A stretch of 64,000 nt of DNA from Trichopria drosophilae (Eukaryota; Arthropoda; Insecta; Hymenoptera; Diapriidae): positions 107,025,501-107,089,500 of the forward strand of contig CM059586.1 in assembly GCA_030407085.1 (NCBI GenBank). The letters are read 5' to 3'. Shown here one piece after another: positions 1-64,000 of the stretch. A program made the position numbers and the translations under genes. Each line of letters opens with the position of its first letter. The first letter of the stretch is position 1. Under the pieces are notes generated by a model that was given only the letters and a program-made list of their open reading frames with translations, did not search any database and was not told the DNA's origin.

Positions 1-647
1 AAACTGACAAAATGGCGGCTCAAACACGAAAAGAACGGCGAAAAGCTCCTGCATCTTTTATTCGAAAATAATTTCGTAAAAAATGTCGCCGAACAAAAAG
101 TTCTTAGAATTGATCAAAGAATACGCTCAAATTTTTTTAGAATTTTTAAAACACTTTTCTTCATTTTCAAAATCGCAAAATTTTGAAAAAATATGAAAAG
201 TAGAAAAATTTTGAAAAAATTTCGAAGTTTTCTTTGATCGATTCTAAGAACTTTTTGTTTAGCAACATTGTTTGCAAAAGTCTATCATTTACAAATAACA
301 AAATTGCTGTTTCCTTATGTTTTGAAAAGTTTAGAAATTTTTTATTTGGAAACGATAGACTTTCGCAAAAAATATGACGGAACAAAAAGTTCTTAGAATC
401 TATCAAAGCAAACCTCGAATTTTGTTCAAAATTTTTCTATGACTTTTCATATTTTTTCAAAATTTTGCTATTTTAAAAATGAAGAAAAGTGTTTTAAAAA
501 TTCTGAAAAAAATTGAGCGTATTCTTTAATCAATTCTAATAACTTTTTGTTCAGCAACATTTTTTCCGAAAGCCTATCATTTTCGAATAAAAAATTCAGG
601 AGCTTTTCGCCGTTCTTTTCATGTTTGAGTCGCCATTTTGACAGTTT
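1..647. repeat. Long inverted repeat (hairpin element), probably cut by the window edge
   Basis: The first ~300 bases recur as reverse complement up to 647. The outer arm with GGCGAAAAGCTCC near 40-52 pairs with GGAGCTTTTCGCC near 599-611, and the aaactg at position 1 pairs with cagttt ending at 647. The arms are near-identical with scattered mismatches and the middle is AT-rich. This is the structure of a foldback MITE. The true left end may lie outside the window, so no target-site duplication can be assigned. There is no coding content. Confidence 0.7.
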
Positions 648-687
648 CCAGCTTTATTTTCAAAATGCTGTCATGCACATTTTAAAG

Positions 688-982
688 TTAAAGGATTGAG
701 GACACGATATTTTCACCGATCAGTGATCTCCTTAAGCGTTTCCAATGTGAAAACGCCGATTAAAAAATATTTGTCAGTGAAAAAATCTTATTTTTTTGTG
801 AAAAACCAAGCATAACTTTTTTGGAATGGACTCGATTGATTTTTTAACAGAAGATTCGGAAAGATCGATCAATTTTACGTCGAAAATGTTTTGTCTAAAA
901 TTGTTTGAATTGGTTTTTAATGTCAAGAAATATTCCGAAAATCTTGGTGAAATTTGTGTCCTCTTGGGCGTTAATGGGTTAA
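688..982. mobile_element. Short TTAA-flanked element (piggyBac-like MITE)
   Basis: It is bounded by TTAA at 688-691 and 979-982. The ends are imperfect inverted repeats: TTAAAGGATTGAGGACAC on the left, and on the right (read inward on the minus strand) TTAACCCATTAACGCC followed by CAAGAGGACAC. TTAA target sites and CCC-type termini are characteristic of the piggyBac superfamily. There is no transposase, so it is non-autonomous. The right end resembles the lone end at 42856. Confidence 0.5.
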
Positions 983-1676
983 GGTAGTTAGACCCCGGGA
1001 TATAGCACGTTAGGAACAAATGTTGTACAATGTTTCCAAGAATTTAATTTTTATTAATAAAATTATTGTTGAAAAGCGAAAAGATTATTGTCATAACAAA
1101 AAATTGGAATATGCAAAAACAAGTTAAACTTGGTTAATGACTCGAATTTTTTGCTTTTCGCCTGTCAACAAATTTTTAAAAATTAATAGATTTTTCAACG
1201 TATGATGCCTTATTTTTTGGAGAAAATGTTTCTCTACAACTTCGCCGTAGGATTTTTCAAAATTTATTGTCTGACTACTAAAATCAGAGCTTACCTATAA
1301 TCTCTGCTAAAATTAATAAAGATTGTAAAAAGTATCAGTTTCTTTTTTAAACAAATAGATATATTTGACGTTAGCTTAAGAAATTTGGAAAATCTTACGG
1401 TGAAGTTGTAGAGAATCATTTTTTCGAAAAAATAAGCCATCATACATTGAATTCCATTCATTTTTAAAAATATTTTGACAGGCACGAAGAAGAAAACTTC
1501 AGTCATTAATAAAATTTGTTTAACAAATTGCTTTTGCTCATTCCAATTTTTTTTCGGGAACAATAATGTTTCCTCTCTTTAAAAATATTTTTATTCATGA
1601 AAATTAAATTCGTGGAAATATTATTATGTAAATATTTTTCCATAACACACTATATCCTAGGGTCTAACTACCTTAA
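979..1676. mobile_element. TTAA-flanked element with GGTAGTTAGACCC termini
   Basis: The left end TTAAGGTAGTTAGACCC and the right end (GGGTCTAACTACCTTAA, ending at 1676) are perfect inverted repeats, continuing as GGGATATAG / CTATATCC with one mismatch. The length is 698 bp including both TTAA sites. The interior has inverted-repeat arms (AAAATTAATAGATTTTTCAACG-like stretches recur inverted) and no transposase. Its left TTAA is shared with the element ending at 982. Confidence 0.7.
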
Positions 1677-1689
1677 TGGGGTCCTAATT

Positions 1690-2290
1690 TTGGAAGAATT
1701 ATTTCGGAAATAAGTGATTTTCATTTATTTCCAAAAATTCCTGGTCAGTTCTCAATTAACCCAATAAACGAAAAAGTATATGGAATCGATATTTTGCATT
1801 CTGTTTCTTTCTAGTGGCGTATTGATTATTCGAGATTCTTATTCGAATTTATACTATTTTATACGACCTGTAATACCAGAATTGAATTCATTTACGATAC
1901 CGTATTTAACGCATTACAAAAATTCATTTCTTGCGGCTTAGAATAGCTTTAAATTCTGTAAATTTAATCGAAGAATTGATTATATCGTTTTCCATATTTC
2001 ATAATTTTCGAAGAAATGTTTTCTAGTTTTGAATTTAAATCATTCGATAATCCAAAGTAATCATTTCTTTGAGGTTATGGGCGTTTATGTATCGCGTATA
2101 ATATCGTATACACTCGCATTCGTAACTGAAAGAGTGGGAAAGAAACAGACTTATTCCGTATTAAATCGTACACAGATTTTTCGTATACTTTTTCGTTTAA
2201 TAACGAATTTTCGCCTAATTTTCAAAGAATTATTTCGGAAATAAGTGATTTTCATTTATTTCCAAAAACTCGCGGTCAGTTCTCAATTTA
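1690..2290. repeat. AT-rich spacer flanked by a ~65-bp direct repeat
   Basis: A block with GAATTATTTCGGAAATAAG then TGATTTTCATTTATTTCC and ending GGTCAGTTCTCAATT occurs at about 1694-1760 and again at about 2225-2290 in the same orientation. Related sequence recurs near 19380-19450 and 22150-22190, so it is a dispersed repeat. Between the copies there is AT-rich sequence with no gene. Confidence 0.55.
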
Positions 2291-3979
2291 ACCCTTTAAG
2301 ACCCGACTTTTTTTAAGTGATGCGATTTTCGTCATACTCTGTACTTAAGGGTTTTTGAGGTCGCTGATTACGAATCTGATGTTAGTTTTTCAACATTCAA
2401 AATGGTGGGTCCAATATGGCGGACGACTTTTTTAAAATTTCATTGGATTCACTTGAAATTCGTTACACGGGGGTTTACGTGGTCGCTGATTACGTTTTTC
2501 TCTTTTCAGTTAACTCGTTTCCGCCCAAAATGCCGTAAATTTCACTACATTTTAATCGTCACATTTCTTATAGAAACTAACGATGAATAATTCTGAATAT
2601 TTAGATTCTATAGTTTTCAACCCTCCTCTTTCCGAATCCGAAGTCCGGTTTTCGCTAGGAGCAGCCATTTTTTAAATATGGCGGCGAAAAGGCAAAAAAA
2701 TAGAGAAAATTTCGATTTTTGGATCGGTTTTTCATGTTTTTCAAAAGGTTCGCGCTGACCGATCATTCCAAAGACCTGGATCTGGTGGAATAATGAGTTT
2801 GACAAAAAGTTGACATGATCAGATATGCAAAATATAAGATGGCGGATCCAAGATGGCTGATTTTTCGCAGAATTTTGTGTTTTTATAGCATTTCCGACAT
2901 TATTATTAGCTATTAATAAATATTGTTGCACTTATTATTGATTTACACAATCATTTGTAACAGTATCTTCTATCCGATACTCGAAATTCCAAATGGCGGT
3001 TCCAAGATGGCCGACTGAAATGCAACAAAATTTCTTGATCCATATGAAACTGACTACTCGGTGGTTTTCGGGGTCGCAGATTACGAATATGACATTTGAT
3101 TTTCATCATTCAAAATGGCGGACCCAAAATGGTGGAGGAAAATACAAAACGTTGCATGTCCGAAATGAAAATGGTTACTCGCGGGTTTTATATTATATAG
3201 TCGGAAATGCTATAAAAACACAAAATTCGGCGAAAAATCCGCCATCTTGGATCCGCCATCTTATATTTTGCATATCTGATCATGTCAACTTTTAGTCAAA
3301 CTCATTATGACACCAGATCCAGGTCTTTGGAATGATCGGTCATCGCGAACCTATTGAAAAACATGAAAAACCGATCCAAAAATCGAAATTTTCTATTTTT
3401 TTGGCTTTTCGCCGCCATATTTAAAAAATGGCTGCTCCTAGCGAAAAACGGACTTCGGATTCGGAAAGAGGAGGGTTGAAAACTATAGAATCTAAATATT
3501 CAGAATTATTCATCGTTAGTTTCTATAAGAAAAGTGACGATTAAAACGTAGTGAAATTTACGGCATTTTGGACGGAAACGGGTTAATCTTGATGGTCATT
3601 TTCATGAGTCTAGCTCCATTTTCAAATTTTTTCGTGCGCAATATTGGATCCGCCATCTTGAGTTTTGAAAAAAATAACATCAGATTCGTAATCAGCGACC
3701 CCGCAAACCTCCGAGCAGTAATTTTCATGAGCCTTACTTGAAGTAATTTAACAATTTTTATTTTTTTTTTACAACCCTTAGCAAAAACATTGTTTTTAAA
3801 TATAGTTATAATTATAAGATTGTTGTAAATTTATTGCATTATAATTTTTTTTTAAAAGTAATATAAATTTGTGGATCTTTGGCGTTTAGAACTGAAAAAT
3901 TGATTAATTTTTGACAAAGTTATGAATGTTCGAACACAAAAGTGGTTTCAATCGAAACCGCTGGGCCTTAAAGGGTTAA
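2288..3979. mobile_element. TTAA-flanked element carrying a large inverted repeat and GGCGGATCC monomers
   Basis: Termini TTAACCCTTTAAG(A)CCC at 2288 and GGGCCTTAAAGGGTTAA ending at 3979 are inverted repeats with TTAA at both ends (1692 bp). Inside, the segment around 2530-2935 is repeated inverted at about 3185-3560 (for example CCTCCTCTTTCCGAATCCG near 2624 and its complement near 3470). Several copies of the TCAAAATGGCGGA / CCAAGATGGC monomer sit in the loop. Apparent ORFs here run through the repeat and are not genes. Confidence 0.7.
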
Positions 3980-4035
3980 TGTCTTTGGCAGTTTCTAGGA
4001 AATCCGTCTATAGTAATTAGAATTGCCCCCACAAA
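3976..4035. repeat. Dispersed repeat fragment
   Basis: The stretch with GGCAGTTTCTAGGAAAT followed by TAGTAATTAGAATTGCCC reappears in reverse orientation at 22098-22150 and, partly, in the same orientation near 19460-19520. No function is visible. It lies just outside the TTAA element and about 350 bp upstream of the phosphatase start. Confidence 0.5.
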
Positions 4036-4039
4036 GCCC

Positions 4040-4379
4040 GAATTTCGAAAAATCCAGTCACTTTTTATATTTGCGGTATTTATTTAAAATGCCTACCTTA
4101 TCGATCGAGCAGTATGTACATCACAGTTCGCAACCCGGTATATGTCATGCCTATAGGTTAGATTTCTCTAGGTCACCATTTAACAATCGAAGTCGAGCAA
4201 TATCGGCATTATTCGGCATTTTCGACCTTGAATTTTCCCCGCACAAACAGAGGGAAGGTTCAGGAAGGTTGCAGAGAGTGTTGCGGCGTGACGGAAATAC
4301 CACAGCGGTGAACGAAACTTCCACATTTTAAATTGAAATTCTAACTTTTATATTTTTCACTTCGAAATCTTCAGTGACA
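4040..4379 (+). promoter_or_regulatory. Probable 5' region of the HAD phosphatase gene
   Basis: This is about 340 bp of non-repetitive sequence, less AT-rich than its surroundings (notably 4225-4310), directly upstream of the phosphatase ATG, as expected for a promoter and 5' UTR. No clear TATA box is seen. The ATG is preceded by CTTCAG/TGACA with pyrimidine-rich sequence, so a 5'-UTR splice acceptor just 5 nt before the start codon is possible. The transcription start site cannot be placed. Confidence 0.35.
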
Positions 4380-4437
4380 ATGGCAGATTTCAAAAAGGTT
4401 ACCCATTGCATCTTCGACATGGATGGATTAATTCTTG
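4380..4437 (+). CDS. Gs1l: Exon 1: start codon and HAD motif I
   Basis: It encodes 19 residues, [19 protein letters not shown], plus the first base of codon 20. The ATG sits in gacaATGg, a good eukaryotic context. The donor is CTTG/GTACGG. The nucleophile Asp13 and Asp15 are here, so both cap isoforms share the catalytic loop. The exon breaks one residue before the conserved Asp of the family's DG..LD(T/S)E element, and that residue is therefore set by which cap exon is spliced on. Confidence 0.9.
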
Positions 4438-7400
4438 GTACGGTCACTCATATCTTATCAAGAATCTAACGGCTAGTGTAATTTTGTTAAAATATAAATA
4501 TTTTATACTATTTTTTATTTTCATAGTGTGACATTTCTCCATATGCAACATATTGACATTTTGAACTTTTATCGGCATGTTTTATATAGAAATAGTTGTC
4601 GATTAATGTTTCAAATAGTTGTAAAAACCTTATAAAATTTAAAACTTTCCTTTAACGTAATTTTTAGTATTATATATGTAGAATTTTTAGATTTATCTCC
4701 TGTATTAGCCTTTCGCTTACTTTCTTCATCTGTGACGAAGATCTACAAAAATTTATAAAGAACTTTATTTCTTATATTAGTAATAAGAAATTTACTTTAA
4801 AAATGTGTAAATTGCAAGATGTTTTTTGCCGTTACTTCGAACCATGAATATTTTAAAATAAATCAAGAAATGTTTATTTGAAAATCTCTTTTAATCTGAG
4901 GATTTATTTATTTTCTTCCGTCTATTAATTAAGGTTACGGTCCACAACAGGCGTCAAATGATAAACGAAGACCAAAAAAATTGAATTGAAAAAATGTCCA
5001 AATAAACATTTCTTGATTTATTATGTGTAAATTTTAATTAATTACATATGTACCAATTTTTAGTAAAATGACAAAATTTATATGTAAATAATTCCCAATT
5101 TCGGAAAGGTAAGACGATTGAAATATTTTTTTATTAGCTTAATCGCAAGTGACGCAGGAAGATATCGTTTATTATGAACTTGCTCTTAATTGAAATATTA
5201 CTTTAGACGATTGTACAATAAGTGGAAAATTTTATTATTGCCTCAAGATAAATAATTGCTTATGTAAAGTTTATAATGCAATTGTATTAACACTGACGTA
5301 TTTCCTTGTTGATATATTGTGTAATCTTTCGATATGATATTAACGAGTATATTACAACTATTACATATTGTAAATGATTAAGCAACAAAGTTTCATTGAA
5401 ATATGTAACTTTATATTTAAGATTAAAGCATAATTAAATTCTTGTTTTACCTTTTATTTCATTCAGATGAAATTATTATGAATAACAATTAATTTTCCAT
5501 AATATATTTTAAAACGATTGTCTTTGCTATATGTTAAACATGATTAATCCTTTCAGTCATGAATTTTTCCAGTGGTTTTTTTCTTAAATTCGGTATAAAG
5601 GGGGAGCTGCCGATAACAAGTGACAAAATTCAAAATGGCGGATCTATGTAATATAAGAATTTTTGTCGGCCATATTGGATCCGCCATTTTGAATTTTACT
5701 GCAAAGAAAAGTTACCTTAAATAGCCATTTTTTTTTCAAATTTGAAAACAAGTTTCCAACGCTTGTTTTAAACTAAAAAACAAATTTTAAATTTAGGCTA
5801 CATGCATGAAAAGTTAGTCAATATATTCTAGTTTAAGAATCAATTTATAGGAAATTGCAACAATACAATATTTATGATAGTATTTCATTTCGAAACAGTC
5901 GAATAACATTGGCGACCCATTTCAGTGTACTTTTCAGAAGAATCACCCATATAGAAAATTCAAAATGGCGGATCTATGTAATAAGACAGAATTTTTGTCG
6001 GCCATATTGGATCCGCCATTTTGTATATAGGTGATTCTTCTGAAAAGTACACTGAAACGTGTCGCCAATGTTATTTGACTGTTTCGAAATGAAATACTAT
6101 CATAAATATTATATTGTTGCAATTTCCTATAAATTGATTCTTAAACTAGAATATATTGACTAACTTTTCATGCATGTAGCCTAAATTTAAAATTTGTTTT
6201 TTAGTTTAAAACGAGTGTTGGAAACTTGATCTCAAATTTGAACAAAAATGGCTATTTAATGTATTTCTTTGCAGTAAAGTAACATAAAAATATAAATAAT
6301 TTTTTGCGATGCTTTAAAAATTACTTTCAACTATGCTCTTTATAATTATTACGTATAAATGTTGTTTTTATATCTTATATCACTGCTTAATGTTTGTGTT
6401 TCTTTGCGAGTAAAAATTCCGGGTGATCTTCGAAGCCTCTCATTTTTGGGAATAAAAGTGAATCAACGTATTATAAATAAATGCTACTGCCATAAAACTT
6501 AAATATTCATTGGTCCTAAAAAGATATTATAACGATATTTGTTTACATCATTCTGTTATTTAATAACATTCAATAATAGGTTGATTTGTGATCTCCGAAA
6601 TCTTTTTATAAAATATTTATTTTAATTGCAAAAGTTGATCATATTCACTTGAAACTTATTATTCGGGGGTTTTTGAGGTCGTCGAATTCAAATGTGATGT
6701 CAGATTTTTAAATTTCAAAATGGCGGATCTAATATGGCGACCAAAAATTGTAACAGTTGATCATATTCGCTTGGAACTTATTACTCGGGGATTTTTGGGG
6801 TCGCTGAATCCAAACGTGATGTCAGATTTTTAAATTTCAAAATGGCCGATCCAATATGGCGACCAAAAATTGTACCAAATTCGATAAAGACATAATTCGA
6901 TTCAACGAAATGAGCTGTTACGATTGTCCAATGAAACAAAATTGCGTACATTATCATTTGGGAGAATTAAAATTTGTGAATAACGAGTTTGAAAAGAAAA
7001 GTAAGAAAATTGCGACTAGAAAAACTCGCAAACTTCTAGCAAACAACCGAAAAGGAAAACCAGAAAATAATATTGTATTATAAGAATGTAATATTGTATT
7101 AAATAGTATTTGTAAATATTGTTTTTTGCATTGGTCTAAATAAATAATTATTAATTGTAAATTTTAAACACTTGAATTTTAGAATTCGGTCCGCCATATT
7201 GGATCCGAGATCTTGAATTCAGTCATAATGGATCCGCCATCTTTAAGTTGAAATATTTAAAAATTTATAATCGTCGACTAACATAATTTGTGATTTTTAT
7301 ACGTATATTGACTAATATTTAGCGTGCAATATAATAATATTCTTCATTTAACCCTTTGCGGCATAGTGGTACATACGTTGTACCACCTAGATTTATTCAC

Positions 7401-10400
7401 ATTTCCTTACAATTATTATTAACGAATAAAATTGAAAAAAACTGCATTTTTTTCCAATAAATTCATTTTTGCAAACTGCACAAGGTTTTTTTAACTGTAG
7501 ATTATTTATGAGGGTTTTTGGGGTCCCTAATCACGAATCCAACGTTAGTTTTACCAAATTCAAAATGGCGGATCCAATATGGCGGCCAACAAAATTTTAA
7601 AATGCCTTAATTTCAACAAAGTTTGCTACTCGGGGGTTTTGGGAGTTGCTGATTACGAATCCGATGTTAGTTTTACCAAATTCAGAATTGTGGATCCAAT
7701 ATGCGGGTCAAAAAAATTTTAAAATGTCTCATTTTTAACAAAATTTGTTACTCGATGGTTTTCGGGATCTCTGATTTCGTTAATTTACCAAATCCATTGA
7801 ATCCGGAATTTGAGAATATTATCCTCGGATTCGTAATCAGCGCTCCTGAAAATCCTCCGATATAAAATTTTCTACAAATGGAGTCGTTTGTAAAATGTTT
7901 GTCCGGCAAGTTTTGATCTGCCATTTTTAACTTGTTAAACATAATAACGGATAACTTGAAGTCGTTTTCAAAATTTTTGGCTGATAATATCGATTTACCG
8001 AAAACTCCCTAGTAACAAATTTCAAGCGAATCTGACGAATTGTGAAAAATTCGTCCTCCATATTGAATCCGCCATTTTTAATTTTCAAAATCTGACTTCA
8101 AATTCGTAATCAGCGACCCCAAAAACTCCCGAATAACAAATTTCAGCTATTTTCCATGTAAAGAAAAATGTATGCCGCAAAGGGTTAATATATAATCAAT
8201 AATTAAAATTTAAGAATGGCATAGCATTAATAATAACAATCATGAATTTTGCGCAACATTTGATTCTTACTTCAGAACGTATCCAGAACATATTTCACAT
8301 AAAAAAAAAATTATTTCGATGAAAAATTTGTTTGTTAAAAAATTGCGAAAACATGTACTTTTCAGGAGAATCAACTGATATTGTCAAATAATTTCTTTTG
8401 AAAATTATGCTTTTTTGAAAATAATTTCTTATTAACAATAATTATTTTACATAATTATGCTACATTATTACTTTTTAATAACATTTATCAGAGTCTTAGG
8501 AAGGGCAGGAACAAGAAACCGTAACAAAATCGTTGACGAACCGCTCATAAATAATGAGAAGTTTATACCATGTTTATCGCTGAGACTGAAAGGGTTAAAC
8601 AGTCGGTTATTAGTTAATCAGTTGCTTACTTTTCCTCATTTTTCACACATCCCCTGCTTTTACGGGTTCGTTTCATTAGTTTTTGAGTTCAAAACTAAAT
8701 CAATTTCATTCTTTTTGTAGAATTAGGGGAGAGTCCAGTAGCCTGACCACCTAACCATTTTCGAATATAACTTATTCTTCGCGACTTTAACAATTAATAG
8801 AAAGTATTAAAAATAATATTTGTATTATATTGAATGCATCCGTGGAGAATTTGAAGACAAAATAGCGAATCTGTTAAAGAATTGCATCCTTTTCGTTGCT
8901 CATAAAATTGGTTACGCTACTGTACTTGTCCGGTAGCCCAACCACTCAATAACTGAACTTGTATATAGTAAAAATGCATTATTAAATACTTATAATGGAC
9001 TTTTATTGGAAATAAAATAATATTTACATACCCCATTCTTTAATATAACTTAAAATAGATGCAGTAAGCAATGTAATAAACATATCGTTAAAAAAGTTTT
9101 TTCATGAAATTTTTAAAACTATTGAACATAAATATAATTTTTTCTTGCTCTTTTGCCTTCGCAGTTTCGTAAATGACATTGTCCATGAAAATTCCAGAGT
9201 GTTCTACTCGTCTCTTTATTATTAAAAAATTATTACTATTATTATTATTGAAAAATAAAATTATTGTTAAAAAATAGCTGTATTTTTTAAAAATATAATG
9301 TAGAAAATTACGTACTCAAGATCTAGTAATTTCCGTAACTGTTATTAGAATTATTTATTTCCTAAATAAATCTATAAATCACTTCACATAACTAAAGCCG
9401 GCGTACAATGTGTAATTTTAATTTCGTGTCAGTCTGTTCACGAGAGAATTTTTATGAAGAATAAACGAAAAAAACAAATTACATTTAAGCTTAATTTCAT
9501 TACTGAAGTCAAGTTAGCTTTTAAAATTGTTAGATAAGCAATATTTTTACCGGTCGGGGGTACCGGAAAGTATGTATGAGCCGTGAAATTGTTATTTTAA
9601 ACAAATGAGACATAAAAAATAGTTTTTATAGCCAAAATCGAAAGCTGAGGGATAAATGTTTGTGTAGACACAACGATAATTAGCTTATTTATTATATGAT
9701 AATAAATATTAACTGCAAAACTTACCTATTTTTATTTAAATGTTCATTTTATGAGTTTGAAGATTAAAAACTTATGCCATACCATTAAAGTAAAGAAAAA
9801 TAGCTTCCTATTCTCAAATTTACAGTTTTGTGTAGTGTCTTTACATTCTTAGAACTAATTAGTGCTCGGGTCTACCGGACTCTCCCCTAAATCACATGAA
9901 TTAACCCGTTTTGTCCTGAAATGCCCTAAATTTTGACTTCTTTTCATCAGGTGCTTTCTCATGGAGAAAGTCATTCAATCGTTTTGATATAATCACACAT
10001 ATTGTATTTTTTCTCGAACTTTCTAAAACCGGTTTCAGATTGACCATATCTGCCGCCATTTTTTTACTATGGCGGTTTAAACATAAAAAAATCGTGAATT
10101 TTGAAAAAATTTGTTCAAATCGTATTTTTTAACAGGAAACCGTATTGGAATCAAGCTGAATCTCTGTATCTAGTGGAGTAAATAGTTGTACTAAAAGATA
10201 GGATGGTTATTAATTCACCATTCAAAATGGCGTCTTCAAAATGGCGGTTCTCAGTGAACATTTTGTTGAAAAATGTCTGGACGCTCTAACTGAACAATTA
10301 TGAGCTTGTTTTAAAAAATGCTAAGAATAAAAAATTCTTAGAATTCGTCGAGAAATATAGTGAATTTTTTTTTAGATTTTCTAAATGAATTTTTGAGCAA

Positions 10401-13276
10401 TTTTTTTCAAAATTTTTTTCAAAATTGTAATTTTTTTTTCGAAAAATTCTGAACAAAATTTAGTGCATTTTCTGATGAATTCTAAGAGCTTAATTTAAAA
10501 AATCTGAAAAAATTCCACTATATTTCTCAATGAATTTTAAGAACTTTTCATTGTCAACATTTTTTTAAAAAGCTCGTAGCTTTTGAGTTAGATCGTCCAG
10601 AAATTTTTCAATAAAATTTTGACTGAGAACCGCCATTATAAAGCCGCCATTTTTAATGTAGAATTAATAACCATCCTATCTTTTAGTGTAACTAATTACT
10701 CCACCAGATACAGAGACTTAGCTTGTTCCGAACACGGTTTCCTGTTCAAAAATACGATTATTTGAAGAAATTTTTTCAAAATTCACAATTTTTGTATGTT
10801 TAAACTGCCATAGTAAAAAAATGGCGGCAGATATGATCAATCTGAAACCAGATTTAGAAAGTTTGAGAAAAAATACAATAGTTATGGTTATATCAAAACG
10901 ATTGAGTGAATTTTTTCCCTAAGAAAGCACCTGATGAAAAGAAGTCAAAATTTACGGCATTTCAGGACAAAACGGGTTAAGAGTGATGTAAAACATTTTA
11001 AAACTCGTTTAATTATTTTTATATTCTTGTTTATCGACTCGTTTACTGTATCACCATCTAGAACATTTTTGTTCGAAATATAATTTTATCAGTCGTCATA
11101 AAAGTGTAGAGATTTCTTACGATCCACAGCAGAATAGTAGTAGTGCAAACTAATCTTATTTTACGACACTTAACGACACTACCTCTCGATAGCGTTATTT
11201 GCCTATAGTCAGAAAAATACTGTTTAAGATATATTCGAATGATTTATTTAAATATTATTTTTACAAATATCAACGAACCCGCAGGTACCGAATCGCTGTA
11301 CACATTAGCCGTTGATCGCATAATTTGCAAATACGGAAAGAAAATGACATGGGAACATAAAGGTGCCACAATGGGATTTCAACCCCACATGTTCACCAAA
11401 TATTTGGTTGATACTTTCGAGCTGCCGCTGACGCAAGAGGAAGTCTTAGTCGAGCTGCAGAAAACTTATTGCGAAGTCTTCCCGACTGTCCAAGTTTTAC
11501 CAGGTGACGAGAAATTAGTAAAGTATTAATTTTCTTCCGTTTCTATTGTGCAGATTCGGAGTCGGTTTACAAACGAATATATCAGGCGATATGCTCGACT
11601 TTTGGTTACACGTATTGCGGAGACCTGGCTTTTCAAGTTTTGGGCAGGCCTGAACTTGTCGGCGCACAACTAATAATAGATCATTACAAGTTACCTTTGA
11701 CATTGACTGAGTTTCAAGAGCAATATCATCGATTACAGCGGGAATATTTCACTTGTGTTAATACGATGCCAGGTTAATGACGACTTTCACATCTATACGT
11801 AGCTCGCTCGATTTAGTTACATTTACCTCGATACAAAAAATTACAGAGTTTTAAAAATGTTTAACCACTTCAATGGTAATGGATCATATGTGTACATTTT
11901 GCAATAACTTTTACAATTCTTAATAAATTTCCATGAAACAAAATGGTTGTCAAAATGGGAAAATTCAAAATGGCGAATCCAATATGGCGGCTGTAAATTT
12001 GCTAAATTTATTAAAATGTGCGGTGCACATTTTTCTTTATACCGAAAACTGTTACTCGGGGGGTTTCGAGGTCGCTGATTACGAATCTGAAGTTAGATTT
12101 TGAAAATTCAAAATGGCGGATCCAAGATGGCCGACCGAAATGCGAAAAATTACCCAAACTTTATGAAACTGGGTTCTCGGGGGTTTTCGGGGCCGCTGAT
12201 TATAAATCTGAAATCATATTTTGAAAATTCAAAATGTCGGTTCCAAGATGGCCGATATAAATGTAAAAAATTTACTTGATTTTGACGAAAGTTGGTATTC
12301 GGGAATTTTTTGGGTCGCTGATTACGAATTTCAAGTCAGATTTTGTAAATTCAAAATGGTGGATCCAAGATGGCCGACATAAATGTGAAATATTACTTTA
12401 TTTTTTAAATGATTAATTAAATGTTAAATGATATATTTTAGGAAAAAATGGCACTTTTTTTTTTTAAACAGCTACCACTGAAGTGGTTAAATCATTTGAA
12501 GTCTTGGAAATTTTTGCGAAGGAACTTTTCTCGATAGTTTTTAGAATTTTATGTAGAACTTATTTTATATTGTATATACACAAGGGAAAAAAGTTGCATT
12601 TCGCATCCTGAAACCGCATTGACACGAAAATAACCACATTTTTTATATCGCTTTGTATTTCATACGAACATCATCATTTGCAATGAAAAGCTGAATTAAC
12701 CAGGGTTATGGCAAGTTTCCGAACCTCTTTTGCAAAAGATGTTGGCCATTATTTCGAAAACTTTTTTATAAGAACTAAATTAAAACGATAACTAATTTTT
12801 CCAAAAAGGTGCGGACATATTGCTGCATCATTTGAAAGCAAACAACATTCCAATAGCGCTAGCTACAAGTTCCAGTGCGGAGAGTTACGAATTAAAAACA
12901 AAGAATTGGAAGGCGTTATTCGATCTTTTTCACCATCGAGTACTGGGAGGTTCCGATCCTGAAGTTAAGAACGGAAAACCACACCCGGACATTTTTCTAG
13001 TTGCCGCAGGTCGGTTCGACGATAATCCAGATCCATCAACGGTGAGTATAACCTTTTCCATCGTTTTATGAACGAAAGTAAAAAAATTAATCTTTTTAGT
13101 GTCTGGTATTCGAAGATGCTCCAAACGGTGTCGAAGCTGCTGTCAGCGCCGGCATGCAAGTTGTTATGGTACCTGATCCTAATTTACCCGAACACTATAC
13201 TACCAAAGCGACTCAAGTTTTAAAAAGTCTCGAAGACTTCAAGCCTGAGCAATTTGGACTGCCAAAACGCAATTGA
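4380..13276 (+). CDS. Gs1l: HAD-superfamily phosphatase, pseudouridine-5'-phosphatase / Gs1-like, with duplicated cap exon
   Basis: The five coding exons are 4380-4437, 11285-11503 or 11554-11772 (alternatives), 12809-13041 and 13100-13276. Using one cap exon the CDS is 687 nt, 228 residues, a normal length for the PUDP/HDHD1/Gs1l group, soluble cytosolic C1-cap HAD hydrolases that dephosphorylate pseudouridine 5'-phosphate. Visible motifs: motif I FDMDG (nucleophile Asp13, acid/base Asp15), motif II ATSSS (Thr112/Ser113), motif III GKPHPD (Lys149), motif [10 protein letters not shown] (Glu175, Asp176). The C-terminus EQFGLP is typical of the family. All junctions are GT-AG. Introns are 6847 bp (TE-filled), 50 bp between the twin exons, 1036 bp and 58 bp. 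No signal peptide or membrane segment is seen. Family assignment is strong; the substrate is inferred. Confidence 0.93.
5697..6277. repeat. Near-perfect hairpin, ~290-bp arms
   Basis: The arm beginning TACTGCAAAGAAAAGTTAC returns inverted and ends TTTCTTTGCAGTA at 6277. Blocks such as GCTACATGCATGAAAAG and its complement near 6167-6183 match closely along the whole length. The centre near 5990 is itself a GGATC / GGATCCGCCATTTTG inverted word. A transcript across it (it lies in an intron in sense orientation) would fold into a long dsRNA. Confidence 0.7.
6856..7083 (+). pseudogene. Short Cys/His- and Lys-rich ORF, probable C-terminal remnant of an element-encoded protein
   Basis: This is a 75-codon ORF. 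Its beginning (MATKNCTK) arises from the GGCGACC repeat word, but from about residue 8 onward the sequence is coding-like. It has a [14 protein letters not shown] cluster (residues 19-32, CxxCx5CxxYH-like, possibly zinc binding) followed by a strongly basic tail with KKSKK and RKTRK. The stop is followed 55 bp later by AATAAA (7139-7144), as at the 3' end of a real gene. I do not recognise the protein. A cysteine-rich C-terminus would fit a piggyBac-type transposase and the TTAA element around it, but the motif match is weak. Confidence 0.35.
7348..8188. mobile_element. TTAA-flanked MITE built of head-to-head ~125-bp monomers
   Basis: Its ends are perfect inverted repeats: TTAACCCTTTGCGGCATA at 7348 and TATGCCGCAAAGGGTTAA ending at 8188. 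TTAA plus CCCTTTGC is very like piggyBac termini. The interior has three forward monomers (GGGTTTTTGGGG near 7511, 7636 and 7758, each followed by a degenerate ATTACGAATCC and AATGGCGGATCC) and then inverted ones (near 7831 and 8107, ATTCGTAATCAGCG). It is nested in the 5544-8598 element. There is no transposase. Confidence 0.8.
8726..9887. mobile_element. TA-flanked DNA element with GGGGAGAGTCC termini
   Basis: The left end GGGGAGAGTCCAGTAG (after TA at 8724-8725) and right end CTACCGGACTCTCCCC (before TA at 9888-9889) are inverted repeats with one mismatch. The 1162-bp interior is AT-rich. A second internal copy of the terminal motif (GTCCGGTAGCCCAACCAC) lies near 8929. No transposase is visible. 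TA flanks suggest the Tc1/mariner superfamily; the termini are not ones I recognise. It lies in intron 1 of the phosphatase. Confidence 0.65.
9901..10980. mobile_element. TTAA-flanked foldback element
   Basis: TTAACCCGTTTTGTCCTGAA at 9901 and its complement ending at 10980 are near-perfect inverted repeats. Inversion continues through AAATTTTGACTTCTTTTCATC, the CAGGTGCTTTCT block and the ATGGCGGCAGATATG block, so each arm is about 450-500 bp. There is no coding sequence. The right half has a second copy, about 95% similar by eye, at 27830-28346. Confidence 0.75.
10985..11284 (+). other. Intron 1 tail before the first cap exon
   Basis: This is about 300 bp of non-repetitive intron sequence ending in the acceptor AACGAACCCGCAG at 11284. 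The pyrimidine tract is poor (purines interrupt it), in contrast to the strong tract before the second cap exon. That difference could bias splice choice. No other feature is seen. Confidence 0.4.
11285..11503 (+). CDS. Gs1l: Exon 2a: first alternative cap-domain exon
   Basis: It is 219 nt (73 codons), phase 1 to phase 1, acceptor CCCGCAG/GTACC and donor CCAG/GTGACG. It encodes residues 20-92, beginning [10 protein letters not shown] and ending VQVLP: the flap and helical C1 cap that in HAD phosphatases covers the active site and sets substrate choice. The landmarks MGFQP (31 residues in) and ELPLT align with LGRPE and KLPLT of exon 2b. Residue 20 is Gly (split codon G/GT) where this family normally has Asp. 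The open frame runs 18 nt past the donor before a stop, as expected for intron. Confidence 0.88.
11504..11553 (+). other. 50-nt spacer between the two cap exons
   Basis: It begins GTGACG and ends TTCTATTGTGCAG. A branch-point-like TATTAAT at 11524-11530 lies only ~25 nt from the 5' splice site. Such spacing should hinder splicing of 2a directly to 2b, a known way of enforcing mutually exclusive exons, although insects do splice some introns of this size. Confidence 0.6.
11554..11772 (+). CDS. Gs1l: Exon 2b: second alternative cap-domain exon
   Basis: It is also exactly 219 nt, phase 1 to phase 1, acceptor TTGTGCAG/ATTCG after a good pyrimidine tract, donor CCAG/GTTAAT. It encodes residues 20-92 starting [13 protein letters not shown] and ending CVNTMP. 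It restores Asp20, giving the family-typical DGLILDSE, and has LGRPE followed by ALIID-like helix residues, closer to the usual PUDP cap than exon 2a. Ungapped comparison with 2a gives 16 identities of 73 (including Glu22, Ser23, Tyr25, Gly50 and LPLT at 66-69). It therefore derives from an old tandem exon duplication with strong later divergence. Confidence 0.88.
11861..12490. mobile_element. TTAA-flanked MITE in the intron after exon 2b
   Basis: TTAACCACTTCAATGGTA at 11861 and TACCACTGAAGTGGTTAA ending at 12490 form inverted termini with TTAA at both ends (630 bp). The interior is three direct ~120-bp monomers, each with a TCGCTGATTACGAAT-like block (near 12072, 12192 and 12314) followed by TTCAAAATGGCGGATCCAAG or a variant. 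It makes up most of the 1036-bp intron. Confidence 0.75.
12809..13041 (+). CDS. Gs1l: Exon 3: HAD core with motifs II and III
   Basis: It is 233 nt, acceptor CCAAAAAG/GTGCGG, donor TCAACG/GTGAGT. It encodes codon 93 (completed) to 170: the [22 protein letters not shown] segment with motif II (Thr112, Ser113) and [17 protein letters not shown] with the motif III Lys149. It is shared by both cap isoforms. The frame joins either cap exon at Gly93. Confidence 0.92.
13100..13276 (+). CDS. Gs1l: Exon 4: HAD motif IV and C-terminus
   Basis: It is 177 nt including the TGA, acceptor TCTTTTTAG/TGTCTG after a 58-bp intron. It encodes [19 protein letters not shown], where Glu175-Asp176 are the motif IV metal ligands, then VVMVPDP and the C-terminal EQFGLPKRN. 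It matches the family to the end without truncation. Confidence 0.92.
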
Positions 13277-13355
13277 TGATACGCCACACGTTATTCGAGA
13301 TAAATTAATAGTGTAATAATAATGGACTACGTGAAAGTAGGAAATTATATAAGCA

Positions 13356-13361
13356 AATAAA
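13356..13361 (+). terminator. Poly(A) signal of the HAD phosphatase
   Basis: AATAAA lies 80 nt after the TGA. Cleavage 15-25 nt downstream would fall at about 13376-13386, inside the 3' UTR of the opposing NDUFA2 gene. Confidence 0.7.
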
Positions 13362-13379
13362 GATATATATTCTGCCTAA

Positions 13380-13385
13380 TTTATT
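13380..13385 (-). terminator. Poly(A) signal of NDUFA2
   Basis: TTTATT on the plus strand is AATAAA on the minus strand, 21 nt after the NDUFA2 stop. Cleavage would fall at about 13355-13370, giving a very short 3' UTR that crosses the signal of the facing gene. Confidence 0.65.
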
Positions 13386-13405
13386 TGACTAAATTTTTGT
13401 ACACG

Positions 13406-13503
13406 TTAAGACGACGGAGGGTTGGATGCCACATGTTTAATCTTTGACGCCACATCGTCGGCTGTTAAATCGTTAAGGACTTCGCTACATTCGACTCCGT
13501 GTT
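13406..13503 (-). CDS. NDUFA2: NDUFA2 exon 3
   Basis: It encodes Glu64 (completed) to the stop: [20 protein letters not shown] and a short polar tail ending PPSS. The acceptor is TTTTTTCAG. The TAA stop is at 13408-13406. Confidence 0.93.
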
Positions 13504-13866
13504 CTGAAAAAATAAAACTTGCGAATCTTTTCCAATTACTATTATGATATAATGAAGTAATTACCGAAACGAGCGAAGAGCTTTGGTTGCACTTGTGAGC
13601 ACTCGCGAATTAAAATTGGGAGTGTTGGATTCTTTAGTTTCATAGGTACATATTGAGTTTCGATAAAATCTCTGTAAAATATAAGAATTTTTATTTAATT
13701 TCTAACCTATATAGTGATCTGATCAAACGATCATTTGATGTGATCGGTACAAAAGATACGAACTATTATAAAAAAACTTTTACCTAACACCTTTACTGGA
13801 TTTGGAAGTTTGACAGAGTATTATCCTTAATTCTTTTAATTTTGAACCAAATTTCATGGTAGCCAT
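13406..13866 (-). CDS. NDUFA2: NDUFA2, NADH dehydrogenase (ubiquinone) 1 alpha subcomplex subunit 2 (CI-B8)
   Basis: Three exons on the minus strand: 13866-13784, 13671-13565 and 13503-13406. Introns are 112 and 61 bp, both GT-AG. The CDS is 288 nt, 95 residues, close to the family's usual ~100. NDUFA2 is a nuclear-encoded accessory subunit of the matrix arm of mitochondrial complex I with a thioredoxin-like fold. Recognisable blocks are [33 protein letters not shown] and [12 protein letters not shown]. Cys18 and Cys52 have the 34-residue spacing of the paired cysteines of the human protein. No cleavable presequence is seen, as usual for this subunit. Met1 was chosen over Met4 because it is the first in-frame ATG and has good context. 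The gene is convergent with the phosphatase. Confidence 0.95.
13565..13671 (-). CDS. NDUFA2: NDUFA2 exon 2
   Basis: It encodes from the last base of Arg28 to Phe63 plus one base, including LPILIRECS with Cys52 and QPKLFARF. The acceptor is ATTTTACAG and the donor CGTTTCG/GTAATT. Confidence 0.95.
13784..13866 (-). CDS. NDUFA2: NDUFA2 exon 1
   Basis: It encodes [18 protein letters not shown]... to Val27 plus two bases of Arg28. The donor is TTAG/GTAAAAG. It contains the first conserved cysteine (Cys18). Confidence 0.93.
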
Positions 13867-13990
13867 TTTCCAAAATGTTACTCGATCAGCTGATCGGCAT
13901 GAATTATTGAGATTAGAGATGATCCCATTCCAGGGAATTTAAACGACGTAAGTGCCTCTACCCGCCAAAAGGAGAATTGTAAAACGTTAT
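13867..13990 (-). promoter_or_regulatory. Probable NDUFA2 promoter/5' UTR with a 14-bp palindrome
   Basis: The perfect palindrome CGATCAGCTGATCG (13883-13896) lies 17 bp upstream of the ATG. It contains an E-box-like CAGCTG core. No TATA box is seen. The palindrome may be a regulatory site or chance; CGATCA/TGATCG-like pieces also occur in intron 1. Confidence 0.3.
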
Positions 13991-14007
13991 GTATACATAT
14001 GTACAAA

Positions 14008-14120
14008 CTTTTTAGTCTTGAAGACTGTTCTGCGACGCCTTAAAAACGCGATATGCATACTCAGAAGACAGTCTTAAAGGCCGCAAATAAGTCTTCTCAC
14101 TTAAGACGTCTAAAAAAGAA
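14008..14120. repeat. AAGACTGTCTTAAG-type word cluster
   Basis: Short inverted copies of AGTCTTGAAGACTG, AGACAGTCTTAAAG, AAGTCTTCTC and ACTTAAGACGTCTAAAA lie within 110 bp. This is the same style as the larger word-saturated elements. It resembles the AAGATATCTTTTAGA element at 28850 (both contain AGACGTCTAAAA), so it may be a relict of that family. Confidence 0.4.
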
Positions 14121-14130
14121 TAATTATGCC

Positions 14131-15604
14131 GTCCAGCCCTCTCCGACTTCCTTATCGGACGAGGGAGCCTTAGCGATTGATAGTTCTACCGCGGAAGTTC
14201 ACTAGTAGAGCGCGCTGCACACAACCTGCTCAAATTTAGTATGTATTTAGTCAAAAGGAATTCGACAAAAGGAATAGAAAAATACATTGTAAAGTCGATA
14301 AGATTTTTTTTGCTTTCGAAGTGTAACGTCAAAATGTGTTTATGAGACATTTATTTTCATATAATATATACATTGAATATGTACATTAACATAAATAAAT
14401 AAATAATATAAATAGTTAATTCCCAACAAACGGAAAATAATTAAACTAAGTAATAATAATATATATGAATGTAAACTATGCCTCACATGGACGAAACATT
14501 TGTTTTTCTTCTTTCTTTGTAATAAAATAAATATATATAATAAAACCCAACGCATTAAAACAAATTTTTTCGAATTAAAATATTCGAAAATCCACATGAA
14601 CGTATTAGATCGATGAACTTCGAATTTGTTTGTGACGTTTCTCAATTCAATATGTCAAGAAACCGGATTGAAAATGTAATTTCTAAATTCGATCTTATTC
14701 TTTTTCGTTTGTTGGGTTCTGAAACATTGTGTCGATATAATATTTCTGTTCAAAACTATTTTAATTTTATCATTTCCATTGAGGTTTATTTTCCATTAAT
14801 GATACACTTCATCTGTGTTTTTTATTTTATCAAAAGTATATAAAGGTGAACGAAACCCGACATTACAAAACAACGTCCTACTGACATATTACTAGAAGGT
14901 ACATATTTTTGTGGTTAATTAAATTTTTTACTAGGGAGGAAGGGTAAAGACTGAAGAAACATAATTTTGTGAATATGTATTTGAAAATGCAGTATTAATA
15001 TTTAGTTACATAACACAGTCAAGTATGAAATATAATAAAAACACATCAATCATGTCATTTAATTTTGATTCCTTTAAGTTAATAAAAATATAACATTTTA
15101 TTAACAAGGAAACAATAAAATTTGTAAAACAAAATTTAACTTCAAATTACCGAAAGAATAATTCTAAGGCATATAATAGAATATAATGCAATAATTTATG
15201 TTTCACACAGTTTGCAGCTTTCTTTTTTAGCACATTTAATGTTATCTTTTTAGACATTTCTTGTCTCACAAACAGCTGCCTCATCTTGGTTTCCACATAA
15301 AGTGTAACAGTATAAACTAATTTATCCACCGCGTTATATACATGTGTTTTACATGGAAAATTGATTTTTTAATCGCAAACCAATTCGTTTACAATTAATT
15401 CAAAATATTTCGTAGAACGACAGATTTTTGTTAAATAAATATTCAATTACGTGTTTAAATCTGCGGCTGCGGTATGATCTATATCCTGCCCGTGAAGCAG
15501 GACGTACACAGCGCGCTGCAGTAGAGAAGTTTGGAACTAGAAACTACAATCACTAATGGTACTGTAGAATACAAGTGTTTCATGGGAAGTCGGAGACGGC
15601 TGAC
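14131..15604. mobile_element. DNA element with ~100-bp decayed terminal inverted repeats
   Basis: The left end GTCCAGCCCTCTCCGACTTCC and right end GGAAGTCGGAGACGGCTGAC are inverted repeats. Further in, AGAGCGCGCTGCACAC (near 14207) matches GTACACAGCGCGCTGCAG (near 15504) inverted. The 1.3-kb AT-rich interior has only short ORFs. I see no transposase and cannot name the superfamily. Confidence 0.55.
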
Positions 15605-15971
15605 TACATACATCTTCTGTTTTCTATACAAATGGAGGTAGTCTACATCAAACTTTCGAATTTATTCGGCCCAATTATATGTGTATTTTTTAGTTAAAAA
15701 TCAAACTGAAAACTGAAAAATCCAAAAAGATACAAGGTATCCGTAAAATATTAGTTACAAATTATGTAAATATTATAAAAACTACTTTTAAAACCTTGCT
15801 AATGTCAGCATTAAAGAGGTTATCTTGTTATTGAAAAATACTTTTGTGATTGTAGAAATTAATAAAATTTATTTCACAAATATTATAAATTATTTTTTAT
15901 GACAGGAATATAAAATTAATTGGTTTATTACTTAATCTTTTCTTTTAAGATTTCAATATATTCAATACCTT

Positions 15972-16323
15972 CCCTGGCGAAAGTTCCGGATAGGAATTTA
16001 ATCCGACCGAAACCGGTGCTATCCGAGACTATCCGGAATCTGTCCCCTGTTTAATCCGAATTTAATCCGGGTCACTTTGTCATTCCGTTCCAAGCCATGC
16101 CAAACCGGAAAATTCTATCCGTTTTCATCCTCAGTCATTCCGAGACACAAATGTAAACCGTTCCGTTCCGTGAGTTCAATCCTAATGAATCCTGAGTCAT
16201 TCCGAAATATCATTTTCAGTTTCGACAGGAATGGACAGGATTGGATAGGGGACAGATTACGGCATGAAACGGACTAAGACGGAATGAAAATCATTCCTTT
16301 TCAATCTGATTTTTTCGGCAGGG
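15972..16323. mobile_element. Word-saturated element (TCCGGAT / ATTCCG) with CCCTG termini
   Basis: It starts CCCTGGCGAAAGTTCCGGAT and ends TTTTTCGGCAGGG, so the termini are CCCTGSCGAAA inverted. The 352-bp interior is made of variants of ATCCGGA, AATCCG, ATTCCG and CATTCCGTTCC in both orientations. ORFs across it are artefacts of the repeated word. Confidence 0.6.
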
Positions 16324-16383
16324 TTGGCATCGTGAATTCGGGAAAAATTCTTTTTCGTTTATAATGGATAAAAAAAAAACAAT

Positions 16384-17239
16384 TTAACCCATTAATGCCT
16401 GAATGTCCAAAAATCGTACAGTAACTTTGAGCTAAAATCTTTTAATGAAATCGCGGAAATTTCTATTTGGCATAAGTTGTTCTAGACGTTTTCGGGTGTG
16501 CATACACGATGCAACCATTTAGCAAAGTGAAAATCCCATTTTGCGTTGTTTTTTGATAAATTTATATAAAAAATAGCGTTTTTTACGGGATTTTTGTCGT
16601 AGAAAATCACCATTTTTGAACAGAAAATATACGTTTATCATATTAAAATTAATTAAAAACGTGTCATTTGTACCAAACAAACTCTGGATGTAGATTTTTT
16701 TCAACATTTTTTTCCAAAAATAGGAAGCTTTGGAATGCAAAAAATTTTGCCATTTTTAATTTTTCATTTCTGACAGAAGAATTGTAATCAGCATCCTCCA
16801 AAACCCGGAATAAACACTTTTGTGAATAATCGGGTATTATAATAGTGAAAAAAAACTGAACAACTTTGATAATGCCCGTGCTAGTGATATTTTTTGCATT
16901 CCAAAGCTTCCTATTTTTGGACAAAAAATGTTGAAAATAATCTACATCCATAGTTTGTTGGTACAAACACTAATGACACGTTTTTAATTAATTTTAATAT
17001 GATAAATATATATTTTCTGTTAAAAAAATGGTGATCTTCTACGAAAATATCCCGTAAAAAACGCCATTTTTTATATAAATTTATCGAAAAAACAATAAAA
17101 AATGACATTTTTCACTTTTCTAAATGGTCACATCGTGTAGAGCACACCCGAAAACGTCTAGAACAACTTATGCCAAATTAAAAGATTTTAGCTCAAAGTT
17201 ACTGTACGATTTTTGGACATTCAAGCATTAATGGGTTAA
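16384..17239. mobile_element. TTAA-flanked near-perfect hairpin element
   Basis: TTAACCCATTAATGCCTGAA at 16384 pairs with TTCAAGCATTAATGGGTTAA ending at 17239. Pairing continues for about 370 bp per arm (for example ATTCCAAAGCTTCC-type blocks near 16725 and 16895), leaving a short loop near 16800. It is 856 bp with no transposase. The three minus-strand ORFs seen here are mirror images of the arms, not genes. Confidence 0.8.
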
Positions 17240-17589
17240 TGAAACCCATAAACATATACTTTTGAATAGGTTACGTTTTCGTGCATGTTTCAGTATTCTA
17301 CCATTTTCATGTAGACTACATGTTTTCTACGTTTTCGACGTAAACTACCGGTTATCTACATAGATTTGTAGAAAACCAGTTTTTATTTCCTTTTACTCAA
17401 CAGTGCTGTATGGTGTTCAATGTATATACCTACAGTTCAAGTACACGTAGAGTTTAAAAGTTTATAAAGTTTATTTTTACGTTTTCCTGTGAAATTTCAA
17501 ATCTCCTCTCTAATAGAATTGGAGCATATAGTTGACGCACTTAGAGGGTTTGTTAGACCTTTTCGTGAAACAAGAGAGGTTATGAAAAA

Positions 17590-17871
17590 CAGTATTTCTC
17601 CCCTTAAGTCATACAGTCGGGGCAAGCCAGATGGCGGCATCTCCCCTTAAGTCATATTTCATCACATTCAATTTTAATGGTTTTGCAATGTAATTTTCTG
17701 GTACTTTTGGTACATTTGTTAGTTACATATTTATACAAAACGTTACGCGAGCTACCGTTAAACATAACGCGTAATTGGGGAACGCATCAGGATTTATAAC
17801 CTATAAAATTATGACTTAGGGGGAGCAAAAGATATGACTTAAGGGAAGATAACTTAAGAGGAGGACTACTG
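17590..17871. mobile_element. CAGTA-type MITE with CTCCCCTTAAGTCATA motif repeats
   Basis: The left end CAGTATTTCTCCCCTTAAG and right end CTTAAGAGGAGGACTACTG are approximate inverted repeats. The motif CTCCCCTTAAGTCATA occurs twice near the left end and inverted (TATGACTTAAGGGAAG) twice near the right. It is related to the 29065-29324 element (CCTCCCCTTAAGTTTT). Confidence 0.5.
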
Positions 17872-17943
17872 AACATAGTTTTTGTGGGCATTACAGAAAA
17901 GAAAAACTCCTTTGTAAAAATTGAGACTCTTTTTGTCAGGACG

Positions 17944-18180
17944 AAAAAAATTCACGAAGATCCTTCGCGAAGTACCACGAAGTACAAATCCAGATTAATA
18001 AAAAAAATGAAAAAGTGGGAGAAAAAATAAAATCAATTTCATATTCGTGTCCAGCAGGTGCTTCAAAGGAACACTGCTGTAAACATGCAATGGCTACGCT
18101 TATTTACCTTGAAAAGGAATTATATATGTATAATATTCTGTTAATTTTACTAAAATATAACCAAAGATATATTGAAGTAT
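17944..18180 (+). pseudogene. Remnant of a SWIM-type zinc-finger protein
   Basis: The frame from about 18006 reads KNEKVGEKIKSISYSCPAG, then ASKEHCCKHAMATLIYL. The SCPAGAS...CKHAMATLIYL pattern fits the SWIM zinc finger (CxC..CxH), but the first cysteine is Tyr. In a different frame just upstream (17950-18010) KIHEDPSRSTTKYKSRLIKK reads like the preceding part of such a protein, so a frameshift separates the two. SWIM domains occur in transposon-borne and host proteins; the source cannot be told. It is clearly broken and ATG-less. Confidence 0.4.
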
Positions 18181-18266
18181 ATATTTTTAACAAATAATAA
18201 TATGTTAATGTATTAATTCTCTTAATATTAAATAAAATGAACATAACCCAAAATTAATTTGACTTA

Positions 18267-19198
18267 TACACTGTAAAAAATGTAAATGAAATTTACATTT
18301 TTTTTGTGATTTTCAAATCTAAAAATATGGTGATATTACCACGTTAAACGTAGTAAATTTCCTAAGGGAGGTTAGGAATTTCAAAACGATTTGTAAATTC
18401 CCTACACTGAAGGAGGTAAATTTACAACGCTACGCATTTTTTCCACGCTATAAGTGGGTAAAAATCGAGCCCATGCTGTACATGGTAAATTTACAATATG
18501 AGGGGAAAGACCATTGGTGTAGCAAAATTAATTTTTACATTAAAATTCCTCTTATTTTAGTTTTATTTTGTTTTTAAATATAAAACAAAGGAATATATTG
18601 TAAAATTCATTATAAGATGTATTTTAACATTTTAGAGGTTTTTAGAGCTATAATCTTTTGTCGAAAGAAAACATTAAATCTAAATTCTTTTGTTGATAGA
18701 AAAACGTTCATCTAATGCAAGTTTTAGAGCTATAATTTTTTGTCGATAAAACATTTGTTGAAAGAAAACATTAAATCATAAAATCTAAATTCATAAATTA
18801 TTAAAATAACAAATTACTATTACAAGCCACTACAATTATTGGTTCAGGATTCCGTGCATAAATTTTACCACATAATGTAGAGTTCAAATCACCTGCCCGC
18901 ATATGGCGATTGCGCTTTAGTACATGACCTAAAATTTTCCCTATATTTGTTATAAATTTACTATTTTCTTGGAGAATTGAAACTTCTCTACGAGATAATA
19001 TTACCGTAACCTGTAAAATCCACTTTCAATTGTAAATTTACAATTATAAGTTGACATTTACAAAGTTAAAAAAGTAATATTCACAGTACCTATGTAAATT
19101 TACAATAATATTGCGTAAACGTCCTACTTGTAGCATGGGCAATATTGGGTCCCACTCTGCAAGTTGTAAATTTACATTTCCATCTTTTACATTATACT
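18267..19198. mobile_element. Word-saturated element (TGTAAATTTACA), termini TACACTGTAAAA-like
   Basis: Left TACACTGTAAAAAATG and right (minus strand) AGTATAATGTAAAAGATG are imperfect inverted ends. GTAAATTTACA or half of it recurs at 18280-18300, 18410-18425, 18483-18495, 19030-19060, 19095-19105 and 19165-19180. GAGCCCATGCTG near 18460 pairs with GTAGCATGGGC near 19131. The central 350 bp are AT-rich and featureless. Confidence 0.5.
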
Positions 19199-19712
19199 TA
19201 GTTATTTTTATTATTGTTAAAAATTTACTTACTCAATTAGTAATTGATTTTCACTGTTATTCTAGGCGTTATTAACTAATTTAGATTATAGAGTATGCAA
19301 ATCATTTTATTTAATATATCATTCTTCAGGCTCGATGAAGAATGGGGGACGTTGACAAGAAAATACCAAGGAAATTAATTGAGAATTGACCGAGAATTTT
19401 CAGAAATAAATAAAAATCACTTTTTTCCGAAAATTCTGGGTCAGTTCTCAATAATTATCTTTGGTATTTTCTAGGAAACTATTTATAGTGCTCAAAATTG
19501 CCCTTACAGGGCCATAATTTTGAAAAGTTTATTCAGTCATCTTGAATTTACGTTTTTTTAGTGAAATGTCCTACATTACCGGCAGACCACTTTAGAATCC
19601 TCTTAAGCTTGCTATATTTTGTGGTCTTGTAAAGTTCTCTGATAGATGACGTATGTTACTGCTTTTGCGAATTATATGACTAAGTATAGCGCGGGAAGTT
19701 CAATTTTAAAAG

Positions 19713-21480
19713 TTACTGTGATTCAAAACTTCGGATTTTGTTAACAATAACGGCGTGTTCTTTAAGGATTGAAATATTGTCAAGATATAATATAGATTTC
19801 AGAGTACACGGAAGAGCAACGTTTTCATTAGTTAGTTTGGATAATAAATTTAAGCTTGTGACACAAAATTGGGGACATTCAAATATGACATGATCATCCG
19901 TGCCTATTTCGTCATCATATTTGCATTTGGGAGAGTCCACGACTTTTATTTTATATAAATTAGCAGTATATTCCCAATGTCTAGATTTCATTCTGTTTAT
20001 AATGTTCATGGATTCTCTGTCCAATTTTTAATTTTTTTCCAAGGATGTTTTTTTGAAAAGTAATTAGATAGAAGGAAAGTTTGATCCTTAACCTTGAAAT
20101 CCTCAATTAAGTAATTTTGAAAATTGTTATTAAAACTAGATTGAATTGCTTCAGTGAAATTTAGCCAATGTGTTTTATATTTAATATTATAATTAGGATT
20201 TTGTTGAAGTGATATTTTTGTGAGCAGAGCACCATATTAAGATGATTTTATTTAAAATTAAGGATAGTTCGAATTTGATGTCGTAAAAAATTGTGTAAAT
20301 ATTATGTATTTTATGTAATTCTTTCGAAATAATATTCAGGGATTCTAATGAATCTGTAATAATTAAAACTTTCCCCAAGTTTTGTATTTGACTGTATCAT
20401 ATAGCGTATCATAATGGCTACTGCTTCCGATTCAAACGAACTTAGATCGTCATTTATGCGATGTTTACATAAAAAATTTTTATTTGCATGAAAAATTGCC
20501 ATAGCAATTCTCTTTATACCCAATTGCTTGCGGTTAATCGATGCAGCGTCCATATAAATCTGGTGATAGTCTAGAAATCTGATCCCTAAATGATGGTTAA
20601 AGGAGTTGGGAGATTTGCGACCCATGGCCCTCTTGCCACTATCTGTAACTATTTCACAGGAATGAAATAACATCGTAGGTGGATATTCAATAGAAGGAGG
20701 AATTGAAGAATTCCCTATTGTTAGAAAAGGCAGCATGAATATCGGGACAAATTTTTTTTGTGTTTGTTTATTGATTTTTTCTTAATTTCATCTGAAAGCT
20801 TTAATTTGCTAATAATGAATTGGTTTTCTGTTGCCGCTTTAGATATCAATATATATATTTAGAATTGATTTTGGTAATATCTAATTCAATTGCGGTTATA
20901 TTAGATAGTTTGTAAATTACTGGCGTTGGAGTAGATTTCATCACACCTAAACAGGTTCTTAAGATTGCTAATTGAAGAGTTTTAATTTTAGGAGTTGGAA
21001 TAACATGTGTGACCCCGCAATAATATATAGGTTGACAGAAACCTTTATAAATATTAATTAGGTGGCTGGGGTATGCTCCCCATCTCACTTTGCTGATGCA
21101 TTTTATTAAAACATTATGTGCCATATTGGCTTTTTTATAGGAATCTTCTACAGGGTTTTTCCAACTCAGTTTAGTGTAAAAAATGACACCCAAGAATTTC
21201 ACTGAATTTGAGTTACTTATTTTGGTGCCCTGTAGAGAGATTGTAATTTCCTTAAGATTAGTATTTTACTTGTAAAAATAATAAAATTTGTTTTGTTAGT
21301 GGCTATAGCGTTAGCGGTATTGAGAGAATGGTGTGATGTGTAAATTGCACAATCAGCAAATTGTACATTTTTTGTATGGTCACCTATATGTTATTTTGTA
21401 TTTATCTAATATAAAAATTAAAAAGCAGAGGGCTAAGAACAGACCCTTGAGGAAGTCAGCCCATTTTATTATTGTATAAA
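19713..21480 (-). pseudogene. Decayed non-LTR retrotransposon (LINE): reverse transcriptase, RNase H and C-terminal remnants
   Basis: Reading down the minus strand: RT motif PQGSVLSPLLFNFY (from 21452), a broken catalytic box FADC (21360-21349, normally F/YADD), the RT thumb KFLGVIFYTKLSW followed by CISKVRWGAYPS and IYKGFCQPIYYCG (21202-20846), an RNase H segment with IYMDAAS and DDLSSFESEAVAI (20736-20311), a second RNase H piece with LIITDSLESLNIIS and ILIWCSAHKN (20378-20193), and a tail with RMKSRHWEYTANLYKIKV and TDDHVIFECPQF (20024-19713). RT followed by RNase H is the layout of the Jockey/R1/LOA/I-type LINE group. Stops and frameshifts break it throughout. The 5' half is absent. Confidence 0.85.
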
Positions 21481-22097
21481 GGCTTGCAATAGATTTCTAT
21501 CTGAAACTTTATCAAATATACATATAATCATATTTTTCAAACGCAAAATACGTAACGATTTGGAACTATACATGAAGGTAAAGTTTCATAAATATTAATC
21601 TAAAAGTGCACTGAGTGTATTTAAACACAATTATACATATATTAAAACAAAATTTAACAAATTGATCAATCAATTTTAGTCCGAAATTATGGAGAAAACT
21701 AGATTGAAACAATATTTTGCACTTTAAGAATTTTAGAGTGCACGTTTTTATACATCGGAGAAGCTCACGTAACCTCAAAGATAAAATATCCTCGAATTCT
21801 CAGACTAATGAAATGGGATGTTTGCTTCTTCGAATAATGCGAAATTGTAAAGTAGTGTATAATTCGCTAATTACCGAGACGACAAAGTCGATTTGAAACC
21901 ACAGAACACTTACTAAAATTGAAAGAGAAGATACATTTTTTCGTCGCAATCCAGAACTTGTGGCTAACGAATCCGAAAAGTATATCATTTGAAACATTCG
22001 TTAATGGGGTTCTAAAGTGTTCCGCCTACAAGATATCAATTATTTTCACTAAAAACCGTAAATTAAAAATTACTCAATAAAATTTTTAACATCTGTT

Positions 22098-22190
22098 AGG
22101 GCAATTCTAATTACTACAGACAGTTTCCTAGAAAATACCAAAAACATTAATTGAGAACTCAGTGAACATTTTCGAAAATAAATCATTTTT
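22098..22190. repeat. Inverted copy of the 3976 and direct copy of the 19355 repeat fragments
   Basis: GGGCAATTCTAATTACTAC followed by CAGTTTCCTAGAAAATACC is the reverse complement of 3976-4031. The following TTAATTGAGAACTCAGTGAA resembles 19375-19395. Similar fragments thus stand on both sides of the LINE remnant. Confidence 0.45.
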
Positions 22191-22648
22191 TTTATTCAAT
22201 AGGCGTAAAATGAGCGATGTATTAAGAGAGGGATTTTGCTGAGTCATCATTGTTAAAAATCATTGAAAAATGGCCATTTTTCACACCTACTGAATTAAAA
22301 AATTATGTTCGTCTCACGGGCGTAAATTTTTACGCCCATGATACGAAAATGACTATTATCTATATCATCCTCGGGTGTGTAAATGTTGAATTTTAGCCCA
22401 CATAACAAATTTTTATTCCTTCATTGTACATTTTTAGAGAATTTTTTCATTTATGCGACTTTCCAATATTGCCCTTTTTTGTTATATTCCCACTAATACG
22501 GATAATAAAAAAAATTTGGTAAACAGATTTTAGAGATTTAATAACGGGCTTTCTCGTGAAAACCATTTTTAAAGTTTCCAATTTTATTCTGACACCTTGG
22601 GCCAGTCAACCGGAAGTTCACAAATACGAAAAAATTATCAATACACAT

Positions 22649-23857
22649 CCCAGTCAGCACTGGACGTCCAGTGGACGTACATATTTCGTCCATGTTACGT
22701 CCATACGTCCAGGACAAAAAATGGACGTAAATGGACGTCCAACGTACGTACATCTCCGGACGTTATATGTACGTCCATCTTTGAACATCCAACGGACGTC
22801 CATATTACGTCCAAATTAGGTCCATAAATGTATGGACGTATATCGTATGTCCTATGTACGTACATACTTGGACGTCCAATGTACATACTTATGTGGACGT
22901 CTAAGGTACGTTCATTTTTCGACCATTCGGACCTGCATTTTTATGGACGAATAATGGACGTCCAGTGTACATACATACTTGGAGGTCCAGTGTACGTACA
23001 TAAATGGACGTCCGCGGCACCTCCATTTTTCCAAGAAGATGTGGCGCTGCGCGCACAAGATGGCAGCCACGACGACGCGACGCGCTGGTGTGAAGAACTC
23101 CTTTGTCTTTTATGGCTCCTTTACACGCGGTACTCCTTATATTTTTACGTAAATTAATGAAATTCGATAATTTCGGTCGCATTTGTTGGCGTGGATCGTT
23201 GGAGGCCCGTATAAGTGCAGAAGTGGACATACGTTGGATATATTATATTACGTATATTTTGTTCGCTTAAAGTCCATTTTCGGACCATTGAACGGCCATA
23301 TTTCGTGCGGAATGTTACAATATTGAACGTAAAATAATTTGGACGTTATTAGTCCATAGAATACTGAACGTATATTGGACGACCAATGGACTTGATATGT
23401 TACGTATTTCGTCCGTTATGGTCCATCGAACGTCCACTCTTGGGCCACTGTACGTACATTTTGGACGTCCACCGCACGTTCAAATGTGTGTAGTCTGGTC
23501 GTTCCATGAAATAATAATGGACGTTCAGTGGACCTCCTATGGACGTCCACTGGACCATATTTTATCCACGGTACGTCCATGTTTAGTCCACATTTCGTAC
23601 ACAGCCGTCTTTTGGACGTCCATATACCACTTATTTCGTCCATTTATTGGCCACACTTCGTCCATAGTACGTCCAAATTTCACCCAGAGTACGTACACGC
23701 CTGGACGTCCATTGGATGTACACTTCTCTCTCCTCTGGACGTACCATGGACGTACAATGGACGTCCCAAATGTGCAATATGGACGTCCAGTGGAAGTTCC
23801 TTCTGGACATAGCGTACGTACATTGGACGTCCAATGGACGTACATGTGCTGATTGGG
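22649..23857. mobile_element. Word-saturated element (GGACGTCCA) with CCCARTCAGCAC termini
   Basis: It starts CCCAGTCAGCACTGGACG and ends with the complement of CCCAATCAGCACATGTACG. The interior is almost wholly variants of TGGACGTCCA, GGACGTACA and CGTCCAT in both orientations. The exceptions are a GC-richer, word-free core at about 23035-23230 and a sparser zone to 23400. The many ORFs on both strands (Thr/Ser/Gly/Arg/Val-rich) are artefacts of the repeated word. There is no transposase. I do not recognise the superfamily. Confidence 0.75.
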
Positions 23858-24360
23858 TGATATATGTGATTCATGGAGCCTACTACTTGCAAAATTCAAT
23901 TATCTGTAATTTCGCCGATACCTATCGTATAAAAACGATTTTCTTTTAATTTTAAAGACAATTTAATTCTCTTTTACATTAAGTATGACCTTGGAAGTTC
24001 CAAATATATCCTTTAAATGATGGAAAAATGTTTATTCTCTATATTGGAGTTCATTACGTATTTCGTACCCAATATTTACGATAAAAAACGAAAACCTCAA
24101 CCAAAATATAAATAGTTTGCAAAAATACGTACACAAAATCAGTTTTTTTAAACTGTTAATTCGAGTTTAAGTTGCTCTCAACCATTGCATAATATTTTTA
24201 AATAACTAATTACATTAATTTGTGTAATTTATAACTGATAATGATTCATTGATTAATACAGTAAGGAAACGAGAAGCAATTTAAGGATCGAGAACGAACA
24301 ACGATCAATGCCATTCGAAAGTTTCGCGAGAAGCTGGGAGTTGACGCTTATTAAAATCAT

Positions 24361-24390
24361 TTAACCCAACCAGTCACACCTAAATTCACA
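24361..24390. mobile_element. Possible lone TTAA element end
   Basis: TTAACCCAACCAGTCACACC resembles the TTAACCCATTCAGTCACAGG end at 40951. No partner end is found nearby. Confidence 0.25.
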
Positions 24391-24864
24391 GTAGGTTTAA
24401 GACGAGATCCGAAGAAAAATATGTGACATCATGACATCTTGATTGTTATACTTTGACTCCGAGCAACCCCTCGTTACATACCCGGTTGCTGAGTTATATT
24501 TTTGTCGCCGATCTCCAAGTTCAGCCTCATAATCTCCTTTTGTAATCCAAACTTACTTCGTTTATTCCATGTTTTCCAGGTTTTAAATAATTTTAAAACC
24601 CATTTCAAAATGTGTTTTTATCTGGAATGTCTCTATTTTGAATTTTTCATCTACTTATTATTTCTCTCTTTATTTAGCCAAGTAGAAAATGTTTCATATA
24701 TTTTTTTGTTCTAAAATGTGAAGGCATTTTTGTAGTTATAATTTGTTTTCTAGTTTATATCTTGGGCACAATAACATCCAAACAAACGAGAAAGTATTGA
24801 AGCTTGAATCTGGTTATAAAATATTTAACAGATTTTTTATGATTTAAAATGTTAATACCAAGTA

Positions 24865-25104
24865 CAGCAGTCCACGACCTAAGTTATATCGTCCAAAGTT
24901 ACAGGTACATCCTAAGTTATATGTTGATATTGCCCAAAGTTATAGCAGTCGCTTCCTCTCCTTCTCACACGACATTGTTTCGCTGAGCCACACTCGCCTC
25001 GCGACATAATGTTAAGGAAATGGAGATATTGATGGGCTATAACTTTGGACAAACTTCCGCCATCTTGAAAGAACATGCCATATAACCACGGTCGGGGATT
25101 ACTG
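24865..25104. mobile_element. CAGYA-type MITE with CCTAAGTTATAT repeats
   Basis: The left end CAGCAGTCCACGACC (preceded by TA) and right end GGTCGGGGATTACTG are inverted with mismatches. CTAAGTTATA / CCAAAGTTATAG motifs recur four or five times, both direct and inverted, close to the ends. The GC-rich centre holds a non-genic ORF on the minus strand. It looks like a pogo/Tigger-type miniature element. Confidence 0.5.
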
Positions 25105-25507
25105 CATTGTTTACCATAAAGGGAGTTTGGACTTTGTAAACGTTGAAAAACACATGGCAAAGTCCCATCATTTCTTGAACACTTTTATATATTATGTCAA
25201 AGTAAATGTAATTTATTATAATTGTAATGGCTATAACGCTAGAGAATTCAACAATACATACGACTTTAGATCAATAGACACCTAGAACAAGGTTATGCCA
25301 CGCAAATGTGTTATTGTACTAACTTGGACATAACTGTTTGGCGGGTACGCCACATTGTTTGTGTACTTAAATTGACATGATTAGGTGCATGTCAAAATCT
25401 AATATCTATTTCATTCGATAAATATAATTTTTCGAGAAAATTGTGGAAAACTTATACTTGTATCTTTTAAAAGCTAATTTTTCAAGTTTGTCCAAGAAAC
25501 GAACAAT

Positions 25508-25978
25508 CCCAGTAAAACGGAAATGGATTCATTTTGTTGAAATTGAATCCGCGGTTTTCATTATTCTAATCCCCGTAAATCCAAAAATAATATTATAATA
25601 TAGTATTTTTGGATTCCCAGGGATTGATATGAAGCTCGCATTCAACAGCAGGAATTCACATGCATTGAAAATCCATTTATTTTTGGTAATATTATTTTTG
25701 GATTTGTAGGAATTGAAAAAGTTAAAATCGAATTCCTCAGCAGGGATTCACATGTATTGACAATCCTCTCGTTTTTGGAAATATTATTTTTGGATTCGCA
25801 GGGAAAGGAACAATTCTGTATGAATCCCTCAGCAGTGATTCACATGGATTGAGGATCCTCTTATTTTAGGCAAATATTATTTTTGGATTCGGGGGATTGA
25901 AAAACTTAAGACCGCGGATTCGGTTTTATGAAAATGAATCCACTTGAATCCATCTTCAATCCATTTTCGTTTGCTGGG
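25508..25978. mobile_element. Word-saturated element (GGATTC / GAATCC) with CCCAGYAAA termini
   Basis: The left end CCCAGTAAAACGGAAATGG continues ATTCATTTT. The right end, read on the minus strand, is CCCAGCAAACGAAAATGG followed by ATT. Inside, four ~85-bp direct monomers carry AATATTATTTTTGGATTC and a following GGGATTGA. The length is 471 bp. Confidence 0.65.
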
Positions 25979-26199
25979 CTTATTCAGAATTATTCTGTAT
26001 CATTCGGTGAAGCATACACGTTTGAAAAAAAATACCCACACCATGCCATGAAACCTGGACTTTTTTATTCCGAAATCTCAACAACAATAATTGATACCTT
26101 TGTCTATTTACTGACTTTTTGCGAGTTAACAGGAATTAATTCAGTATATTGCGAATGTATCAACGGTACCTGGCAGGTACTGTCCTAACCGCTCAACAG

Positions 26200-26900
26200 G
26201 AGCGATTTGTTTGTAAACAAAACCAGTAAGTACATTTATGGCGTTTCCTAAAAATTATGAAGCATTCGCAAGTTTATGTATTCAGAATGATTGCTAATTT
26301 CTCACAAAATACTTCTAGAAGCATCCGAAAGCAAACATTCACTTTACCACGAAGTATTCAGAAGAATTCAAAACATTACCGACATTGCTTCGTTCGGAGT
26401 AGGGAAGAATTCGCGTTATAATTTATCTGCAGAAGTTTAGAGAAGGATTAAAAAACAAGATAGTAAATTCTTACGATAGGATTACAATAATTGATAATAA
26501 AGAATTATATACAAATTAAAAAAAAGAATTGTAAGTTCAAAAGTGAATCATTTCCAATAACTCTGAATCGTTTTTCGTTTGCTGAGAAGATAGTTATCAA
26601 TTAAAAATCCTTAACTTCCTGTCTTAAGACCCATCGCAGCAAACGAACAATGATCCACAATTATTCAAAACTATTCAGTTTTATGTATTTGAATCCTATT
26701 TGTTCGCCTCCGTGAATAATTCTTTATTTTCAGTCGTTTTAAATTCTGATTCGAGGATAAACTACTCAAGTTTTGAATACTTCCAAATAATTGTTCTTTA
26801 CTGAAATCTTATCAAAACTTCTGAATCGTTTTTAATAATTTTGAAAGCATATCATTCATAACATTCACAAGTATTCAGTCTATACTTTTAAATCTTTTTG
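26200..26900. repeat. Zone rich in GAATTC / ATTCAGAA / GAATAATTC words
   Basis: Short inverted words such as AGTATTCAGAAGAATTC, GAATAATTC and AACTATTCAG are scattered here. TCGTTTTTCGTTTGCTG near 26567-26583 and GCAGCAAACGAACAATG near 26637-26653 look like two termini of the CCCAGCAAAC type facing outward from a 50-bp gap, so two degenerate word elements may abut. Boundaries are uncertain. Confidence 0.35.
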
Positions 26901-26980
26901 AACACAACGAGGTCACGAAATAGGACTCCCAAATATTAACAATAATTCTGTTTTCAATGCGTATGAATAGTTTTTCATCG

Positions 26981-27780
26981 ACCCATGTGCGAAATGCCGA
27001 TGCTGACCATACGGCCCAGTATTGGCCCAGCGTTGACAGCCGACTTTCGGCTACCGATGCTGGCCCAACGTTGGCAACTTCACTGTGCCAGAATCGAGCC
27101 AGCATTGGTAGCCGATACTGGCTATCACAAATTGCCAAACTTCGGCTGAAAACTGGCCAACGCATCGGGCCAAGCCTGGCAAATTGATCTCATAGGTATT
27201 TCTCCCGATCGTCGTCCCAGCGTCGGCCCAATATTTGGCCCGAGTATCGGACCAAGTCTGGCAAAGTGATAGTGCCAAATCTCGGCCCAGCGATGGAAAC
27301 ATTCAGGACCGAACATCGGACCAATTCTAGCAAATTTATTTCATACAAGGTACTGCCGATCGTTGGCCCACAGTTGGTCCAAAACCGACCCGAGCATAGG
27401 ACCAACCCCGTCGAATTAATAGCGCCAAATCTCGGCCCAACATTGACAGCCGACTTTCGGCTACCAAGGCTGGCCCAACGTCGGCAACTTCACTGTGCCA
27501 GTATAGGGCCAGCCTTGGTAGCCGATACTGGCTAAAACAATTTGCGAAACTTCGGCTGAAAACTGGCCAATGCATCGCGCCAGGCCTGGCAAATTGATCT
27601 CATAGGCATTTCTCCCGATCGTCGTCCCAGCGTCGGCCCAATATTGGGCCCGAGTATCGGACCAAGTCTGGCAAAGTGATAGTGCCAAATCTCGGCCCAG
27701 CGATGGAAACATTCGGGACCGAACATCGGTCCAAGCCTAGCAAATTTATTTCAAACAGAATATTGCCGATCGAATATCGA
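26981..27780. repeat. Word-saturated array (GGCCCAACGTTGGC) with a 410-bp tandem duplication
   Basis: The block from 27032 (TTGACAGCCGACTTTCGGCT) to about 27350 is repeated nearly identically from 27442 to about 27760, offset 410 bp. Words such as TTGGCCCA, GGCCAACG, TCTGGCAAAG and CTCGGCCCAG occur in both orientations. Base composition (GC about 50%) stands out. The overlapping ORFs on both strands are not genes. Clear terminal repeats are not visible. Confidence 0.65.
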
Positions 27781-27829
27781 CCGTGTCGAAAACGATGCAA
27801 GATAGAGCAAAAATTTACTAAACCTTTTT

Positions 27830-28346
27830 TTTTTTTGAAAAAAATGGTGAAAAAAAATTTTGAAAAACTTCATTTAAAAAATCTGAAAATATTCCACTAT
27901 ATTTCTCAATGAATTCTAAGAACTTTTCACTCTCAACATTTTTTTTAAAAAGCTCGTAGCTTTTGAGTTAGACCGTCCAGAAATTTTTCAACAAAATTTT
28001 GACTGAGAACCGCCATTTTAAAGCCGCCATTTTGAATGGAGAATTAATAACCATCCTATCTTTTAGTGTAACTAATTACTCCGCCAGATACAGAGACTTA
28101 GCTTGTTCCTGTTAAAAAGTACGATTATTTGAAGAAATTTTTTCAAAATTCACAATTTTTTTATGTTTAAACCGCCATAGTAAAAAAATGGCGGCAGATA
28201 TGGTCAATCTGAAACCGGATTTAGAAAGTTCGAGAAAAAATACAATAGGTATGTTATATCACAACGGTTGAATGATTTTTTTCTCTAAGAAAGCACCTAA
28301 TCAAAAGAAGTCAAAATTTACGGCATTTCAGGACGAAACGGGTTAA
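27830..28346. mobile_element. Truncated second copy of the 9901-10980 TTAA element (right half)
   Basis: From about 27865 to 28346 the sequence follows 10490-10980 almost base for base, including TCAACATTTTTTTTAAAAAG, GAACCGCCATTTTAAAGCC and the end GGCATTTCAGG..AACGGGTTAA. The left half is missing, and the copy begins right where the GGCCCAACG array ends. Confidence 0.7.
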
Positions 28347-28399
28347 CATAAAATAAAATAAAACAAATGGAAAATTGAAAAAAAAAATAGGAAATTGTG

Positions 28400-28650
28400 A
28401 CGAGGGGAATATCCAATTGGGTTCCTTGCGAGCCAGCAGAGAGCGAGAGAACTAGTTGAGGCGACCACGAGAGTCATTTCGAGGAGGTTTATTAAATTGG
28501 GTAGAATGCGATGCGTAGGCTTGCGCCGGATACTCGGAGAATGAATCTCATCCACAGAGAGGAAATTCGAATTAAGTCGACCATTGCCAGGAGTACCTAC
28601 TCGACGCGGAACTCTCCGAGCTTACAAATTCCGCAACAGCATCAGCCTTT
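28400..28650. other. Unassigned GC-richer segment
   Basis: This is about 250 bp with more G+C than its surroundings and no repeat word (for example GCGAGCCAGCAGAGAGCGAG). ORFs of 60-70 codons cross it on both strands without recognisable similarity. It could be a fragment of an unknown element or exon; nothing supports a gene. Confidence 0.2.
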
Positions 28651-28849
28651 TTATATGCTTTTTTTAATAAAATTTTATTCAAAATCAACATTTTTATAAA
28701 AGATGAAAAATTTTGAAAATTTTGTGGTATGTTCAAAAAATTCTTCATTCAAATAAATTGTTAGATAAATATTCATAACTTTTGCAATTATTACCTAGCT
28801 TGGAACCAATCACAAGTTGAGGATTCCCAACAAACACTACCCAATAAAA

Positions 28850-29058
28850 ATTTTCTCCAAAGCATGTCTAAAAGATATCTTTTAGATATCTCTTTTAGGG
28901 ATACTTGACAAAAGATATCTAAAAGATGTCTTTTCGAAAGATATCTTGATCAAGACGTCTAAAAGACATCTTTTCGAAAGATGTCTTGCACAAAGACGTC
29001 TAAAAGACATATGAAAGATGTCTATCTAAAAGACGTTAAAGATATCTTGGAGAAAAAT
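28850..29058. mobile_element. Word-saturated element (AAGATATCTTTTAGA / AAAGACGTCT)
   Basis: ATTTTCTCCAAAG at 28850 and CTTGGAGAAAAAT ending at 29058 are inverted ends. Between them AAAAGATATCTTTT, AAAAGATGTCTTTTCG, AAGACGTCTAAAAGAC and similar words alternate. CCCAACAAACAC at 28826 resembles the CCCAGCAAAC terminus of other elements and may be the true left end. Confidence 0.55.
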
Positions 29059-29064
29059 ACTGTA

Positions 29065-29324
29065 CACTAGTCCTCCCCTTAAGTTTTCTTCCCCTAAGTT
29101 TTATACTTCCCATAGGTTTTACGAGTCTCCCCTCCTATGTTTTATGTTTCCCCTCACGGTCTCTCCCACCAATAAGCATTTTATAGTCGCCTATGAACCA
29201 CTCATGCGCGGCGTGCAGATGAGCACCAAAAGCTCTGATAGTGGGGGTTAGGGGATAGTAAAACTTAAGGGAAGAAGCCGCCTTCGGTATAGCTGAAATG
29301 TAAAACTTAAGGGGAGGACTACTG
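29065..29324. mobile_element. TA-flanked MITE, CACTAGTCCTCC / CAGTAGTCCTCC termini
   Basis: The left end is CACTAGTCCTCCCCTTAAG after TA, and the right end is the complement of CAGTAGTCCTCCCCTTAAG before TA. CCCCTAAGTTTTAT-like motifs are repeated four times in the left part. It is pogo/Tc1-like, with no transposase. Confidence 0.65.
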
Positions 29325-29344
29325 TAGATTTTGTTTACTACAAA

Positions 29345-29400
29345 TTCGAGAAATTCGAGGCACCACGAATTGAACCCAGGACCTTTGGACTACTAGATGA
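29345..29400 (-). repeat. tRNA-like 3' half (possible SINE fragment)
   Basis: On the minus strand GGTCCTGGGTTCAATTCG contains a good RNA polymerase III B-box (GGTTCAATTC) with flanking bases like a T-arm. No 5' half (A-box, acceptor partner) is present, so it is not an intact tRNA. A tRNA-derived SINE remnant is the likeliest reading. Confidence 0.35.
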
Positions 29401-29409
29401 TGGTTTTTC

Positions 29410-30700
29410 AACGTCAGAAGAGAAAATTGTCAATAAATATTAAATATTATTAATAACAGTCGCATATTCCATTGTCGTTTATCATAAATAAAAAATGAAC
29501 TTAATAATCATTGACTATTTTTAATTTCTAGTAGATCCAACTTGAAAGTTTGTACTAATCTTCATCTTAAAAAAAAAAACAATCAAAATTACACAATAGT
29601 TTTGATGCAGAGGCAATTCTATACATGTGTATAGGAGCAAGTAATTCGTGGCTATCGGTTCGTACTTTTTCTTCTCCAAGAATAGAATTTTTCTCTTTTG
29701 ATTAATAATAAACATAATCTCATATTAACTTTCCTTTTCAAGATATTTTTAGTTCTTCACTTAATCATCCTCGATAAGCTTCCGTGAATGATATCACTAT
29801 ATGCTACATGTATTATAAAGTTGTATGTATGTTTTGATGTTGCAAATAAAATGATTAGCTGACTAGAAGGAGTTAAATACAGAAGTACTTGATGTATGAA
29901 GTGTAAGAGGCATTCACATTGCGCAAATAAATGAGAGGCGAATTGTATAAGCCTAAGATAAACAATGCGTAAAGATCAAAACTTCAATCGTTATGAAAAC
30001 TAGTTTAATTTTATTATTAACTAACTGCCTTTTAAGATTTAAACAAATTAAATAATTAAAAAGTGTTATTTAATAAATATAACAAGACGTCTTTTGTTCT
30101 GATACAATACATTTTTTTATTTCAGTAACTATTGTTTACCTGGGCCAATATTTAATCTTTAAAATATTATAAAAAGTAATATTTTAATTCATCTGATAAA
30201 ACGTTCTTTGTCTTGAAAAATATCCGTTTGACTAAAATAAAAAAATTCGTATTATTTCTGCAATAAATCATTAATGTAATTAACGGTATTCTTTTTAAGA
30301 TCTAAATATTGGATTCATATATATATATAGAAATCTTGAAAAGCGCTCAAGATTAATTTTAGAATGACCGGTGTAAAGGTTATTAAATAACTTACAGTTT
30401 ATTTATTAAATATTTTCGGTGTTTTTTAAGACGCTTTTTAAACATCAGAGCATTGTTAAACGCGCATTTTTAATGGTAGTTTTTTTAGTTTTTTAATAGT
30501 ACAAAACTACCATTTTCCGTGGTACACGTCGCATGAAGAAAATGTGATGGAGGAGGTCAAATAAAACAAAGAATTGAGTAAACAGATTGAAAATAATTTA
30601 AGTTTTATGTAAATTATCACAATTATCAGTTTGGGAATTAAAATATAACGAATGGCATTCTGCTTCTCTGTTGAGTTTTTTAATCTCTTTGGGTAGTATA
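29410..30700. other. AT-rich interval without recognisable feature
   Basis: It contains poly-A/T runs, a short (AT)n at 30318-30330 and chance ORFs. I see no repeat ends or exons. Confidence 0.4.
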
Positions 30701-30721
30701 CAAACAAATAGTACATTATAC

Positions 30722-30965
30722 AACTAGGGAGCAAATGAAGTGTTTGCCGACGAGTGCGAGTTTGACCCCGAGCGAAGTGAAACCTATTCTTCGTTGTTGC
30801 ACATACTATTTTCTAATGTGAGAGAGGGAGCAAAACAGTATGTTGCGGTCAGAGTGTGAGAATCTTACATTGCTTTCAGATATACTTAATTTACTCCCTA
30901 GGGAGAGAATGTGCTACTTTGTTCTCCATCTCCACATAGGGAGCAAAATGCATTTTGCATTCAGA
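30722..30965. repeat. Cluster of GGGAGCAAA words
   Basis: CTAGGGAGCAAATGAAG, GAGAGGGAGCAAAACAG, CTCCCTAGGGAGAGAATG, TTTGTTCTCC and ATAGGGAGCAAAATGC occur within 245 bp in both orientations. It is probably a degenerate element of the word-saturated kind. No clear termini. Confidence 0.35.
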
Positions 30966-32034
30966 ATATGAAAAATTCATTTTCTTTAACCGCACCTCTT
31001 TTAAATGTAGTTATGCTTGTTTATTATTTTTTTAAATTATAAATTTATACTACTTTTTGTAAGATATGAACTCTTCCGTAAATAATTTTGTATGTAAATA
31101 GTCATGAGATTACAAATTAAACTACTAAATATTATCTGTAATGTAAAAAATGAATGTAGTTCTAATAGACTTGAAATTGATAGGAGAAAAGCATTCATAA
31201 TCTATTAAGAATAGTTTGAAAGGTTTGTCACTTGTGTCCCACGTGATCGTATAACACCTGTGCTTCTTGCATTATACTTATTGCAGATGCACCATCCAAG
31301 CATTTGAATGTGAGATATTCCATATTCAGTTCGTTACCGCATTGACGGCTTCACAAGCAAAATAGTATTAGGCTCCAATAAGTAAGTCATCAAAAATTAA
31401 TACGTGACATTTGATTTTCATCACATTGACTTTCTGATGAAAAAAAAGTTAAATTCTATTTTTGTTAATGTTTTATATAATTTTTATGAAAATTATAATA
31501 CACTGAAATAGAAACGAAACGTTTAGATATGTAATTTCAAGTAATTCTTCAAGTGTAATTATACGACTTTTTGTTGTAGACAATTTTTTATTGAATTTGT
31601 GAAAAAATACAGGTATTCGCTACATATTTTATTTTCGATAATGACTTGATTAACTTTCTTTATAAATATAATAAAAAATAACATAAATGTTAAAATAGAA
31701 TATGATCGAAAGCTGAGAATCTTTATGGTTTAGTTACAAATCAAAAAAATATAAGACATTTCATTTATAGGTTGAATTTTAGAAAATCTTTTGAAAAGTG
31801 TTCCAACTCTCAAGAAAAATTATCTCATTATAAGCTTTTGTGACATTAATTATTTTGACAATTTTTGTTGAACTCTTCATACCCCAGTAAACAAAGTTGT
31901 GATTCGTTATTTAAACTATTCGAATTATTTCGTTATTGTATTCAATGAACATAATGTTACTTCTTGTGAGTTCACTCTAAAATCCTTAAGAGTTATAGGC
32001 CGAGCGCCTGTAAAGTACTAATCATTTATTTCCG

Positions 32035-32790
32035 AAAAAAAAAATATTTTTTAAAGTTTTGAATGTTTTTTTTTAGTGCAAATGTCGTCAATTTTTAATA
32101 ATTTTGTGAGAATGGCATCAAAACTTTCATTCATTTTTTTGCTTCAAACGTATTATAGTATTATAGTATTCGCTCAAAATTCTTATAAGGGGTAATTGGA
32201 ATAGCTGGTTATGAATTTGAAATATTCGTGATGTAAGCAGGTAGTCTTTTTTAAAAATCAACAACCCCCTAGTAACAAATTTAAGCGAATACTACAGATA
32301 TTTGTAAAAAGTGTCCGCCATATTGGATTCGACATTCGAAAAATTCATCAAATTTAAAAAAGAACAACTTGAAATTCATAACCAGCAACCTCAATATTAC
32401 TCCTTATAAGAATTTGGAGCGAATACTATACAGATTTTTAAAAATCGTCCGCCATATTGGAACCGCCATTTTGAATTTTCAAAAAGATACTTCAAATTAA
32501 CAATCAGCGACCTCAATAACCACCTGAGAACAATTTTGAGTGATCACGATTAATATTTTTTAAAATCGTCAGCCATATTGTATTAGACATTTTGTATGTT
32601 CAAAAAACAACTTCAAATTTGTAATTAGTGACCCCAGACACCCTCCAGTAACAATTTTCGACCAAATCCAATGATGTTTGAACTAAAAAGATGAATGAAA
32701 GTTTTGAGGTCATTCCCACAAAAGTATTAAAATTTGACGACATTTGCACTTAAAAAAACCATTCAAAACTTAAAAAAAAAAAATTTTTGT
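32035..32790. mobile_element. Inverted-repeat element carrying CCGCCATATTGG monomers
   Basis: TTTTTAAAGTTTTGAATG and TGCAAATGTCGTCAA (32050-32095) return inverted as TTGACGACATTTGCA and CATTCAAAACTTAAAA (32735-32775). ATGAATGAAAGTTTTGA also pairs with TCAAAACTTTCATTCAT. The middle holds four copies of the AGCAACC / GTCCGCCATATTGGA monomer. It is a MITE with no coding content. Confidence 0.6.
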
Positions 32791-33632
32791 TTACATATTC
32801 GTGTTCCTTGACATTAAAACATAGAATTATTATGGTTTCCCAAACTTCGATACGTCTACAAACTTTGCAAAGCGAGTTCCTTTCGTGACTACGGGATATT
32901 TTGGAGCGACTGTTTTGGCGCCAGGACATTTTGAATCCGCTGCGCCATTTCGGTGACACACTTATTTAACAATAAAAATTCATGATTTCTATTAAAAAAT
33001 TAGTTATTTTAACAAGGAAAAGTTGTAAGAATGCCAACAAACAGAAAATACTAATGCCAACAAGAAAGTGTTTAATGTACTTAACTTAACAAAAAAAAAA
33101 ACTTCAATTAAAAATGTAGTTATTTTTGCAAGGAAAAGTAGTAAGACTGCCAACTAACCTAAACTAGTAATGTGAACAAGAAAATGTACTAGGGGAATGT
33201 TTACTACGTTTTATAGTTGGGGCAACAACTTACCTTGTGCTAACTATTTTTTTTCTGTGGCTTTCCGAAACGACAACGATATTGAATAATGGCGGCACCT
33301 TTGGAAAAATACGCAAATCACTGGTTTCTCTACTTTGCATATAAAAGTATGTCGTATTCACTTTTACATGCGAATTTTGACCACTAAGCCACTTACAATT
33401 CCCTTTTCCACACAATATAAGTCATAGTCGTATTTCCCTTTCAGCTAAATAAATTCTTAATTAAATTGCGTTGGTGATCATTATCCGGCTCGAAGGACCC
33501 TAGTTTAGGATCGACATGGACTTTGCGGATTTTAATCCAAGACAGGTAGATATTGAGGTTTGGCAAATAAATCCACTTCCCAAGTACACTTTAATTTCGT
33601 TAATGGCTTTCACAAATGTCGATTTGTATAAT

Positions 33633-33908
33633 CCCAGGTGGAAATTGACTACCGGCGCAGTACCGCGCCAGTACTGGCTAAACATTTACTGTACTGGCGT
33701 GGTACTGGCGTTGTAAAGCACCGGCATAATACCGGTATTGTACTGGAATGTAACACCGGCTATGTACTGACTTCCAGTACTGCGACTGTAATATACGGTA
33801 AAATATACGGTACTGTGCCACCAGTACTGGTGTTGTACATGATTTATTACCGCCGCGGTACCGTGCCGTTTGTCAGGTCCGGCAAATTACAGACTTTTCC
33901 ACCTGGGA
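33633..33908. mobile_element. Word-saturated element (CCGGTACTGG / AGTACTGGCG) with perfect TCCCAGGTGGAAA termini
   Basis: TCCCAGGTGGAAA at 33633 and its exact complement TTTCCACCTGGGA ending at 33908 bound a 276-bp block of AGTACCGCGCCAGTACTGG-like words in both orientations. The GC content is well above that of its neighbours. Open frames across it are word artefacts. Confidence 0.7.
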
Positions 33909-34068
33909 TATAGCGTTTTGTATTAAATTCTTGTCTGTTCAAGCGTACAACGCATGTTTACTCGATTCAAAGTACAGAAACCAGAAACGGACTGCCTGAG
34001 TTCAACAATGCTCAATATAGAGGGCAACACTTTAACTTCCGATTCGAGAAGTTTCGCGAGGTAACATA

Positions 34069-34736
34069 CAGTGGAACCTCACACTAGTGAAACTCACACT
34101 AGTGAAATTCTCGTACTAGTGAACATTTGTCTCTATCACTAGTGAAACATCAACTTCCCCTCGTACCCCCACTCTGCCACTTTCTTATGCATGTGTATGT
34201 ATGTACACAAACATACTTGAAAAGCTGTATGTATACATATGGGTATTACGTATGTATTTACATACTCAAGCTGTAACACATTACGATTTGTGTATTATTT
34301 ATTGCAATTAATTTAGTATCGGTGGCTTGGAATATCATGTGAAAATAATTCTACGCTTAAGAACCTAAATGCGGACACAAATGTAAAATTACTGGCAAAA
34401 GAGGTTAAATAGAAGTGTTATGTGGATCAACTCATTTATTATTAACAAGTTTTATCCTTTAACCGTTAACATTCTCCTTGTTCTCCATATTATTTTAAAA
34501 TTGGCATAACCTCTTTTGAGAAAGCGAGAAAAATACAAGTATTTTTGGTTATGAACGTTATGAAAGTGTGTAGACATATGTATGCACATGTTTGCACATC
34601 TGCCGATGCGCACGCGCTCGCAAATACGATACGTCCCTAGAGAGGGGGTAAACATTCCGCCCCTCCGCATCTCACTAGTGTGAGAAAAACAAAAAACCGC
34701 TGGTCCCGACAGTGCCACTAGTGTAAGGTTCTACTG
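34069..34736. mobile_element. TA-flanked MITE with CAGTGGAACCTC termini and ACTAGTG repeats
   Basis: The left end is CAGTGGAACCTCACACTAGTG after TA and the right end is the complement of CAGTAGAACCTTACACTAGTG before TA. CTCACACTAGTGAAA-like units are repeated four times on the left. CAGTRGAACCT is typical of pogo/Tigger-like elements. No transposase is seen in the 668 bp. Confidence 0.7.
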
Positions 34737-35800
34737 TATATGTTTGAAGGAGTGCGAGAGCGTCCGAATTACTGAATTTAAATCCATAACTGCTGTAACT
34801 AAAATTATTTTACAAATTTAAATTAATTAAGAAACATAAATTTCTGAAATAATTACAGACATTTTGTAGTGAGTCTGAAAATATAAAATAGTTAATATGC
34901 GAATCGTCATAATAAGTCGTTGATTGTCTCGTTGATGGCGTAAAAGTAACAAACAATGCCAATTCACAGGACAAACAATGCGCTAGCTTATGGTACTGTC
35001 GCACACAAGGGATAATCGCGACCACTGCAATTGGCCAACAATGGAGAAGTCACTGCTTTGACTGCGGAAAAAAAGAGATGGCAGTTTGCACTGATTAACC
35101 AACGAGGAGTCTTTATCGAGGTTCTCGCGTGAAACATTCAACGGGAGTCATAAGACTGATGAGGAAAAAATAGGAATAAATCATGCTTTTCTTAACTCTG
35201 CAGTTATGCATACGGGAAATCATTAATTTGTTATCGATATTCTATCATCTATGTAACCCAAGAAGGGGGAAATACGGTACCTGATATAATAATGGTGGTA
35301 ACGGTTGTCATCTTTTATTTGGAATCTAGAGTTTAGATGCTATTTGACGATTCTAAAGACAATATTGTAATCATGACAATCTGAATTGTTTCTGTACTGC
35401 AAAAAATACATTACCTGTTTTGAAATTATCAATTGGGAACTTTTATCATAACAGTGTACAGTGGGTGATTTTCAAAAACTGTAATATTTGTAACGCTAAT
35501 TTGGCGAATTCCCAGACTGAGTAAAAAATGTGTATTTTTCCATTTTCTTATTGCATGCAGTATTTCTAATGTGTACGTGTAGTATAACAACTACAAGTGA
35601 ATTATTATGAAATTATATTAGACATAAACAATTTTAATATGACAACAGTGACCGAGAATCAGTGATACTGACATTTAATGCCTTTCTGTATAAAAAATGA
35701 ACTTTAATTATAAATAATTATAAACACAAATAAAAATGCCAACATTTTTTTCCTGGATAACCATTTCAACAATTAATTCGAATTAAATGGTAAAACAATC

Positions 35801-35999
35801 GGTGCGAGTGGAAAAACCGACAAATAAAAAAGGCGACAGGTCGAAAAACCGACAATCGAAAATCCGACAGTACAAAAAAACGACACTTCAAAAAATAACT
35901 GTCCGCTTGTCGAGGCGTCTATTTTTTTAAGTGTCGGCTTTATGAATGTCGGTTATTTTACCTGTCACTTTTTGATTTCTCGAGTTTTCGATCCGCACC
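35801..35999. mobile_element. Word-saturated element (AAACCGACA / TGTCGG) with GGTGCG termini
   Basis: GGTGCGAGTGGAAAAACCG at the left and the complement of GGTGCGGATCGAAAACTCG at the right are inverted ends. Inside, GACAGGTCGAAAAACCGAC, GACAATCGAAAATCCGAC, CGACACTT and GTCGGTTATTTTACC follow one another. It is 199 bp. Confidence 0.6.
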
Positions 36000-36039
36000 A
36001 AATAATTTCGACAGTATTTTCACGTATACATATAGTCAT

Positions 36040-36060
36040 ATTATTATTATTATTATTATT
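36040..36060. repeat. (ATT)n microsatellite
   Basis: Seven uninterrupted ATT/TTA units. Confidence 0.8.
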
Positions 36061-36419
36061 TAGAAAAGAATGTAATCTTTATCTGAAAAAGAAAAAACAA
36101 ATAGTAAAAAAAGTAAAACATTTTACTGAGATTATAAATAATGTTTAATGTTAAATAACATAAATCTGAATGTAGGAAATTTTAATAAATACTTATTTTA
36201 TATAAAAATAAAAACATTTTGTACGTGTGTTGAACGATATTTTTTTATGCAATGTGCTTAAGATATTCATAAAAACAGTAAAAAATATGTAAAATCCAGT
36301 TTACTTACGGAATGTAAATAAATAATTTTAAAAATTGTTATTAGTTTTAGTTATTCGTTATCGTTGTTAGTTAGCAATAGAAAAAATATTCCTTGTCTCT
36401 CCATTCACAATAATGTATA

Positions 36420-37342
36420 CAGGATGATCCAAAAGTATGGAAACGCCTTAATATCTCAGCGGGAGTGCATTTTCGGGGAAAATGTTTCAGACAAAATGTT
36501 AAGAATTTTTCCCTGGCTATTTAAGGGTACTATTGAATTTGACCTTGAAGGTTATTCCAAAGTCAATTTTATTTTTTCAAATGGAAACCCCTATTTTTTT
36601 TAATGGATTCGGAAAGAGCACAACATTTTACGTCCGAATATGATATTGTCGATTTTTCGGGCAAGGTCATTTGAAGGTCAAACTTAAAACTCCCGGAACT
36701 GCGAATTAACTCAGCGGGAGTGCATTTTCGGGGAAAATCTTAAATACAAAAGTTGAAGAATTTTTCTCTGGCTATTTAACGGTACCATTGAATTTGACCT
36801 TGAACATGACCTTGAAGGTAATTCCAAGGTCAAGTTTATTTTTTTAAATGGAAACTGCTATTTTGTTAACGGATTCGGAAAGAGCACAAAATTTTACGTC
36901 CGAATATGCTATGGCCGTTTTTTTCTGTAAGGTCATTTTAAGGCCAAACTTAAGACTCCTGCAACTGCGAATTAACTCAGCAAAAGCTCATTTTCGAGGA
37001 AAATGTTTCTGACAAAAGTTTCAGGATTTTTCCCGGGCTATTTAATGGTAGCATAGAACTTGACCGTTAAGGTTATTCCAAGGTCAACTTTATATTTTTT
37101 AATGGAAACTGCTATTTTTTTTTCACGGATTCGGAAAGAGCACAAAATATTACGTACGAAGTTTTTCGGCAAGGTCACAGGGTTTCCATTTAAAAAAATT
37201 AACGTGACCTTGAAATAACCTTCAAGGTCTTGTTCAAGGTCAAATTCAATATCGCCATTAAATAGCCAGGCAAAAATCCTTCAACTTTTGTCTGCACTCT
37301 CTCTGAGATATTTAGGCGTTTCCATACTTTTGGATCACCCTG
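36420..37342. mobile_element. TA-flanked element (CAGGRTGATCCAAAAG termini) with ~255-bp internal tandem repeats
   Basis: The left CAGGATGATCCAAAAGTATGG and right complement CAGGGTGATCCAAAAGTATGG are inverted over about 30 bp (through AAACGCCT) with TA on both sides. Inside, the unit CTCAGCGGGAGTGCATTTTC ... GGATTCGGAAAGAGCACAAA starts near 36455, 36710 and 36976 (three direct copies of ~255-266 bp). A partial inverted copy lies near 37170-37300. This is a Tc1/mariner-like non-autonomous element. Confidence 0.7.
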
Positions 37343-37904
37343 TATAAAGAAAATATCGTTCCTACTTTTTTTTATAGATTTTTATTTGACATGCTTTGCG
37401 CTCTAATCTTCGGATATATTGTTTAAACTAATTTTTTAAGTAATTATCGCGTAAAAATCGCTGGTGTTGCATTTGTTGACGGGTGTACACTAGTGCATAA
37501 ATTCGAAAATGAAGTTAACTACTAGTTAGTTTAAAGGGAACACGATTCAAATATTTTCTGTTTGTTCATAGCGAGTGGCTCTAATAAATGTCTCTTTTTT
37601 ACGGGATAAATATCCATTGTTTCAATTTCGGTTCAATGATTCATCTAACCTTTGTCAGTTGACCATTAAAGCTTTATTTTTATGAAGTTATTTGTCATTA
37701 TTGTATAAAATAACTTTTCTTAATTTCTATTTCTTGCACGCCGTTTTTCTTGATTTTCTTCGATTTAGTCTTCGTCATTTGCAGTTCAACTTTTTTAAAT
37801 TGAAAATTAAAATTCCACGAAATCGAATTATTTAATAACGTAAATATTTTTGCTAATTTTATATAATAGATTTTGAAGAAATTTTATAGATGTACGCCAT
37901 AATA

Positions 37905-38170
37905 CCAGATGGTAACGCGACTAAATAATACGGCATTTTATATTGCGCGTCGAAATATCTCGCGGTCAAAATATTACGCGTCAAAATATCACAAACTAAA
38001 ATATTAAACGACAAAAATATCACGAAATTAATATGAACTCGAACAAAGTTTAGTAGAAACGCGAGGTTAGATTTTTTTAATTAAATTTTAATTTTTTAAA
38101 AAATATTACTTAACAATGTATACTGTTACACGTTAAAATATCGCATGATAAAAGTATTGTTACAGAAGTA
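37905..38170. repeat. Word-rich block (TCAAAATATTACGCG / AAATATCGC)
   Basis: GCGTCGAAATATCTCGCGG, TCAAAATATTACGCGTC, AAAATATCACAAAC, CGACAAAAATATCACG and TTAAAATATCGCATG follow each other in one orientation, then decay. Termini are not clear; TGGTAACGCGAC / TACTGTTACACG may be the ends. Confidence 0.4.
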
Positions 38171-38739
38171 TCGTTATATATGTCGAATATAATTATATTG
38201 TAATTAGACGGTCTATTTTATAATTTTGAAATAGAAATCCATATTTTTGTCCTGGAGTCCAAAATTCGGTATCAGGCCATGTGAACTTTCATGTTTCGAG
38301 TAAAATTTGACCATACAGGTTATGTCAGCATAAAGTAAACAATTTTTATTTTTCTGGGGTAGTATATTTAATAAAAATTGTTGGATGTCGTGGGGAGAAT
38401 TCTGACCTTGATAATCTTTGGGTTTATATTTCCATAATTATTTCAAGGTCACGTTGAAATTGGTCATGAAATGTAATGATATCAAATTTAATAAAATTAA
38501 TATATGTATTATTTCTTCAAAAACTTTTACATGCTCTTAATGATACTTTTAACACAGCACAGAGTAGTAAACAAATTGTCAAATTTCCTAGAATCATGTC
38601 GAGTAATTTAAACAACATTTGGTTTCTATTAAATATATCTCGTCTGGAGTATTTCCCGCAGATTCATTGATTGTCACAAGTAAATAAAAATTGATGATTA
38701 CATTATTAATGCATAATAGGTGCAATCATCGTAATTCTG

Positions 38740-39310
38740 GATTAATAGCAGGATAATAAAAACATCGTTTGCTTAACAAAGTTGACACCAGAAAAGAGCG
38801 TGCTTATGACGGGAAGTTCTGCATTGAGGGCTCTTTGACCACATGAGAATACAGTCACCCCGCAGGTCGTAAAAATGAGGAATAACCTATACAGACAAAT
38901 CGCAATCCTGATGGTATGAATGTGCACTATAATACATTTTTCGATATAAAACCCTCGATCCTCCTGTGCACGTGACCCCCGATATATGCCCATCGATTTT
39001 CTCATGCGGGTCCACTTACTAATTCAAATAATATACGTTTTTTCGAAAACTCTGGTTCTGTTTTTCCCATCTATTTCCTATCCGCCTACAACCTCCATGC
39101 GTATCGTCATTACTTTCATATTTGTTAATTTTTCCTATTTTCTGGTTTAATCTAAATAAATGATTATTAGATTATATTCGTTTAATATAATATATTAGCA
39201 TGTTGGTTCTTGTATATTTTTTAAGATAATTAACTACTATTAGCGAGAAAAATGTAAACAAAAGAGGTAAACATAAACAAGTGTTGTTCTGGTATCAACG
39301 CACACAAAAG
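38740..39310. other. Unique, moderate-GC interval without exons
   Basis: No repeat words or ends are seen between about 38740 and 39310, and no ORF has recognisable similarity. It could hold regulatory sequence of a neighbouring gene; nothing specific is visible. Confidence 0.2.
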
Positions 39311-39584
39311 ATTTAGATTTAGTCGGAGATATATAAGGCCAGAAACATGTAGTTCAATATTGGGAAAAAGAGGAGAAGAACCCCACCTGTTAATTTTCTT
39401 TCAAACTATATTGCATTTTAAAAGCGATGTATTTAATTAATTTGAAATTTTATAAATGCATTCTCTATTTCGATTTTTTAGGGAAAATGTAGAAGGAAAA
39501 AAGTTATTAATAAAAAACTGCTACTAAAATAAAAAAATGAGGCATGTTGGCAAATTTTTCATTAAATATTTGTTGATACACTTG

Positions 39585-39820
39585 TCCGTAAAGTAGATAC
39601 TTTACAGATTCTTTTTAGTCCGTAAAGTGTGATTTTACGGACTATTCTCCGCACTTTACGGGCTAAAAACAGTCTGTAAAGTGCCTACTTTGCGAACAGT
39701 GTTTAAAAGAATAGTATCCGCTCCTCGGCCGTAAAATTTTACTTTCTCGTTTGGAGATTGTGCGATTCTCGGACCGGCTTCGCCAAAAATTGAACTTTAC
39801 GACCTAGGACCGAAAAGTAC
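39585..39820. repeat. Word-rich block (CCGTAAAGTGC / CTTTACGG)
   Basis: GTCCGTAAAGTAGATACTTT, AGTCCGTAAAGTGTG, CACTTTACGGGC, GTCTGTAAAGTGCC, GGCCGTAAAATTTTAC and CTTTACGACC occur in both orientations within 240 bp. It is of the same type as the other word-saturated elements. Confidence 0.5.
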
Positions 39821-40079
39821 AATTATTATATCGTTACACACAACTGCCCACTTAATAAATACAGCTGAATTGACTAATTATGTGTGAATATTAGTTTCTT
39901 TTGTGTTTAACAAAAAATATATTTTTGCTTTGATAAATTTTAACTTTTAGGGAGTTGGAATAGAAAAAATCTGTGGAATTGCTCCTCCAATTTCCTATTT
40001 TTTATTCAAATATTTTTCAAAAATGTAAATAAATTTTGCCTCCTTGAACATTCAATTCCTTTTTTTGTCTCGGTTATTC

Positions 40080-40640
40080 TCGTTCCTTCACGAAACGTGA
40101 CGTACGTGGAATTCCGCGTTGGTAAATATATCTATGCATAAATAACTGCATCGACCATGGACTCGAACGTTAGGAATCGATCAATCGAACGACGGGAATC
40201 GAGCCTAACGAAAAATGCAATTGACTAGGAGGGGGGACCCGAGGGTGAACAACCCCGAATGAAATCACTCCAATCGACGTCATTGACACAAAGGAAGCTG
40301 AGCACTTTTGTATGTGTATAACGGGTGTAATTGCGACTTCCGGTTAGTATCGGTCGCTCCTATTTTCATCCGGAATTAGGAACCCCACTGCCGATTACAA
40401 GCATACGACACTCGAACCGTAATTCGGGGGCAATTGAAATCCCTCAGCACCGACACGCACTAGAGACAATAATACGCCATTGACGTTGCTTTTGCCTCTC
40501 CTTATAAAGTGCAAAATTCCCACAGAGAATTATCAAACGACTACTTTTATTACGTTCCTTCGTAATCTGACATGTATTCTGAATACAAGTGTTAATAAGA
40601 GGTCAGATTAATTAACCTTCCGACATTTTTATTACGGATC
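40080..40640. other. Non-repetitive GC-elevated island
   Basis: About 560 bp without the repeat words or poly-A/T tracts that fill the rest, and with clearly more G+C (for example the stretch around 40100-40300). No ORF with exon-like ends was found. A conserved noncoding or enhancer element is a possibility, by inference only. Confidence 0.3.
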
Positions 40641-40950
40641 TATAATTAATGTCGGTGTATCAGATGCCGCATGAGAGCTTCGATCGACCAATTTACCTCA
40701 TTTGTTTATTTTGACCATTTTTTAAAAGTTTTTTTTGTTATCATTAGTTCTGTAAAGTGGAATATTTAAAATTTTATTTTTTATGTGTGATTTTGGATAA
40801 ATCACGATTTTGTGTTGTATGGACGAGATATACTCGAAAAATAGAAAAGTTTTGAAATGAAACAATTGTAATCTTTGCTTAAAACGTGACTTGCCATTCT
40901 TGCCGAAAATTGATTGAAAACTATTGAAATCGATTCGTTTCTTAAAGTAA

Positions 40951-42010
40951 TTAACCCATTCAGTCACAGGCGCCACTATACAGTGGCGCTCTTTTACATA
41001 TTCTTTTTCTCGTCATATCTTTCGTATTTTTTTGCACTTCCAGTTAATGAGATACTTAAACTTTAGAAGAATAATGATATTTTGTGAATCTACAATTGTT
41101 TACAATTGTAACAAATAAATATATCGTTAACAGGGAAATTTGGTAATAGATTTATGCTAAAAGTGTAAGAAATGAGTTGTTTGAAGAACAGAGATTATAT
41201 AAATACCATTACATTTAAAAAATCAATATCGCGGATTCAATACAGTTGATTCAATATGGCGCCCAAAAAAATTTCATGGACGGAAACTAACCTCATTGTG
41301 GGACTGTAAGACAACATTTATGACAGAATTTTCTGAAATTCCAAGTGTCGATGAAAATGAAGACAGTGAATATGAAATTGATTTTGAATTTTGAATATCT
41401 GATGCCAGATTCGCAGTCAGCGGACCAAAGAACACCCGAGTAGAGATTTTTATGAAAATGCGGTAACATTTCCATTTTTTTATCCCCCATATTGGATTCG
41501 TCAATTTGAATTTTTAAAATCCGAAGCCAATTGGATGAATACTTTTTCTAATAATATATGGGGCATTCTCTGTCAACGGTTTTAAGTTAAAAAGTTCGTA
41601 ATTGGGCTCAAATAATAGCTTATGGTGTCTACTTTTTAGAGCCGTGTGGCACGTTTCGGAATTTCAACATGGCGGATTCAATATGACCCTCTAAACGAGG
41701 AAAGAACTCATTGAAAATTATATATCTTGCACAAACTATATGAAAAATGTAATTAAAAAAATGATTTTCGGGCCTAATTAACACATGAATTTGGGTGCTT
41801 TTTGAACATAAATGACATTTTCCGAAATCCAAAATGGCGAATCCAATATGGAGGACGAAAATGCAAAAGATCGCGAGAATTCTGTGAATTTGTGTAGGCG
41901 GGGGTTTTTGAGGTCGCTGATCACGAATATATGGCCAAAATTGAGAAATTCAAAATGGGCGGAGTTTTGTAATCTGGATGCTTATAGGATATTCGCGTTA
42001 TTCGATAAAA
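40951..42010. mobile_element. TTAA-type element remnant with GGCGGATCC monomers
   Basis: TTAACCCATTCAGTCACAGG at 40951 looks like a piggyBac-type left end, followed by the palindromic GCGCCACTATACAGTGGCGC (40979-40998 region). Monomers with CAAAATGGCGAATCCAATATGG and CGCTGATCACGAAT, in both orientations, occupy 41220-41960. No matching right end is seen. Confidence 0.4.
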
Positions 42011-42855
42011 GAATTATTTATGAACTATTTGTTATGGTTTTTGAAGAACTTTTTACCACATCCGTTTAAACCGTAACTCATAAACATATTCGCATGCAAA
42101 CTAAAAGAAACTTAGAATTATCTCAATTTAAGCATAAGATTTTATGTTAAAAAACATAACGTCTTTTTTATTTCGTTTCATTTTTGTGATATTTTTGTTG
42201 AATTTCTATTTTTTTTTTATTTTCAAAATACTTATTCATTATTTCAAAGTACAGTAATTTGTTTGTTATTATTTTTCAAGGAAACATATTCCTGGACGTC
42301 TGAATAGTTTCAATCACTTAAAACACAGACGAGATTCGAATTATGTCAGAATAACGAATTTCATATGTATTTAATGCCAGTTATGACAGAAAATCGTAAA
42401 AATCGATTTCCGGTAACTACTGCCAATCACTCTTCAAGATTCAAATTCTTCTGAAAGTTATATTTAGATACAAAACGAAACATCGATATTAAAAGAAAAG
42501 AAATGTTTCTAATCACGTTACTCAATTTAAATATTATGACTACATATGTGATTAATTGTTATGTAAATTAAACATATTCTGAAACAATCAAGTTTATGAA
42601 ATGCTAACAAAAAATTGTTTATTATGTATAAACGGTTAATGGAGGACTATAGGTTTATTAAATTGCATTAGCAAAAATTTGAAAAAAATTTGTTTTGGGC
42701 ATTACTTTTCTTGATAAATAAAGTGCTATTGCCGAAAAAAAAACATTTTTTGACCGGGATTGATTTTTTTTATATTTGGTCTAATCGACATCTTGATAAA
42801 TCGACAAGTTTTTTGAAATCAAGAAAAAAAGCATACAAAAAAATGTTAGTTCCGA

Positions 42856-42900
42856 TTAACCCATTAACGCACAGAGGACGCAATTTCGACATTCAAGTTT
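42856..42900. mobile_element. Lone TTAA end related to the 688-982 element
   Basis: TTAACCCATTAACGCACAGAGG resembles the right end of the 688-982 element read inward (TTAACCCATTAACGCCCAAGAGG-like). No partner lies within several kb. Confidence 0.3.
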
Positions 42901-45649
42901 GTGCTGTCGCTATACAATGAGGACGCCGAAAAAATATTTGGGAATTATATTTTCTTATGTTTTCAAGGATGCTGTTTCCATCGTGATGGTTACAATGTTC
43001 AAAATGACTTTTAACCACAAAAAAAACGAGAATTATAAAAAAATTTGTAATTTTTTTAGTGATATTTTTGTTGAAAAATGAGTGTTCATTCCTTTAATGT
43101 TTTTTTATATGCCCAAAATCTATCTAGAACGTGACCTCGATGACTAAACTTAAAATAAATACGATTAGTAAAGGTCGAACAATTTTGGATGTACAAAAAT
43201 GGAGGCTATAATGACAAATTTTTTGTTTAAATTTAGCAAATTTTTTTCTCGGAAACTATAGACTTTAGAGAAAATCTTCTTAGAATAAATATGACTTACA
43301 ATTCACCAAAGAATACTCTCAAATTTTTTCTCAGTATTTTGAAACAATTTTGAAACAGTCTATAGTTATCCGGTGTCGGTAAGAAATAATTTTGTTAGTA
43401 AAAAAAACTGAAATCCTTTTCTTCCTATTTAAAGAATTTAAATGGTGTCCGACTACTGTCTATTTGCTATCCGACGATTGTAATTTTGTGACTTTTTTTG
43501 CAATTTCTTTTTAACGAAAAAGATTTTTTTTTTAATTCAATTTATTAGATAGTTTCGCATCGCCCTAAGGAACATATATGTACGATTAGTATTAATTAAA
43601 TATCATATTAAATTTTTTTAGAACATTTTCATTAAAAAGATTGCCTTAAATGGCCGACTACTGTCCGGTTTACCCTATGTTGTGATAGATATTTAATAAC
43701 ATCAAGCACTTTTTTACTCCAATAAATGTTTGTTCGTACAGTAAATTCCACACTAATGTTCCTTGAAACGCCGCAAGTAAAAGTATATTACATTGCAATT
43801 TTTATGTATTAAAAAAAAATTTAATTGCTGTTTATTTATTATTTGTTAAACCAGCAAGAAATTACGATTTTTATAAAATTTGAAAAGGTATTGAATAATT
43901 GGATGAAAAGTTAAAAAACGCAAATAGTGTAGATGAATTTATGAATAAAGCGAGACTAATGTTACGGAACAGAAATTATTGAAATAGCTAGACTAAAAAT
44001 AAAAAAATAAAGCAAACTAAAAGTCACAAAAATAAAATAAGTTATAACTAATTATTTATTTTTTTAAGTTTTTCATTATGAGGACTGTTTTTTTTTTAAA
44101 TAATTTTATTATGTGCACAATTTTTACTTTATCTGCGAATTCTTCTAGTCTTTTTTGTACAAAAGCTGTTGCTCATCATGTGTTTTTGAATTTTTCAATG
44201 TATAACACCTTTTTCAATACTATAGTAGTAGCAATGTCTCCATAGTCTGACGGACTACTTTTAAAAATCCAAAATTAAAGAGTGCAAAAAAAATATTTAA
44301 AATTTTACAAAAAATGATCAAATTAAAAAATACAAAAATACTGAAAAAATAAATAAAAGTTTTTAAATGTCACATAGATTTACTTCATACATTTTAAAGA
44401 ACATTATTATGTAATAAGTGGTATTGAGAAACAGTTATTGTCGCCAAAAGGTTAATTTTAGTAAATATCGGTCACAAAGTACCTAAAAAGATATCTCCTG
44501 TTCCAATTTTGAATTAATCATAACTAAAATTTTTTGTACGCTGCAAGATTTCAAATAAAATTACGTATGGATTGAAAGATACGTCTATTAGGCAACAAAA
44601 TAAATAAATAAATAACTCGGTAAAAATTTTCTTTTTTATTTTTTCGGATAAGTACTAAATTTATTTGAAAATAACCCCCAAAACTCAAATTTTTAACAGT
44701 TTTATCAAGAGGTCGCATTATTATAAACGATGGGCCAATTTTTATTATCATATTCTTAATCGCCATGCTGTTTCTACTTCTTAAAATCCTCTAATAGAAC
44801 TGTACAACGCTGGTTGATTTGCCAACAAGAGGAAAGTTTGTTTGTATGTCAAATATTAAAAGTTTGAGAGATTTTCTCATATTAATACTTTTCTTAATTC
44901 TTATTTTCAGATTGTGCAAGAATCAATTCTAATATTAACGAGATGTTTCGATTTGTGACCGCAATAATGGGCGGCACAAGAAATCGCTCATCGCTGTGTT
45001 CACAATGCCGAACTATCTTAAAACACGTATTATCAACAAGAAAAGGAACACATAATCAACGTTCAACATTCGATAACATTTCAGCGTTCTGCTTTTTGAT
45101 TATTCATATATAAATCATGAAAATAAATACTTTAAAAAATATTGGTACAGAATTTACAAAGCATGTATTAATTTAACAACTGAAATTATTCTAGTTAGTA
45201 ATAAAAATGTCCACGTATTTCAGTTACTGTTTTCGCCGCTAGACGCAGGCATGATTTTCGCGGTCCTGCTCGTTAGAGAAATGGACTACATTATGCAAGC
45301 CATCAGAGAAGTATCAATTATACTAAATATTACATTTAAAACAATGTTCGTATGAACTTTGACACCATTACTCGTTTTTGTGTATTTTATCTGCAATTGA
45401 CAGCATTCGAATTATTTTGGACTTTCAATTGATTTCTATTTACTGTTGTAAGAAATATCTAATAAATTCTCAATTTAGTTTTAAGTAAATAGAAATATTA
45501 ATCGTTTATAATTGTACATTTTTATATTCTATGGCTACTGTGTAGAAAAGGTACTATGATTTTTTTATACCGATTCTGTAAAAAATGAAATCAACAATAG
45601 ACGGTCCAAGTGAGACGCGAGACATTGAGACATATAATACAGTAGGACC

Positions 45650-45874
45650 TCTCTTATTCTAATTGCCTTTCTTATTCTAATTGTCCAGCCTCTCTTATTC
45701 TAATCGTTCCCCCACAAGTCTTCTCCCACTATCACACGAAAAGTCAACGAAAAATATTGTCCATGAATCACAAACACGCAAGCAAAGTAAGTGGAGGTAA
45801 GGGGGAAATTAGAATAAGAGAGGTCGGCGCCATCTTGAAAAACTTTACTAATTAGAATAAGAGAGGTCCTACTG
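45650..45874. mobile_element. TA-flanked MITE with perfect CAGTAGGACCTCTCTTATTC termini
   Basis: The left CAGTAGGACCTCTCTTATTC continues TAATT, and the right is its exact complement ending ACTG at 45874, with TA on both sides. The unit CTCTCTTATTCTAATTG is repeated three times at the left end. It is 225 bp, pogo/Tigger-like. Perfect ends suggest recent movement. Confidence 0.8.
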
Positions 45875-46049
45875 TACTGTTAAACACGAGTGCAACAAAT
45901 ACCGACAACATTGCGTCCACTTCTCGAATCGAGAGTATCGAATAGATCAATCTCGCAATATGGCGGCCTGCAAACAGCTGATTCAGCTGCACACGACGTA
46001 GCGAGTTTTACCACTACTCTAAACATCTTAACATCCGAGGAAACCTTTA

Positions 46050-46150
46050 CAGTTTCATGTACTTATTTATTTATTTATTTGTTTATTTATATACGGGCAT
46101 TGATGCCCTTAATACAAAAAAGAAAACAGAAAAATATCGTACAATAATAT
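46050..46150 (-). repeat. Possible LINE 3' end (TTTATTTATTTA tail)
   Basis: A run of TTTA units (46061-46090) is followed by ATACGGGCATTGATGCCC, an arrangement often seen at the tails of arthropod LINEs inserted on the minus strand. Downstream sequence to about 46450 may be its 3' UTR. No coding part is visible. Confidence 0.3.
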
Positions 46151-48130
46151 AGTTTTGTAAGAACGACTAAAATTTTAAAATACAAATCATATACGCCTAC
46201 ACGAAAATATTAATAATAAACATAAAACATGCCCACACAGTATCGAGCTCATCTCATACGTAATATTCAAATAGATAATAATCCGACGCCAATTTTTTTA
46301 ACCTACCGTAAGAATTACAATCTCTGGTAACTGCATTCAGATTATTTCATGCCTTCTTAAGTCTAGGAACGGAAACAAAAAATAGTTGCTACGATATGGT
46401 ATTTCATAAATGATATGTGCATTTCGAATGGAATATGGTGCGGGTCTAAAGTGAAACCGTCCCATTAAGTCTTATGTTATTGAATCAATAGATCTTTACG
46501 TATAATGCAAATTTTATATATTATTACCAGTTAACAATTATTTATTTTTGTAATTTTAAGTATACATTAGTGATCTAGCAAGTTTCCGTCTACAATTCGT
46601 GAACATTTCTACCGCGACTATATCGAATGGATTTACCCAGTGTTTAGGGATATTAGCCAGGACTACCAGCAAAAATCTACCAAGGATATAATAAATTATG
46701 TGCTTTTTTCACTTGGATGCATTAATTTCCACTGTTTTTCGAAACTGCGGAGTAAGTAGTTGGGCCGTAGGTGATAAATTTTTAATTCACCTCGACTTTA
46801 TTACTTTGTCTGCCGGAGCGAATTCATCTTCAGTGAAGAAACTTGCGGGCTTTTTAACACTTTTAAAATCAAATTCGAAAAAACTACATCTCATGAGGAC
46901 TATCAGAAATTTTAAAAAATTCAAGAACTTTACAAAGTCTAAAATTTATACGAAAGGAACACTGTGTATTTCAGTACAAAAGAATTGATACATAAACATT
47001 TATGTCACGAGATTACATGAATATTTGCGAATGTGTCTTTCTTGGAAAAATTTCTTATGTTTTTATTTCGATTTTTTCAGCTTTTAACCTGGAGCTCCGT
47101 GACCTTTCATAACCAACTTGAGTGAAAGACTTTTACTCCTTTTATATATTCTGACCCGATATCAATAAACATCAAACAAGTTGACAAGAATATGCAAGCT
47201 TCCGATGTAAATGTCTGAAGGGAATGAGGATGTTCCTCCATTTTCAAAGAATCAATTCAAACTATGTAAAAAATATTAAGGTCCGAACTAGAAAAATTCG
47301 ATCCGCTGAAACTTGAACCTAGGATGTTTCAATTGTCGATCGTTCGAGAGCATTATCAAAATAAATAGAATTACACACTTGTAGTAGTTGAATATACCGA
47401 ACAATGGCAGGTAGTGTCTTATACGACTACAATAATATGTAATACTACTAAAATTCACATTAGATAACAACTGGTATAGGACGTTTAGGCGCGGCCATTT
47501 TGTCACCGGACTATCTGGCCCTGGTTTTTGTCGCGAGAATCATTTTAGACAAAAATTCGTACAGTAAAATGGAGGAAGCGGAGAAACGGCAACGCCGGGA
47601 AACTAACCTAACCTAACCAGTCAGAACTCTGCCTATCTCTTATTATGGATGAAAATTATGCTCACAGGGAACTTCTTAATTTCGTGAAATTGGCAATAAA
47701 GTCCTTTCAAAATCTATTTTTCGACAATTCTGCGACATTAAGGTGCTACCGATGTGCTGAATTTTCACCGAAACGTAACATATAATGGATTAAATTCTTT
47801 GTTTTATCAAATGTTACACATTTTTCCTCGTGATTTTTGCGTAGCTATTTCACAAAACGATTTAGGAGTGAAAAACCGAATAAGCCGGCATTTTTCCGCT
47901 TTTTTGGGACTATAACAAAATATATATTCATTGTCGGTGAATCAAATATCAATTATAGCGCTTGACAAAATCTTTAAAACTCTAAAAAACGGCTGTAAAA
48001 TTTAAAAAAGTGGAAATACGATAAATCCTTTGTCTTTTATTTTAATGATTCTAACAAAATATCTGCTGGTTCATCAGAATATACTTTTATACAAAATATT
48101 AAAAAATTTGAAAAATGTTTCAAATTAAAG

Positions 48131-48785
48131 TAAACCACCTAAAAATACACATTTTTTGTGAACGTGTAGTAGAAACTGAAAAAAATGACGATTTTGTCAA
48201 TTGTTTTAGATGTATTGTAAAATAAATATAAAAAAAAATCAGGGTTGTTTGTTAGTTTTATTACATTCTTGGTATCCTTCGTAGCTAGTGCGCAGGAAAC
48301 GAATATCGTTGTAAAAATTAGCAAAAATGCCATCTACATCGTGATAATCATGAAAAACCTACAAAAAGTATGATTTTTCGCAGTTTTTCTTGTTTGCTAG
48401 CAAAAAATTGGAAATGTCGAAAAATGTTTCTAATAAAAATGGTATATCTGCTCACAATACATATTTTATATTAAATAGATTTTTCGGAGTTTTTAATATT
48501 TAACAAAATAAACGAGCAAAGTGCTGAAAAATCATAATTTTTGTGAATTTTTCACGTTTTTTACCATGTAAATCGCATTTGTGACAATTTTTATTATGAT
48601 ATTCGATTTCGTCGTGTCAAAATTGGTAGAGCACCATAGATGTAATCAAAATTATTGGCAACCTTGACAGATTTTTTATGGCTATTATACAATAGGCATA
48701 TAAAAATGATACAATTGTCATTTTTCAGTTTCTGTCACGCCTATGAAAAAAGTACACAAAATATAAAATGTGTATTTTGAGAAGA
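48131..48785. repeat. Inverted-repeat arms of an undefined element
   Basis: AATACACATTTTTTGTG ... GAAACTGAAAAAAATGAC (48146-48187) pairs inverted with GTCATTTTTCAGTTTCTG ... AAATGTGTATTT (48718-48778). The arms are about 75 bp. The ends of the whole element cannot be fixed. Confidence 0.4.
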
Positions 48786-49439
48786 TCTACAACTTTCATT
48801 TCAAACATTTGTGGCCTTTTTCAATATCTTTGAAAATAAAAAGGAATAATCTGAATAATATTAATATTTTTATAGGATTTTGTCAATTTTTCAACATCTA
48901 AATAGTATTGTGCTAATTTTCTAATTTTCATTTTCGAAAATATGTCACTAAAGTCCAGATTTATTACGCTTCACTACGCTAGTAGCCAAAGCGTAACGTA
49001 AAATAGGCTTCTGCAATGTTTGAAGGCGATCACACGTTACACTCGTTTAAGCTACAGAGAAGTGGTAGGGGGGAATGAATGAGCAATGAATGGATTGATA
49101 AGCTTCAACGGTTGGAACTGGTGCCGACGATAGTCACTCTTGTCATTCAAAGCCCGCTTATAGACCCGACTGTGATTTCAATTGATAAATTGACTCATGA
49201 GTTGCCAGTAGGGAAAGAACATTTCTAGAGAAAAAAAACAAGATGCGATTCATATGCAATATGTAGTATTAAAATGACTAAATTCGGAATCATTTTACAA
49301 TTTAAATGTACTCAAATTGAGTTCCTTTATGGTAAATTTCAGGATCTGGAGAATTTTTACCATTCCAAACTGCTTAGCTAAAAGAGGTCTCCAGAAATAT
49401 TTACTATTCTGCAATAGGTGTTTGAAAGCAGACTTCTAT

Positions 49440-50790
49440 ACGATTCTGTTCAGAAATTCAATATATTGGATCCGCCATTTTGGATTTTGAAATTTTTAAC
49501 ATCAAATTCGTTATCATCAACGAATAAACAGATATACATTTTTATGAAAAATCCTTAATTTTTTAAAGTTAGTCCGCCATATTGGATCGCCATTTTGAAT
49601 TTGGAAATTTTAGTCAGTTTCGTATTCGACGATCTCAAGCGATCCGCTTTTGACTTGTAGTTTCATGATTATATGATGATTTTCAACAATATCCTTACCT
49701 TGATTAACATCGAATCTACTTCACTTTGAAGTAAGTGGGGAATAAAAATAGGGTAAATTTGAAGTCGAAATTTGGTAAAGGAAGACATTTTGACTAATAA
49801 GTTATAGCCCGATTTAGGAGAATGGATAGGTCGAATATTTAGTAATATTTTGGCAAATGCGACCTAATTTTTTTTTATTTTGATAGTGGTTGCGTTCTTT
49901 TTTTTTTAATAAAACATAATTTGCTTGGAACTCCCTGATACTTCACCTTCTTATATTTGTAGATCTATTTTATAGTATAGTTAAGTTAAATCTTGAAATG
50001 AGATTGATTTGCATCTATTAATATTTTTTATCTGCTATATTGGTGAAACCATTTTAAATTTTGAAAGTTATGTATAAAAAAGTACTGTTCAGTACTTGAA
50101 AATTTGTTTAGTGAAAGAATATTTGTTGGTTGTTTGAACATTTTCGCAGATTATAGATGATAAACACAAGATCAGCAACCCCAAAACTCCCAATATCAAG
50201 ATACAGCTCAATACAGTCAATCTTAAAAAACTGGACCCCCATTTTGGATTCGCCATTTTGGATTTGTTAATTTTTATTACAGATGTTTGGTGACCTCAGA
50301 ATTATAAAAACAGTGTGTTTTTGGAAATTTTAATTACAAACAGTAAATGTATTCAACCTTTGAAGAAAGAAAGTCGTAATGTAGTGTTACATATGTCGCT
50401 GCTGTGTCTACCATTTTGAAAAATCTAAAAAGTACCACTCAGCTTTCGAATTTAAATAGAAAATACTAAAATTTGAGCCCGTACCGTTGGAATTGCGGCA
50501 AACTACTAGTGGATTCGGCCAAGAAGTTTGACAGTTCAAAATATTCGCCCAATCAAGGGCTTTGAAAACAATTCTAGCCCTTTTAAAAATACCATATGGC
50601 GGATGAAATATGGCGCATGAAATTTATGTTTTCGGGGAATATTCAACCAAAACAATAGTAAAATGTTCAAATTTGAGAAATGTGCGTATAATGCACGTAC
50701 AACTCACTTCGGGACTTTTTATTACAAATTCTAATGGAATTCCGAATAAAAAATGTCGGATCCAAAATGGCGGATAGTATACCATCATTA
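49440..50790. repeat. Cluster of GGATCCGCCATTTTG / AAAATGGCGGA monomers
   Basis: Degenerate copies of the monomer lie near 49470, 49572, 50235, 50580 and 50755 in both orientations. They are more diverged than in the TTAA elements at 2-12 kb. No gene. Confidence 0.5.
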
Positions 50791-51379
50791 AACCTATTTT
50801 AACGTAATGAATAATTTTAGATTAGCTTAAAGTACCAATATGGTGGTTGGCGGGGCCTTTTGATTTTAGATTAACCACAAAATTTCTAAATTAAAAATAA
50901 CATTGTGAACATTATCCCCATTAAAAAAAAATAAAATATATTACCCCCACCATACCTATTTCATCACAAGTGCGTACATACTGAATGACATTGTTTTACT
51001 AGAGTACACGGAAAAGGTAGTTGCGAAAGATTTAGAGCGATAGTAAAGGTTTGATGACGATGCAATATCCACCATTCTGAATTTCAAAATTTCGAGATTA
51101 CAATATGCAATGGTCTCGAAAAACCTTATATTGGTACTTTAGAATCATCTTAAACTTTATGTTGCGATCCCATGGGATTTCTGATGGTATTACGCCATTT
51201 CGCACTCAGAATTCTATTAGGATTTGCAATAAAAAATCGGTAAATCTTCGGAAACACTACGTGAACACTAATATGATTTCTAAACGTATTTTGGGTCGCT
51301 CACGTAACGATTTTTACCGCATTATGATAAGAAATAAACATATTTTACTAGCAATGAAGTAACATAATCTAGCTTGAAA

Positions 51380-51720
51380 AACACAATAAGGTATGATGGC
51401 AAATCTTCACTTCCCTGCTAAGTGCACACGCTAAGTTCCCTCCATCATCATTAAGACATTCAGGAATTAAAACGTCGTTTTCCAGATGGTTATTCTTAGT
51501 TAATCTCGATCTTATTTCTGGTGCTTATCTGCATTGCATATTCGAATGGTATGAAATCATTATTATGCCAATCCCACGATCGTATCGCATTAACGTTGTC
51601 ATCAACGCTGCTATCACTTTCATCAGGGTTATCAACAGATACGTAATTTTATCATCAAGATACATCGCACTGCTCATCAAATAATTCTACGGTTTAGATT
51701 CCACGCAGGAAAATAATTGA
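51380..51720. other. Unique interval, no feature identified
   Basis: This is non-repetitive sequence of moderate GC with no exon-like ORF. It could be regulatory; nothing specific is seen. Confidence 0.2.
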
Positions 51721-53019
51721 TACTGAAATCCACATCAGGATCATGCTTTGGATGATTGTCATGAAAATTATCCGTACTACTATTTTATCGTAAAGGTAAT
51801 GTTACAACTATTCTTGAAAGGAAGGACGTTTTCATGTAGTTAATAGTATTATAGTTCCTCCACTTTCACACTGTTTCACGTACTTTCCTTTAGAGTTACG
51901 AAAAAATATATATAATATTTTTTGGAGAGAATTTCATTCTCTATCTTTTTTGTTTCTTGTATTTTTCCGCCAGACGCCTCCTTTTCAAAATAAATGCAAA
52001 AAATAAAACGATTTTTCTGGCTTTGATCTTGAAGATGACCTTGTCGCCAATTTTCACTATGATTTTCGTAATCAGCGCATCAAAATACGTCGAAATTGGT
52101 ACTTTCAAACAAAATCGGAGCTGTGGGCTTTCCGGAAGTGCACCCCAATGTTCAGCCATACATGATATACTTCAACAGCAGATCCAGTAACCGGAAATGG
52201 ATAAAAAAGAATTAAGATACATTCATTTGTAAACGTTTTGAATTCGTACCTTGGGAATACCAAATCAATTTTCATACATATCATATCCACACTGCATTTC
52301 TATTTATTGATACACAAGTCGGAAATTCTGCGTCCATATTCGTTACTGCGAATTGAAAACTATAATTAGGAATCCATGTGAATCCAAGGATAATATTCTG
52401 TAAAACAGAAAGCCATTATTGCGTGTTTATCCAAATTTTCGGATAAGAAAATTTTGTATTTTTAATAAATCTTCATTTAAAGGAATATTCGAAAAAAACA
52501 GAATTTCTATTTGTAACTTTGCAGTCATCTACATTTAAAACGCATGATTTAAAAGAGAAATTGTTATCTTAACACATTAGTTTATTTCCATGCATACGAA
52601 TTCATTTCCATCGCTGATAATCAAAATTAATTTTAATACATTTTAACGAATTCAAGTACGAATAGACATGGATTAAAATAGTTGAATCTTTTTTAATCCA
52701 ATCCCAATTAACGTAAAGAAAACCCGTCTTATTTTATTCAAGCTGAAGGAACATTATTAAGCCACCCTAAAAATATTAATTTAATTTTCTTTTGAAAATA
52801 CTCTACGTTTTTAGTGTTAAGTTTGCTTACTTTAACTATTATGTATCATCATTTGTTTAGATTATTTTTTATTAAAAACTACATCCAACGATACTCTTAA
52901 ATATGAAATACAATTAAAAACTATAATTAAAAATTATATACTTAAAAATATCAGTTTGCAATAGTCACGTTAGTTTAAACAATGTAAAAAGCGAACCAAT
53001 AATTCTGATAATTTATACA

Positions 53020-53640
53020 CTGAAAACAAAATTTACTTCTTGTAACGAAATATATTTACTTGAATCAAGTAATCATGGTTTTTTTGATGTATTATATCAT
53101 AATTTAAGAAGATATTGTCTTAAATAATTATAGTATTTTCTTGAAACAAAGAAATAATTTTCTTAATGGTATTAAATCATATTTCTTGAAAAAACTAAAT
53201 CATTTTAAACAAATATTTTACTCCGCCAAAGAAATCATATGTCTAGATTTAGAAAATGGTAACATTTGACATCAATAAATATTTTCCTGATAACAACTTA
53301 CTCATATCAAAAGAAATTTACTGGATACATGTAAATAGTTTACTTAAATAGTAACAGCAAAATATTTATTTAAAAGAAGATCACAATTTACTTTCAATAA
53401 TTAAATATTTACTTAAAGGACATAAATGTTCTCTTGAAAATGAGTAAATATTTACTACGTTCCAGTAAATATTTCCTTGATCCAAGAAATATTTTTCTTC
53501 CTTTAGATAACATTTTTTTCTCTTAGAGTATATATTTATTTGAAACTAATAAATATTTAGTTCGTAATATGAATTCATTCCGTTCGATAACTTGAATTAA
53601 ATATTTAATGAATTTCAAAAAATATTTACAAACTCTGCAA
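53020..53640. repeat. Word-rich block (ATATTTACTTGAA / AAATATTTACT)
   Basis: AAATATATTTACTTGAATC, AAATATTTATTTAAAAG, TAAATATTTACTTAAAGG, AGTAAATATTTACTACG and AAATATTTCCTTGATCC recur through 620 bp. The start near TACACTGAAAACAAAATTT resembles the TACACTGTAAAA end of the 18267 element. Confidence 0.45.
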
Positions 53641-53939
53641 CTTTTTTTTGTGCGATATTTACTGAAACGAGTTAAACGCAAAAAATCGCAAAAAAAGCCA
53701 TTTGTTTTCTTTATGAGGCCATAACTAGCGAAATATTCATCCCAGGTCATATGCTCCTAAAGAAGATTTGTTGGACTTTAAAAAATCTTTAAAATGCGTC
53801 CTCACTCGTTAATATAGGTTTAAAAAGAGCCTAGTTATTGCAAAAAAAATGTATTAAAAGGGAGTAAAAAATTTGTTTCTATACTTCAATGACTTGCCAC
53901 TCAAATTCTAAGCATCAAATCGAATTTTGATATCAAACT

Positions 53940-54000
53940 TTTTTACTGGGCACCCTATATACTTATATGCAGGGTGTCCAAGAACTGAGTTACTATATTT
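53940..54000. repeat. Relict CAGGGTGTCC element end
   Basis: GGGCACCCTATATA and TATATGCAGGGTGTCC face outward across about 10 bp, like two abutting ends of TA-targeting elements with CAGGGTGTCC termini. Confidence 0.35.
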
Positions 54001-54824
54001 TAGGAGGATATTCTCCATGATATTTCAAACAAGAAAGTCCTTTACCAAAATTGGATCTCATCAGAATTTGAGTGACGGGCCATTGAAGTTTAGAAACAAA
54101 ATTACTTCTTTTGCAATAACTTGGCTTGCTTTTAAGTTCATTCAATGAGTGAGTGCTCATTTTCAAGCTTTTTTTAAGCCCTACAATTAATTTATAATAG
54201 CATTTGGACTGCGATGAATATTTCTGAAATTATGTCTTCAAAAACAGAAAAAGGCCAATTTTTGCCGTTTTTTGCATATAACTTATTTTGCCAAATAGCT
54301 AACGAAATGGCACACAAAAAGAAATTCTAGAGCTTGAAAAGACGAAGAAGGCACCTCATAAATTTGACTATTATGACTAGGATTTCAAGGCAAGGCCGGT
54401 ATTTTTCAATTAAAAAATAGTTTATATATAATTTTACATGCTATTTTATCTATAAATATAAAATAAAGAAATTCAAGTATGTCAATTTTCGTTTTCAAGA
54501 TCGCTGTGAAAAAATAGCTATGGAACAATTTTTAAGAAATTGCACTTTTTACTTTTTTCCAAAAATATGTAAATACGATTTTTAACATAACATTTTCGTT
54601 TTCCATAATTTCTCTTGTCGAAACGAGTTTCTGTTACCTAAAATGTATCGTAAACGTGCATTAGATGTAAATTCTACTAAAGGAATCTGTCATACATAGA
54701 CATAGTTTGCTTCTTTAAAAACTGCACAAAATTGGATGCAAAATTAATTTTCTTCGAATAAAACTATTACCTCGGTTGTTTTAATCGCTGATTAAGAACT
54801 TTTGTCAGTTTGTGACAGAATTAC

Positions 54825-54985
54825 AAAAATCTAATGACAAATTCGTAATCAGTGACTCAAAAAACACAAATGTACTGAGAATCACGATGATTTATGAATA
54901 TTTTATATTTTATGATCGCCATACTGGTTCTGCCATTTTGAATTTAAAAAATCTAAACTTAAATTCGTAATTAGCGACCATTAAA
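54825..54985. repeat. GGCGGATCC-family monomer pair (diverged)
   Basis: AATTCGTAATCAGTGACTC near 54840 and GCCATACTGGTTCTGCCATTTTG near 54917, then AATTCGTAATTAGCGACC near 54963, are diverged copies of the monomer at 7.4-8.2 kb. Confidence 0.45.
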
Positions 54986-55542
54986 TAGTTTTGTTCATAT
55001 TGAATTAAATTACTTCTGCGTCCCATTGTAATTTTGAAAATATGAAACAAATCTTACAAAAAATATAGTAAATGTCCCAATATCTGTACGCTTAAGAAAT
55101 GGATGTCCCAGTAGTGGATCAGGCTGAACAAAGCTTTAAAACTCGTTGAATTCGATTATTTGCCAGCATTTAATTATAAATTATTTGTAACTCTATTTTT
55201 TAGATTTTCTGCATAATTATAATTTTGCATCTAAAGAAGTAAAAATTTTGTTTGAACAATGGAACATGTTCCGTTAATGGGACATTTACCTTATAGTAGA
55301 TCCCCTTAGTGGCTACAATGGGTGTACTTTTTTTGTGTTGACACATGTCAATAAAAACGTGTTTTGACCCAAAAATGTATGTTAAAAAATAATTATGCTT
55401 AAAAATCGTGTTTTTTACAAAATTACAATTTTAAAAATGTTATTAATAAATTAATAAATTTCGATGCATTTGGCGGTTAATGGGTTAAATAAAAAGTGAT
55501 CCAATCATACATAATCATAAATAACAAATATATATATATATA

Positions 55543-56865
55543 CAGTACCGCTCAAAAGCCCTCGCGGAATTTTGGCTAAATTAAAATGTTGATATCTCAT
55601 CGCCAAGTTAACGTACGGGAAAAATAAAAAAAGGGAATTAAAGAGGAGACTTTCAGCTTCTCAGTCGTGGTAGTTTCATTTCTATATATATATTTCTGTA
55701 CGAACTATGCACGATTTACAAAAGTCTTTTTTTCGTATTATTTTTTTCTTTTTCAATCAGCTCCCTTTTTTTTCTAAAATGATTGCAATAGAAATGTACA
55801 ACGTGTAATCGAATGGTAATCCCTATAGCTTTAATTTGCCTCTTCGAGATTTTGTCTAATATTTCTTTACAAATACTTATTTAATTTTGAACAAATTAAT
55901 GTGATTTTTTTTCAATCTGCTATATCTCGGAAAATTAACGTGATATAAAAAATGTTTAAGAAACAAAAAGTTTCATTTTTTAATTATCTATTGGCTGAAA
56001 TTTTTAGAAGGAAATTGTTTTAATCCTATTTTGTCAAAATTACGGTTTTCTGCTGCGATTATTAACAGATCTAGATTTGCATTTCAACTATGCTCAGTTT
56101 GAGATATAATAATTCATGCACATGTATTTATAAATGAACAATAAACTTTATTTTAACATACACAGAAAATATCAACAATTCTATTCATGTATATATGTAC
56201 ATTTTTATTAAATTTTGCTGTCTTCAAAAAAACCGCCACGCGCTTTGCGTGAAACATCCTAATAGTAAAGACAAACATAATCTTAAACTTAATCATAGTT
56301 TAAATGCAACTTTGAATCCGAAAATGATTGTTACATAAAAAATGTTGAAGTCGACAAAATACGGTAAAAAAAAATTTCCTTCTAAAAATTTGAAAAAATT
56401 TCAGTCAATAGATAATTAAAAAATGAAACTTTTTGTTTCTTAAACATTTTTTATATCACGTTAATTTTCCGAGATATAGCAGATTGAAAAAAAATCACAT
56501 TAATTTGTTCAAAATTAAATAAGTATTTGTAAAGAAATAATAGACAAAATCCCGAAGAGGCAAATTAAAGCTATAGGGATTACCTTTCGATTGCACGTTG
56601 TACATTTGTATTGCAATCATTTTAAAAAAAATGGGAGCTGATTGAAAAAGAAAAAAATAATACGAAAAAATTACTTTAGTAAATCGAGCATACTTCGTAC
56701 AGAAATGTATATATAGAAATGAAACAATCACGACTGAGAAGTTGAAAGTCTCCTCTTTAATTCCCTTTTTTTATTTTTCCCGTACGTTAACCTGGCGATG
56801 AGATATCAAAATTTTAATTTAGCCAAAATTCCGCAAGGGTGAGCTCATACTTTTGAGCGGTACTG
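55543..56865. mobile_element. TA-flanked foldback element with CAGTACCGCTCAAAAG termini
   Basis: The left CAGTACCGCTCAAAAG and right complement (CTTTTGAGCGGTACTG) lie between TA repeats. The arms are several hundred bp, pairing through TTCCGCGAGGG, GATATCTCATCGCCA, AAGAGGAGACTTTCA and a CGGAAAATTAACGTGATAT block. The 1323-bp element has a loop near 56090-56330. TA target and CAGTACCGCTC ends fit a mariner/Tc1-like non-autonomous element. (TA)n runs adjoin both ends. Confidence 0.75.
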
Positions 56866-57489
56866 TATATATATATATATACTTTATATACACATAACAA
56901 TATACTAAATATAATAATGACCAAAATCCGCGTACGATGTATACATATATAATGTATCCAACATGAAAAATACTTATTTATACATAATTTTTCTTTGTCC
57001 TAGATAAGTACTATTATTTGAGTAATTTTTCCTATTTAGACAGTACTTTTTCCTATATTGTGTAGTAATTTCTCTCCAAAGAAGACGAAAAATAACAATA
57101 CACATTACCGAAATACGGGTCTGCCCAAAATGTCGCAATCAGAACAGTAAAAATTCCTATACAATTTCTTTCAAAGCAAGATTTTAATTTTAAATTTTTT
57201 AAATCATGAACTGGAAAAATTTCAAAAAATATGCAGTTAATACTGCTGATGCATAAATCGAGATCGGATACGACCACGGCAAGTTTTCGTGGTGGCATCA
57301 GCACCCACCGGCTGCAACCGGCAGCAGCATCATCGGAGGGGAAGGAGCGGCATCGAAGATTGGTGATCGGTACAGATTGGGGGCGTTGGGTGGGGGTAGA
57401 GGGGGAAGAAAGTAGGGGGGATGAGTTCGTTAATAGGGAGTGAACGCCGGTTGAATACTTAATGCACCGCTGCTCTAGGATTAAATTGA

Positions 57490-57579
57490 CCAATCATTTC
57501 CCGCGCGGCAAAGAGCGACCAATTACAGTCCTCGTCGGACTATATTAAGCCAATCAAGGCTAGTTTATCACTCAGTCGA
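57490..57579 (+). promoter_or_regulatory. Core promoter: three CCAAT boxes, TATA, TCAGTC initiator
   Basis: CCAAT occurs at 57490-57494, 57519-57523 and 57550-57554. TATATTAA begins at 57541, and the arthropod initiator TCAGTC is at 57572-57577, with its A (57574) 33 nt downstream of the TATA start, the usual spacing. The upstream 57250-57480 region is G+C-rich. Together this is the clearest promoter in the window. Confidence 0.7.
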
Positions 57580-58316
57580 GGATCTGCCCTCGTGCCGCGA
57601 GTTTCCAGCTTTCTCGCCCAAACGCCTCGCTCGCTCTCACGTTCCTTTTTTTTTTCAAAAACCCAAAAAGTGACCGCTTCTTTTCGAATGGCGACCATGT
57701 GCGCGCCCCTCAAGTGTTTCTTGCATTTTTTACGACATTCCGCTCGAATTGCTGACTGGATTGCTGCTACTTAGTTGCTGAATTTGGAAGGTTTTTGAAA
57801 AATTCAAAGAAGATAAATAAACATCGGTCTACGTAGATTTTTTTATTTTTGGATAGATTAATTTGTTTTTTTGTTTATCGGAGTGGTAAGAGACTGAGTT
57901 TTCAACAAAATTGACTTCGGAAAAGTACATTTTTCGATCTCGATTATCAGTAATGCATTACGAAAGCAGTTTTTAGAGATAACGCACTAAAATAGGCCGG
58001 ACGAGACGTCGGAAACGATAACTCGCTAAAATTATGCCGGTATTTATCTATATTGAAAAATCAGTTTCGTAAAAAATCTTGGGCTGTCCGAAAGTGGTAC
58101 TTTTGGAGCTTTTATCGATATAAAAAAGGAAGTAAAGAACGAGCGATCGAGCGCTTCGGGCGTTGGTGGACGAGGTCATAGGTCGTGTGATTTCCTGCCA
58201 TTGTCGACTTCTTCGGCAAACTTTCGTGAAGAAAATTATTTTTTTTGTCGCGCGTGTATCTCGCGCGGGTGTTTGCGACTAATCCAAGGGATGCTGCAGA
58301 TTCTGGATCAGTTTCG
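57574..58316 (+). other. Probable long first exon (5' UTR, possibly with the start codon) of an unidentified gene
   Basis: From the initiator to the donor TTTCG/GTAAGTG at 58316/58317 the sequence is non-repetitive and less AT-rich. Just before the donor, ATG at 58291 opens MLQILDQF then splits an Arg codon, so coding might begin there. An upstream 60-codon ORF (57592-57774, MPRVSSFLAQ...) would be a uORF. No following exon is recognised before 64000, so the gene probably continues beyond the window. I cannot name it. Confidence 0.5.
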
Positions 58317-59020
58317 GTAAGTGCTTCAAAATTTCATTTGCATTTTTGAATTATTTTTTTCATTCGGCGTTTAAGCCTAATGGTGCTTGAACAGGAGAAT
58401 GTTTTTGGTACGAGAAGCATATCATGATAGAAACTTATCACATTTCCGCATAAAAGACACCAGGAAACCAAATATCGTGATTTTTTTGACTGTAAAATTT
58501 AATATTTGGGGCAAAATTTTTATTCTGAGTATTTTGTATAACGGAGAGAACATCTGCAATTTTGCTTGAATGGCAGCAGCATCGGCATAAACAGCCAACA
58601 TTTTTATCAGCGCCTTGCTAATGTCGCGATTGCATCAGTAGGAGCACGTGCAGACGAGTCGGCATTCGTGCCATTCGACTGATTCACTATTTTATTGTAT
58701 GCCAACGTCATTCCCCCGCACAAATTCTACTTACATACGCGTAACTGGAGCAAAAAGATGTTGACCTTTCGATGCGTTCGTGAAAGATGCGATTTCGATC
58801 TTTTGCAAAACGCCTTAGGCACATGTCGATATGTAAAAGTTTCGAATTTTCAAAAATGGAAAATGGAGAACTGTAACATCCTTTTCACTCTATTAACTCT
58901 GATTGGTACAGAAAAAGACGTTGATTAGTATTAGAAATTAATTGGACAAAATATAAATATAGAGACGAATTTTTCTTCTCCTTACAGCGGATGTTACTAT
59001 AAAAAATATTATTTTTGTAC
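58317..59020 (+). other. Start of the presumed first intron, unique sequence
   Basis: About 700 bp after the GTAAGTG donor lack repeat words. ORFs at 58387-58569 and 58695-58928 have no recognisable similarity and no convincing splice borders. Regulatory sequence of the gene is possible. Confidence 0.25.
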
Positions 59021-59024
59021 ACTG

Positions 59025-59180
59025 AACAAATATATCAAATAAATTTAACTATCGTTACACAGTTAGTCGGGATGTAGTAAAAAGAACTAGTTTTTTAGTG
59101 ATGTTAATCCAGCGCGAGTAGTTAACGTTACTATTTTTATTTTTAGTTATTTGAACTACTATACAATAATTATGGCATAG
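59025..59180. repeat. Word-rich block (AGTTAACGTTACT / TTAGTTATTTGAACTACT)
   Basis: It starts GTACACTGAACAAATA and carries ACAGTTAG, GAGTAGTTAACGTTACT and GTTATTTGAACTACT. Similar words and an inverted ATTCAGTGTAC end lie at 61625-61705 (AGTAGTTCAAATAACG), so a 2.7-kb element may span 59025-61705. Confidence 0.35.
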
Positions 59181-59519
59181 AGGATATACATTGAAAATAA
59201 CTTGAACTGTACAGAGGGATTAAAAGTAATCAACTTTACTAAGAATGTTTTCAAGTTTACTATGTCTAACATCCCATTTACATACATCAAATGAAAGTGG
59301 GAGAAAAATGTAGAAAACATCGAAAAACAACCACTTTGGTACCTCAAAATGATTAGAGATTTTTAATAGGTTACTAATATCTCCGGTCGTCATACTTTCT
59401 AAAAACCATTAGACATATCTGCATTTTTTACTTTTTGAAACCTCACACAAAATTATTTATTATTAAAAACACGAAAACTGTCAAGACAAACTTAAAACTT
59501 AAAAGCGAAGCTAAACCTG

Positions 59520-60840
59520 AACATTATTAAATTGACTTTTAAAAATTGTTCGCCATTTTCTATCCGCCATTTTGAATAGCAAAGAACTTCCTGTTGTATG
59601 TATTTATTTTCTTAAACCAAATTTCTTTTAAAGTATATTAACATACACATATGTGTCAAAATACAAAAACTTTAAATATATAGTTCGCCATTTTGAATCG
59701 ACCATTTTTAATTTTTGAAATCTGACTCCAGGTTCATAATCGGCGACCCAAACAAATGCGAATAACCAATTTAAAAAATTAATTTCGAGAATATGGTCAG
59801 GTTTATTAGATACGCCATTTTGAATTTTGAAATCTAACTTCAGGAATATTTAAATACTCACTCATGCAAGTAAAAATAATTAAATTTCCAAACGAAACTT
59901 GAAATGGTTATGAATATTTAGCAAAAACAAAAATTCTTTTGTCAACATTTTTGAGCCGCCATTTTGAAATTTAAAAAAATACGTTTTGCCATTTTAAAGC
60001 TTAGATATTTCGGACTGGATATTTTAAGGTGAAACATAGCTATAGTTATTTACTATATGAAAAAATACAGTAATTTTTTTAAATAATTACTTTCAAAATT
60101 TTACGAAATAAAAATATTGTAATTTAACAATGGCGGACTAAAAATAGCAATAAAGTATTTGCAGATCCCATCTTTGAATTTGACTAATTTGCATAATAAA
60201 ACTCTGGATGTTTTCTTTTGGATGATGATCACTTCTGAAGTCTATTTTCTAAAATTCAAAATGGCGGACCCAACTTTATGATTGTAACTCTAAATTTGCT
60301 TCCATTTTCAATTGTATTAAAACTGTGAAGCCCCTAATTTTCTTTACACGAAATGCAATTAAATTTGGGACACTCTGAATTCCCAATTATCAATTAGATA
60401 TCACGTTTTCAATATTCAAAATGGCAGATCCAATATGGCGGATCCTAATTTCAATATATAATTTATGGCAGTTCAGAACCTCTGCGCCATACTGATTTCA
60501 CCGTTTTGAGGTCAAATTTGAACTCAACGGTTCCAAAAATCTAACTAATTTCGTTTTTTTTGTATATTTTTATTGGAAAAAAAATGTATGACTTATTAAT
60601 TCGCGTAAAGAATTAAATAAGCCATGTATTTTCGATTATATTCAGCCGTTTTTCCAATATGGCAAAAATACGTGAAAAAAATCTTCTTTTTCTAGAAAAT
60701 ATTCAATTTTTTATATGAAGACATCCAGTCAAAATGTGCGTTTGGATCGGATGGCATAATGATATATACTATAAGATTGCTGTAGGTACGATTGAACATT
60801 CAAAATGGGGGCTTCATAATGGCATGCTAGATGAAAATTT
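59520..60840. repeat. Cluster of GGCGGATCC / TCCGCCATTTTG monomers
   Basis: CCGCCATTTTGAA or complement copies lie near 59560, 59690, 59812, 59955, 60255, 60415 and 60435 (AATGGCAGATCCAATATGG). They are diverged and in both orientations. The end of this zone (60890-60930) resembles the arms at 10320 and 100 (AAAAGTTCTTAAAATTC). Confidence 0.5.
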
Positions 60841-62039
60841 CCTTGAAAATTTTCAGGTCGTTAAGTAAAAAACTACGGACTTTTTTTTCAAAAATGTTAA
60901 GAATGAAAAGTTCTTAAAATTCATCAAGAATTACAGTAGCATTTTTTCAAATTTGTTTGATGTTATTTTGAGAAATATATTATCTAAATAATTTAAAATT
61001 TTTTAAATATTTACGTCAGTGCTACTTACTATAAAATTGAGTGAAATAAAGTCTCAACTATAAAATCTGTGTGTATATAAAATATTTTAAATTGAGATTT
61101 ATTGATTCTGATGCGATATTATTGTTTTGGGTTTTAGGTTTGGTTTAACCACAGTGATTTAATGACTATATGTCCAACATGTAAGCAATAATAAAAGGTT
61201 TTATATAAAATTCTTATAGGTACTGAGACATTTTCTTTTTATTGGCTAAAAGGCGAATACTTCAGGGTATTCTATTACCTGTATATCAGTTTATTTTGGA
61301 CTAATAAAACTGACAATAGTTTTGTGCATTGAATGCCATGTAACGATTGAAAATTTATACCTTTAATCTTAACGAAACATTCTTTTAAAATACCAGAGTT
61401 AAATAGAATTTAATAATATATATGATGGAAATTCTTGTTCTTTTCGGTCGCACATAAATAATAATTTAAGTATAAAAGTAAAAAATTATAAACAGTTTTC
61501 GTTACATGGTTCAGAAAATTCCTAAAGAAATTTTTATAAGATACTTAAATGACCATTTTTCACTCCTTCTGTAAACAAACACTAATATTATTAAAATAAA
61601 CAGTTATTATTTACAATTTTGTTACTTATTTTTCAAATAACTAATTTTATGACAAGTAGTTCAAATAACGTGATGATCTATTCAAACTATTTTCATTCAG
61701 TGTACCCGTATACTTTGAGCGAACCTTTCCCAGATTTTGATTTTTTGATCGATAACTATACTTTATATAGCAAAGAATGAAAAAATTCCTTCTACCCCTA
61801 TGTGTGAATTCGTTACAGTGGCCGAATCATCACTTATTTCCCGATATGAGGGCTTTCTATATATTTCTCACCAACTGTGGGACACTGATTCGATATTTTT
61901 TTTAATTTACAAAAACGTTTATTAGAACTATAATTCTTGTTTTCGGTAAAAAAGCGAACTTTCGTTTTGGTCTTTTCGACCAGTTAAACAAAAATTTTTT
62001 CCTCAATTTAAAAAATTAAGAAATTAGCTTTAAATAAAA

Positions 62040-62340
62040 AGTAAACTAAATGCAGGTTAGATAGTTAGTTTTAAGTTAGAATATATTGGTGCAATAAATA
62101 CAATAAAATTTGATATTTTATACTAATAATCACAATGTGTAAAATAGTTAGTAAATCTAACTAAACGAGGAGTTATCCAGTAGGGTCCAATTATTTTGTA
62201 GTATTTTTTGTAACTGCATATAACTAAACGAAAGCTATATCAACTACATTTAGTCCGATTAACGAAATATAAGTTAAAAACTATCTCAATATTTAGTTCC
62301 CACTACGTAACTCATCGTTTAGAAAATTATTTCATCAATG
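62040..62340. repeat. Word-rich block (TAGTTAGTTTTAAGTTAGA / TCTAACTAAACGA)
   Basis: AGATAGTTAGTTTTAAG, AGTTAGTAAATCTAACTAAACG, ATATAACTAAACGAAAG, TACATTTAGTCC and ACTCATCGTTTAG recur in both orientations. Confidence 0.4.
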
Positions 62341-62650
62341 TAGTTCAGCTAAATATACGCAGAGAAAACAATGTTTGTAATTTCAAATAAATCTTTAATT
62401 GACGTTAGGAAGTATTATCTTAATGTAAGTCAAGTTTACTAACAATAAAAAGCATATTTTAAAATAAACAACAATTTCTTAAATTTACAAAATATTTTTT
62501 TCTGTACATCAGTTTTGTTGAAAATATTACATCAATGTAGTTCAACTAATCTACACTGAGGAAAACTTTTGTAATTTTAAACAAACATTTACTTGACACA
62601 AGGAAGTATTATCTAAAAGTAAGTTTGATTTACTAAAAAGAAGAACATAT
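62330..62650. repeat. ~190-bp tandem pair
   Basis: The segment from TCATCAATGTAGTTCAGCTAA (62333) through GAAGTATTATCTTAATGTAAG recurs from ACATCAATGTAGTTCAACTAA (62529) through GAAGTATTATCTAAAAGTAAG, offset about 196 bp. Confidence 0.55.
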
Positions 62651-62669
62651 ATTAAAAATAAATTTGTTG

Positions 62670-63395
62670 CGTAGGACTGGAATCCGGCGTTAGATCAGGA
62701 TTTTGAGATATTTGAGGTTATATGATATATGAGGTTATGTTATATACACAAGACCTAACATTGTTAGGCATGTTTCTTTTGGTTAGATCATATGGTACTA
62801 CTCTCTCTCTTTAATATAAGAGTCGCAGAGTTCGATTACCATTTTTCTTCATCAAGATACACCAATTATAAATTACGATATACATGTAAACAAACTGTCT
62901 TTGGAAAATACGATCAATGTCTAATTCAATCTCGAGAACCGTATATAAATATAAAAAACTATATAAAATTTGGATTATTATAACTAAAAACATGTTTCAA
63001 TATTATGAATGTTTTTTGAAGAATTTTTTGTACCCTATTTTGAATTTGATTTTTTCAATTGGAAAATGTTAATATCTTGACTTCAAATTATTCGGCAACA
63101 CAGAACAACCCCGCAGTACAAATTTTCAAAAACAAAAGTATATAATGCAAATGCTCATGGCGCCAAAGTTTCGTAATTTCAAAATGGAGTAACTTGGAAA
63201 AAAAAAGTAATTTAATTCTGCAATTCCCAAATTAAGGCGAAAGAGCTGTACAATATGACCCAAGCATTAAAACCCCTTACAAAATTTGGGGTCTTCGGTA
63301 CATAACCTCAAAAGTAGCAAGAAACTTTTTTGGACGCATAACCTCAAATATCTGAAAATCCTGAAGTGGTGGACTAATTCTGGCCTGGGTTCGGG
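62670..63395. mobile_element. Element with decayed inverted ends (AGGATTTTSAGATATTTGAGG)
   Basis: AGGATTTTGAGATATTTGAGG at 62697 pairs with CCTCAAATATCTGAAAATCC near 63343. The outer parts (GGACTGGAATCCGGCG... / ...CTGGCCTGGGTTC) match loosely. The interior has no gene; two 60-codon ORFs there are unsupported. Confidence 0.4.
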
Positions 63396-63514
63396 CAAAA
63401 TGTTTTAATCAATTTTGTTAAATCTATTTTACCATTCAGGTATATTTAAAGTGACTATTCGATAGTAAAACTACGGTACATTTGAGGTTATGTAAGGTGA
63501 CTCTCTTAAAATTA

Positions 63515-63965
63515 AGTAATAAAATTTTACTAATTATTAGTCAAATTCTACTAACTGAATTGGAGAAAACTGGGTAACTAACAATTAGTAGAAAAGTACC
63601 AATTGAAAGAGTTTTTAGTGACAATTTAGTAATTTAATCATTGGTTACTAATTGGAGTAGTAAAACTGAATTATGAAACTAGGAAAAAACTAAGATAAAT
63701 AGTACAGCCAATGCATTCTTTTTTGTTATTGTTTATTTATAAATATACTTAACAGTTATCATGGATTTTATTTTTATTTTCAATGCTTGATTACGTTGTA
63801 CAATGAGAAATGTTCCATTTTATATTTATTAAACATGCCTGAATAGAATTAAACAGTTTTACCACTATTTTATAACCTTTTACAATCTTTTTAACTAACT
63901 CCAATAATGAAAACAACTAACTAATTCAAATAATAAAACATAATTACTATTTAAATAGTAGAGTG
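63515..63965. repeat. Word-rich block (TTACTAATTAGTA) at the window's right edge
   Basis: TTTTACTAATTATTAGTC, CTACTAACTGAATTGG, AACTAACAATTAGTAG, TTAGTAATTTAATCATTGG and TTACTAATTGGAGTAG occur within 150 bp, and AACTAACTCCAAT / AACTAACTAATTC inverted at 63890-63925. It is of the word-saturated type, possibly continuing outside. Confidence 0.45.
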
Positions 63966-64000
63966 GTTCTATTATTTGCAGTTAGGAAGACCATACCAAA

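What the first reader, a model, noticed from the sequence alone, without database searches (positions are those of the whole stretch)
11285..11772. Two interchangeable cap-domain exons in one HAD phosphatase gene
Seen: two adjacent ORF blocks, each exactly 219 bp and phase 1 to phase 1, with consensus splice sites. They align without gaps at 16 of 73 residues, between a single motif I exon and single motif II-IV exons. Known: in C1-type HAD phosphatases the cap inserted after motif I governs substrate choice. Inference: alternative splicing gives two enzymes with one catalytic core and two different caps, so one gene could act on two phosphorylated substrates. The low identity with perfect frame conservation implies old duplication and long selection on both copies.
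Basis: partly seen in the sequence, partly recalled or inferred. Interest (0 to 1): 0.87.

Follow-up and report, generated by a model that had tools for sequence, protein, structure and literature searches.

The report
Two swappable lids, one phosphatase gene
A wasp gene for a phosphate-removing enzyme carries two alternative versions of the lid that helps choose what the enzyme acts on; the same arrangement was already described in a fruit fly and looks old in insects, but whether the two lids give two different enzyme jobs is untested.

Summary
Two 219-nt phase-1 exons (11285-11503, 11554-11772), 16 of 73 residues identical, lie between the motif I exon and the motif II-IV exons. Only three open AG|219|GT blocks exist in 64 kb, both strands; two are these. 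The gene is pseudouridine-5'-phosphatase (PUDP/HDHD1; Drosophila Gs1l) of a wasp. In nine other hymenopterans the database lists one isoform with cap A and one with cap B, identical outside the cap. The alternation is published for Drosophila montana Gs1l from cloned cDNAs (PMC5953924), so the phenomenon is not new. Added here: wasp cap B groups with fly, beetle and cockroach second caps (98/94), pointing to an old duplication, though a separate hymenopteran one is only marginally rejected (p 0.046, 0.053). Decapod models carry at least five cap types, apparently collinear. The caps differ at substrate-specificity loop 5 (A: M-G-F/L; B: L-G-R-P-E). In Hymenoptera cap B is the more conserved, so neither looks decayed. 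A second substrate is plausible but untested; the fly authors argued for equivalent function. The 50-nt A-B intron suggests steric exclusion. No RNA evidence for this species was available.

The parts
4380..4437 (+). Coding part of exon 1: start codon and HAD motif I (FDMDG); donor TTG|GTACGG
11285..11503 (+). Cap exon A, 219 nt, loop 5 reads T-M-G-F-Q
11504..11553 (+). 50-nt intron between cap exons; only YTRAY-type branch motif 26 nt from the cap A donor; retention runs into a stop ending at 11529
11554..11772 (+). Cap exon B, 219 nt, loop 5 reads V-L-G-R-P-E
12809..13041 (+). Shared exon with HAD motifs II (ATSS) and III (GKPHPD)
   Evidence: motif names recalled
13100..13276 (+). Shared last coding exon with HAD motif IV (FEDAPNG) and stop
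   Evidence: motif name recalled

Best explanation
This is the pseudouridine-5'-phosphatase (PUDP/HDHD1/Gs1l) gene of a wasp whose C1 cap is encoded by two tandem, alternatively used exons. Splicing joins the motif I exon to cap A or cap B and then to one shared exon pair with motifs II-IV, giving two 228-aa enzymes with one catalytic core and two lids (anatomy shown here; use of both exons shown in relatives, inferred for this species). The pair is old: cap B most likely arose by tandem exon duplication before flies, wasps, beetles and cockroaches separated, and both copies have been kept (supported, not proven). Cap A keeps the more PUDP-like lid and probably the pseudouridine-5'-phosphate activity; cap B carries a different specificity loop and probably favours another small phosphorylated substrate (inferred). 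Inclusion of both caps is probably hindered by the 50-nt intron between them, too short for the cap A donor and the cap B branch site to be used together (inferred).
For: Anatomy. Human PUDP is the best solved match of both isoforms. In 9 of 9 single-cap A/B pairs from named hymenopterans the two proteins do not differ outside residues 19-98 (isoform names). D. montana cDNAs with one or the other exon. The window keeps 11 of 11 positions invariant among 16 hymenopteran A caps and 22 of 22 invariant among 13 B caps. Cap tree groups wasp, fly, beetle and cockroach B caps, 98/94. Models of relatives place the differing residues in the helix-loop-helix, the site named substrate specificity loop 5 (PMC3607736 passages). 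In Cephus, isoform A scores 272.5 and isoform B 235.5 bits against human PUDP with the same core. Short intron; OGDH parallel with branch points 25-41 nt from the donor: PMC7969005 passages.
Against: No RNA data for this species. The fly authors expect equivalent function. A separate hymenopteran duplication is only marginally rejected (p 0.046; 0.053), and wasp B with the cockroach second cap alone is weak (84/66). In the window the two isoforms score nearly alike against human PUDP (245.5 and 238.8 bits); in Chelonus and Blattella the B cap is closer to the human cap than the other cap. Double-cap protein models exist in several species. The branch site is a motif guess; a neighbouring 61-nt intron has no such motif, and a 58-nt intron of this gene is presumably spliced.
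Confidence: 0.7

Rival explanations
1. Both isoforms act on the same substrate; the caps differ in stability, temperature response, kinetics or regulation, and the choice tunes activity (for example in cold acclimation) instead of changing the substrate.
For: The D. montana authors found the surroundings of the metal site conserved in both and expected equivalent function; [quoted passage not shown]
Against: Seven positions are near-fixed for different residues in hymenopteran A and B caps, two of them in loop 5 (M/L before and F/R after the Gly); L-G-R-P-E is invariant in 17 of 17 hymenopteran B proteins aligned.
Confidence: 0.35
2. The cap exon was duplicated separately in wasps and in flies (and again in moths and decapods); the likeness of wasp B and fly B is convergence or long-branch attraction.
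For: Holding wasp A and B together is rejected only marginally or not (p 0.046; 0.053); fly A and B together p 0.006 but 0.12 with fewer rows. Both moth caps of Choristoneura group with each other, 99/86, and moth or decapod caps as one clade are not rejected (p 0.375 and 0.381), so separate duplications do seem to occur. Only 73 columns.
Against: B clade 98/94, 92/96 in the larger set, 98/90 without beetle and cockroach second caps; shared order (B second) and shared loop signature G-x-x-E.
Confidence: 0.25
3. Both exons are often included together, giving a 301-aa enzyme with two caps.
For: Both exons are multiples of 3 and the joined frame is open; 28 of 218 collected proteins carry two or three caps side by side before one core.
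Against: In D. montana 9 of 12 long clones kept the intron with a stop, and the other 3 looked like artefacts to the authors. The Trichogramma kaykai two-cap model lacks two residues at the cap junction, as a prediction error would.
Confidence: 0.07
4. One of the two exons is a dead or decaying copy in this species.
For: Window cap A has a long branch (1.07) and Gly at its first residue, where D or N is usual in the hymenopteran A caps.
Against: Both frames open; clade-invariant residues kept in both; cap B 75% identical to Leptopilina.
Confidence: 0.04

Closest known systems
Drosophila Gs1-like (Gs1l) alternative exons 2 and 3 (PMC5953924)
   Same: Same gene family; two tandem exons for residues 25-94, one or the other spliced between shared exons, products of equal length; retained intermediate intron brings a stop.
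   Different: Fly, one species; no comparison across orders and no loop-5 analysis in the parts I read. Orthology of the exon pair is likely but not proven.
Human PUDP/HDHD1 (PDB 3L5K, 9M7L)
   Same: Best solved match of both isoforms and of the models of relatives.
   Different: The D. montana paper lists four human isoforms, none with a second complete cap.
OGDH mutually exclusive exons 4a/4b (PMC7969005)
   Same: An enzyme with a duplicated exon pair; exclusion enforced by a branch point close to the donor of a short intron (passages).
   Different: Unrelated protein; the swapped exon there sets Ca2+ sensitivity; branch points were mapped there, only guessed here.
Thermotoga TM_1254 phosphatase (PDB 3KBB)
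   Same: Loop reads G-x-P-E-R-x-G as in Cephus cap B; third-best solved match of each of the four isoforms tried.
   Different: Bacterial, single cap; Cephus A and B score alike against it (84.4 and 85.3 bits), so only a lead.

Membership tests
PUDP/HDHD1 (HAD subfamily I, C1 cap) | HAD core with cap between motifs I and II; Pfam PF00702/PF13419; human PUDP as best match | tested here: met
PUDP/HDHD1 (HAD subfamily I, C1 cap) | Dephosphorylates pseudouridine-5'-phosphate | not testable with these tools
   needs purified isoforms
Mutually exclusive exon pair | Adjacent homologous exons of equal length and phase with splice sites | tested here: met
Mutually exclusive exon pair | Either exon used, one at a time, in relatives | tested here: met
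   9 of 9 hymenopteran pairs of listed isoforms; published fly cDNAs. Database isoforms are models; their RNA support was not seen
Mutually exclusive exon pair | Double inclusion rare or absent | tested here: inconclusive
   two- and three-cap models exist; fly long clones mostly intron-retaining
Mutually exclusive exon pair | Both exons used in this species | not testable with these tools
   no RNA data
Orthologue of the fly Gs1l exon 2/3 pair | Wasp B groups with fly B, wasp A apart | tested here: inconclusive
   clade 98/94 and 98/90, but AU p for a separate wasp duplication 0.046 and 0.053; D. montana sequences themselves were not seen
Steric exclusion as in OGDH | Branch point closer than about 50 nt to the donor | tested here: inconclusive
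   motif at 26 nt, at most 40 nt possible if the branch site is 10 nt or more from the acceptor; branch point not mapped, threshold taken from vertebrates

The most novel reading that the evidence does not exclude
One housekeeping phosphatase gene has kept, since before the fly, wasp, beetle and cockroach lineages split, two interchangeable substrate-specificity loops chosen by splicing, so that one catalytic core serves two different phosphorylated substrates; crustaceans expanded the same slot to five or more caps. Enzyme specificity would then be encoded by an exon cassette.
Probability: 0.4. Interest if true: 0.82.

Novelty: new member of a known kind. Interest (0 to 1): 0.58.

Why it matters
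Mutually exclusive exons are best known from channels, adhesion molecules and muscle proteins (general knowledge). A metabolic HAD phosphatase whose swapped exon is exactly the cap, with fixed differences at the specificity loop, is a clean natural test of whether splicing can switch an enzyme's substrate: the two proteins differ only within 73 residues. The comparison across wasps, flies, a beetle, a cockroach and decapods turns a single-species splicing report into a testable question about old, maintained enzyme isoforms, and names the residues to exchange.

Tried and rejected
Cap B as a sugar-phosphatase-like cap in general: window isoform B scores higher than A against 3kbb and 3nas, but in Cephus A and B tie on 3kbb and A beats B on 1lvh, while B beats A on 3nas. 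Kept only as a weak lead.

Competing RNA structures as the exclusion mechanism: the fold of 11230-11600 is no stronger than shuffles (z -0.55, 33 of 100 fold at least as well); most inverted repeats found in 10900-13300 involve the repeat-rich intron downstream of cap B. Not excluded for longer range. Exclusion through frame-shift and decay was rejected because both exons are multiples of 3.

Further caps in the window: none convincing; the ORF around 26000-26185 has no Pfam family.

Limits of the homologue searches: best 120 rows listed of 3548 and of 3097, so absence of cap B in any group (bees, ants, vespids) is not shown. One search scored 7 candidates and kept 5.

Rows dropped before trees: two Halyomorpha caps, Aphis, the Artemia second cap, three decapod type-4 caps and a doubled Homarus row; also the Blattella first cap. 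The tree holds them all, with Homarus labels one number off. For the position counts one A cap of other length (Diachasmimorpha) was left out.

Papers: PMC5953924 abstract, passages and sections 6, 8, 10; PMC7969005 and PMC3607736 passages only; PMC3228551 and PMC3303723 searched inside for six terms each without a hit; others only as search listings (long lists were cut). In those listings I saw no paper on wasp or decapod cap exons of this gene; most subscription papers are not held and no supplement could be read.
Full report
What is there. The window carries a plus-strand gene with coding exons at 4380-4437, 11285-11503 (cap A), 11554-11772 (cap B), 12809-13041 and 13100-13276. Each cap exon is 219 nt, phase 1 to phase 1, open in that frame only, with AG before and GT after. 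Either cap joined to the other exons gives an uninterrupted 228-aa protein. Sixteen of 73 residues agree without gaps; 0 of 20,000 shuffles reach this. A scan of the window on both strands for open AG|219|GT phase-1 blocks finds three: the two caps and one unrelated block.

What it is. Both isoforms match human pseudouridine-5'-phosphatase best among solved structures (238.8 bits for B; 245.5 for A) and Pfam PF00702/PF13419. A search with the cap B region kept 5 of 7 candidates, all parasitoid wasps by name: Leptopilina, Copidosoma, Nasonia, Belonocnema, Eretmocerus ('parasitoid' from general knowledge). Within the first 120 relatives the window's cap B is closest to that of Leptopilina heterotoma (75%) and its cap A to that of Trichogramma (51%). 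The source is thus a wasp; the species was not determined.

Two isoforms of one gene in relatives. A profile search (120 rows listed of 3548) returned single-cap proteins of both kinds, named as isoforms, from the same species. In 9 of 9 such pairs compared (Nasonia, Copidosoma, Belonocnema, Phymastichus, Ceratosolen, Chelonus, Diachasmimorpha, Cephus, Cotesia glomerata) the two proteins do not differ outside residues 19-98; a tenth pair, Trichogramma kaykai, sets a single-cap against a two-cap model and also agrees outside. Inside, with a few flanking columns, they share 16 to 24 of 75 to 80 columns. The RNA support of these database models was not seen.

Already in print for a fly. Drosophila montana Gs1l yields cDNAs with exon 2 or exon 3, differing at residues 25-94, and long clones of which 9 of 12 keep the intron between them, which brings a stop (PMC5953924, sections 6, 8, 10 and passages). 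In the window too, retention of the 50-nt intron runs into a stop, ending at 11529.

Age. A second profile search with two-cap proteins (120 rows listed of 3097) brought flies, moths, a beetle (Asbolus), a cockroach (Blattella), Artemia and decapods among others. Of 218 collected proteins, 28 carry two or three cap units side by side before one core; others carry two complete HAD units, which is a different thing. In a tree of caps, hymenopteran B, dipteran B, Asbolus second and Blattella second form one group, 98/94, and 92/96 in the larger set, there with Aphis. Without the beetle and cockroach second caps wasp B and fly B still group (98/90); without wasp B the rest group at 100/98; without fly and beetle B, wasp B with Blattella second is weak (84/66). 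Holding wasp A and B together costs 10.2 log units (p 0.046) or 6.7 (p 0.053); fly A and B 25.0 (p 0.006) or 12.8 (p 0.12); the two beetle caps 30.2 (p 0.001). With 73 columns this favours, but does not prove, one old duplication. The loop signature G-x-x-E points the same way: 14 of 14 hymenopteran B caps (window included), 6 of 7 dipteran B caps (not Glossina), Asbolus second, Blattella second, Aphis and Halyomorpha first, and none of the other listed caps (my reading of the loops). The Blattella first cap does not group with A caps.

Decapods. With numbering of my own, Panulirus models show the orders 1-2-3, 1-3-4, 2-3-4 and 1-2; Cherax 2-3-4, 1-3-4, 1-3 and 2-3; Procambarus 2-3 and 1-2; Palaemon 3-5; Macrobrachium 5-4; Homarus partial 1, then 2-3-5 (sequences). 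These fit one collinear array 1-2-3-5-4 of at least five cap types. Single-cap decapod isoforms are listed too. Whether the multi-cap models are real mRNAs was not testable.

Both caps are under constraint. Among 16 hymenopteran A caps of equal length 11 positions never vary, among 13 B caps 22; the window keeps 11 of 11 and 22 of 22. Over ten species with both caps mean pairwise identity is 50% for A and 64% for B, B higher in 41 of 45 pairs, which are not independent. dN/dS could not be computed.

How it may work. AlphaFold2 models of relatives (P0001 for B, P0023 for A) are confident (pLDDT 94.2 and 94.5) and match human PUDP best. In both, residues 50-53 (49-52 in the window protein) form the loop between two cap helices. 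A helix-loop-helix with a stringently conserved Gly, loop 5, is described as the part of the C1 cap that gives substrate specificity (PMC3607736, passages). That this Gly is the one at window residue 50 is my inference. A caps read M-G-F/L in 18 of 18 (window included), human M-G-K-K, B caps L-G-R-P-E (17 of 17 B proteins). In Cephus isoform A scores 272.5 and B 235.5 bits against human PUDP with the same core. Residue counts to the human cap are higher for A in 9 of 10 equal-length hymenopteran pairs (window 25 to 24 counted among them would make 10 of 11), lower in Chelonus, and lower for the first cap of Blattella. I infer that A keeps the PUDP activity and B prefers another substrate. Against this, the fly authors judged the isoforms equivalent from homology models. 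Cap B of Cephus shares G-x-P-E-R-x-G with Thermotoga TM_1254, only a lead.

Exclusion. The only YTRAY motif in the A-B intron lies 26 nt from the cap A donor; in the 58-nt intron between the shared exons it lies at 49 nt. Even a branch site 10 nt from the acceptor would be 40 nt from the donor. In OGDH, branch points 25-41 nt from the donor, under a proposed threshold near 50 nt, enforce exclusive splicing (PMC7969005, passages). A 61-nt intron of the neighbouring gene has no such motif at all, so the motif is a weak guide, and the insect threshold is unknown to me. Both alternative donors lack G at +5; the pyrimidine tract of B (80%) is richer than those of A (45%) and of the constitutive exons (50% each), so B may be the default choice. 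No unusual RNA fold was found at 11230-11600.

Verdict. The phenomenon is known in Drosophila; the likely age, the decapod arrays and the loop-5 difference are what this analysis adds.

Noticed in passing
window 13409-13938, minus strand: Three exon-like open stretches of a tail-to-tail neighbour; joined they match Pfam PF05047 (L51_S25_CI-B8, 54.2 bits), probably complex I subunit NDUFA2 (name recalled). Its introns are 112 and 61 nt as I drew them.
   Followed up: partly
window 11836-12515: Intron downstream of cap B holds a likely non-autonomous element: 43-nt inverted ends (77% complementary) around a 122-nt tandem array. Similar 121-122-nt arrays lie at 6624-6874, 7510-7776 and 32434-32658.
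   Followed up: partly
decapod proteins P0026, P0088, P0154, P0167 (Panulirus), P0044, P0051 (Cherax), P0122 (Homarus): Cap arrays of at least five types before one core, apparently collinear between species.
   Followed up: partly
proteins with two full HAD units, for example P0121 (Rhipicephalus), P0145 (Eurytemora), P0161 (Halyomorpha): Fusions or tandem copies of the whole enzyme, each unit with its own cap: another route to two caps.
   Followed up: no
window 11284-11287, first residue of isoform A's cap: Gly (GTES) where the other hymenopteran A caps have Asp or Asn; one Procambarus cap (P0113) also has Gly.
   Followed up: no
window 19713-21265, minus strand: Open frames that resemble the end of a non-LTR retrotransposon (recalled likeness); no Pfam match.
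   Followed up: partly
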